Origin: Spirochaetota bacterium
GTDB taxonomy: Bacteria; Spirochaetota; UBA4802; JAGODF01
Assembly (NCBI GenBank): GCA_026419015.1
Contig: JAOAAF010000013.1
Location: 1-39,670 of the forward strand
Direction: 5' to 3'
DNA length: 39,670 bases
Position numbers and translations under genes: made by a program. The notes beneath the pieces are model-generated. The model had not been told where the DNA came from. It ran no database searches and saw nothing but the letters and a program-made list of their open reading frames with translations. Of the stretch, positions 1 through 39,670 are shown in pieces (position 1 is the first letter of the stretch; every line of letters starts with the position of its first letter).

Positions 1-218
1 GTCCGTGTCCATACACGTGTTGATTCATTTGTATAAATGACATATACGTTACCCGAACCCCATATTGAGGCAACTTGATTTAGAAATGCATCACTCCACT
101 GGTGTTTGTTTGTAAGTCCATGCAATAAAACTAAATCGTATGTTTTTGCTTCTGCGACAATGCTGAATGCAAATAGTCCCGTTACGATTGTAAAAGCGAT
201 GAACATTGTTTTTTTCAT
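1..218 (-). CDS. Exported alpha/beta-hydrolase (lipase-like), N-terminal part only
   Basis: The minus strand is open from an ATG at 218 to the window edge, about 72 codons, so only the N-terminus is present. Residues 1-24 form a signal peptide (MKKTMFIAFTIVTGLFAF then SIVAEA), after which comes a strand and turn typical of lipase-type hydrolases (YDLVLLHGL, followed by TNKHQWSDAF). This suggests a secreted or periplasmic esterase or lipase in which HGL marks the oxyanion-hole strand. The active-site serine would lie outside the window. The start is supported by an SD-like GGGGGGTGG 6 bases upstream and by a good promoter at 277-305. The fold assignment rests on one motif, so the substrate is unknown. 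Confidence 0.7.
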   Translation of the reverse strand, partial: MKKTMFIAFTIVTGLFAFSIVAEAKTYDLVLLHGLTNKHQWSDAFLNQVASIWGSGNVYVIYTNESTRVWTR

Positions 219-247
219 AAATCCACCCCCCTTTTATCTTTTATCGA

Positions 248-267
248 AAAACCGTCCATACGGTTTT
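248..267. repeat. 8-bp inverted repeat in the leader of the exported hydrolase
   Basis: AAAACCGT (248-255) and ACGGTTTT (260-267) are perfect complements around a 4-base loop. If transcription starts near 270 from the promoter at 277-305, this hairpin is the very 5' end of the mRNA. It could stabilise the mRNA or be a dimeric operator. No T-tract follows on the minus strand, so it is not a terminator. Confidence 0.5.
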
Positions 268-276
268 CTGCTTATT

Positions 277-305
277 AATGTAAATATTTGTGATGAAAAC
301 GTCAA
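277..305 (-). promoter_or_regulatory. Candidate sigma-70 promoter for the exported hydrolase
   Basis: On the minus strand TTGACG (300-305), a 17-base spacer and TACATT (277-282). Spacing is ideal, the -35 matches 5 of 6 and the -10 matches 4 of 6. It would start transcription near 270, about 50 bases before the ATG at 218. Confidence 0.45.
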
Positions 306-500
306 ATTTTTATTAAAAATTTGTGTGTATAATTTTTAGATTAAATTGATAAGGATTTTAGTCTTCAATATTGTCTTGCAAAATGTAAATTCAGGATATT
401 TTTAATAATAGCTCGCGAGATTTTTGTGGTACATATTTTTACATTCATTAAAACGTTCATTTCTGTTGTTAAACTGCAATGTCGGCTTTATTTCCTTTCA

Positions 501-1463
501 TTATTGCGCTTTTATGCAGCGCGCATAATGGGCGGGCTGTATCTCGTGCAGGGCAATGCTTTCATGCATGCATTCGTCGCTTCCTTTAAAACATCGTGGG
601 TAAAACGCACAGCCCTGAATTTCTGAAGTAATGGTCGGAACAGTGCCGGGAATAGTTGCCATTCTTTTTTTTACTTCGCCTTGTCGCGGCAATGCTTCGA
701 AAAGTCCAATTGTGTACGGGTGGAGAGGATTGTTAAAAATATCATGACAAGATGCAATTTCCACAATTTCGCCTGCATACATAATGGCAATGCGATCGGC
801 GACATTTGCGACAATCCCCAAATCGTGCGTAATTAAAAGCAGGGACATGTGCCGCTGTTGTTGCAATTGTAGGAGCAAGTCGAGTATTTGAGCCTGGATT
901 GTCACATCGAGGGCAGTGGTTGGTTCGTCGGCAATGAGGATGGCAGGATTTGCCGCAAGGGCCATTGCAATCATCGCGCGTTGGCGCATTCCGCCCGAAA
1001 GTTCATGGGGATAGCTATCGCAACGTTTTTCTGGTGATGGGATTCCCACAAGCCTTAACAGTTCAATGCTGCGTTCTCGCGCTTCCTTTTTTGTCATTTT
1101 TAAATGTAATCGCAATACTTCTTCAATTTGAAAGCCTATTCGGAAAACTGGATTAAGAGATGTCATGGGTTCCTGAAAAATCATGCTGATTTCTTTGCCG
1201 CGAATGGAATACATTGCCTTTTCATCCAATGAGAGCAAATTGGTATTTGCATATATTATTTCTCCGCCATCAATACAACCTGGTGGATCAATGAGCCGTA
1301 AAATTGAATAAGCCGTGACCGATTTCCCGCATCCCGATTCTCCAACAAGTCCAAGCGTTTCGCCTTTGTGCAATTCGAAAGATGCACCGCGTACAGCAAG
1401 AAGCCGATACCCGTTCATCGTGAAACTTACTTGCAAGTTGTTTACGCTTAAAATTTTTTCCAT
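501..1463 (-). CDS. OppD/DppD-type peptide ABC transporter ATP-binding protein
   Basis: This is an ATPase subunit of an oligopeptide or dipeptide importer on the cytoplasmic face of the inner membrane. At 320 residues it has the normal OppD/DppD length. Visible motifs are Walker A GESGCGKS (41-48), Q-loop FQEP (96-99), signature LSGGMRQR (155-162), Walker B ILIADE (175-180) and H-loop His213. The C-terminal oligo_HPY extension has Cys285, Cys291, Cys298 and Cys316, the spacing linked to a [4Fe-4S] cluster in some DppD proteins. A longer frame begins at 1508, but ATG 1463 has a GAGGA site that overlaps the stop of the upstream gene, implying translational coupling. No permease or binding-protein gene is adjacent, so partners must lie elsewhere or beyond the left edge. 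Nickel or other substrates cannot be excluded. Confidence 0.93.
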
Positions 1464-1473
1464 AAGTTGTTCC

Positions 1474-1755
1474 TCAGGTAATATTTCGACTTCTTCTCGT
1501 AATTTCAAAACCTTCCGATTCTAATTTGCGGTAAAGCTCATTGAGATCCATGCCTTCAAGTATGCACTTAAAAATTGTTGAATGTTTGTATGCTAAAATG
1601 AAAACCTTTACCATATCCTCCAGACGTAAAATTTCTTCGTTGATTTGACGAGGGCGCTTCTCTTGAATTTCAGAAAACGCGATTTTAGTTATTCCCAGTT
1701 CTTTCATCTCGCGAATGAATTCATCTAATCGATCAAACAGAATTTCTCTCTGCAT
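1474..1755 (-). CDS. Hypothetical 93-residue helical protein
   Basis: I do not recognise this family. The protein is charged and predicted mostly helical (MQREILFDRLDEFIREMKEL at the start), with no signal peptide or membrane segment, so it is probably cytoplasmic. It sits between the phosphoesterase-like gene (23-base gap) and the OppD-type gene, whose ribosome site overlaps its stop codon. The three genes are therefore probably one transcript. A GAGG site lies 7 bases upstream of the ATG. A small regulatory or adaptor role would be a guess. Confidence 0.7.
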   Translation of the reverse strand: MQREILFDRLDEFIREMKELGITKIAFSEIQEKRPRQINEEILRLEDMVKVFILAYKHSTIFKCILEGMDLNELYRKLESEGFEITRRSRNIT

Positions 1756-1778
1756 TGCCCTGCCTCAAAATGATGATG

Positions 1779-2663
1779 TTAATCGAGACTTCGCGGCATT
1801 ATGGTGATGATGCCATTGCGATAGTCAACAACATAATATTGCGCAGTTTTTTTTGTTCGCTGTTGCGCGGGAAGATGAATTGCACTAAATTCGCACCCTG
1901 CCACAATGTATTCAATGCCATCTTTTACTGTTCGACTGAATGAGGTACGATGACCGCTTATGACCATTTTTACTGGATAAGCGATAAAGAGACTGTGAAG
2001 CGCTTCCGCGAGCTTTGGGGGCATGCATTCGTCTTTTGTTAATCCTGAAGGGACGTCGAAATCGAAAAAAGGGTAATGGGCAAAGACGAAAATTGCTTCT
2101 TTTTTTCGGTTACGCCAAAGATCGCGCATGAGCCAATTGATTTGCAGTTGCGAGATGGAAGGTGTTCCTTCTTCGCAGTTGTCGAGTACGATGCAATGAA
2201 TTGGTCCGTAATTAAATGAGTAGTGCGATTTTCGCCCCATATAATGCAGATAGTAGTCAGATGATGCGTCAAGCATGTCTTTTTCTCCTTTGACTGTGAA
2301 AAGGAGCGGTTTTAGCTTATATACGCAATTTTTCACATCGCGATACTGGCGTTCGAGATCCTGTGCGCTAATCCCCATCCACTTTTTCCCTCCATGCACA
2401 ATATCTCCCAAATGGATTACCCAGATCGGATTTTCGCTGTTGAGGTGCTTTACCAACGTTTCGAATAGCTCGTTTTTTCCTCGAAAGGGCGATTCTGCAA
2501 ACGTGTTGCCAGTGATTGCAAAACGAAATTCTAATGGAGAATTGTCTTTTGGTTGAAAAAAATTGCACTGCAAGAAATTTATGATTGTAACGATGAGCAG
2601 CGATTTTGCGAGTGCTATCCCAATATGTGCCAAATATGTGAAATAAGTTTTACACGCGTGCAT
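1779..2663 (-). CDS. Calcineurin-like metallophosphoesterase homologue with altered metal-site motifs
   Basis: The chain aligns with calcineurin-like phosphoesterases: a strand plus GNTFAE where GDTxxx is usual, LGDIVHGG, GEKD where GNHD is usual, FAHYPFFD, and ISGHRTSF where GHxH is usual. LGD and the FAHYP histidine are kept. The first Asp is Asn, the GNHD Asn-His are Glu-Lys, and the second His of GHxH is Thr. Hydrolysis may therefore be lost or changed. The N-terminus after Met at 2663 is a hydrophobic anchor (LAKSLLIVTIINFLQC), so it is probably membrane-tethered and periplasmic. The start is uncertain: TTG 2717 and GTG near 2690 are also in frame, and none has a clear SD. It leads the operon with the 93-residue gene and the OppD-type gene, and is divergent from the NamZ-type gene. 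Confidence 0.75.
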   Translation of the reverse strand: MHACKTYFTYLAHIGIALAKSLLIVTIINFLQCNFFQPKDNSPLEFRFAITGNTFAESPFRGKNELFETLVKHLNSENPIWVIHLGDIVHGGKKWMGISAQDLERQYRDVKNCVYKLKPLLFTVKGEKDMLDASSDYYLHYMGRKSHYSFNYGPIHCIVLDNCEEGTPSISQLQINWLMRDLWRNRKKEAIFVFAHYPFFDFDVPSGLTKDECMPPKLAEALHSLFIAYPVKMVISGHRTSFSRTVKDGIEYIVAGCEFSAIHLPAQQRTKKTAQYYVVDYRNGIITIMPRSLD

Positions 2664-2751
2664 GTTGGTGTTTAGTAATGTTGGTGCATGCACATCATAC
2701 GTTATTGCAAAGCGCAAGAATATTTTTCATGCATTTCTACGAGGAGAACGA

Positions 2752-3912
2752 ATGGCGATAAGTGGTTTAGAAGTATTATTAACTGATATTGAACGCTATA
2801 AACATCGGAATATAGGTCTTTTGTGCAATCATACTTCCGTCACATCCGATTTGGAATATAGCTGGGATGCGCTTCAAAAAGCCGGGATGAATATTGTGCG
2901 CATTTTTACACCCGAACATGGCCTTTTTGCAGTGGAGCAAGACCAAAAAGCAGTGCATGAAACGGCATGCGGGAATATTGAAATCGTTAGCTTATATGGC
3001 AACAATGCAACTACGCTTTATCCTCGCGTTGAGGCATTGCAAGGAATTGATCTCGTCATGTGCGATATTCAAGATATTGGAACGCGGTACTACACCTATC
3101 TTAACACAATGGCATATTTTCTCCATACAATTCGCGATTGCGATATTGAGTTTGTTGTCTTAGATCGCCCCAATCCTCTTGGAGGCGTGCAAATAGAAGG
3201 ACCTTTGTTGAACCACAATTTCACTTCCTTTGTGGGAGTCTTTGATTGTCCTGTTCGCCATGGCCTCACCTGCGGAGAGATTGCGATGATGTATCATAAA
3301 AGAAAGCAGATCAATTGTGGGCTTACAGTGATACCCATGAAAGGCTGGCGAAGAGATTGCTATTACGATGATGTTGGCATTCCGTGGATTCCCCCATCGC
3401 CCAATATGCCCACCATTGAAACTGCCATAGTCTATCCTGGGAGCTGCCTTTTGGAGGGAACCAATATCTCAGAAGGAAGGGGAACCACAACGCCTTTTCA
3501 AATAGTTGGTGCGCCGTTTGTTGACAAAAATGAATTTGCCAAAACGCTGAACGCTTTGCATTTGCCTGGGGTATATTTTCGGCCGGTAGAATTTCGCCCA
3601 ACATTTCACAAATATGTGGGAGAATTATGTCAGGGCGTATTCATCCATGTGCTCGATCGGAAAAAATTTCGACCTTTTTTAACGGGCATCGCGCTTGTAA
3701 AAACCTTATACGACTTGTATGGAGAGCGCGTGGAGTTTTTGCATGGGGTGTACGAATTTACTTCGCTCCATCCTGCATTCGATTTGCTTTGTGGTACCGA
3801 TGCGATTCGGCATTCAATCCTGAAGCACGAAAGCTTACAAAATATCGCGAAGCTATGGGAAGCCGATGAACGCGAATGGGATAATGAGCGAAAAGAGTGG
3901 TGGCTGTATTAG
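2752..3912 (+). CDS. NamZ-type exo-beta-N-acetylmuramidase (DUF1343 family)
   Basis: The 386-residue chain has the whole DUF1343 pattern: GLLCNHTSV, FTPEHGLFA, QDIGTRYYTY, VLDRPNPLGG, HGLTCGE, PPSPNMPT, YPGSCLLEGTN and SEGRGTT with PFQIVGAP. Members such as Bacillus NamZ (YbbC) remove terminal MurNAc from peptidoglycan fragments (GH171). The start is ATG 2752 with GAGGAG 6 bases upstream; the 30 codons before it are not needed. From this start there is no signal peptide, so this copy looks cytoplasmic, suggesting recycling of imported muropeptides rather than external wall cleavage. It is divergent from the phosphoesterase-like gene and convergent with the DUF1566 gene. Family assignment is strong; substrate and location are inferred. 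Confidence 0.92.
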   Translation: MAISGLEVLLTDIERYKHRNIGLLCNHTSVTSDLEYSWDALQKAGMNIVRIFTPEHGLFAVEQDQKAVHETACGNIEIVSLYGNNATTLYPRVEALQGIDLVMCDIQDIGTRYYTYLNTMAYFLHTIRDCDIEFVVLDRPNPLGGVQIEGPLLNHNFTSFVGVFDCPVRHGLTCGEIAMMYHKRKQINCGLTVIPMKGWRRDCYYDDVGIPWIPPSPNMPTIETAIVYPGSCLLEGTNISEGRGTTTPFQIVGAPFVDKNEFAKTLNALHLPGVYFRPVEFRPTFHKYVGELCQGVFIHVLDRKKFRPFLTGIALVKTLYDLYGERVEFLHGVYEFTSLHPAFDLLCGTDAIRHSILKHESLQNIAKLWEADEREWDNERKEWWLY

Positions 3913-4044
3913 TTTTTACTGACTGTAACCTGCTTTTCGGATTTTTGGCATTCTTTATACGATGTTCTGTACCAATTTCCCTTTATGTTGGAAAATCTTT
4001 ATTTCGCTTTAATTTTGTAATAAAATAATGGTATGCCATATCCT

Positions 4045-4584
4045 TTACGGTTCTACTGCGCGCGCGCAGCGCGCGTAGCGCATAATTGTGGTTGAATCGA
4101 CTGCAGATTTAGAAATATCCCTTGTTGAAAGTTTAATGGAATACACAAATACATCGTTTTCGAGATCAGAAGAAAACCAATATTCATTTTTTAATACACC
4201 GAAATTATTAAACCACGTGTAATCCGCATCGGGAAAGCTTAAGGTTTCAAGCTCTGCAATGGTAGGCAAACGCCAGTCGGTATAACCGGCCAGCGCAAGA
4301 TTCTGGCAGAAAGAATGCGCGGTATTGTAAGGAATTTTTTCAGCATTTCCGCTGCAAAGGGTGGTGCCTTCCCCATATGCGCATTTTGCCCACATGATGC
4401 CATTTGTGCTCGTATCCGTGATAGTGCCATTCCCATTGTCGAGGAAAGATGGTTTCACATATGTTGGGGGTGGTTCGTTTGCAAGCTCTACCTCTTCAAG
4501 GGTATCGCATGCGTACCAGAAAAACGAGGCATATGCGAAAAGCATCTTAAAAATGAAAATTTTACCGCGATGCAATGGTTTCAT
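4045..4584 (-). CDS. DUF1566-domain lipoprotein
   Basis: A 179-residue exported protein. Residues 1-25 are a lipoprotein signal (MKPLHRGKIFIFKM, then a hydrophobic run ending FFWYAC), with the Cys as probable lipidated residue. The mature part matches DUF1566/Lcl-C-type domains: LDNGNGTITDTSTNGIMWAK, AHSFCQNLALAGYTDWRLPT, NEYWFSSD and a terminal ARCARAVEP. Such domains are found in many Gram-negative surface or periplasmic proteins, generally without known function. It starts 10 bases after the stop of the OmpA-family gene, so the two are co-transcribed. An earlier in-frame ATG at 4629 would overlap that gene and bury the signal peptide. The 3' end is locally very GC-rich (a CTGCGCGCGCGCAG palindrome at 4056-4069). 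Confidence 0.85.
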   Translation of the reverse strand: MKPLHRGKIFIFKMLFAYASFFWYACDTLEEVELANEPPPTYVKPSFLDNGNGTITDTSTNGIMWAKCAYGEGTTLCSGNAEKIPYNTAHSFCQNLALAGYTDWRLPTIAELETLSFPDADYTWFNNFGVLKNEYWFSSDLENDVFVYSIKLSTRDISKSAVDSTTIMRYARCARAVEP

Positions 4585-4594
4585 GTCATTTTCT

Positions 4595-6811
4595 TTAAAA
4601 TCGAAATGTAATGGCACATTCGCTCGCATAAGGAAGAACGCGTATATTAAAACTAATTTTATTTAGTTGCTCTGCATCGCGTTCGAGTTTTTCGATTCGA
4701 ATTTGGTTAAACCAATCGCTTACGAGCAATATGATGGCCCCTGCAGAAAGCGTGCCACCGGCAATATATGCATACTGTGCATACTTTCGATAGCGGGTAT
4801 ACTCTTCCTCTAAATCGTTTAGTTTTTGTTGGAATAGTTCCCTCTGTTGGACTTTCCACGATGCATATGAAATCGAACGATAGCTTTCAACAATGCTATC
4901 GTAGTCGCTTTTGATCTGAGCGCATTTGTATGAATAAAACCCACCTGTTGCGAATGAACATAACGCTGCGCCAGCGAGCAAATAGCCGGGCAATGCGAGA
5001 TGTATGTCCCTGCGTTTCTCCAGTTCATTGCGAATTACCGCTAATCGGAATTTGATTTGATCTTTTGATAACGCATTAAGGCTATCGTCCCAAGAAACGA
5101 CGTTTATTTCAACGCGGCGCGAAAGTTGCGCAGCGGTTTCGGGATCGGGTGCGGTAATCTTTTTTTCAGCACCATATGATTTGATTATAAGGCGGTTGGG
5201 GTTGATGTTTCCTTCGATTAGATAATCCGTTACCGCTGCAACTCGCAATTTTGCAATTTTATCAACTGCTTCAGGTGTACCTATACCGCTTGAATGCCCG
5301 CTTATTTCGAATTTGATGTGGGGATTGTCCTGTAAAATGCGAATGAGCTCTTTAAGCTTGCCTTTTTCCCTTTCGGGGATTTCTGCGCTGGCAGTGTCGA
5401 ACTGAATGGTATATTTCATCTTCATGCCGGCATAAATTTTTGGTAAATTAAAATCGATTTGTTCAATGGGAGCTCCTTTTCCTGATTCGAATTCGCGAGT
5501 TTGTAAAAGATAACCTTTGGCTATGGGCATTACGGTGCAATTTTCAAAAAATGGAACAGAGATCGAAAATCGCCCATCAGGGAGGCTTTCCAATATTTCG
5601 CTTTGTCCGCGGTCAGAATCGACTTTCACAGTTATTGGTGTGCTCAAATCACCGCTTTCCATGCGAATGGTTCCATAAACAACGCGCATAGGGAGTGGCT
5701 CAATCGCAAACAAAATTGGGCGTTCTGCGATGAGGCCATTAGCGAGTGTCACAATTTTGTTTCCACCAAGATTTACAGAAAACTGCATCGCCTGATCAGC
5801 CGAATCGTTTACCGGAATTCCAATGTTTTTTGCAGCGGTACCCGAGGAAAGCGTTATTGCGTAAATGTCGTATCCCCCAAATCCTTTGTGACCGTTTGAT
5901 GCAAAAAATAACGTATCGCTATCGGCATGAAACCATGGATTTATTTCGTTTCCCTTCGTGTTTATAAGAGAACCCGCATTTTGCGGTGGCGACCATTCGC
6001 CATTGGAATATGTGGTGATGAAAATATCAAACCCACCGCGAGAAGGTTTCCTATCTGAGGAAAAAATGCAAACAGTGCCGTCAAAACTGAGAAAGGGGGT
6101 AACATCATTTGCTGATGAAAAGATTGCTTTTTCGAGTTTGCGCGCGCGCTCACCATCGGTTTTTGAGAACACTTTTATTGTATAGCGGCTTTCGCAAAAC
6201 ACGGATACCGCAAACAGTTCCGGGAAAAGCGACGCAGCAACGCCAAAAATTTGTCCATCGCCAATATTTGCGATCTGCGTTTTGAGACCGGTTTGCTGAT
6301 TCATCGAATATAAAAAGCCGTTATGTACGAAAATTGCAGTATGCGCATCGGGGTGATATATGCCGCGTTCAATTCCCCTAAATGGTGAATGCGCGATGAG
6401 TTGCTTCCCATACATATTGATGAGCGACTGTTTTGATTTTTCAGCTCGTTTGAGCTGTTGGATTTGCTCTTTAATAAGAGGATTGCCCTGAAATGCTTCC
6501 AACATTGAAATTGCTTTTTGATAGTTTTGCTGATGTACTTCAAGAAGGGCAAGGGTGAGAGCATATTCCATTTTGTCTTTTGCGCGGGGGAGTAACGATT
6601 CGGCTAATCGCAACGCGTGATTCCAGTTACCTTTATAAATTTCCTTGTACAGCGCAACGAGTTCATCGTCAATTATTTGCGACTGCATTTCGTTATTTCC
6701 AATTGGCAATTGTTGTGAAAATGTAATTCTCGAAGGCATCCCGACGATAAAAAGCAAAAGCACCCATGCAGAAATTTTTTTGCAAGTGTGGTTGTGGTCT
6801 GCGATGTGCAT
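4595..6811 (-). CDS. Large OmpA-family envelope protein with PD40 repeats and C-terminal membrane hairpin
   Basis: 738 residues. In order: signal peptide (1-33, WVLLLFIVGM core); helical TPR-like region (about 45-135); beta-propeller PD40-type repeats (SSDRKPSRGGFDIF at 251-264, FASNGHKGFGGYDIY at 303-317); a carboxypeptidase-regulatory-like beta domain (about 375-455); OmpA-like peptidoglycan-binding domain (about 466-572, ending SRRVEINV); then two hydrophobic helices (about 607-625 and 681-699) flanking a coiled segment. Family members tie the outer membrane or a secretion apparatus to peptidoglycan. Two oddities: the Asp that contacts diaminopimelate in OmpA domains is Ser508 (GHSS), while the Arg 15 residues on is kept (Arg523); and the C-terminal membrane hairpin is not usual. 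No SD is visible before ATG 6811. A promoter (6865-6895) and an upstream terminator (6914-6934) make it the first gene of a unit with the DUF1566 lipoprotein. Confidence 0.88.
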   Translation of the reverse strand: MHIADHNHTCKKISAWVLLLFIVGMPSRITFSQQLPIGNNEMQSQIIDDELVALYKEIYKGNWNHALRLAESLLPRAKDKMEYALTLALLEVHQQNYQKAISMLEAFQGNPLIKEQIQQLKRAEKSKQSLINMYGKQLIAHSPFRGIERGIYHPDAHTAIFVHNGFLYSMNQQTGLKTQIANIGDGQIFGVAASLFPELFAVSVFCESRYTIKVFSKTDGERARKLEKAIFSSANDVTPFLSFDGTVCIFSSDRKPSRGGFDIFITTYSNGEWSPPQNAGSLINTKGNEINPWFHADSDTLFFASNGHKGFGGYDIYAITLSSGTAAKNIGIPVNDSADQAMQFSVNLGGNKIVTLANGLIAERPILFAIEPLPMRVVYGTIRMESGDLSTPITVKVDSDRGQSEILESLPDGRFSISVPFFENCTVMPIAKGYLLQTREFESGKGAPIEQIDFNLPKIYAGMKMKYTIQFDTASAEIPEREKGKLKELIRILQDNPHIKFEISGHSSGIGTPEAVDKIAKLRVAAVTDYLIEGNINPNRLIIKSYGAEKKITAPDPETAAQLSRRVEINVVSWDDSLNALSKDQIKFRLAVIRNELEKRRDIHLALPGYLLAGAALCSFATGGFYSYKCAQIKSDYDSIVESYRSISYASWKVQQRELFQQKLNDLEEEYTRYRKYAQYAYIAGGTLSAGAIILLVSDWFNQIRIEKLERDAEQLNKISFNIRVLPYASECAITFRF

Positions 6812-6864
6812 ATGGCGAAAATGGTTTTTGCGATTCGCGTACGGTATTTGGGAATTTCGATTTT

Positions 6865-6895
6865 AATATACGCATACTCGTGGGATGTCAGTCAA
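6865..6895 (-). promoter_or_regulatory. Candidate sigma-70 promoter for the OmpA-family gene
   Basis: On the minus strand TTGACT (6890-6895), a 19-base spacer and TATATT (6865-6870). Both boxes match 5 of 6, but the spacer is 1-2 bases longer than ideal. It lies just downstream of the terminator of the previous unit. Confidence 0.4.
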
Positions 6896-6913
6896 CTCAT
6901 TTATTGTGCAGAC

Positions 6914-6934
6914 AAAAAATGAGCAATCGCTCAT
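6914..6934 (-). terminator. Intrinsic terminator after the methyltransferase gene
   Basis: On the minus strand ATGAGC, loop GATT, GCTCAT followed directly by six T residues. It lies 22 bases after the stop at 6956 and separates the DUF4015-methyltransferase unit from the OmpA-family unit. Confidence 0.7.
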
Positions 6935-6955
6935 CGTGTGATTAATAACAAGAAC

Positions 6956-7765
6956 TTATTTCACAAGGTGGATCATAAGCGTCACGCCAAAATGTTTTAA
7001 AAAGGGTAATTTGCCATTTGCAAGCTTTTCTATTTTGTCGGAGAGCCGTCGAAGCGGTCTGTGGAGGAAACGAGGTATGATGATGATATGCCAACTAATT
7101 CGTGTATGAAAGTTCCAAGGTGGCCGAAATTCGTGGGCAGTGATTTCGCAGTGTGAAAAAAATTTGCGGCAAATTTTTTTGATTTCTCCAATGCGATAGA
7201 ATCGCATTCGAATTGGATCGTGAAGGCGAAACACATGGATGCTTATAAATTGCAAAAACGCGAAGAGGAGGTTTTCGGGAGAAAATCTCGATGGGACTCG
7301 AATGTATGCCTTACCCCCTTTTTTAAGCACGCGGCTAATCTCGCGCAACACTTCAATCCCATTATCTTTGGAAAGGTGTTGCAGCACAAGCAAGCAGTAA
7401 ACCGTATCGAAGCTTTCATCGGCAAACGGGAGATTTGTTGCATCCCCCCTTACCAGTTTCGCATGGTGATTGTATTTTGAAAGGTGATCCCTTGCTGCGC
7501 GGAGCATATTGTGAGAAATATCGCACCCTACTGCATCCCCACCGCGATCGAGCACCGGTTTAAGCACACGACCCCACCCGCAGCCGCAATCCAAAATGCG
7601 CTCGCCTGGGCGTACGGGGAAAGGGGGTGGTGCATCTAATACATTCCCATAGTAATCGGGCAAAAGCGCTTCGAGGCCTACGGTGATAAACGCAGGGGCG
7701 CGCGTTGCGCCATCATCCCACACGCGTACGTAATCATGAAAAAAATTATTGTCGTTTTCTTTCAT
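6956..7765 (-). CDS. Class I SAM-dependent methyltransferase (Methyltransf_11 type)
   Basis: The 269-residue protein has the SAM-binding glycine motif ILDCGCGWGR, the acidic strand end GCDIS, motif GDATNLPFADESFD and a post-motif VLKKGGKAYIRV. This is the small-molecule or lipid methyltransferase pattern; the substrate cannot be read. The C-terminal third is rich in His, Arg and aromatics (RISWHIIIIPRFLHRPLRR) and may touch the membrane. Its ATG overlaps the stop of the DUF4015 gene by 4 bases (ATGA), with AGGAAA 7 bases upstream, so the two are translationally coupled. A polar-lipid or surface-glycan methylation role is only a possibility. Confidence 0.88.
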   Translation of the reverse strand: MKENDNNFFHDYVRVWDDGATRAPAFITVGLEALLPDYYGNVLDAPPPFPVRPGERILDCGCGWGRVLKPVLDRGGDAVGCDISHNMLRAARDHLSKYNHHAKLVRGDATNLPFADESFDTVYCLLVLQHLSKDNGIEVLREISRVLKKGGKAYIRVPSRFSPENLLFAFLQFISIHVFRLHDPIRMRFYRIGEIKKICRKFFSHCEITAHEFRPPWNFHTRISWHIIIIPRFLHRPLRRLSDKIEKLANGKLPFLKHFGVTLMIHLVK

Positions 7766-9264
7766 TGCGATTTTCCTGATGCGAGGTCGTTTTTTTCAAC
7801 TTTTTCCTTTTGAGTTTCGTTGTTGCGCGGTGCGCTTTTTTTAATCAAGTGCAATGCCGCAAATACCGTATCGTAGTTGTTGGCGGCATTCCAGAAAAGA
7901 TACCCGAAAGCACCCGCATCATCGCATGCGCGTATTTGGTCAATAATGTATTTTTCGTTGTACCACGAAACACCCCATCGAAAAGCTTGGAGCCAAGGTC
8001 GAATACGCGTGTTGCCTGCCTGAGCTATGAATTTTTTTGTACCTTCCATAATAAAATAGTATGGGTTATCTCCAGGTTTTTTAAATCCATCGAAATCTTC
8101 GTTAAAATGCGAGGGATAAAGCATTGGGGAGATGACATCGCAACACTTGGCAAGCCGCTCAATTCGCTGACCGATTCGTTGGATGTCCACATCATTCTGC
8201 CACGCAATGATGCCAAACAGATCAACCGAAAGCCGTACGTTCTTTTTTGCAAGTACCTCGTGTGCACGGCATAGGAACTCTTCTATTATTTCTTCTTTTT
8301 TCTTTTTGCCGCTATGAAATGCAAAGGAAGCGCGCGAAGTTCCCCCTATGGTGGGAAAGCGAATATAGTCGAATTGAATTTCATCAACGCCTTTTTCAGC
8401 GAGTTCTTCTGCAAGCGCAATCGCGTATTCTTGCACGCCTTTGTGCGTGGGATCGCACCACAGTTCGTTTGAATTATGATTCCACATCGAACCATCGCGT
8501 TCGCGTATGGCAAACTCTGGTACCTTCTGATATAAGAGATGATCGCGAAATACTGCAATCCGCGCAATGAGATATATTCCATGTTCTTTGAGAAATCGAA
8601 TGAGAAAATCCACATTTCCAATTGGAGCTTTTTCGTGGAGATTATACTTTTGAACAAGTGGAACAGAGCTTTTGTAATTTACGATTCCCGATACATCCTT
8701 TGCGTCGAATACTATTGCATTTACCCCAATCGATCTGTACGAGATGATCTGTTTCAGAGTGTTTTCTTTTCCAATCATCTCACCGTTGTAATACAACCCT
8801 ATAGTTTTTGGAATTTGTGCCAACGCAGTATTGCGCATTGATTTCACATAGGGGGGCAATGCGTTCGGGATAAGCAACATTGTATTTTTTGGGATGGTGT
8901 TCGTTAATATTCTGTTTGTTTTTTGAATTTCATCGTGTGCGCTTTTCGTCGTGTAAAACGATGTGTACGAGATAGTATTTTGTGCGATTTCTCGCATTGT
9001 GGTTTCTTTTGAAGTGATGTAAAAAAGGAAATGACCAAAGCGCGTGAATCCTTCATCTATGTTTGTTGGAACGCGATAATATTTAATGCTTGGCTTGTGC
9101 GATTTTAAATTGTTTGTCGATGAAAATAATGAAATGATTGTGCCGCGGAAAAGATCAGTATAATAGTAGACACGAGAAAGGTGTTGCGAATAGAGATAAA
9201 GCGAAATGCCAACGATGATGCAGGCAATCCCACTTAGGCGCATAACCACAACTGTATTTTTCAT
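7762..9264 (-). CDS. Membrane-anchored LysM and DUF4015 putative glycoside hydrolase
   Basis: 500 residues. An N-terminal membrane anchor (about 10-27), a LysM-like module (about 86-133, TMREIAQN to MLLIPN) and a C-terminal TIM-barrel of the DUF4015 (GH13-like putative glycoside hydrolase) family: GLYYNGEMIGKENTL, AIVFDAKDVSG, LIARIAVFRD, WCDPTHKGVQEYA, GVDEIQFDYIRFP, SVDLFGIIAW and ISPMLYPSHF. LysM binds peptidoglycan or chitin-like glycans, so this enzyme probably acts in the periplasm on a GlcNAc-containing polymer. The start is ATG 9264, with AAAGAG 5 bases before it; the GTG six bases further up lacks one. The C-terminal 20 residues are a charged tail (NNETQKEKVEKNDL). It is the first gene of a two-gene unit with the methyltransferase. 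Confidence 0.87.
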   Translation of the reverse strand: MKNTVVVMRLSGIACIIVGISLYLYSQHLSRVYYYTDLFRGTIISLFSSTNNLKSHKPSIKYYRVPTNIDEGFTRFGHFLFYITSKETTMREIAQNTISYTSFYTTKSAHDEIQKTNRILTNTIPKNTMLLIPNALPPYVKSMRNTALAQIPKTIGLYYNGEMIGKENTLKQIISYRSIGVNAIVFDAKDVSGIVNYKSSVPLVQKYNLHEKAPIGNVDFLIRFLKEHGIYLIARIAVFRDHLLYQKVPEFAIRERDGSMWNHNSNELWCDPTHKGVQEYAIALAEELAEKGVDEIQFDYIRFPTIGGTSRASFAFHSGKKKKEEIIEEFLCRAHEVLAKKNVRLSVDLFGIIAWQNDVDIQRIGQRIERLAKCCDVISPMLYPSHFNEDFDGFKKPGDNPYYFIMEGTKKFIAQAGNTRIRPWLQAFRWGVSWYNEKYIIDQIRACDDAGAFGYLFWNAANNYDTVFAALHLIKKSAPRNNETQKEKVEKNDLASGKSQ

Positions 9265-9410
9265 TGTCACTCTTTGAAATAGAAATTCATTACCGCAAGG
9301 AATTATGAGACATGAATGAAACGGTGCAATGGTCTGTCAAATATAATCTGAATAAAAATACTTGATATTTTTCTTGTGCATGAGAGTTTAATCCACGCGA
9401 GTTGTAATAT

Positions 9411-9438
9411 TTGCTACAAGAGCCATTTTGCATATAAA
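9411..9438 (+). promoter_or_regulatory. Candidate promoter for the mlaE-like unit
   Basis: TTGCTA (9411-9416), 16-base spacer, TATAAA (9433-9438). The -10 is good and the -35 moderate. The same 204-base divergent region also has an exact TTGACA on the minus strand (plus 9341-9346) but no convincing -10 for the DUF4015 gene. Confidence 0.4.
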
Positions 9439-9468
9439 TGACGTCCCAATATATGTCGAACCGGGTGA

Positions 9469-10257
9469 ATGATGGATAAAATTATTCATGTCATCATTAA
9501 AAAAATTAATCTTTTTTTTCGGGGGATTAAGGATTTTGCTCGTTTTATTGGCTCGATTTTTAAATCATTTCAATCGTTCCGATATCTCCGTTTCCGATCG
9601 ATTTACACAATTGCAGTAAATCAAACCCGGTTTACAGGATTTGATGCGCTTCCCCTTATTATTTTAATTGCATTATTGTTGGGCGGTACTATCATAATTC
9701 AAGCAACGAAGAATTTCCCTAAGTTTGGAATAGAAGGTTTTGTCGGCAATCTTTTGGTAATCATCATTGCGCGGGAACTTGGTCCTCTTGTCACAGCGCT
9801 TATTGTGGTGAGCCGATCTGGTTCGGCTATTGCGGCTGAGATCGCCACGCAAAAACAGCGGAAGGAAATTCAAGCGCTCGAAGTGCTTGGGATCGATACT
9901 GTGCTCTACATTGTTTTTCCGCGCATCATTGCGTCGATCATTTCGATTTTTTCATTAATTATTATTTTTGATCTTGTTGGTTTTTTTGGTGGATATCTCC
10001 TTGCCATCACCACTGTGTACATTCCACTTGATATTTTTTTTCAAACGCTTATGGAATCGTTTACACTTATTGACTTGTTTGGCACGCTTATTAAAAGTTT
10101 GGTGTATGGAATTTTAATTCCATTGATCTGTTGTTATTATGGATTTAAACCAGAATCCGATTTCCAGATTCCCATTTTTGTTTCAAAAGCAGTTGTGAGA
10201 ACTCTGGTTGTTATTTTTTTAGTTAATGTGTTAGTGTCAGCGTTATTCTATTTTTAA
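9469..10257 (+). CDS. MlaE-type ABC permease (phospholipid transport)
   Basis: A 262-residue integral membrane protein of the MlaE/YrbE family, the inner-membrane permease of Mla or MCE lipid transporters that move phospholipids between the membranes. It has an N-terminal amphipathic helix, about five hydrophobic spans, and the family hallmark around residues 101-142: ARELGPLVTALIVVSRSGSA, then AEIATQKQRKEIQALEVLGI. The ATG pair at 9469 and 9472 leaves the start ambiguous by one codon; a GGGTG site is close. Twelve bases separate it from the MlaF-like gene. No MlaD/MCE substrate-binding subunit is in the window. Identity is strong; the direction of transport cannot be inferred. Confidence 0.93.
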   Translation: MMDKIIHVIIKKINLFFRGIKDFARFIGSIFKSFQSFRYLRFRSIYTIAVNQTRFTGFDALPLIILIALLLGGTIIIQATKNFPKFGIEGFVGNLLVIIIARELGPLVTALIVVSRSGSAIAAEIATQKQRKEIQALEVLGIDTVLYIVFPRIIASIISIFSLIIIFDLVGFFGGYLLAITTVYIPLDIFFQTLMESFTLIDLFGTLIKSLVYGILIPLICCYYGFKPESDFQIPIFVSKAVVRTLVVIFLVNVLVSALFYF

Positions 10258-10269
10258 GCGATTGAAGTG

Positions 10270-11031
10270 ATGGATAGAGAAATTCGATTGAAATTTGATT
10301 CTGTAACCTGTTATGGAAGTCATTCGATATCCTTAATTGATTTTTCGTTTGCGTTGAAAGAGAGCGAAAACCTTGTAATCTTTGGCCCTGAAGATTCAGG
10401 AATAAGTCTCATTTGCCCTCTCATTGTTGGTTCAATTAGCGATTTTGAGGGGACAATATACTATCGCGGTCGTTCAATTAAGGATTTCGATTATGTGGAG
10501 TTGCACAATTATCGTACCCGACTTGGGTATCTTCAATCGGGATATGGGCTTATTAACAACATGACCGTTGAAGAAAATATTCTATTGCCACTTCGGTACC
10601 ACTCCCAATTATCCATAGAAGATGCGATGCGCAAAGTCGATGAACTTATAAAGGAACTGAAACTGCACCATTGCAGAAATTTAAGACCGGTAGATCTTTT
10701 AAAGTATGAGACATTAAATACTGCCTATGCGCGCGCTATTGCGCTTGATCCTGATATTATTCTTCTTGAGCATGCCCTTGAAAACCAATGCCTGATAAAT
10801 GCCCAGGTGTACCTTCAAAGCCTGCGGAAGAGAATATTTCGGGAAGGCTGTTCGGTAATTGTGGTGACATACGAACCCGAGCGCTATACGGATTTTGCCG
10901 ATAGCTTTATAATGATTTACAAAGGGAATAAGGTTTTTGAAGGCGACAGAGGTGCATTTCTCGAACAAAGAAATCCCTATCTTCGACAGTACATGGAAGC
11001 TTCGCTTTGCGGGCCAATGAAAATTCAGTAA
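10270..11031 (+). CDS. MlaF-like ABC ATPase homologue lacking catalytic motifs
   Basis: The 253-residue chain is collinear with MlaF from end to end (LGYLQSGYGLINNMTVEENILLPLRYHSQL and ARAIALDPDIILLE sections, read in pieces) and follows the MlaE-type permease directly. However, Walker A reads GPEDSGIS: the essential Lys is Ile45 (ATA) and the following Thr is Leu. The LSGGQ signature is replaced by LLKYETL (143-149). Walker B Asp is Glu167 and the catalytic Glu is His168 (LLEHAL), and the H-loop His is Tyr201 (VVTYEP). The Q-loop Gln89 is kept. There is no frameshift or stop, so it is a maintained protein rather than a wreck. It probably cannot hydrolyse ATP and may be structural or pair with another ATPase. 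A GTG three bases upstream is also in frame. Confidence 0.85.
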   Translation: MDREIRLKFDSVTCYGSHSISLIDFSFALKESENLVIFGPEDSGISLICPLIVGSISDFEGTIYYRGRSIKDFDYVELHNYRTRLGYLQSGYGLINNMTVEENILLPLRYHSQLSIEDAMRKVDELIKELKLHHCRNLRPVDLLKYETLNTAYARAIALDPDIILLEHALENQCLINAQVYLQSLRKRIFREGCSVIVVTYEPERYTDFADSFIMIYKGNKVFEGDRGAFLEQRNPYLRQYMEASLCGPMKIQ

Positions 11032-11208
11032 ATTTGCCTTGACCAAAATCTAAACAAAAAACATGTGGAATTAGATAGATATGTTGTGCAATTCTGCAAT
11101 AGAGCGAAAAATTTCTGTGATGCGATTTCGTTATTTTATGTCACTTTGCGAAAAACTCATTATAAACGCGAAATCAAATAAACATTTGCTGCGGGGGTGG
11201 TACAATTA

Positions 11209-11808
11209 ATGAAAAAACCGGAAAAAATAGCAAAAAAAAAGAAATTCATTATTGAGGCGCTGAAACGGCAATTAGATAAACATGCGTATTCCTATGTATC
11301 GATTCAAGATGTGGCCGATGAGGCAGGTATTTCAAAAGGAGGTTTGCGGTATTATTTCCCAACGAAGGAATCGCTTTATGAGGAACTCATTCAGGATTTT
11401 TTTAATCAAATTGAAGAAGAGCATTTACAGATAGTAAGCAACCCTAATTTAGAAGAAGACCGTTTTTTTCTTTCAACTCTTTTAGGAATTGAACGCTTTG
11501 TGCTTAATGAAGCAAATATAAAAGTGTTTGTAAATCTAATGCTGTATGGGCTGCAAGATGAAAAAATGCGCCAACCAATTAAAAAGTTTTTTAGGAATCA
11601 CCTTGAACTGTACAAGCGGATTGTCATCCAAACGAAGGAAAATCGAAAATCGCTGCCCCCAATTAACCGTGGGGATTTCGATATGACATTTCTTGCGCGC
11701 ATCGCACAGATTATCTTTTTAAGTGCAGGTCTTTTAGAAGCGATCGATCCCATTGGCATTGAACCCAGCAAGCTTACGCGCTATGTGATTTCCCTTTTTG
11801 AAGAATAA
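11209..11808 (+). CDS. TetR/AcrR-family transcriptional regulator
   Basis: A 199-residue one-component repressor. The N-terminal helix-turn-helix is clear (VSIQDVADEAGISKGGLRYY followed by FPTKESLYEEL, about residues 29-60), and the rest is the all-helical ligand-binding and dimer domain. The start is ATG 11209 with GGGGGTGG 8 bases upstream; a GTG at 11197 is inside that site. It is in the same direction as the mlaEF-like genes but 177 bases away, so it may have its own promoter. Control of the lipid transporter is plausible from position only. No palindromic operator was obvious. Confidence 0.9.
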   Translation: MKKPEKIAKKKKFIIEALKRQLDKHAYSYVSIQDVADEAGISKGGLRYYFPTKESLYEELIQDFFNQIEEEHLQIVSNPNLEEDRFFLSTLLGIERFVLNEANIKVFVNLMLYGLQDEKMRQPIKKFFRNHLELYKRIVIQTKENRKSLPPINRGDFDMTFLARIAQIIFLSAGLLEAIDPIGIEPSKLTRYVISLFEE

Positions 11809-11818
11809 ATCATTACAT

Positions 11819-11844
11819 AAGAAACCCACAAATGTGGGTTTCTT
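11819..11844. terminator. Bidirectional intrinsic terminator between tetR-type gene and bfr
   Basis: AAGAAACCCACA (11819-11830) and TGTGGGTTTCTT (11833-11844) are a perfect 12-bp inverted repeat with a tiny loop; the usable stem is AAGAAACCCAC-type with short A/T arms on both sides. It sits 10 bases after the TetR stop and 29 bases after the bfr stop, between convergent genes, so it can serve both. Confidence 0.8.
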
Positions 11845-11872
11845 ACTCAATATAATTTAAATTTTATAGGCA

Positions 11873-12343
11873 TTAATCCCCAGTTTGCATAGTGAGAAAA
11901 TGAGGGAGCGTCATTTGGTTTATTTGATCGAGCAGCATTTCGATTTCATCGATATGTTGGTCTTCATCTTTTAAAATGGATTCTAAAATTTCGCGGGTTG
12001 CAAAATCTCCAACATCGCCCGCAAGTTTAATCGCATCGTTGTATGCTTTAATTGCATCTTCTTCTGCAAGTCTATCAGCTTCGAGTTGTTTTGGCACATC
12101 GGAACCAATTGTAATTTTTTTCAAATTGCTTACGATAGGAGTGCCTTCCAAAAAAAGGATTCGACCGATGAGCTTTTCCGCGTGTTTCATTTCATCGATC
12201 GCTCGCTTTTCGAAACGTTTATGGAGCTTCTCATAGCCCCAGTTATCGCACATTTCGGAGTGAACCATGTATTGGTTGATCGCTGTGAGTTCGTCTGCTA
12301 AAAGCGAATTAAGCACTTCGATAAGTTTGGGATTGCCTTTCAT
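11873..12343 (-). CDS. bfr: Bacterioferritin
   Basis: 156 residues, the normal length. It stores iron as a 24-mer and oxidises Fe(II) at a di-iron centre; haem sits at the dimer interface. Every expected ligand is present at canonical numbering: Glu18, Glu51, His54, Glu94, Glu127 and His130 for the ferroxidase site and Met52 for haem. ATG 12343 has AGGAGA 6 bases upstream. The C-terminus (LPHFLTMQTGD) is slightly longer than the minimal form. Neighbours give no operon; the pyrK-type gene is divergent. Function is as sure as sequence can make it. Confidence 0.97.
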   Translation of the reverse strand: MKGNPKLIEVLNSLLADELTAINQYMVHSEMCDNWGYEKLHKRFEKRAIDEMKHAEKLIGRILFLEGTPIVSNLKKITIGSDVPKQLEADRLAEEDAIKAYNDAIKLAGDVGDFATREILESILKDEDQHIDEIEMLLDQINQMTLPHFLTMQTGD

Positions 12344-12419
12344 AGCGTTCTCCTATTATAAAATTAAGTTTTTCGATAATCACCTTGCAAATTCAAAAAA
12401 ATGTCAAGGAGAAAACAAA

Positions 12420-12563
12420 ATGAGTTTTGTTGTTTACAAAAACAATTATGGGAGCTTCTTTGCGCTTGTATTGCGATTCAATTGTTTGGGAGTTAAACGG
12501 CGGTGGCATACCTTATTGAAAAACCTGTCGAAGTGGCACGCGATCACTTTCTGTTGCGCATAA
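12420..12563 (+). CDS. Possible 47-residue leader ORF overlapping the pyrK start
   Basis: ATG 12420 has an excellent site (AAGGAG, 8 bases upstream), better than that of the pyrK-type GTG. The frame runs 47 codons (MSFVVYKNNYGSFFALVLRF then NCLGVKRRWH...) and stops at 12563, overlapping the first 61 bases of the pyrK-type gene in another frame. It could be a real leader peptide coupling translation to the downstream gene, or chance. The peptide resembles no family I know, and its last part is simply pyrK sequence read out of frame, which lowers confidence. Confidence 0.3.
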   Translation: MSFVVYKNNYGSFFALVLRFNCLGVKRRWHTLLKNLSKWHAITFCCA

Positions 12564-13243
12564 CATCAGAATCAGTTGCAAAACCCGGCCAGTTTGTGAA
12601 TATTAAAATTGGATTTACATATGACCCCCTTCTTCGCAGGCCCTTTTCGGTATATAATTATTCGGATGGGATCATCGAAATCGTTGTTCGAGTGGTGGGG
12701 AGGGGCACCTCGTGGCTTCGCAACCATGCGCAGATTGGCAAGATCGATATGTTGCCGCCGATGGGAAAAGGATTTACGATCATAGAAAGTGGGAGAGCAC
12801 TTCTTGTGGGCGGTGGAGTGGGCAATGCGCCGTTGTATTATTTAGCAAAAGCCCTTAAAGTGCACGGAGTGTCGGTTGAATATGTCTTTGGCGCACAAAA
12901 TGCCGATTTGGTGTTTTTAAAAGAAAAATACGAAACGCTTGTCGATGTGTTCCATATTACGACCGATGATGGTTCCTGTGGCGAAAAGGGTTTCGCAACG
13001 GATTGTGTGAGAAAATATGGGGAAAAAACGTACGATGCAATTTATACCTGCGGTCCAAGGCCAATGATGGCTGCTCTGGTAGAGATGTTTCGGCAAAGCA
13101 GGGCGTTAATAGAAGTTTCAGTTGAAAACTATTTTGGCTGCGGTATCGGATTGTGTGCAGGATGTACCGTTGAAACAGTCCAGGGTAATCAACGCGCATG
13201 CGCCGATGGTCCCGTATTTGATGGCAGAATTTTATTATGGTAA
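12503..13243 (+). CDS. pyrK: Dihydroorotate dehydrogenase B electron-transfer subunit (PyrK-like)
   Basis: 246 residues: an FAD-binding ferredoxin-reductase-type beta barrel (RRPFSVYN, 45-52), a NAD-binding domain (GGGVGNAPLYYLAKAL, from 103; TCGPRPMM, 182-189) and a C-terminal [2Fe-2S] site, Cys213, Cys218, Cys221 and Cys233 (FGCGIGLCAGC). In class 1B dihydroorotate dehydrogenase this subunit passes electrons from dihydroorotate to NAD. The only possible start is GTG 12503 (a stop lies just upstream in frame), with GGGAG about 10 bases before it. No pyrD is adjacent, which is unusual because pyrK and pyrD normally pair. A related electron-transfer flavoprotein role remains possible. Confidence 0.88.
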   Translation: MAYLIEKPVEVARDHFLLRITSESVAKPGQFVNIKIGFTYDPLLRRPFSVYNYSDGIIEIVVRVVGRGTSWLRNHAQIGKIDMLPPMGKGFTIIESGRALLVGGGVGNAPLYYLAKALKVHGVSVEYVFGAQNADLVFLKEKYETLVDVFHITTDDGSCGEKGFATDCVRKYGEKTYDAIYTCGPRPMMAALVEMFRQSRALIEVSVENYFGCGIGLCAGCTVETVQGNQRACADGPVFDGRILLW

Positions 13244-13272
13244 ACAATAGCCTACCATCTATCTACAATAAG

Positions 13273-13833
13273 TCATGCTCCTTTGACCGTATAAGTCGAC
13301 ACTAAATGGTTGAATATTGTTTTTAATGCGGGATCATGAGGACCATCGATTTTTGTATTAATGAGCACGTCCTTTCTGAAATGGTTAAACCAGTGATAGA
13401 GCCGTTGCACCCCTTCTTTTTCATTTCCCGCTTGATGACAGGCTTTAACGATTTGCCGCATTTCCTCGAGTGCAAAAAAATTGCGATAATTATTTACTTT
13501 TATTATGAAATAGCGATTTTCTGGCCCTTCGATTACTTCAATGGAATATTTGTCAGCACCCCTGGGGACATCTTTTTTCACCGCACATTCGCTGGGTTGC
13601 GTTGTAGAAGTATTCGATGTTTCTGAGCGTGGGGGCATGTTAGTTTCTGCGATAGCCGTTTGTGCGCTAGGAGAATTTTTTTTTGCCACAGGTTTTCTTG
13701 ACGAAGCTTTCTTTTTAATATTAGCGGTGGCGGCTTTTGTTATGGAAGGTTTTGCACGATTTGTTTTCGTATTTTTTTGTGGGTTAGTTGAACTGTGAAT
13801 GGATTTTGTTTTACTCTTTTTCCCTTTCACCAT
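13273..13833 (-). CDS. Unknown protein with lysine-rich low-complexity N-terminal tail
   Basis: 186 residues. The first 65-70 are disordered and rich in Lys, Ser, Thr and Ala (MVKGKKSKTKSIHSSTNPQK, later AATANIKKKASSRKPVAKK), like a histone H1-type tail, followed by a Ser/Thr/Pro linker. From about residue 93 there is a compact domain (KYSIEVIEGPENRYFIIKVN, NYRNFFALEEMRQIVKACHQ, then a helical end). I recognise no family. The tail suggests nucleic-acid or acidic-surface binding; that is inference. ATG 13833 has a strong AAAGGAGG site, better than the in-frame ATG at 13860, and a strong promoter lies at 13905-13932, so it is its own transcription unit. Confidence 0.75.
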   Translation of the reverse strand: MVKGKKSKTKSIHSSTNPQKNTKTNRAKPSITKAATANIKKKASSRKPVAKKNSPSAQTAIAETNMPPRSETSNTSTTQPSECAVKKDVPRGADKYSIEVIEGPENRYFIIKVNNYRNFFALEEMRQIVKACHQAGNEKEGVQRLYHWFNHFRKDVLINTKIDGPHDPALKTIFNHLVSTYTVKGA

Positions 13834-13904
13834 ACACAAACCTCCTTTCGAATGGTGCAATTTTTATATTTTGATAATTTTTTTTGTTTTAAAATTTTTG
13901 ACAA

Positions 13905-13932
13905 AATATAATTTACATCTTTAAAGTGTCAA
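13905..13932 (-). promoter_or_regulatory. Sigma-70 promoter for the lysine-rich protein gene
   Basis: On the minus strand an exact TTGACA (13927-13932), 16-base spacer and TATATT (13905-13910). Transcription would start near 13898, leaving a 65-base leader that is very AT-rich. Confidence 0.6.
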
Positions 13933-13953
13933 GCAAATTTCAATAAGTGACAA

Positions 13954-14115
13954 TTAAACGCATCGGCGAAACAAAATATCATTAAGCATGAATGTATAAA
14001 AACGTGCAAAGAATGCGTCATCTATATCACTTTCGGATATCGGAGATTCTGTTTTTAAGTATTTTGTTTTGGAAACGATAATCAGATTTTCGCTTTCTGC
14101 GTAAGTTTTATTCAT
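13954..14115 (-). CDS. Small 53-residue hypothetical protein coupled to the PBP1A gene
   Basis: ATG 14115 overlaps the last base of the PBP1A stop (TAATG), the classic arrangement for stop-start coupled translation. The frame gives 53 residues: MNKTYAESENLIIVSKTKYL, then KTESPISESDIDDAFFARFY and a short basic end (FRRCV). It is too short for most gene finders, has no signal peptide or membrane span, and is slightly acidic with a helical second half. No family is recognised. The overlap, and the fact that the frame fills most of an otherwise empty 254-base gap, support a real gene. Confidence 0.55.
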   Translation of the reverse strand: MNKTYAESENLIIVSKTKYLKTESPISESDIDDAFFARFYTFMLNDILFRRCV

Positions 14116-16661
14116 TACTTTAAAAGGTCTTTTCCAACATTTTCCAAAACCGTTTGATTGCTTTTTGCTTTCTTTTTAATGTTAGTGAGTATTGCCGAGC
14201 GGTGAATTTCGGAAATATTTGCATCGGGCGAAGTTTCTGCCATTTGTACTTTTGTCGCTGCCATTGGGCAAATATTGCAATATTTTTGAGGAGTAGTTCC
14301 TGGATGAAATACCTCTTTTGTGGTCATTGGGCAGCTTGATGTAGGTAAAAGCCCCGATTTTGAACATACATCCATTTCTTCAAGAACTGCGTAGGTGGGA
14401 AAATCCATCGCTGGTTCGTTTGCCAGCGCGCGCTTCATGTAACGTGCCCATACAGGAGCTGCCACGCTCGCTGCAGCTTGGCCGATGCCTAACGAGAGCC
14501 CCTGGGTATCGTATCCAAACCACACGCAGGTGGTAAGCTGGGGGGTAAATCCCACAAACCAGGCATCGCGCCAGTTGTTTGTTGAACCTGTTTTGCCAGC
14601 TGCAGGCCTGCCAATCCCTGCTGCGCGCGCGGTGCCTTTTTGGATGACTGAACGCAGCATGCTAATAAGGATTTGTGCCGTTTCTGGTTTTATTATCCTT
14701 AAAGTGCCTTTTGTTTCCATTTCCTGCAACGTTTTGCGAATGTCTGCTTCGGTGTTTTCCAATATCTTCCCGTTACGATCTTTTACTTGGCGAATTGCGA
14801 ATGGAATGACGTTGTTTCCACCATTGGCTATGATTGCATAAGCGCGAGCTAGTTCAAATGGCGTGACATCGAACGAACCAATCGCAATTGAAAAATTGCG
14901 AGGGATTCTCGATTTGTCTTCTGATGTGGTAAAGTTTAAGAGCTTGTAATACCCGTTTAATACTGCATCGATTCCAATGGCTTCTGCGAGGCGTACTGCC
15001 ACCACGTTTATTGAAAGCTCGAGCGCAGTGCGCAGAGTCGTAAAACCTTTAAATTCACTGGTGTAGTTTTCTGGTTCCCATTCTATTCCATCTCCTGCGG
15101 TGTAGATGACTGGTGAATCGAGCATAAGCGTCGCAGGAGAGTATTCGCCAGTTTCTATTGCTGCTGCGAAAAGGAGTGGTTTGATTGCCGAACCGGGTTG
15201 TCGGCGGGATTGCAACGCGCGGTTGATTTGATTTTGCGAAGTAAATTCGCTTCCGCCTACTAATGCTTCAATGTAGCCCGTACGGTGGTCAATTGAAATA
15301 AGGCATCCTTCGACGTTTTGATATTCGCGCTCATCAAAAATCTTTTTACGGAAATCATCAAAAAGCTCGCTGATGTTGCTAAAACCGCTCACGTAATTTA
15401 ACAGATCAATTTCTTCGAGCAGGTATTGTCGAACATATCTGCTTATGCGGCGATTTTCTGTTGATCCCGATTTTTGGAATGGATTCACGTTAAATAGCAA
15501 GGAGTACAGTTCTACAGGATCTGTGAATTCTTCAATGAAATAGTCATCGTCCTGTATTGCTAATTTGCTTGAGACCGATGTTTGAAGTTTTATGGCTTCC
15601 GCCATAATTTCTTGTGCGGCGATTTGCTTTTTCAAATCCATTGTCGTGTACACTTCAAGTCCTTGTTCGTACACCACCTCTTCGCCAAATTTTTTTACAA
15701 GTTCGCGTCGAACGTATTCAGTGAACCATGGACATCGATCGAGGCGCGTTGACCATACGTTGTATGTAGGCGGTAAGCTGCTTAAGAAACTGTAATATTC
15801 TGGCCAAAATGAAATGTATGCATGTTCTGCCTGTTCAATTGTTAAATAGCCGAGCTCAACCATTTTTGCGAGAACAATCTTATGGCGTTCCATCGCGGCG
15901 TTTGGGTGCCGAATGGGAGAGTATCGGTTTGGTGCTGAGACAATTGCTGCAAGAAGTGAACATTCTGCGAGATTAAGTTCCCACACGTGTTTTTGAAAAT
16001 AAAATCGCGCGGCGGATTCAACGCCATACGCACCGTGTCCCATGAATATTTGGTTAAGATATAACGACATAATTTCATCTTTGGAATAATAGAATTCCAT
16101 CATAAGTGCGATTATCGCTTCTTTTATTTTTCGATAGACGCTTCGCTCTCCCGAGGTGAGAAGGATTTTTGCAAGCTGCTGGGTGATGGTGCTACCGCCC
16201 TGGCGAATTCTGCCAGAAAAAATGTTAATGAAGAATGCGCGCACTATTCCTTTTATGTTGATGCCGAAATGTTCGTAGAATTCGTTGTCTTCTATCGCAA
16301 TAAATGCCTGAATGAGCTGACGGGGAATTTTTTTATATTCAACGATTTCCCTTTTTTGTCGGAAAAGTTCTGCAGCTAATTCGCCGTTTTTGTCATATAT
16401 TTTTGTAGTCACGCTGGGCGTGTAGGTGGCTAAATTTTTAACTTTGAGAAAGTCCGTGAATATTATAATTGCAAATGCAATAAAAAGGCCTACGACAATT
16501 CCCCACACGATAGGCTTCTTTTCGTGGTAAAAGTCGCGCACCCACAACGAAATCCGTTCGAAGTAATTTTCTATGTCGAACGATGACTCATATGAAAATG
16601 CCTTCGTTTTTTTATACGAAGGCTTAAGGAGTCGATTTTTTAGTCCGCGATAGCGCGTCAT
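14115..16661 (-). CDS. Class A penicillin-binding protein (PBP1A-like)
   Basis: 848 residues. A cytoplasmic basic tail, one membrane span (about 50-69), a GT51 transglycosylase domain (EDNEFYEHFG with catalytic Glu124; GGSTITQQLAK, 155-165) and a transpeptidase domain (Ser491-A-I-Lys494 in RQPGSAIKP; Ser550-I-Asn552; Lys690-T-G in AGKTGSTNNW). It polymerises glycan strands and cross-links peptides in the periplasm. Residues about 360-450 form an extra segment between the domains (DDDYFIEEFTDPVELYSLLF...). The C-terminal tail after 770 carries four Cys (CSKSG, SSCPM, YCNICPM), a feature of some PBP1A tails. The SD GAGGGG is 13 bases from the ATG, rather far. A 53-residue gene is coupled downstream. 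Confidence 0.95.
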   Translation of the reverse strand: MTRYRGLKNRLLKPSYKKTKAFSYESSFDIENYFERISLWVRDFYHEKKPIVWGIVVGLFIAFAIIIFTDFLKVKNLATYTPSVTTKIYDKNGELAAELFRQKREIVEYKKIPRQLIQAFIAIEDNEFYEHFGINIKGIVRAFFINIFSGRIRQGGSTITQQLAKILLTSGERSVYRKIKEAIIALMMEFYYSKDEIMSLYLNQIFMGHGAYGVESAARFYFQKHVWELNLAECSLLAAIVSAPNRYSPIRHPNAAMERHKIVLAKMVELGYLTIEQAEHAYISFWPEYYSFLSSLPPTYNVWSTRLDRCPWFTEYVRRELVKKFGEEVVYEQGLEVYTTMDLKKQIAAQEIMAEAIKLQTSVSSKLAIQDDDYFIEEFTDPVELYSLLFNVNPFQKSGSTENRRISRYVRQYLLEEIDLLNYVSGFSNISELFDDFRKKIFDEREYQNVEGCLISIDHRTGYIEALVGGSEFTSQNQINRALQSRRQPGSAIKPLLFAAAIETGEYSPATLMLDSPVIYTAGDGIEWEPENYTSEFKGFTTLRTALELSINVVAVRLAEAIGIDAVLNGYYKLLNFTTSEDKSRIPRNFSIAIGSFDVTPFELARAYAIIANGGNNVIPFAIRQVKDRNGKILENTEADIRKTLQEMETKGTLRIIKPETAQILISMLRSVIQKGTARAAGIGRPAAGKTGSTNNWRDAWFVGFTPQLTTCVWFGYDTQGLSLGIGQAAASVAAPVWARYMKRALANEPAMDFPTYAVLEEMDVCSKSGLLPTSSCPMTTKEVFHPGTTPQKYCNICPMAATKVQMAETSPDANISEIHRSAILTNIKKKAKSNQTVLENVGKDLLK

Positions 16662-16860
16662 AAAAATTTTTTTACCCCTCGCAGCAATGCACGTATGATA
16701 TTAGCTCACCCAATCGAGTAGCCGTGAATCTTTCAAGCGTTTTTATGCAATACTTTCCATCCGATTTGGTGGGAAAAAGGATAGTATCCCACCTTTTCAT
16801 TGAAAAAATACTGCGATTTAATATAATAAGTATAAAAAATGCTTATATTTTAAAATAAAT

Positions 16861-16868
16861 GACGATAA
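16861..16868 (+). promoter_or_regulatory. Weak candidate sigma-28 -10 element for flagellin
   Basis: GACGATAA differs by one base from the flagellar sigma factor -10 consensus GCCGATAA. The matching -35 (TAAA about 15 bases upstream) is not convincing: CTTA is found there. It would give a leader of about 115 bases. Confidence 0.25.
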
Positions 16869-16949
16869 ATTGAAATAATCTAAATTGTTTCGATTTAGTG
16901 CATTTTCAATAAATGTCGAAATTTGAAACGACGAACGAAACGTCTGGTC

Positions 16950-16967
16950 ACTATCACGGATGATAGT
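16950..16967 (+). promoter_or_regulatory. Hairpin with GGA loop upstream of the flagellin ribosome site (CsrA-like)
   Basis: ACTATCA (16950-16956), loop CGGA (16957-16960), TGATAGT (16961-16967): a perfect 7-bp stem presenting GGA in a tetraloop, with CACGGATG around it. Fourteen bases later the SD AGGAGGA gives a second GGA pair. CsrA is known to bind GGA in hairpin loops, and flagellin leaders in Bacillus and Borrelia are controlled this way. Binding here is inferred. Confidence 0.45.
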
Positions 16968-16991
16968 AAGCACTTATTCAAGGAGGAAAGT

Positions 16992-17840
16992 ATGATTATT
17001 AACCACAATGTCAGCGCGATTTTTGCGCATCGGACATTAAAATTCCACGATTGGAGCATAACCCGGGATATTGAAAAGCTTTCTTCTGGTCTGCGAATCA
17101 ATAGGGCAGGCGATGATGCCTCAGGACTCGCAGTCTCAGAGAAAATGCGTTCTCAAATCCAGGGTTTGCGTCAGGCTGAGCGGAATACAGAGGATGGCAT
17201 GTCGCTCATCCAAACCGCTGAAGGATATCTCCAGGAAACTCACGACATTCTGCAACGAATTCGAGTGCTCGCGGTACAGGCCGCCAACGGCATTTACACA
17301 CCTGAAGATCGTCAGCAAATCCAAGTGGAAATATCGGAACTTGTCGATGAAATCGATCGAATTTCCTCACAGGCAGAATTCAATAAGATGAAGCTTCTCA
17401 CCGGAGCCTTCGCTCGATTGAATCCTACTGCCTCAATGTGGTTCCACATGGGACCAAATATGCATCAGCGCGAAAGAGTGTTCATCGAAACGATGACTTC
17501 TGCTGCACTTGGCCTGAGAAATCCAACGGTGCTCACCTTTATTTCGCTTTCAACGCCAGGCAAAGCTAATGCGGTCATTGGGCTTGCCGATGAAGCGCTT
17601 CGAATCATTTCAAAACAGCGTGCGGATTTAGGTGCATATTACAATCGGCTTGAACATGCTGCGCGCGGTTTAATGAATGCGTATGAAAATGTCCAAGCAT
17701 CTGAAAGTCGCATCCGCGATACCGATATGGCAGAACAGATGTCATCTTTCGTGCGCTACCAGATTCTGACGCAGGCAGCTACAGCGATGCTTGCGCAGGC
17801 GAATATGAAATCGCAAACAGTGTTGCAGCTTTTAAAGTAG
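16992..17840 (+). CDS. flaB: Periplasmic flagellin (FlaB type)
   Basis: 282 residues, the length of spirochaete FlaB core proteins. The conserved N-terminal D0/D1 ([16 protein letters not shown], then [17 protein letters not shown]), the short spirochaete-specific middle ([18 protein letters not shown]) and the C-terminal coiled part ([40 protein letters not shown]) are all present, with no variable D2/D3. It forms the filament core between the two membranes. ATG 16992 has an AAGGAGGA site; an earlier in-frame ATG at 16923 would add 23 unrelated residues. It is monocistronic, with a leader hairpin and a strong terminator. The body has a higher GC content than its neighbours, as expected for a heavily expressed gene. 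This is the main taxonomic marker of the window. Confidence 0.96.
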
Positions 17841-17874
17841 CTGGACCAGCATCGCAGTACCATTTGAAAGAAAC

Positions 17875-17904
17875 CGCCGGGAACTCCCACCCGGCGATTT
17901 TTTT
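17875..17904 (+). terminator. Intrinsic terminator of the flagellin gene
   Basis: CGCCGGG (17875-17881), 8-base loop, CCCGGCG (17890-17896), one A, then seven T (17898-17904). A strong GC stem with a T-tract, 34 bases after the flagellin stop. Confidence 0.9.
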
Positions 17905-18030
17905 CCCCATCGTTAAAAATATTTCAAGTTACAAGATTTTGTATTTCATGGAATTTATAGATTGAAAAGTACAATCATCGGCCGATGATATTGGCATGCA
18001 ATACATAGATTGTGAACGCACATATAAAAT

Positions 18031-18927
18031 TTATGTTGTTTTTGATTTTGTGCGATTTTTTTTAATAGGTGCCGTTTTGCGCACGCAATGGGTTAAAATC
18101 CATTTGGAAATTGCGGCAAGTACTTTTTCCCGTTCGTGTTCAACTTCGTTCATCGTTTCGTGGTAAAGGCCTTCGAATAAAAGTTTGGTTTTATCAAGCG
18201 AGCTTACAGAATCGAAGAATTGAATGCTGCCAGAAAAATCCACGATGCGGTCATCGATCCCATGAAATATTAAGATGGGAATGGTAAGCTCATTTGCGCG
18301 GGTTAAACATTCTTGTGCACTTTTTACAAATTCCGTATACCACCGTATTGAAATTCTATCGTGCACAAGTGGGTCGTTTTGATATTCCGCAACTGTTTCG
18401 CGATGATGTGAGAGATAATTCGCGTTAATTTTGTTTGATATGGACATTGTGGGAAAGTATTTTGAAAGAAATGATGCTACCATCAATTCTGCAGGAGTTG
18501 CCTCTGCTATTGGAGTAAACGCGGGGGAAGACAAAATGAGCCCGTGGATGGAGCCTTTGTGGCGAAGCGCATACAATACGGCGATTATGGCTCCCATGCT
18601 ATGTCCGAGGAGAAAAATGGGAACAGTGGGAAACTCACCTTTTATGGATTCAACAAAAAAAGAAAGATCTATCACATAGTCATAGAAAGAGTCAACATGC
18701 CCCCGTTTCCCTGCAGAGCGGCCATGGCCTCTGTGGTCTAAAGCGTAAATCGAAATTCGTTTTCCATCCAACCAATTGATAAGATTTCCATATCGACCGG
18801 AATGTTCACCGAGTCCATGTACAACGACGAGGGCTGCAGCTGGATTTAGGGCAATCCACCGCTGGAAAAACAGTTCAATACCGCCTTTGCCAATTATGGT
18901 ACCTGTTTCGTATTGATATTTTCCCAT
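18031..18927 (-). CDS. Monoacylglycerol lipase-like alpha/beta-hydrolase
   Basis: 298 residues, Hydrolase_4 (serine aminopeptidase S33) type, similar to monoacylglycerol lipases and lysophospholipases. The catalytic triad is visible: Ser110 in GHSMG, Asp226 in FHGIDDRIV and His256 in EGLYHETMNE; the oxyanion loop is VVHGLGEHSGRY and DHRGHGRS is the usual second motif. No signal peptide, so cytoplasmic. It probably releases fatty acids from monoacylglycerols or lysolipids. The C-terminus has a basic tail (KKNRTKSKTT). ATG 18927 has GAGGA 8 bases before it; the GTG at 18942 does not. An exact TTGACA lies upstream on the minus strand but without a well-spaced -10. Confidence 0.92.
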   Translation of the reverse strand: MGKYQYETGTIIGKGGIELFFQRWIALNPAAALVVVHGLGEHSGRYGNLINWLDGKRISIYALDHRGHGRSAGKRGHVDSFYDYVIDLSFFVESIKGEFPTVPIFLLGHSMGAIIAVLYALRHKGSIHGLILSSPAFTPIAEATPAELMVASFLSKYFPTMSISNKINANYLSHHRETVAEYQNDPLVHDRISIRWYTEFVKSAQECLTRANELTIPILIFHGIDDRIVDFSGSIQFFDSVSSLDKTKLLFEGLYHETMNEVEHEREKVLAAISKWILTHCVRKTAPIKKNRTKSKTT

Positions 18928-19052
18928 GACATTTATCCTCACGAATATAAATACTATTCGATCATCGTAGTTTGTGGTGTCAATGAATTCTCATGTTTCA
19001 ATCGAATTAAATATGTCGCGGGACATGTAATTCTCGATTAACAGGAATGCCC

Positions 19053-19799
19053 CTATGTTGCAACCACAAGCAGTCGGTTTGAATATAAGTGATAGCGTTG
19101 TTTACGAGAACTTGAAAATATTTCAAATTTTTGAAATCCTGCATTGGTAAGATATTGTGCAATTTCCTTATAAGAAAAGGCGCGCATGATGTGCTGATCG
19201 GTGAGTTCGCGTGATCCATTTGAGTCGCGAATAATATAGCGATAGTTTACTTCGACGATTGTACGCGGGCTTTCTTCGATTATTGAAAATCCTCGATATC
19301 GTTCAATAGTTGCATCGCAACTGTGAGTAGTTGAAATGTGGCTTAATTTTTTCTGGCGGATTTTGTGAACTGGGAAGGAATTCCATATCTCGAATATCGC
19401 CACACCGCCTTTACGCAATGCCCGTTTCGCGTTGGTAAAGGCAGTGAGGATATCGGGATTTTCAATAAAATAATTCATGGTGCCAAAAAGTGAAATTGCG
19501 ATATCGAATTCTTTGGCAAATGGCAGTTGCAAGATATTGAATTTTAGAAATGTACATGTGGAGGGAAAGCGTTCGCGGGCGATTTTCAGCATTTGATCGC
19601 TTATGTCAATCCCTGTGCAGCGAAAACCGCGGCGGTAAAGTTCAAAGCAGTGCTCACCGCTCCCGCAACCAAGATCGAGTAACGTTTTCCCAACTGTTTT
19701 TTGCGATGCATGCACAATGAACTCTATGTCATCATCGATATTTCGGTGATGGCTTTCTATAGCAAAATAATGTTCAGCAAGTTCGTTGTACAATTTCAT
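19053..19799 (-). CDS. Class I SAM-dependent methyltransferase
   Basis: 248 residues with motif I LLDLGCGSGEHCFEL, the acidic GIDIS strand, LQLPFAKEFDIAISLF and ALRKGGVAIFEIWN, typical of small cytoplasmic methyltransferases (Methyltransf_25/11). The C-terminal half holds a strand-rich lid (ERYRGFSIIEESPRTIVEVN) as in glycine/sarcosine or sugar N-methyltransferases; the substrate is not identifiable. Its ATG overlaps the ptsI stop by 4 bases, so it is translated with enzyme I. Whether the coupling has any functional meaning is unknown. Confidence 0.85.
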   Translation of the reverse strand: MKLYNELAEHYFAIESHHRNIDDDIEFIVHASQKTVGKTLLDLGCGSGEHCFELYRRGFRCTGIDISDQMLKIARERFPSTCTFLKFNILQLPFAKEFDIAISLFGTMNYFIENPDILTAFTNAKRALRKGGVAIFEIWNSFPVHKIRQKKLSHISTTHSCDATIERYRGFSIIEESPRTIVEVNYRYIIRDSNGSRELTDQHIMRAFSYKEIAQYLTNAGFQKFEIFSSSRKQRYHLYSNRLLVVAT

Positions 19800-21541
19800 G
19801 TAATATTAAGCCAAGGGAATTTCGCACGCATCACCTGGATGAGCATCTCTTCAATTTCGGAAGTTTTTTCCATTTGCATGAGCTTTGCGACTAATTCCTC
19901 GCATTCAGTAATATTCACCGTGCGGATGATACGCTTTACCTGGTAAAGATATGCTGTGCTCATTGAAAACTCGCGAAAGCCAAGTCCCAAAAGCAGCATT
20001 GTGTATTTCGGTTCACCTGCAATTTCTCCGCAAATTGAAAGAGGAATTTGCAAAGAGGCGGACGTTTCGACAATTTGTTTAAGGAAGCGCAACACTGAAA
20101 GATCAAGTGGATTGTAAAGGTAGGCAATCCGTTCGCTAATGCGATCCACTGCCAACGTGTATTGGACCAAATCGTTCGTACCAACCGAAAAGAAGTCTGC
20201 ATACTTTGCAAGTTTATCCGCGCACAAGACCGCCGATGGCACTTCAATCATGATCCCGAGGGGGATGTTCTCGTTGAATGCAATTCCTTTGTATTTTAAC
20301 TCGTCCATGCATTCGCGGATTATGTGTCTGCTGCGTATGAGTTCTTCCACAGTGGATATCATCGGGATCATCATTTTCACATTCCCATGTGCGCTTGCGC
20401 GAAGGATCGCGCGTATTTGCGTGCGGAACAGATCTTCGTGTTCTAGGCTAAATCGTATTGCACGACAGCCTAAAAATGGATTCCGTTCCTTACAATCTTT
20501 GTTGTACGAATAAATTTTATCGCCCCCCACATCGAGGGTTCTAATAGTTACTGGAAGCGGATTAAAATACTCCACAACTTTTTTGTATTCTTCGTATTGG
20601 CGTTCTTCATCGGGAAGAACTCGATCTAAAAATAAAAATTCCGATCGAAAAAGGCCAATTCCTTGAGCACCATGGTTTTTTATGATGGACATTTCTTCTG
20701 GGATCTCAATGTTGCCTAAAATACGAATTTCGATGTTATCAGCGGTAATTGAGGGAAGCCATGTAATCGTTTCTAATTCTTTGTCGAGTTTACGCAGATC
20801 GTTGATGTAATGTTGATATTCGTTGAGTTCTTCTTCGGTTGGATTTATGATGATAATTCCGCGGACTGCATCCACAATGAGCGTGTCGCCGTTGCGCACA
20901 AGCGAAGTGATGTTTTGTGTGCCCACAATGGCAGGTATCTCAAGCGCACGTGCCATTATCGCGGTATGCGAAGTGCGACCCCCTCGGTCAGTGACAAACG
21001 CAAGCACGCGGTTTTTGTCCATAGTGGCAGTGTCGGATGGGCTGAGATCTTTGGAAACCACTATCACTTCTTCGTGCAGGTCCTTGAGGGATTCGACGCT
21101 TCGCTTTTGCAAATTATTTATGAGTCGTTTATTTATGTCGGAAATATCGATAATTCTTTCGCGAAAATAATCGTCTTCGATGGAGTCAAGATGTCTAATG
21201 AGATCCAGCGTAATGTCATTGATAATCCATTCTGCATTTTTTTTAAAGATACGAATGTGGTTGATGACCTTTTCAGTAATGATTGGATCTTCTAATACCA
21301 TGAGATGGCTAGTAAAAATGTCTGCCATATCTCGAGAAATATTATTCGCAATTTGTTCCTGAATTGTTTTGATTTCGGTTTTTGTTTTTTCAAGCGATTG
21401 CTTATATCGTTCTATTTCCGCATCGACGTCTTCATCGCGAATTGTATATTTGGGGATAATAATTTCGCTGGTTTTGTACACGTAGGCTTTGCCAATTCGA
21501 ATGCCTGGCGAAGCGATGATCCCACTAGCCTTTATTGACAT
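19796..21541 (-). CDS. ptsI: Phosphoenolpyruvate-protein phosphotransferase (PTS enzyme I)
   Basis: 581 residues. The first PTS enzyme: it takes phosphate from PEP onto His and passes it to HPr. The phospho-His is His192 in GGRTSHTAIMARALEIPAIVG (read in two parts), the N-terminal helical HPr-binding domain is complete, and the PEP-binding barrel has GIGLFRSEFLF, ERNPFLGCRAIR, MIPMIST, GIMIEVPSA, FSVGTNDLVQY and the catalytic Cys in SICGEIAG. There is no GAF domain, so it is enzyme I and not PtsP. Start ATG 21541 has AAGG 7 bases upstream; a TTG six bases before is less likely. No HPr gene is next to it, which is unusual. Its promoter is at 21585-21613. Confidence 0.96.
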   Translation of the reverse strand: MSIKASGIIASPGIRIGKAYVYKTSEIIIPKYTIRDEDVDAEIERYKQSLEKTKTEIKTIQEQIANNISRDMADIFTSHLMVLEDPIITEKVINHIRIFKKNAEWIINDITLDLIRHLDSIEDDYFRERIIDISDINKRLINNLQKRSVESLKDLHEEVIVVSKDLSPSDTATMDKNRVLAFVTDRGGRTSHTAIMARALEIPAIVGTQNITSLVRNGDTLIVDAVRGIIIINPTEEELNEYQHYINDLRKLDKELETITWLPSITADNIEIRILGNIEIPEEMSIIKNHGAQGIGLFRSEFLFLDRVLPDEERQYEEYKKVVEYFNPLPVTIRTLDVGGDKIYSYNKDCKERNPFLGCRAIRFSLEHEDLFRTQIRAILRASAHGNVKMMIPMISTVEELIRSRHIIRECMDELKYKGIAFNENIPLGIMIEVPSAVLCADKLAKYADFFSVGTNDLVQYTLAVDRISERIAYLYNPLDLSVLRFLKQIVETSASLQIPLSICGEIAGEPKYTMLLLGLGFREFSMSTAYLYQVKRIIRTVNITECEELVAKLMQMEKTSEIEEMLIQVMRAKFPWLNIT

Positions 21542-21584
21542 AAGCAAACCTTATTGCATATCTCTCTTTGATGCAAGGCAAATC

Positions 21585-21613
21585 TTAATGAAAAAAATGT
21601 TATTTTCTGTCAA
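21585..21613 (-). promoter_or_regulatory. Candidate promoter for ptsI
   Basis: On the minus strand an exact TTGACA (21608-21613), 17-base spacer and CATTAA (21585-21590). The -35 is perfect and the -10 poor (3 of 6). It would start transcription about 35 bases before ATG 21541. Confidence 0.4.
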
Positions 21614-21699
21614 GAGCAAAAATCATTCGCAATGCGCAATTCTTTACAACGTTGGAGCTTAATCGTATGAGCTAACCTCGAAAATTTATGCATGATGTG

Positions 21700-21728
21700 T
21701 TGAAAAAATTCTATTTTTTTTATATTTT
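21700..21728 (+). promoter_or_regulatory. Candidate promoter for pcm
   Basis: TTGAAA (21700-21705) followed by TATATT at 21721-21726 (spacer 15) or TATTTT at 21723-21728 (spacer 17) in a T-rich stretch. Transcription would start near 21735, just ahead of the ATG at 21753. Confidence 0.4.
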
Positions 21729-21752
21729 GAAAGTAAGCGAAGAAAAAGAGCA

Positions 21753-22469
21753 ATGGCAAAATCTGGATTTGTAATAAGAGTGGGAGGTATTTTTGTTGGT
21801 ATTGCCGCAGCAGTTTGTGCAGGAGGAAGCGATGTGGAAAAATTGCGCGAAATGATGGTAAAACATCAAATTGAAGCGCGGGGGGTGCGGGATCCCAAAG
21901 TGCTTCATGCGATGCGCACAGTTGAGCGACATAAATTTGTCCCGTCCCATCAGGTTTCCTCTGCTTACGAAGATCATCCCCTCCCGATTGGTCATGGACA
22001 GACCATTTCACAACCGTACATCGTGGCGCTGATGACCGAATTGTGCGAATTAAATGGCACCGAAAAGGTTTTGGAAATTGGTACTGGTTCTGGGTATCAG
22101 GCTGCGATACTTTCGCTTTTGGCAAAAGAGGTATATTCGATTGAATTGATCGAGGCATTGGCGACACAAGCAGCAAAGCGGTTAAAAGATCTAGGATATC
22201 GCAACGTGACAGTGAAATGCGCCGATGGTTATTTAGGGTGGCCAGAAAAAGCCCCATTTGATGTGATTATGCTTACCGCTGCACCGGTGAGCATCCCGCA
22301 GACTCTTGTGGATCAACTTAAAGATGATGGCGGCATTCTTGTGGCTCCAGTAGGGGATTTTTTCCAGGAACTCGTGCGCGTGAGAAAAATCAATGGTCGC
22401 GTGTATCGAGAAACTATTACCCATGTGCGATTTGTCCCAATGGTGCCGGGAAGTTCATCGCGCAATTAG
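21753..22469 (+). CDS. pcm: Protein-L-isoaspartate O-methyltransferase, with two possible starts
   Basis: Repairs isoaspartate in aged proteins using SAM. The family pattern is complete: ARGVRDPKVLHAM, VERHKFVP, AYEDHPLPIGHGQTISQPYI (substrate and SAM loop), VLEIGTGSGYQAAIL (motif I), SIELIEAL, CADGYLGWPEKAPFD and the closing LVAPVGD. From ATG 21753 the protein is 238 residues and begins with a signal-like stretch (MAKSGFVIRVGGIFVGIAAA, then VCAGGS). From GTG 21834 it is 211 residues, starts at the usual place for cytoplasmic PCM, and has a perfect AGGAGG 7 bases upstream. That AGGAGG also encodes the Gly-Gly of the signal region. Both forms may be made; the cytoplasmic form is better supported, because SAM is cytoplasmic. 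Convergent with argC, 5 bases apart. Confidence 0.93.
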   Translation: MAKSGFVIRVGGIFVGIAAAVCAGGSDVEKLREMMVKHQIEARGVRDPKVLHAMRTVERHKFVPSHQVSSAYEDHPLPIGHGQTISQPYIVALMTELCELNGTEKVLEIGTGSGYQAAILSLLAKEVYSIELIEALATQAAKRLKDLGYRNVTVKCADGYLGWPEKAPFDVIMLTAAPVSIPQTLVDQLKDDGGILVAPVGDFFQELVRVRKINGRVYRETITHVRFVPMVPGSSSRN

Positions 22470-22474
22470 CATGG

Positions 22475-23518
22475 TTATGGATAAAAAGCAGGCACCAGTA
22501 ATCCCGCTGTTTCTTCAAAACCGAGCATGAGATTCGCGCACTGAACGGCATTTCCTGCTTGCCCTTTGACGAGGTTATCGATGACCGACGTCACAAAAAA
22601 AGTGTTGGTCCGCGCATCGACAGAGACTCGAATTTCGCAGCGATTAGACCCGCGCACATCGGTGGTATGGGGTGAGCGGCTGGTTATTAGCACGAAAGGA
22701 GCATTTTTGTAAAATTCTCGGTAAATTTCTTCTGCCTCCTGTGTGGTGATACCTTTTTTTGCAGTTCCATATGCGGTGATGAGTATTCCCCGATTGAGCG
22801 GTACAATTTGCGGGACAAAGAATATTTTCTGAGTTCCGCCCACGCTGCGCAATGCGTTTTCTACTTCAACCACATGTTGGTGCGTTCCTTCGCGGTATGT
22901 GTTCACATCTTCATACCGCTGAGGGTAAAAATTCGATTCGCCTGGGTTTTTCCCTGCTCCAGAAACACCTGTTTTCCCATCGCAAATGATGGTTTCACAA
23001 TCGATGAGCTTTTCTTTAATTGCTGGAAGAAGTCCCAAGATCATGCAAATGGCAAAACATCCAGGATTTCCAACAAGTTTTGCACCGCGGAGTTTGTCCG
23101 CAAACAGTTCGGGAAGTCCATAAACCGCTTCTTTTAATGTTTCCGGTGCAAGATGAGTGCGTTCCATACCCTTGTTTATTGCATATTGGGCATAATCGTC
23201 AGTATTGGTGAAGCGAAAATCTCCGCTGAAATCGATTACAGGAATTGATCTTTCAATGAATGGTGAAATGAGTGCCATCCCTGCGCGATCCGGGGTGGAA
23301 AAAAATGCAATATCGGTATTGGCATAATCTATTTCGTCATTCCCCTGAACGGGAAGTTCGCAAAATCCTGTTAAGTGGGGAAAAACCTCGTGGATGCGCT
23401 TGCCAACATCGCGGCGCGCAACGAGCTGTTGTACTTTAAGATGCGGGTGGCGCAAAAGAATTTCGATTAAGCCCAGTCCACCAAAGCCAGTAGCTCCTAC
23501 GATGAGCGCTTTTTTCAT
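22475..23518 (-). CDS. argC: N-acetyl-gamma-glutamyl-phosphate reductase
   Basis: 347 residues. Third step of arginine synthesis: NADPH-dependent reduction of N-acetylglutamyl phosphate to the semialdehyde. The Rossmann motif is VGATGFGGLGLIEIL at the N-terminus, the catalytic Cys154 is in GNPGCF, and the family blocks DFSGDFRF, AVYGLPELF, DGKTGVSGAGK, EVENAL, FVPQIVPLNRGI and NLVKGQAGNAVQCANLMLGF are present. Start ATG 23518 has AAGGAG 9 bases upstream; a 50-codon in-frame extension upstream has no support. No other arg gene is in the window. Upstream, a 12-base direct repeat (23572-23600) may be an operator. Confidence 0.96.
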   Translation of the reverse strand: MKKALIVGATGFGGLGLIEILLRHPHLKVQQLVARRDVGKRIHEVFPHLTGFCELPVQGNDEIDYANTDIAFFSTPDRAGMALISPFIERSIPVIDFSGDFRFTNTDDYAQYAINKGMERTHLAPETLKEAVYGLPELFADKLRGAKLVGNPGCFAICMILGLLPAIKEKLIDCETIICDGKTGVSGAGKNPGESNFYPQRYEDVNTYREGTHQHVVEVENALRSVGGTQKIFFVPQIVPLNRGILITAYGTAKKGITTQEAEEIYREFYKNAPFVLITSRSPHTTDVRGSNRCEIRVSVDARTNTFFVTSVIDNLVKGQAGNAVQCANLMLGFEETAGLLVPAFYP

Positions 23519-23571
23519 CCTTGCGTTCTCCTTTGTATCTGAAATTTTGTGAATGGGATATGTAACGTAAA

Positions 23572-23600
23572 AAATTTTCGCAAGGAACAAATTTTCGCAA
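23572..23600. repeat. 12-bp direct repeat upstream of argC
   Basis: AAATTTTCGCAA occurs at 23572-23583 and again at 23589-23600, 17 bases apart start to start, in the divergent region between argC and the exported unknown. A further TTGCAAAAAAATTGTGCAA follows. Spaced direct repeats in a promoter region suggest a regulator site; they do not match the standard ARG box. Confidence 0.5.
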
Positions 23601-23697
23601 TTGCAAAAAAATTGTGCAAGCAGGAATTTTTGTTTGATTATGTCAAAAGGAACTGGCACCGTTGCCATTAATACATTTATGTGGGGGAAAGATTACT

Positions 23698-24207
23698 TTG
23701 CGAAACGCTGCACTGTTTATTTTGGTCCTTTTCGGATGGGTGGGATCCACTGTTGCAGGTGCGCACCAAGAAGGCAACAGAAGCGAACAGATAGATGAAG
23801 GGACAAAGAATTTTCTCGCCCTTCATTCGGTTTACATAAAATGGCGCGATGGTTTTTTCGGAAGCAGGACTCATTATCGCACCCAATTGTATTACATGCT
23901 TTTAGAGATGATGGGACATCGCATTGTGACAGGATACGATTACGTGTTCGAGTCTCCAGAATTAGTATATCAGCAAAAATTGCGCTTTGCGTTTTATGGC
24001 GATGATTGGCTTCACATTGAGGGAAAAGTAAATAAGGAAAGCATTAAAAAAATCATTGGCAATGATTCAAATCTATTGCTTTCGTGGTGGCGTTCAAAGA
24101 AATTGGTTTCGGTTTCGGGGATTTTGCGAGATTATCGGATTGACGATTGGCAAAAGAAAATATATGTCATTCTCGACGACATTCACGTCAAGGTGCTCGA
24201 AAAATGA
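23698..24207 (+). CDS. Exported hypothetical protein
   Basis: 169 residues beginning with a TTG codon at 23698, chosen because GGGGGA lies about 9 bases upstream and the protein then begins with a clean signal peptide (LRNAALFILVLFGWV, with cleavage near VAGA). The longer TTG at 23662 would put 12 polar residues before it. The mature part is strand-rich and aromatic (VYIKWRDGFFGSRTHYRTQL, LRFAFYGDDWLHIEGKVN, IKKIIGNDSNLLLSWWRSKK) and ends in an OB-like KLVSVSGILRDYRIDDW. I do not recognise the family. Periplasmic or surface-bound by inference. It lies 60 bases before glmS and may be co-transcribed. Confidence 0.7.
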   Translation: MRNAALFILVLFGWVGSTVAGAHQEGNRSEQIDEGTKNFLALHSVYIKWRDGFFGSRTHYRTQLYYMLLEMMGHRIVTGYDYVFESPELVYQQKLRFAFYGDDWLHIEGKVNKESIKKIIGNDSNLLLSWWRSKKLVSVSGILRDYRIDDWQKKIYVILDDIHVKVLEK

Positions 24208-24267
24208 CAGTGATGCAGAGTTATTAGAAAACGCGTAAATAATCGAAAAGTAAAACGAGGAATAGCT

Positions 24268-26100
24268 ATGTGCGGCATTGTTGGCTATATTGGTTCGCGA
24301 AGCGCAGCGGAGATCATCATTGGCGGGTTGAAGCGGCTTGAATATCGGGGGTACGATTCATCGGGGCTTGCGCTAGTAGGCGATGAACTTTTTTATAAAA
24401 AGACAAAAGGCAAAATTAAATTTTTGGAAGAGAAAATCGATTTTTCTACAGTTGCCCATTTCCGTACGGGAATCGGGCATACGCGATGGGCGACGCACGG
24501 TGCTCCGTCGGATATTAATGCTCACCCGCATTTCGACTGCAAGCAGCACATTGCAGTAGTCCACAATGGGATCATCGAGAATTACGCGGCAATTAAGACA
24601 TTGCTCATGGAAAAGGGACACTGTTTTGCAAGCGAAACCGACACCGAAGTTATTGCGCATTTGATTGAAATGTACTATCAGCGCGATAACTCTCTTTTAG
24701 AAGCAGTTCGAAATTCGCTTCCGCTGTTGGAAGGCACGTATGGGATTTTAGTAATATCAGTGCATGAACCAGGGAAGATAATTGCAGCGCGAAAGGGAAG
24801 CCCGCTCATTGTGGGAATCGGAAGTGAGGAACTTTTCGTCGCCTCCGATGCCAGCGCAGTGGTAGAACATACGCGTCGGGTAGTGTATCTCGATGATGGT
24901 GAAATTGCGGAAATCACCGCACATGGGTTTACTACGTACGATTTCAATAAAAAGCTCGTGCAAAAGGATGAGTCGCATATAAGCTGGGATATCAAAGCGA
25001 TCGAAAAGCAAGGTTTTCCTCATTTCATGTTGAAAGAAATCTTTGAGCAACCTCACACGATTCGAAACGCATTTCGAGGTCGTGCCCTTATAGAAGAAGG
25101 GGAGGTTCGCCTCGATGGCCTTCGCCTTACGCCGGAAGAATTTGGTCAAGTTCAGCGCATTTTATTTGTTGCGTGCGGCACCTCATGGCATGCAGGCTTA
25201 GTTGGCGAATACTTGATCGAGGAGTTTGCGCGCATTCCTGTCGAAGTAGAATATGCTTCCGAGTTTCGATATCGAAAACCTGTCCTTCGCAAGGGGGATT
25301 TGGTTTTTGTCATAAGCCAATCGGGGGAAACCGCAGATACCCTTGCTGCGCTCCGGGAAGCCAAGTCGCGGGGCGTGAAAGTGTTGGGGATTACCAATGT
25401 AGTGGGAAGTACCATTGCTCGAGAGACGGATGGTGGGGTATACATTCATGCGGGACCTGAGATTGGCGTTGCGTCAACAAAAGCGTTTACTTCACAGATT
25501 GTCGTGATTGTACTCATTGCGCTCCTTTTTGCGCGAAAAAACGACATGCCGCGGGAAGAGGTGCGCGAATACTTGCGCGAATTGGAAAAAATTCCCGAAT
25601 TGGTACAGACGGTACTCGATAGAAATGATGAAATACGGGAAATCGCAGAAAAGTATTACACGCGAACGAATTTTTTGTACTTAGGACGCGGAGTAAATTT
25701 TCCCGTGGCGCTTGAGGGAGCATTGAAACTAAAAGAAATTTCGTACATCCATGCGGAAGGTTATCCCGCTGCTGAGATGAAGCATGGGCCAATTGCGCTC
25801 ATCGATGAACATATGCCAGTGGTGTTTATTGCAATTAAAGATGAAGTATATCGAAAAATTATTAGCAATATGGAAGAGGTGCGCGCCCGCAAGGGTGAGA
25901 TAATCGCAATAGCGACAGAGGGCGATAGCGAAATTCATCGCTACGCTTCGCATGTGATTTATATCCCAACGGTGAGCAAACTTTTTTCACCGCTTTTGAC
26001 GGTAATCCCTTTACAGCTTTTAGCGTATCACATCGCAGTGTTGCGCGGGTGTAGCGTGGACGAACCGCGCAATCTTGCCAAAAGTGTGACCGTTGAATAG
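24268..26100 (+). CDS. glmS: Glutamine-fructose-6-phosphate aminotransferase (isomerizing)
   Basis: 610 residues, the standard length. It makes glucosamine-6-phosphate from fructose-6-phosphate and glutamine, the first step to UDP-GlcNAc for peptidoglycan. N-terminal glutaminase domain: Cys2 nucleophile (MCGIVGYIGS), GGLKRLEYRGYDSSG, HTRWATHGAPSDINAHPH. Two SIS sugar-isomerase domains follow (FVACGTSWHAGL, VISQSGETADTLAAL, YLGRGVNFPVALEGALKLKE) and the C-terminal PRNLAKSVTVE. ATG 24268 has GAGGAA 6 bases upstream. I see no glmS ribozyme-like leader in the 60 bases before it. It feeds the PBP, Mre and Rod genes of this window functionally but is in its own unit. Confidence 0.97.
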   Translation: MCGIVGYIGSRSAAEIIIGGLKRLEYRGYDSSGLALVGDELFYKKTKGKIKFLEEKIDFSTVAHFRTGIGHTRWATHGAPSDINAHPHFDCKQHIAVVHNGIIENYAAIKTLLMEKGHCFASETDTEVIAHLIEMYYQRDNSLLEAVRNSLPLLEGTYGILVISVHEPGKIIAARKGSPLIVGIGSEELFVASDASAVVEHTRRVVYLDDGEIAEITAHGFTTYDFNKKLVQKDESHISWDIKAIEKQGFPHFMLKEIFEQPHTIRNAFRGRALIEEGEVRLDGLRLTPEEFGQVQRILFVACGTSWHAGLVGEYLIEEFARIPVEVEYASEFRYRKPVLRKGDLVFVISQSGETADTLAALREAKSRGVKVLGITNVVGSTIARETDGGVYIHAGPEIGVASTKAFTSQIVVIVLIALLFARKNDMPREEVREYLRELEKIPELVQTVLDRNDEIREIAEKYYTRTNFLYLGRGVNFPVALEGALKLKEISYIHAEGYPAAEMKHGPIALIDEHMPVVFIAIKDEVYRKIISNMEEVRARKGEIIAIATEGDSEIHRYASHVIYIPTVSKLFSPLLTVIPLQLLAYHIAVLRGCSVDEPRNLAKSVTVE

Positions 26101-26143
26101 ATGCAGACAAGGACTTTTTTGTTGATACGCGATTTATAATTTG

Positions 26144-26172
26144 TTGACATAATGCATGGCTATTTTTATATT
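26144..26172 (+). promoter_or_regulatory. Sigma-70 promoter for the VOC-eda-methyltransferase operon
   Basis: Exact TTGACA (26144-26149), ideal 17-base spacer, TATATT (26167-26172). Transcription would begin near 26179, leaving an 80-base leader before ATG 26260. Confidence 0.65.
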
Positions 26173-26259
26173 TTTCATTGCGGAATATACGTATTACCTA
26201 ATAAATGACGACAAAAAACGCCATAACAGCGTGTAATTTTAATATGATGAGGATGAACG

Positions 26260-26631
26260 ATGATAGTAATTGAATCTGTTGATCATGTAGGAATTACTGT
26301 ATCGAATTTGGAAAGATCGATTGAGTTTTATAGAGAACTTTTCGATTTTGAGATTATTGAAAAATTTAGCGATGCCCGACAAGCATTTCTTCGTGTGGGC
26401 GATATTGTATTGGGACTTTATGAAATAGAAGGATACAAAAACCAATCGGGAACGAAAAACCATATAAGTTTTTATATCGATGAAGAAGATTTCGAAGATG
26501 CGATCGATGAAATAAAGGAGAGGGATATACCCATTGTCTTTGGTCCCGATAATTTGAGAAAAGGAAAATCGGTGGTATTTCTCGATCCTGACGGAAATCA
26601 AATTGAACTATGCTATCCGAGAATGAGCTAA
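26260..26631 (+). CDS. VOC-family (glyoxalase/dioxygenase-like) protein
   Basis: 123 residues with two beta-alpha-beta-beta-beta halves: VDHVGITVSNLERSIEFYRE at the start and NHISFYIDEEDFEDAIDEIK in the middle, closing with FLDPDGNQIELCYP. The His in VDHVG, the His in NHISF and the Glu in NQIELC are the usual metal ligands. VOC proteins include lactoylglutathione lyases, epimerases and resistance enzymes; this one lacks clear specificity. Its end overlaps the eda gene by 22 bases, so a role near 2-keto-3-deoxy acid or methylglyoxal metabolism is plausible but inferred. ATG 26260 has ATGAGGAT upstream. Confidence 0.85.
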   Translation: MIVIESVDHVGITVSNLERSIEFYRELFDFEIIEKFSDARQAFLRVGDIVLGLYEIEGYKNQSGTKNHISFYIDEEDFEDAIDEIKERDIPIVFGPDNLRKGKSVVFLDPDGNQIELCYPRMS

Positions 26632-27290
26632 GCCTTATTGCAGAATTTTCCCGCGCAGGTTTTTTCCCTATTGTGAACGTATACAGTGAAGAAAGCATAC
26701 TGCGCCTTGTTGCACTTTTGCGACAATTTTCAATTAATATCATAGAAATAACGATTAGATCTCCTGATGCATTCAAGTGTATTGAGGCAATACGAAATAC
26801 CTATGACGATGTGCTTGTCGGTGCGGGAAGCATTTTGGACGAATCATCGTTTGAAAAAGCGAGAAAGGCTGGTGCAAACTTTTTTATTTCTCCTTGTTTT
26901 CATCGTGCGCTTTGCTTGTATGCACAAAAAAAAGGCCTTGCATATATTCCCGCGTTTGTTACGCCTTCTGAATTGTTTGAAGCCATACGATTGGGGTTTA
27001 AAATTATAAAGGTATTTCCCGCGGCAGCTTTTGGATCAGCCTATGTCGAATCAATTACAAAACCATTCATTCAATTTGATTTCAATTATATTCCGACGGG
27101 TGGAATAACTTCTTCAAATTTGAAAGAATTTTTATCAATTCCTCATGTGATAGCTTGCGGGATGTCTGGTTTTGTAGAAACCGAGGACATGTCGCTGATG
27201 GATGAAAAGAGCCTTTTTGATAAAATCGCGCAATTATGTGAAATCCGCAAAAGTGTTTACGCCCAAAAATTTCCACACATTTCGCAATGA
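26610..27290 (+). CDS. eda: KDPG/KHG aldolase
   Basis: 226 residues. Cleaves 2-keto-3-deoxy-6-phosphogluconate to pyruvate and glyceraldehyde-3-phosphate in the Entner-Doudoroff or hexuronate routes. Key residues sit at near-canonical positions: Glu46 in IEITIR, the Schiff-base Lys134 in FKIIKVFPAAAFG, GAGSILD and ISPCF, and PTGGI. The length is slightly above the usual 205-215, from an extended C-terminus (RKSVYAQKFPHISQ). The start overlaps the VOC gene by 22 bases and has no SD of its own, consistent with coupled translation. No edd gene is here, so the substrate source (glucuronate, galacturonate or gluconate) is open. Confidence 0.92.
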   Translation: MLSENELSLIAEFSRAGFFPIVNVYSEESILRLVALLRQFSINIIEITIRSPDAFKCIEAIRNTYDDVLVGAGSILDESSFEKARKAGANFFISPCFHRALCLYAQKKGLAYIPAFVTPSELFEAIRLGFKIIKVFPAAAFGSAYVESITKPFIQFDFNYIPTGGITSSNLKEFLSIPHVIACGMSGFVETEDMSLMDEKSLFDKIAQLCEIRKSVYAQKFPHISQ

Positions 27291-28231
27291 AAAACCTCAA
27301 ATTAATTTTGGCAGAGGCGATCCAAAGGCGAATCGATTTTTTCCGCGACAACAGCAATACCTGTTTTCGGCTTTTTAACTCCCTTGCAGATGGCATCGAA
27401 GGGCTTACAATAGATTTATATGGAGAATATCTGCTCGGGCAGTCGTTTCATAAAAGCGTACAGTCGCATGAAAGTGCGATTGCTGAGATTGCGAGTGAAA
27501 TATGCGCAAAGATGGGAAAATCCATTGAAGGGGTATTGTGGAAACAGCGGTGGAATACAGAAATAGCGCATGCGGAGGCTCGAAGCAGGTTAGTTGTTGG
27601 AAGATATCCGCCTGAAAAATATAGTGTATTGCATAATGGAATGCGTCTTCTTTGCGATCTTGTTACTGGACAAAATACTGGTATTTTCATGGATATGCGT
27701 GAAGTGCGCTACGCACTTTTGAGTTTTTATCCAAAATTTGACTCAATGTTAAATCTGTTTTCGTACACAGGAGCGTTTTCGGTACATGCTCGATTAGCGG
27801 GAGTATCACAATGCATTAACGTCGATAGTTCGAAATCAGCACATGCGCGGGCAAAAGAGAATTATCGGTTAAATGGATTGCAGGTGGATGAAAGGGATTT
27901 CATTGTAGGCGATGTTGGGAAGTGGTTAAAAGTTTTTGCGAAAAGGAAAATGAGTTTTTCATTTATCGTTTATGATCCACCTACTTTTTCGCGTGCGAAA
28001 AGCTCGCATTATAGCGTTCGGAAGGATTTTGCACGACATTGCGAATTGCTAAATGAGCTTGCTTCTGGCGGATATGTGCTTACAGCGGTCAATACAGTCT
28101 CCATCCCGCCGCGTGTTTATTTTTCATATCATCCCTGCGAGTGGGAGAGCATCTTTTTTAAAAATGAAGCGTGCGATTTTAGGTTCTCGCAGAGCCCTTA
28201 TTTAAAGGTAGCCTTGTGGAAAGTACCATGA
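27287..28231 (+). CDS. RlmI/RlmK-like 23S rRNA cytosine methyltransferase homologue
   Basis: 314 residues. The C-terminal SAM fold is of the Methyltrans_SAM (PF10672) type: GQNTGIFMDMREVR, LNLFSYTGAFSVHARLAG, NVDSSKSAHARAKENYRLNG and the catalytic-strand YDPPTFSRAKSS. The N-terminal part (LFNSLADGIEGLTIDLYGEY) is a shortened form of the RlmI linker region, without an obvious PUA domain. It probably modifies ribosomal RNA. The ATG overlaps the eda stop by 4 bases, so this is the third gene of the operon. The exact target nucleotide cannot be inferred. Confidence 0.87.
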   Translation: MKNLKLILAEAIQRRIDFFRDNSNTCFRLFNSLADGIEGLTIDLYGEYLLGQSFHKSVQSHESAIAEIASEICAKMGKSIEGVLWKQRWNTEIAHAEARSRLVVGRYPPEKYSVLHNGMRLLCDLVTGQNTGIFMDMREVRYALLSFYPKFDSMLNLFSYTGAFSVHARLAGVSQCINVDSSKSAHARAKENYRLNGLQVDERDFIVGDVGKWLKVFAKRKMSFSFIVYDPPTFSRAKSSHYSVRKDFARHCELLNELASGGYVLTAVNTVSIPPRVYFSYHPCEWESIFFKNEACDFRFSQSPYLKVALWKVP

Positions 28232-28339
28232 ATTAATGGCGTGGTGTTTAAAAAATTTACTTTTGCAAAAATTTCTTGACACTAACGCTATTCCGCACGA
28301 TGCTTTGGGACATAATAACGTTATTTGTGGGAAGGCAAT

Positions 28340-29026
28340 ATGTTGTATCTGTCGATATTCTTTTTGATTGTAGGCATCGCGCTCATTGTGATTTCAGTTA
28401 TTTCGCGGTCGCAGGTGAAATCAAATAGCAGAGTGCCTTCTCACGAAAAAGCGAAAGCAGATGATATTGCTCCTGGCAAAAAAGAATTTATGCAACGCAG
28501 CGCTTCTTGTGAATCTGTGCGCCAGCAGCGCAGCGAGAAAGGAAGTGAGCAGAATTTAAAAGGAGAAAGGGTGAAAGCCTCTTCAACTCACATGCTGCAT
28601 ACGCCGAATATCAGTTCGGGGCAGAAAAAAGTTTTGGGCGAACAAACAAAAGATTTTTCTTCTGAAAAAACTCAAGAATATTCGGCAAATAAATTTTCTG
28701 CAGTGCTTTATTACGATTCATCGGGTGTTGTTGATTATGAATCGGGGAAAAGTAGTATCGATCCGACATTTAAAAAATATTCGAAGCTAAAAAGAATAGG
28801 AAGTGGGTATGTGAGCGTTTTTAGCGATGCGATTCATTTCCAGATGCGAAAGAAGTTATTTCGATTTGAGTTTTATTTGATAGAAAAGATAGTGCAGGGC
28901 GATAACTATGTTGCCATTTTTTTGAAAGGAAGCGATGAAGTGCGCTTATTTATCTTCAAACGTGGAAGCAATGTTGAAAAAAATATTGCTCGCGAATTTG
29001 TAGAATATAAAAAGCGTAAAATGTGA
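28340..29026 (+). CDS. Membrane-anchored unknown with a PH/GRAM-like C-terminal domain
   Basis: 228 residues. A signal anchor at 2-22 (LYLSIFFLIVGIALIVISVI), a polar, disordered Ser/Lys/Gln-rich linker to about 125, and a C-terminal strand-rich domain (YVSVFSDAIHFQMRKKLFRF, then EFYLIEKIVQGDNYVAIFLK). The alternation, with a final helix ending EFVEYKKRKM, resembles a PH or GRAM fold. The domain probably faces the cytoplasm given the short N-terminus; orientation is inferred. Start ATG 28340 has GGGAAGG just before it. It is 30 bases before the TPR gene and probably in the same transcript. The family is not recognised. Confidence 0.65.
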   Translation: MLYLSIFFLIVGIALIVISVISRSQVKSNSRVPSHEKAKADDIAPGKKEFMQRSASCESVRQQRSEKGSEQNLKGERVKASSTHMLHTPNISSGQKKVLGEQTKDFSSEKTQEYSANKFSAVLYYDSSGVVDYESGKSSIDPTFKKYSKLKRIGSGYVSVFSDAIHFQMRKKLFRFEFYLIEKIVQGDNYVAIFLKGSDEVRLFIFKRGSNVEKNIAREFVEYKKRKM

Positions 29027-29056
29027 TTCCTTAATCGATTGGATCTAACGGAGAAA

Positions 29057-30040
29057 ATGTATACTCGATATAAACCGCGTAAACGGGAAAAAAAATTTAT
29101 AAAATATTTATTGTTCATTTGTGCAAGCGTAGGGCTCGTATATCTTGCGTATCAGCATCGAAACACTTTAATGTTTTGGAAATACAACATTAGCAAATTG
29201 GACAAGGAATTATTCACCATCAATCAAACTGGCGATAGGCAAGTGCGGATAAATTTGCTTAAAGATCTTGAAAGGAAATGCGATCGTTACAAAAGCGAAA
29301 ATCCATTTTCCGCCGATGCGCATTTTTCCTCTGGGAAGGTGAAGGTGTTGTTGGCAGAAGCGTTGATGCCCGCCTCCTTTGAAAGGCTTTTTGAATCGGA
29401 TGCTCTGGACTCTTTGTCGATAGAAGTTCGACAGTGTTTTTTTGAGGCAATAAAGGATTTAAAAAAAGGGCAGGCGCTAAACGATGGGAAGATCGATGAT
29501 CGCAATTTAATGCTGTTGGCAAAAGCGATCTTTTTGGCGGGGTATTATGTTCCACATGAGATTGTACAATTGTTAGCTGACCTGAAAAAAATTGAAACGC
29601 TTACGCCTGAGGAAAAACGCCTCTATGCCACAATTCACGTGCTCGGGGGAAATGAAGCAAAAGGATTTCATATTTTGAAAAGTGACAGCGAAGCGGGCAG
29701 TCCGTTGTTTTTTGCAACAATCTATCGACTTACTGGAAAAAATACAGAAGCAATTATCGAATATCGCAAAGCACTGGAGAAAGTGGATGATATAGAAATA
29801 AAAACGCTTATACATTTTAATCTCGGAAAAATTTATTTTTCACAATCGCTTGCAATGGAAGCAGCGAAAGAGTTTAGCGAAGCAGTTGCCGCATCACCGC
29901 AAAAAGCCTATTTGAAGATATGGGCAGGCAAAAGCTATGCTGCGTTGGGTGATGTTTTGAAAGCACAAGAGATGTGGCGGGATGCGTTAAAGCTTGAACC
30001 AGAAAATGTGGAAGCAAAAAAATTAATTATGGGAAAATGA
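29057..30040 (+). CDS. Membrane-anchored TPR-repeat protein
   Basis: 327 residues. A basic N-terminus (MYTRYKPRKREKKFIKY) precedes one membrane span (about 18-35), then a long helical region with at least three recognisable TPR units in the C-terminal half: GKNTEAIIEYRKALEKVDDI, LIHFNLGKIYFSQSLAMEAA, and WAGKSYAALGDVLKAQEMWR. It is probably a periplasmic or cytoplasmic scaffold; the partner is unknown. Start ATG 29057 has GGAG 4-5 bases upstream; a TTG at 29039 is the only alternative. It sits directly upstream of the mreB region, 364 bases away. Confidence 0.8.
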   Translation: MYTRYKPRKREKKFIKYLLFICASVGLVYLAYQHRNTLMFWKYNISKLDKELFTINQTGDRQVRINLLKDLERKCDRYKSENPFSADAHFSSGKVKVLLAEALMPASFERLFESDALDSLSIEVRQCFFEAIKDLKKGQALNDGKIDDRNLMLLAKAIFLAGYYVPHEIVQLLADLKKIETLTPEEKRLYATIHVLGGNEAKGFHILKSDSEAGSPLFFATIYRLTGKNTEAIIEYRKALEKVDDIEIKTLIHFNLGKIYFSQSLAMEAAKEFSEAVAASPQKAYLKIWAGKSYAALGDVLKAQEMWRDALKLEPENVEAKKLIMGK

Positions 30041-30404
30041 GTTTTGCATAATTTCTCTTTTACTCTATTGCGGAAATCGCACTCCCCATTTATCTTTGGT
30101 TTTTCGTTGTTTGTTGATAGCTAATTTTTATTATACATATCTAATATTTCGTCATATTTTAATGTATTGCGCATTCGAGTTTAAAAAAAATGTTGGGCAG
30201 ACAATAATAACACTTGCAAAAAAGATTATTTCTTTGATTATGGCTTGACAAAAATGCACAACAAAGTAGGTAAAATCCGAGTTTGTAATCTGGCGAATAA
30301 TTATTAACTTTTGTTAAAAGATCGCCATGTGCCAAAATGAACAATAGTTAGTTGGCATAATTCATCTGCAATGACCATCAGACGATGTACGAGGAGATAA
30401 GACA
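30041..30404. other. 364-base region upstream of mreB
   Basis: No gene. The region is AT-rich. An exact TTGACA is at 30245-30250; after a 16-base spacer comes only TAGGTA, while TAAAAT (30271-30276) is 20 bases away, so the -10 is uncertain. A small TTAAC/GTTAA hairpin lies at about 30304-30317. The mreB ribosome site (GAGGAG) is at 30391-30396. The long leader, about 125 bases if the TTGACA is used, may hold regulation I cannot read. Confidence 0.4.
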
Positions 30405-31430
30405 ATGATTTTTGATTCATTATACGGGATGTTTTCAAACGATATGGGTATTGACCTTGGAACCGCGAATACGCTGGTTCATGTAAAAGGTCAGGGAATT
30501 GTGCTCAGTGAACCGTCGGTAGTAGCGGTTCAAACAAGTACGGGGAAAGTCCTCGCGGTTGGGCATGAAGCGAAGCGCATGCTCGGAAGAACTCCTGGCG
30601 ATATTGTTGCAATACGGCCAATGAAGGATGGAGTGATTGCCGATTTTGAAACCGTTGAAAAGATGATACGGTACTTCATTACAAAAGTCCATAAAAGAAA
30701 GACACTGGTACGCCCGCGCGTGGTAATTGGCGTACCATCGGGAATCACGGAAGTAGAAAAGCGAGCAGTGCGCGAATCTGCTGAACAGGCAGGTGCGCGG
30801 GATATTTATCTCATTGAGGAGGCACTTGCAGCGGCGATAGGTGCAAATATTCCAATTCACGAACCTGCGGGCCATATGATTGTCGATATTGGAGGAGGGA
30901 CAACTGAAATAGCGGTGATTTCATTGGGTGGCCTTGTTATTGCTGATTCAGTAAGAATTGCAGGCGATGAGTTCGATGAAGCAATAATCAAATACATGCG
31001 TACTCAGTATAATCTTGTAATTGGCGAACGAACAGCAGAAGAGGTGAAGTTCCGAATTGGAAATGTATTTCCTGAAAAAAAAGTTGAAACGATGGAGTTG
31101 AAAGGGCGCGATGCGATTTCAGGGCTTCCAAGAACTTTGGAAATAGATTCCTCGGAAATACGGAAAGCATTAAAAGAACCGGTGGATCAAATCCTCGAAG
31201 CTATCAAACATATTTTAGAAAAAACCCCTCCCGAACTTGCTGCGGACATTGTAGAGCGCGGGATCGTGATGACGGGGGGTGGCTCCTTGTTGAAAGGATT
31301 AGATAAATACATTAGCAAAGAAACGGGTGTTCCCGTAATTCGCGCAGAAAATCCTCTTACGTGCGTGGTACTTGGGGCGGGAAAATTTTTGGAAGAGTTG
31401 AAGTATCTCTATAAGGCAAATTTGAAATAG
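30405..31430 (+). CDS. mreB: Rod shape-determining protein MreB
   Basis: 341 residues, actin-like ATPase that polymerises under the inner membrane and positions the elongation machinery. N-terminal [20 protein letters not shown] carries phosphate-1, with [16 protein letters not shown] as phosphate-2, [24 protein letters not shown] and the adenosine motif [15 protein letters not shown] 30405 has GAGGAGA 8-9 bases upstream. First gene of mreB-mreC-mreD-PBP2-rodA. Nothing is missing relative to the family. Confidence 0.97.
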
Positions 31431-31431
31431 A

Positions 31432-31480
31432 AGAAAACGGAAAAGGTTTTCTAAATCTCGCATGTCTTGAAACATGTTTT
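31432..31480 (+). terminator. Weak attenuator-like hairpins between mreB and mreC
   Basis: AGAAAAC (31432-31438), 7-base loop, GTTTTCT (31446-31452), followed by CATGT (31461-31465), 6-base loop, ACATG (31472-31476) and TTTT. Weak stems with a short T run, just after the mreB stop. It may reduce read-through so that MreB is made in excess of MreCD; that is inference. Confidence 0.3.
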
Positions 31481-31558
31481 CAAAAGAGTATGTATTTCTT
31501 TAAAAAGCGCGTCGTGCTGTAAAGCAGGCGGTAGAATTTTTCGTGTGGTAAGATGTAA

Positions 31559-32425
31559 GTGGAATTTATAATACGACATAAGACAATTATTTCGTTTATT
31601 TCGTTTACACTTTTTTGTTTAATCTCACTCACTGCGCATACATCGTCAACAATCAATTCGATCGAAGGTTTATTGCATCTTTTTGTTGTTCCTTTTCAAC
31701 AGGGATATGAAGCGCTCCAAAGCGGCGTGCGACGCTTTTGGGTTGGCTTTACCGAGTTGGGAGAGTTGCGCGATGAACTCCAGCGAACGCGTCAAAAACT
31801 AATGAAATACGAACAGATTGCAGATGAATTAACCGAACTTAAAAAAGAAAATGAGCGACTTCGCCATCAACTCCAAATGGCTTCGCGACTTGAATATGAA
31901 AGCATTCCGGCACGGGTGATTTCGCGCGATCCCGACAATTGGTATCGCACTATCATATTGGATAGGGGTAGCGCTGATGGTGTAAAAAATAATATGCCGG
32001 TGGTTGCGTATTCTGGGGCAGAAAAAGCTGTAATTGGAAAAATTATCGATGTGAGGAGTCGCGTTTCGCGAGTGATTCCCATCATCGCGCCAGAAATGAA
32101 ACTCGGCGTGATGCTCCAATCGAGCAGATATCCTGGGCTTTTGCATGGCATATCTTCCAATTCCATTCTCTGCGTGATGGATTATGTGAGCAAATCTGCG
32201 CTGGTAAAGTTCGGCGATCAGGTTATTACTTCGGGGCAGGGTGGCATTTTTCCACAAGGCCTTTCAGTGGGAAAAGTTTTGAGATCGGAAATTATGGAAG
32301 CAAGCGCTTATCAACGGGTAATTGTCATACCGACTGTTGATTATGAAAAGCTTGAGGATGTTTTTATTTTAAAAAAAGAGCCCGATGCGGAATTTTTAGA
32401 GCTATTGAAAAGTGCAGGAAATTAA
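31559..32425 (+). CDS. mreC: Rod shape-determining protein MreC
   Basis: 288 residues. An N-terminal membrane span (about 10-28), a coiled coil (about 57-103, LGELRDELQRTRQKLMKYEQ followed by ELKKENERLRHQLQ) and the periplasmic beta-barrel pair (RVISRDPDNWYRTIILDRGS, VITSGQGGIFPQGLSVGKVL). It links the MreB filament side to the periplasmic PBPs. The start is GTG 31559, supported by the anchor beginning directly after it; the SD (GGTAAGA) is weak. Its stop is immediately followed by the mreD ATG. Confidence 0.93.
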   Translation: MEFIIRHKTIISFISFTLFCLISLTAHTSSTINSIEGLLHLFVVPFQQGYEALQSGVRRFWVGFTELGELRDELQRTRQKLMKYEQIADELTELKKENERLRHQLQMASRLEYESIPARVISRDPDNWYRTIILDRGSADGVKNNMPVVAYSGAEKAVIGKIIDVRSRVSRVIPIIAPEMKLGVMLQSSRYPGLLHGISSNSILCVMDYVSKSALVKFGDQVITSGQGGIFPQGLSVGKVLRSEIMEASAYQRVIVIPTVDYEKLEDVFILKKEPDAEFLELLKSAGN

Positions 32426-32923
32426 ATGATTGGTTATATTTTCACTGGTGCTGTTATTATCGCTTCGCTCATCATACAAGCACACGATTCTTTTGATGTT
32501 CTAAAAGTTGCAGGAGCGAAGCCGGATTTGCTTTTCATTGCGGTAATATTTTTTGGATATAATTTTGGTTCGTTTTATGGGGAAGTGACTGGTTTCATTG
32601 CAGGGTTGCTACACGATGCGGTTTCCAACGCCCCATTGGGGCTTCTTACGTTTCCGAAAGTTGTCATCGGATATGTTGTAGGGATGTTTGGGCGTTCGGT
32701 TTTCCGCGCAAATTTGGCGACGATTTTTCTCCTTGTACTAGCTGCATCGATTGTAAAAGGCATTATAACAATTTTTTTGTGCTATATTTTTGATTCAGTT
32801 TCTGTGACGGCTCGTGCAGCAGTTATTGTGCCAGAATCTCTTTATAATGCCATAATTGCTCCTTTTCTTTTTATGCTTTATGAGAAAATTTTTGAACGGG
32901 AAATTGAACGGGAGGGCATGTAA
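32426..32923 (+). CDS. mreD: Rod shape-determining protein MreD
   Basis: 165 residues, five or so hydrophobic spans, with the family pattern KPDLLFIAVIFFGYNFGSFY followed by GEVTGFIAGLLHDAVSNAPLG. Inner-membrane partner of MreC in the elongation complex. The ATG follows the mreC stop with no gap, so translation is coupled. Position between mreC and PBP2 confirms the assignment, as the family is poorly conserved in sequence. Confidence 0.9.
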   Translation: MIGYIFTGAVIIASLIIQAHDSFDVLKVAGAKPDLLFIAVIFFGYNFGSFYGEVTGFIAGLLHDAVSNAPLGLLTFPKVVIGYVVGMFGRSVFRANLATIFLLVLAASIVKGIITIFLCYIFDSVSVTARAAVIVPESLYNAIIAPFLFMLYEKIFEREIEREGM

Positions 32924-32926
32924 ATT

Positions 32927-34750
32927 TTGCTGGCAACTATTCGGCATAGATTGCTCGAAGCGTTTCGAACCAGAATGTTAATTCTTCTGGGGATCGTCAC
33001 CTGTTGTTTTGCAATTATTTTAATCCAACTCATTAATGTGCAGTTAATCCGCGGGGAGGAATTTGCTCGAAAATCGCGCATGAATATGGAAAACAACATT
33101 CCGATTCCTGCTGCGAGAGGTGAGATATATGACCGCAACTTTGACCCAGACAAAAAAAATGTGGTTATCGTTTCAAACAGGCCTTCCTTTAACGTAACAA
33201 CAGTACCTGCAAACTTTCGCGATAATACGAAAATGGAAGAGACAGTTCGTCTTGTCTGCAAGCTCCTTAAGGTGAATGGCGATGAGGTATTGAAGGAAAT
33301 AAAAGAACGCAATCCATGGGAGAGAGTAATAATAAAAGAAGATGTTCCGTTTGAATCGATTGTTTCCATCGCAACCCATCGCGATAAATTTCCGTTTATC
33401 GATTGGGAAGATTCTTCTGTTCGCGTGTATAATCATGCGAATATGTTCGCTCACGTGATTGGATACATTGGGTTAATCAGCAAAGAGGAATATGCACAGT
33501 TGAAGCACCAAGGGTATCGGCAATATCAACGAATTGGAAAGTCGGGCATTGAAAGCCAATACGATAAAGTGCTTCGCGGGAGAGATGGTTATATCCGACG
33601 GATTGTTGATGTCCGCAATCGCGTAGAAGCGGAAGAGGTTGGGCTTGAACCCCAGGCGGGGAACAATCTTGTGTTGACAATCGACTACGGAATTCAGGAA
33701 GCTGCGTATGAGGCGATGGAAAATTACATGGGCGCAGCTATTGTTATAAAAGCTGCAACCGGTGAAGTGCTCGCAATGGTGAGTCGTCCCGATTTCGATC
33801 CGAATGCACTTATTTCGCGCAACAATTACGGCATCATTCAGCAACTCCTTAACGATCCAACAAAACCTTTTGTGAATCGTGCAATTCAATCGCGCTTTCC
33901 TCCGGCATCGACATTTAAAATTGTTACCGCAATTGCTGCACTGGAAGAAGAAAGATGGAATCCATCGACATCGCTCTTTTGCAATGGGAGCTTTACTCTC
34001 CGTGGGTTTGTGGATACGATCTTTTTCGATTATCGCGTTCATGGAACTCTTAACCTTTATTGGGCAATTGCGCGATCGTGCAGCGTTTATTTTTATCAGC
34101 TTGGGTTGCGCATTGGTCCTACCATGATTTTAAGCTATGCAACGCATTTTGGTTTTGATCAGAGAACGGGAATTGATTTGCCTGGAGAAATTACTGGTTT
34201 TATTCCTTCAAAGCGCTGGAAACTTCGCGTATTCGGTCAATCCTGGTATGATGGCGATACGGTAAATTTATCCATTGGGCAAGGGTTTATTACTGTCACT
34301 CCGATTGAAATGGCAAATTTGATTGCAGGGATTGTGAACAATGGGATTGTCTACAGACCTCATTTGGTGCGCGAAGTGCGCTCGCCCGATAATCGGAGAG
34401 TGATTCAGACATTCTCCCCGCAGCGGCAACGCGAAATTCCGATTTCACCTTCTACGCTCAGCATCATTCGAGAAGGGATGCGCCTTGCAGTAACTGGGGG
34501 TACCTGTAGCCAACTTTCGCGCCTTCCTGTCCCAATTGCAGGGAAAACAGGAACTGCCCAAACGCGTTCAAATCGTTACGAAGAAGAGTCGCAGCACGGA
34601 TGGTTTATCGGATATGCCCCGTACGATGGGCCACCTGAAAGAACTGTCATTGTGGTCGTTTTTGTTGAATATGGACGCGGTGGAGCGGCAGCTGCTGTTC
34701 CCGTTGCGTATAAAATATTCTCGAAAATGATTCAGTTGGGATATTTCTAA
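32927..34750 (+). CDS. mrdA: Penicillin-binding protein 2 (class B transpeptidase)
   Basis: 607 residues. One membrane span (about 17-37), a pedestal domain (PAARGEIYDRN, VIGYIGLIS, GKSGIESQYD) and a transpeptidase domain with Ser328-T-F-Lys331 (PPASTFK) and Lys540-T-G (AGKTGTAQ). The middle motif reads Ser384-Cys-Ser386 where PBP2 proteins normally have Asp or Asn at the third position. It cross-links peptidoglycan during elongation together with RodA. TTG 32927 is the likely start: GGAGGG, inside the end of mreD, is 10 bases upstream; the ATG 48 bases later would delete part of the anchor. The stop overlaps the rodA ATG (TAATG). Confidence 0.95.
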   Translation: MLATIRHRLLEAFRTRMLILLGIVTCCFAIILIQLINVQLIRGEEFARKSRMNMENNIPIPAARGEIYDRNFDPDKKNVVIVSNRPSFNVTTVPANFRDNTKMEETVRLVCKLLKVNGDEVLKEIKERNPWERVIIKEDVPFESIVSIATHRDKFPFIDWEDSSVRVYNHANMFAHVIGYIGLISKEEYAQLKHQGYRQYQRIGKSGIESQYDKVLRGRDGYIRRIVDVRNRVEAEEVGLEPQAGNNLVLTIDYGIQEAAYEAMENYMGAAIVIKAATGEVLAMVSRPDFDPNALISRNNYGIIQQLLNDPTKPFVNRAIQSRFPPASTFKIVTAIAALEEERWNPSTSLFCNGSFTLRGFVDTIFFDYRVHGTLNLYWAIARSCSVYFYQLGLRIGPTMILSYATHFGFDQRTGIDLPGEITGFIPSKRWKLRVFGQSWYDGDTVNLSIGQGFITVTPIEMANLIAGIVNNGIVYRPHLVREVRSPDNRRVIQTFSPQRQREIPISPSTLSIIREGMRLAVTGGTCSQLSRLPVPIAGKTGTAQTRSNRYEEESQHGWFIGYAPYDGPPERTVIVVVFVEYGRGGAAAAVPVAYKIFSKMIQLGYF

Positions 34751-36066
34751 TGTTAGGAAGAAATGAGATTTACAAGATTGATTTCGTGTTGGTTATCGCG
34801 GTTATACTTTTAGTATTCCTTGGTATTTTAACTATTTACAGCGCAGGTTTTGATCCCATCGATAAGGTGAATAATGGCCTATATAAAAAACAACTCATCT
34901 GGTTTATCGTTGGCTTTTTCATTATGGTTGGCTTTACGGTTATTAATTATCAGTTTTTGGGCGATTATTCGCTTCACATTTATATTTTTTTAATGGTACT
35001 GTTAGTCATTACGGTGATTTTTGGTACCCCTATTCGAAATACAAAGGCATGGCTTAATTTTGGATTATTTTCCATCCAACCGTCTGAATTCATGAAGCTT
35101 GGGTTGGTGATTATTCTTGCGAAATATTTAGAGCTCCGCGAGCGCGATATTTCGCATTTACGAGAACTTCTCATCCCCACGCTGTTGACCGCATTGCCAA
35201 TGCTCGTTATTCTTTTGCAACCCGATTTTGGAACTGCGGTGGTGTATGTCCCAATTCTGTTTACGATGCTTTTCATTGGTGGTGCTGATGTATCGCACTT
35301 GATTTCAATAGTTGCAATTGCGGCGATTGCAATCGTAGTGCCGATGGTGATCACGTACCGCGAATGGGTTGGTGCTGTTGGCACGAATTTCATTTTGGAC
35401 TTCTTTAAAGATACCAAACTAATCTTCATTGTTGCAAGCGTGTTTTTCGTTATTGCAATTACGACTTTTGTGTTGCACTTTTTTTTGGTAGGCAAATGGT
35501 ATCGGCGCGTATATATTCCCTCGACCGTTCTTTCCCTTGGTTTCTTTTTTTCGATAATTATTCAAAAATATTTCAAGCTCTACCAAAAAAGAAGAATTTT
35601 GGTGTTTCTCAATCCGGAACTCGATCCCCATGGTTCGGGTTACAATGTGATTCAATCGAAAATTGCGGTTGGTGCGGGTCAGTTTTTTGGCAAGGGCTTT
35701 CTTAAGGGAAGTCAGTCACAACTTGGCTTTTTGCCCGAAAAGACATCGGATTTTATTTTTTCTGTTTTTGCGGAAGAATGGGGTTTTGTCGGTGCAGTAG
35801 TGCTTTTAGTGCTTTTGGGGATTGTCATTTACCGTGGAATTCAAATTGCAATCGAATCAAAAGATAAATTCGGCGCATTGTTGGCCGGTGGAATCGTTAC
35901 AATCTTTTTCTTCCATGTATTGATAAATATTGGAATGGTTTTGGGAATCATGCCGGTTACCGGGCTTCCGCTCCCTTTTATTTCGTATGGCGGTTCCAAC
36001 TTACTTATGTCGATGATAGCGATAGGAATTCTTATTAGCATACGCATGCGAAAGTTTGTGTATTAA
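34750..36066 (+). CDS. rodA: Peptidoglycan glycosyltransferase RodA (SEDS)
   Basis: 438 residues, multi-span SEDS polymerase that elongates glycan strands with PBP2. Motifs: WLNFGLFSIQPSEFMKLGLV, LLQPDFGTAVVYVPI with the catalytic-site Asp, KGSQSQLGFLPEKTSDFIFS, FAEEWGFVGAV and GLPLPFISYGGSNLL. It is longer than Escherichia coli RodA (370) by an insert near residues 205-265 (FFKDTKLIFIVASVFFVIAI and the following span), seen in some spirochaetal RodA. The ATG overlaps the PBP2 stop by one base. Last gene of the elongation cluster. Confidence 0.96.
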   Translation: MLGRNEIYKIDFVLVIAVILLVFLGILTIYSAGFDPIDKVNNGLYKKQLIWFIVGFFIMVGFTVINYQFLGDYSLHIYIFLMVLLVITVIFGTPIRNTKAWLNFGLFSIQPSEFMKLGLVIILAKYLELRERDISHLRELLIPTLLTALPMLVILLQPDFGTAVVYVPILFTMLFIGGADVSHLISIVAIAAIAIVVPMVITYREWVGAVGTNFILDFFKDTKLIFIVASVFFVIAITTFVLHFFLVGKWYRRVYIPSTVLSLGFFFSIIIQKYFKLYQKRRILVFLNPELDPHGSGYNVIQSKIAVGAGQFFGKGFLKGSQSQLGFLPEKTSDFIFSVFAEEWGFVGAVVLLVLLGIVIYRGIQIAIESKDKFGALLAGGIVTIFFFHVLINIGMVLGIMPVTGLPLPFISYGGSNLLMSMIAIGILISIRMRKFVY

Positions 36067-36093
36067 AATTTTCACTCCCTCTAAAAAGAAGTA

Positions 36094-36123
36094 TTGACAA
36101 AGTTTTTGCGATCTTGTTATTAT
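36094..36123 (+). promoter_or_regulatory. Sigma-70 promoter for the tandem membrane-protein pair
   Basis: Exact TTGACA (36094-36099), 18-base spacer, TATTAT (36118-36123, 5 of 6). It lies 28 bases after the rodA stop and would start transcription near 36130, so the pair is independent of the Rod operon. Confidence 0.6.
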
Positions 36124-36129
36124 TAAAAA

Positions 36130-36206
36130 AAAGCCTTTTTGTTCACGTAAAGTAAAGGCAATCCTTTCTGGAAAGGCGCCTGCCACTGGAGGATGGTCAA
36201 TTTCGA
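36130..36206 (+). promoter_or_regulatory. Structured leader with alternative pairings and an SD inside a loop
   Basis: GCCTTT (36133-36138) can pair with AAAGGC at 36154-36159 or with a second AAAGGC at 36172-36177; the second is also part of CCTTTC-TG-GAAAGG (36163-36176). The two structures exclude each other. Further on, GCCA (36182-36185) and TGG-TC (36194-36198) can enclose CTGGAGGA, which holds the only SD (GGAGG, 36188-36192), 14 bases from the ATG. It looks like a regulatory leader. It does not fit any riboswitch consensus I can recall. Confidence 0.4.
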
Positions 36207-36668
36207 ATGATATTGCTATTGCTTTTTCTTCTTCTCGCAATTAGCGTGATTGGTCATATCGCAAGCCTCATTTTTTTTATTCGAACAAGAGAAAACCGCT
36301 ATGTGCGATGGTTCGCCAATACAGCGATTGTGAATATCTTTATTGCGGGGATTATCACAGTATATGTCATATACGATCCAACGGCAATCAGAGGAATAAA
36401 CCTTGGTCGCATCCTTTGGCTCATTTCGGGAATTATCACTTTCATCATGTTAACCATTCAGATTGTTATTTTCAAACGGCTATTTAAACGGATGAGGGAT
36501 CCCGCCTATTATCATTACAATTACTTTGGCAAAAAGGTTCTAAACAGTGGTGTGGTAACCAAAAATGAAGTGTTTATTTTTTTCTTTTCAATACCATTTT
36601 TATTGCTGTTTGGCTCATTTTTTGTCGCGAAGATTATTAATTATATCAAATATGGTTCGAGCCTTTAA
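36207..36668 (+). CDS. Unknown four-span membrane protein, first of a tandem paralogous pair
   Basis: 153 residues with four hydrophobic spans (about 1-25, 38-57, 66-90, 122-146) and no signal peptide cleavage site. Conserved with its neighbour: NTA near 38, IRGIN (61-65) before span 3, LWLISGII, and a polar loop from Pro99 to Asn113 (PAYYHYNYFGKKVLN) between spans 3 and 4. By hand alignment about 60 of 152 positions are identical to the next protein with no gaps. Basic residues flank span 3 (FKRLFKRMRD). I recognise no family. The promoter at 36094-36123 and leader precede it. The spacing of 14 bases between SD and ATG is unusually long. Confidence 0.75.
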   Translation: MILLLLFLLLAISVIGHIASLIFFIRTRENRYVRWFANTAIVNIFIAGIITVYVIYDPTAIRGINLGRILWLISGIITFIMLTIQIVIFKRLFKRMRDPAYYHYNYFGKKVLNSGVVTKNEVFIFFFSIPFLLLFGSFFVAKIINYIKYGSSL

Positions 36669-36673
36669 TTGGT

Positions 36674-37132
36674 ATGATCATTGTTGCGCTTTTAATGTTG
36701 CTTTTTGTTTCCCTTGTTTTCCACATCTTTTTTTTAATCCTATACCTATTAAAGGTTCAAAAGAAGCATTTACATGGCTTTTTAAATACTGCGCTCATCA
36801 ACATCATTATCGCGCTTGCGATTATCATTGCGATTGTAAACAAGCCTGCACTAATAAGAGGGATAAATTTTGCCCAGGTTTTATGGATTTTTTCGGGGAT
36901 TATTTTTTTCTTCGCGTTGGGCGTGAAGGTGAATGTGCTCATGAGAATTTATCGTACTTTTAAAAATCCCGCTAATTACCATTTAAACTTTTTTGGAAAA
37001 AAAGTGCTTAACAAAGATGCTGTATCAAAATTAGATGTATTAGCTTTTTTCGGAGCGATGCCGTTTTTCCTTGTTGCGGGTTCTTATTTTATCGCGCGCC
37101 TTATTAACTTCATTTTGTATGGGAGATTGTAA
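36674..37132 (+). CDS. Unknown four-span membrane protein, second of the tandem pair
   Basis: 152 residues, aligning without gaps to the preceding 153-residue protein: same four spans, same IRGIN at 61-65, LWIFSGII, the loop PANYHLNFFGKKVLN, and the terminal YFIARLINFILYG. The conserved residues cluster in the loops, which suggests a shared functional site and not just membrane composition. Only 5 bases separate the two genes, so they are co-transcribed and may form a heteromer. There is no recognisable SD apart from the coupling (TTAATTGGT before ATG). Function unknown. Confidence 0.75.
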   Translation: MIIVALLMLLFVSLVFHIFFLILYLLKVQKKHLHGFLNTALINIIIALAIIIAIVNKPALIRGINFAQVLWIFSGIIFFFALGVKVNVLMRIYRTFKNPANYHLNFFGKKVLNKDAVSKLDVLAFFGAMPFFLVAGSYFIARLINFILYGRL

Positions 37133-37165
37133 TGTTCCTTTGAGTTTTTCCAGTGAATCGCATAC

Positions 37166-37265
37166 AGCAATTCCTATTGGAATATTATTCAAAAAATGAC
37201 TTGAAAGATTACAATATATGTATTATTTTGCAGGAAGTTTTTCTGAAATTTCAAAAGGAATTGCT
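37166..37265. repeat. 9-bp inverted repeat spanning the gap before the CxxC protein
   Basis: AGCAATTCC (37166-37174) is the exact complement of GGAATTGCT (37257-37265), 82 bases apart; the first copy can also fold locally with TATTGGAAT. A weak promoter-like pair, TTGAAA (37201-37206) and TATTTT (37224-37229, spacer 17), lies between them. Two alternative folds or two half-sites for a regulator are possible; chance is not excluded. Confidence 0.3.
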
Positions 37266-37304
37266 ATTATTCTATATCAGAACGACCATTAAAGGAGCTG
37301 AAAT

Positions 37305-37559
37305 ATGCCACTAATTACCGAGAAGACGAGAAAGAATGCCGACAAGTGCAAAGAGTGTGCAATCATGCGCGTGCGAAATATTGATAAATCGAGCGTGCTT
37401 AAAGAGATGGGAAAAGCCTTAGATTTATACGATGAAGCTTCGGTCGCGATGGAAGCGGTAATTCGAGTAAGTTGCAACAGTTGCCCCAACGTGGGCGATT
37501 TTGAAAAAATATACGGCATGAAACCTTACGATTATTTCAAAATCGAGCGCCCAAAGTAG
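37305..37559 (+). CDS. Small CxxC/CxxC protein of unknown function
   Basis: 84 residues. Two Cys pairs, Cys15-K-E-Cys18 and Cys57-N-S-Cys60, separated by a helical segment (SSVLKEMGKALDLYDEASVA), suggest one Zn(II) or Fe-S site holding a helical hairpin. No signal peptide or membrane span, so cytoplasmic. AAGGAG lies 7 bases before the ATG. Its stop is 12 bases before queC, so the two are likely co-transcribed; whether it takes part in queuosine synthesis or merely shares the transcript is unknown. No family recognised. Confidence 0.7.
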   Translation: MPLITEKTRKNADKCKECAIMRVRNIDKSSVLKEMGKALDLYDEASVAMEAVIRVSCNSCPNVGDFEKIYGMKPYDYFKIERPK

Positions 37560-37571
37560 AAATTTCTCTTC

Positions 37572-38264
37572 ATGAAACGCGCGATAGTTCTTTTAAGCGG
37601 CGGAATCGATTCAACAACAACGTTGGCAATTGCTCAAAAAGAAGGATATCAGATTATTGCACTTACATTTCGGTATGGTCAGCGGCATGGCAAAGAAATT
37701 GAATGCGCGCAAAAGATATGCAGGGCGATGAATGTTCTTTCACATATTAAAATTGAAATACCAGCGCGGTTGTTTATGGGGTCTGCCCTTGCGGGAGAAA
37801 AGAAGTTAGAAGTACCCAAATCGGGCAACGTCAGTGCACATGAGATTCCTGTTACCTATGTTCCTGCAAGAAATTTGCTTTTCCTAGCATATGGAATTGT
37901 GTGTGCGGAAAGTTATGGTGCTTACGCCGTATTTATTGGAGCGAATGCATTGGATTACAGCGGTTATCCCGATTGCCGACCCGAATTTTTAAAAGCATTT
38001 GAAGAGGCAGCGCGATGTGGAACAAAGTGTGGCGTGGAAGGTAAACCTATTCGAGTAATTTCGCCTCTTTTGAATAAGACCAAAGCGGAAATAATACGCC
38101 TTGGGATTTCTTTAGGTGTTGACTATTCAATGACGCACAGCTGCTACGATCCCGATGAATATGGACGTGCGTGTGGAAGATGTGAGAGTTGTGTGATTCG
38201 AAAGCGAGGATTTCGCGATGCGGGGATTGAGGATCCCACACAATATATCGATGATGTGCAATGA
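37572..38264 (+). CDS. queC: 7-cyano-7-deazaguanine synthase
   Basis: 230 residues. ATP-dependent conversion of carboxy-deazaguanine to preQ0 in queuosine synthesis. PP-loop SGGIDST (9-15), FRYGQRHGKEIE, VTYVPARNLLFLAYG, FIGANALDYSGYPDCRPEF and the zinc Cys191, Cys201, Cys204 and Cys207 (GRACGRCESC) are all present. No queD, queE or queF is in the window. The queC stop is 3 bases before comF, so they are one transcript. Confidence 0.96.
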   Translation: MKRAIVLLSGGIDSTTTLAIAQKEGYQIIALTFRYGQRHGKEIECAQKICRAMNVLSHIKIEIPARLFMGSALAGEKKLEVPKSGNVSAHEIPVTYVPARNLLFLAYGIVCAESYGAYAVFIGANALDYSGYPDCRPEFLKAFEEAARCGTKCGVEGKPIRVISPLLNKTKAEIIRLGISLGVDYSMTHSCYDPDEYGRACGRCESCVIRKRGFRDAGIEDPTQYIDDVQ

Positions 38265-38267
38265 CGG

Positions 38268-38972
38268 ATGCGCCAGCTAGTTGACATAGTATTTGATTAT
38301 TTTTTCCCTTCACACTGCATTGCGTGTGGGAATCCGATCTCAGTGAAAGATCACCATGTCTGTATTCGTTGTTTCTCCACAATACAGCCCCTTGAAAGGG
38401 GATGCAAGCGCTGTGGAGGGCAGTTGGTAAACAATGCCTGTTCCATGTGCAGTATGAGAGCATGGTATCTCGATATGTGTTTTGCAGTATCGGATTATTC
38501 TGGTACCATGAAGGAAATGCTGGTGAAGTATAAATTTTATAAATGGCGAAGGTTGTATAAAAAGATTTCAGAGTTATTGTATGCGGCGCTCCTTGATGCG
38601 TCATGGGATGTTGATGTGGTGACGGCAGTGCCAATGGCAAAAAGCAAAGTTCGCAAAAGGGGATTTAATCAATCTGAACTCGTTGCAAAAGACGTGGCGC
38701 AGAAGATAAGAAAAAGCTACGTGCCATTACTGAAAGAAGTTCGAGTATGGAAAACACAGAAGGATTTAAATTATGTTGATCGTTTTCTCAATGTGCTGGG
38801 GAGATTTGCCGTTGAAGGCAAGCTTGCAGGCGAACGCATTTTGTTGATAGACGATGTATATACCACTGGTGCGACGCTAAATGAATGTGCGCGGTTGCTC
38901 AAAAATGCGGGTGCAGGAAAAGTTTTCGGAATCGCATTTGCGAAAAAGGCTTTGCATGATGATTTACAATAG
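38268..38972 (+). CDS. ComF-family amidophosphoribosyltransferase-like protein
   Basis: 234 residues. N-terminal zinc-finger part with four Cys pairs (Cys17/20, 32/35, 46/49, 58/61) and a phosphoribosyltransferase domain with FAVSDYSGTMKEMLVKYKFY, VPMAKSKVRKRGFNQSELVA and the PRPP loop ILLIDDVYTTGAT. ComF proteins act in natural transformation in some bacteria; elsewhere their role is unclear. The ATG is 3 bases after the queC stop. Complete, with no oddities. Confidence 0.93.
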   Translation: MRQLVDIVFDYFFPSHCIACGNPISVKDHHVCIRCFSTIQPLERGCKRCGGQLVNNACSMCSMRAWYLDMCFAVSDYSGTMKEMLVKYKFYKWRRLYKKISELLYAALLDASWDVDVVTAVPMAKSKVRKRGFNQSELVAKDVAQKIRKSYVPLLKEVRVWKTQKDLNYVDRFLNVLGRFAVEGKLAGERILLIDDVYTTGATLNECARLLKNAGAGKVFGIAFAKKALHDDLQ

Positions 38973-38987
38973 ATGGGGGTAAAGGTC

Positions 38988-39317
38988 ATGAAAGTAATTT
39001 CGAATGATGATGTCGAAATTATTATTCTTGAAGGAAGAATCGACCAAGACGCATCTGCTGAACTGGAAAGCGTTCTCGATAACTGCATCAAAAGAGGGAG
39101 AATTAATATTTGTATCGACATGGTCAATGTGAAGCATTTGTGCAGTTCAGCGTTAGGTGTTCTTGTGGCGAAAAAACGAAAAATAAAGGATAAAGAAGGA
39201 GATATAAAGCTCATTATTGTGGATGATAATTTAATGAAACTATTCCAAACCACCATGCTCGATCGCGTATTTGAAATTTTTGAATCCCAACGCGAATGCC
39301 TCGCAACTTTTGATTAA
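38988..39317 (+). CDS. STAS-domain anti-sigma factor antagonist
   Basis: 109 residues, a single STAS domain. It has GRIDQDASAELESVL and the phosphorylation loop KHLCSSALGVLV with Ser53/Ser54 where DSSGLG is usual, so a kinase-controlled switch of the SpoIIAA/RsbV type is expected. No partner kinase or phosphatase gene is nearby. The start is ATG 38988 with GGGGGT 7 bases before it; an ATG at 38973, directly after the comF stop, has none. Confidence 0.9.
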   Translation: MKVISNDDVEIIILEGRIDQDASAELESVLDNCIKRGRINICIDMVNVKHLCSSALGVLVAKKRKIKDKEGDIKLIIVDDNLMKLFQTTMLDRVFEIFESQRECLATFD

Positions 39318-39340
39318 AGGTTTTCCACAGGTAATTGCTC

Positions 39341-39634
39341 ATGGAAATTACAATTCAGAAAGGGATTTCGCAAAGCCTCAAAGATATTTTATTGCCAATT
39401 GCTCCATACTTGCGTCGCGTAGATGATGAAATACGCGAAAAATTGAAAACAGGTATCCCAATTATCGATGACGCTTCATTGCATATTTTCCGTAACGGAG
39501 GTAAAAAGATTCGAGCATCGCTGATTATTCTTTCCAGTGGATTAAAAGGAAATATTCCAGAAGATATTATAGAGGTTGCTGCTGCTGCGGAAATTGTCCA
39601 TGCGGCGACATTGGTGCACGATGATATCATTGAT
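39341..39634 (+). CDS. Polyprenyl diphosphate synthase, N-terminal part cut by adapter
   Basis: 98 codons of a trans-isoprenyl diphosphate synthase: helix LPIAPYLRRVDDEIREKL, the substrate motif GGKKIRASLIIL, and AAAAEIVHAATLVHDDIID, which ends in the first Asp-rich motif DDIID. These enzymes make long prenyl chains for quinones or related lipids. The genomic reading ends exactly after the last Asp (39634), where the Nextera adapter begins. The real gene continues on missing sequence. Confidence 0.93.
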
Positions 39635-39670
39635 CTGTCTCTTATACACATCTCCGAGCCCACGAGACCA
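39635..39670. other. Illumina Nextera adapter (not genomic)
   Basis: 39635-39653 is the 19-base Tn5 mosaic end (CTGTCTCTTATACACATCT) and 39654-39668 is CCGAGCCCACGAGAC, the rest of the Nextera read-2 adapter; CA follows. Translated, it gives the artefact peptide SLIHISEPTR in the polyprenyl synthase frame and SEMCIRDR on the other strand. It should be removed. Confidence 0.98.

Follow-up and report, generated by a model that had tools for sequence, protein, structure and literature searches.

A conserved pseudo-ATPase probably occupies the NBD position of an MCE-type lipid transporter in Spirochaetota

The window analysed here, a stretch of 39,670 nucleotides from a Spirochaetota bacterium, corresponds to C44, one of the 217 contigs that make up a draft genome of 2.98 Mb and 89% completeness. 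It encodes an MlaE-family permease (E3) and, downstream of it after a gap of 12 bases between the E3 stop and the next start, a pseudo-MlaF protein (pF); the MCE protein that is the partner of this operon (D3) is encoded on another contig of the same genome. The features are as follows.

9469..10257, + strand: E3, MlaE-family permease, 262 aa (Pfam MlaE PF02405, 200.8 bits)
9838..9909, + strand: coupling-helix segment of E3, residues 124-147 by inferred mapping, with Gln at residue 128 and the basic residue Lys at 132
10270..11031, + strand: pF, pseudo-MlaF with an ABC-ATPase fold and all catalytic motifs lost, 253 aa (from the translation)
10384..10407, + strand: former Walker A of pF, GPEDSGIS, with Lys45 replaced by Ile and with a new, invariant Glu41
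10525..10563, + strand: former Q-loop and entry to the helical subdomain, GYLQSGYGLINNM, with the aligned Gln lost and the remainder strongly conserved
10696..10716, + strand: former ABC signature, LLKYETL where LSGGMQK is expected
10756..10800, + strand: former Walker B, catalytic Glu and D-loop, IILLEHALENQCLIN, with Glu167-His168 and the newly fixed Gln173 and Asn177
10867..10878, + strand: former H-loop, TYEP, with His replaced by Tyr201 and with a newly fixed Pro203
10972..11019, + strand: C-terminal extension, N.Y..QY....GPM, matching the MlaF-type tail of intact paralogues (GPI)
C136:16200-16877 of the window genome: D3, short MCE protein (~225 aa)

An earlier note on this DNA had described pF as full length, in frame and directly after an MlaE gene, with Ile45 for the Walker A Lys, no signature, Glu-His for Walker B and the catalytic Glu, and Tyr for the H-loop His. 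Each of these readings was borne out by the 253-aa translation, in which the LSGGQ segment reads LLKYE, the Walker B and catalytic Glu segment reads LLEHAL and the H-loop segment reads VTYEP. Two losses can be added to that list, namely the Q-loop Gln, whose position (column 90) is Ser in the window protein, and the D-loop, which has been rebuilt as NQCLIN. The protein matches the Pfam ABC-ATPase domain PF00005 (ABC_tran) with 46.2 bits (cut-off 25) and carries the MlaF-type C-terminal extension, in which N235, Q240 and G248 are conserved in 30/30 sequences and P249 and M250 in 29/30, and its 70 bits against the NCBIfam MlaF model PRK11831 lie below the equivalog threshold of 441. pF is predicted to fold like MlaF: its AlphaFold2 model has a pLDDT of 93.9 and a pTM of 0.90, the nearest solved folds are the E. 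coli MlaF chains 6xgy and 6xbd (24% identity, TM-score up to 0.92 for 6xbd_I), and the nearest solved structures by sequence profile are also of the MlaF type (MlaFEDB). From its residues, pF is predicted neither to bind nor to hydrolyse ATP. Directly 3' of pF, where relatives carry the MCE gene, the window encodes a TetR-type regulator (11197-11808, + strand), and divergent from E3 lies the gene of a 502-aa protein (7762-9270, - strand), homologues of which occur near E3 in 27 of 41 neighbourhoods.

Orthologues of pF were found in 42 of the 46 genomes of the class, covering 25 of its 26 genera and 7 families, at 38-73% identity; the named relatives of the window genome are Spirochaetota metagenome assemblies. 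Among 40 distinct orthologues, any single residue for ATP hydrolysis is kept by at most two: the Walker A Lys, the Q-loop Gln, the signature SGG, the second signature Gly and the catalytic Glu by none, the Walker B Asp by 1/40, and the H-loop His by 2 of the 39 sequences that are readable there. The intact paralogues of the class, our comparison set, keep Lys, Gln, SGG and Asp each in 53/53 rows. The replacement residues of pF are themselves conserved, i.e. Glu41 in 40/40, Glu167 in 38/40, His168 in 37/40 and Pro203 in 39/39, and Gln173, Asn177 and Cys135 are nearly invariant. Between relatives, the dN/dS of pF is 0.007-0.22, somewhat higher than the 0.025-0.11 found for the intact paralogue F1 and well away from 1, these being Nei-Gojobori values with many pairs saturated in dS. 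pF is under purifying selection, and the decay with dN/dS near 1 that the earlier note had entertained was not seen; nor did any close relative have an intact Walker A, which is found in distant relatives. Such an ancient retention shows that pF has a function, which by itself shows neither scaffolding nor passive transport.

The gene neighbourhood ties pF to a permease and an MCE protein, as would be looked for in an MlaF-type subunit. E3 lies immediately 5' of pF in 30/30 class loci read and was found in the same 42/46 genomes as pF, and D3 lies directly 3' of pF in 25 of the 29 loci of relatives, so that the usual gene order is MlaE, pseudo-MlaF, MCE. Two of the remaining loci break off before this position can be judged, and two are from the genus next to the window's. 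The four class genomes without pF (G007, G008, G017 and G034), which belong to three families, are all also without E3, and their MCE gene count is correspondingly lower. In the window genome, D3 on C136 is followed by genes for a glycosyltransferase, a lipoprotein-like protein and a sigma factor, and since this is the block that follows E3-pF-D3 in relatives, the operon has here been split between pF and D3. A break between pF and the MCE gene is common to the window's genus and its sister genus. Thirteen genomes of the Turneriella group have pF next to D3 and E3 at an unlinked site, and E3 is still present in 13/13 at 44-50% identity. These data show that E3, pF and D3 belong together. No MlaB gene was seen beside pF, and a search of the class for MlaC (PF05494) found it in 1/46 genomes and not in the window genome.

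The permease has changed at the surface that would face pF. In E. coli, MlaE residues E127, Q128, S131, M135 and R142 contact MlaF, with E127 contacting MlaF R52 (PMC7784689). At residue 128 of E3, 35/35 pF-paired permeases have Gln; the others read have Met there in 52/52. Our numbering of E3 and pF onto E. coli MlaE and MlaF follows what we take to be the sequence order of the E. coli proteins. At position 50 of pF, which is aligned with MlaF R52, Lys or Arg was found in 0/43 dead ATPases and in 79/79 more intact ones, and the E3 position partnering R52 is acidic in 21/21 F1-paired permeases read and mostly basic in the pF-paired ones. This change in the coupling helix favours pF over an ordinary MlaF as the working partner of E3, although shared ancestry could also split the permeases in this way.

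In a wider sample of 393 Spirochaetota genomes, E3-type permeases also occur in other families at 33-43% identity, and in most cases genes for an ATPase and an MCE protein come after them. The ATPases linked to E3 in those families keep the Walker A Lys in 26/26, the Walker B Asp in 26/26, the catalytic Glu in 19/26 and the H-loop His in 11/26, and the first Gly of the signature has changed in nearly all 26. The pF proteins of the Turneriella group (n=13) keep Lys in 12/13, Asp in 9/13 and Glu in 1/13, SGG and His in 0/13, and have Glu41 in 13/13. G071 was grouped with the more intact ATPases rather than with the pseudo-ATPases, its ATPase being nearly intact on inspection. In quick, unrooted trees made without bootstrap, all E3 of the phylum form one clade (SH-aLRT 100) in which the pF-paired E3 are nested (100), and the pF of the class and of the Turneriella group form one clade in the ATPase tree (SH-aLRT 100). 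Because the Turneriella group keeps the Lys, and the ATPases that accompany this permease lineage in other spirochaetes are more intact, our reading is that the motor was probably lost stepwise on one lineage of permeases. The signature, the His and mostly the catalytic Glu would have been lost before the Turneriella group and the class split, and the Lys and the Asp later, in the class. Thus the proposal that the catalytic positions were lost together holds for the motif counts within the class, but over the wider tree their loss was stepwise. In one other family (L287, L291 and L299), the E3-linked ATPases have Asn at the catalytic Glu and Asp at the H-loop His with Walker A intact, and may represent an intermediate stage. 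Outside the phylum, four verrucomicrobial loci (L095, L105, L106 and L131) have the order MlaE, degenerate MlaF, MCE; their MlaF has lost the signature and the H-loop His, the Lys is lost in 2/4, and the permease is without Met at position 128. Here the motor may have been lost a second time, independently.

We consider it probable that pF is a conserved pseudo-ATPase in the NBD position of an MCE-type (Mla-like) inner-membrane lipid transporter, E3-pF-D3, in which its role is structural and transport is independent of ATP. The earlier suggestion of a stable non-catalytic subunit is well supported by the class-wide conservation together with MlaE and MCE genes, the purifying selection, the joint loss in four genomes and the change in the coupling helix. 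It has been shown that neither the K47A nor the E170Q mutant of E. coli MlaF complements (PMC7367683), and as each of these changes fails there, pF, which is without both residues, is not expected to power transport. An E3 dimer would carry two copies of pF on its coupling helices; connected by the MlaF-type tail, the pair would hold the permease and the MCE ring assembled in a conformation that is either fixed or gated by a ligand. Lipid passage between the inner membrane and the MCE ring would then either follow the lipid gradient or draw on a driving force other than ATP hydrolysis by the complex. The precedents are mixed: Walker B mutations in MceG of M. tuberculosis make the Mce complexes unstable (PMC9947336), so an MCE complex that works without hydrolysis must have compensated for this, whereas PqiAB and LetAB do without an ATPase (PMC12436622). 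A more far-reaching proposal, that this is a transporter of ABC architecture permanently without ATP, its old pocket rebuilt as a lock or a ligand gate and its lipids moved passively, kept across the class and a related group, is made tentatively, and is somewhat less likely than not.

A sensor or gate is one alternative to the structural role. The former ATP pocket may have been rebuilt for another ligand, such as a metal, a different nucleotide or a metabolite, whose binding opens or closes E3. New residues have been fixed at the old catalytic positions, where a purely structural relic might vary, and these leave room for a ligand-gated variant; the same residues could, however, form a packing or salt-bridge network free of nucleotide, and we give the sensor a small though real chance.

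It is also conceivable that E3 is powered in trans. The earlier note had raised a second ATPase encoded elsewhere, and the search for a second intact MlaF and an MCE gene did find, besides D3 on C136, three intact or near-intact MlaF paralogues in the window genome: F1 in a complete MlaE-MlaF-MCE operon on C101, FX after rsgA on C138, and FY adjoining an MCE gene on C150, with a second free MlaE on C137. Any of them might drive E3, either by itself or paired with pF, which would then be the regulatory half of a mixed dimer, and an ATPase shared between several MCE systems is known in MceG of M. tuberculosis. However, F1 has its own operon, and no intact ATPase with the phyletic profile of E3-pF-D3 was found when FX (across the class) and FY were compared with it; since both persist in genomes that have lost the unit, neither tracks it. 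Moreover, with the Walker side and the signature side of pF both gone, a mixed dimer would have no complete composite site on either face, and the coupling helix of E3 has diverged at residues 128 and 132 from its counterpart in permeases that work with intact ATPases. That another ATPase drives E3 in trans is therefore unlikely, though not impossible. Regarding the paralogues themselves, the catalytic Glu of FX (C138:12084-12818) is replaced by Asp (DDP) at each of the 29 class loci, out of 30 (L143-L172), for which Walker B was read, and FY of the window genome keeps Glu there; as genomes with a single MlaE keep both, this suggests that FX and FY may form a mixed ATPase pair on one permease.

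That ATP is still bound as a structural cofactor, without being hydrolysed, would fit the Walker A Lys kept by nearly all of the Turneriella-group orthologues. In the class, on the other hand, the loss of the Lys and the Q-loop Gln from all 40 orthologues, and of the Walker B Asp from all but one, has removed the contacts to phosphate and Mg, and we regard such a cofactor as very improbable. A decaying pseudogene or an assembly or read error, which the many off-consensus catalytic positions might suggest in a single sequence, is rejected, as 40 concordant orthologues from independent assemblies share the losses in full-length frames, with dN/dS well below 1 and retention throughout the class.

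Among known systems, the structural pseudo-ATPase that we favour is closest to the MlaF of MlaFEDB from E. coli, A. baumannii and P. aeruginosa, with which it shares the ABC-ATPase fold and the C-terminal tail, and there too an MlaE-family permease and a single-domain MCE protein are encoded together; it differs in that all catalytic motifs are lost, no MlaB gene lies beside pF, and 45/46 class genomes are without MlaC. In ABC transporters with one degenerate site, such as TAP and heterodimeric bacterial exporters, the loss of catalytic residues has been tolerated over long evolution and one composite site still works. Here, in contrast, there is a single NBD gene that lacks every motif, so that no site is expected to work. 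To our knowledge, the membrane partners PqiA and LetA are not MlaE permeases and are without an ATPase domain. PqiAB and LetAB, MCE systems that exist without any ATPase, resemble E3-pF-D3 as complexes for MCE-based lipid transport (PMC12436622). The minimal MlaEFD of Veillonella parvula is likewise a three-gene set in a cluster without MlaA, MlaC and MlaB, but its MlaD is long (419 aa), as against ~225 aa for the MCE protein here, and its MlaF, identified in that survey by profile and synteny, is described as standard-like, whereas the ATPase here is dead (PMC10665443). MceG of mycobacteria is another MlaF-like ATPase whose presence stabilises an MCE complex; unlike pF it is catalytic, and the stabilising effect depends on its Walker B (PMC9947336). 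We found no report of an MlaF without catalytic motifs in the open-access papers searched, and within that literature a pseudo-ATPase subunit is new for MlaE/MCE transporters.

An annotation blind to the motifs would label pF an ordinary ABC ATPase. The spirochaete series, in which the ATPases on one lineage of permeases range from nearly intact to fully dead, documents the dismantling of an ABC motor and also shows which permease residues change alongside. Both the direction in which MCE systems move lipids, to or from the outer membrane, and their need for ATP are contested, and a conserved natural MlaE-MCE complex without ATP hydrolysis would be a direct test case: should it prove to move lipids, hydrolysis would not be an intrinsic part of the MlaE/MCE path.
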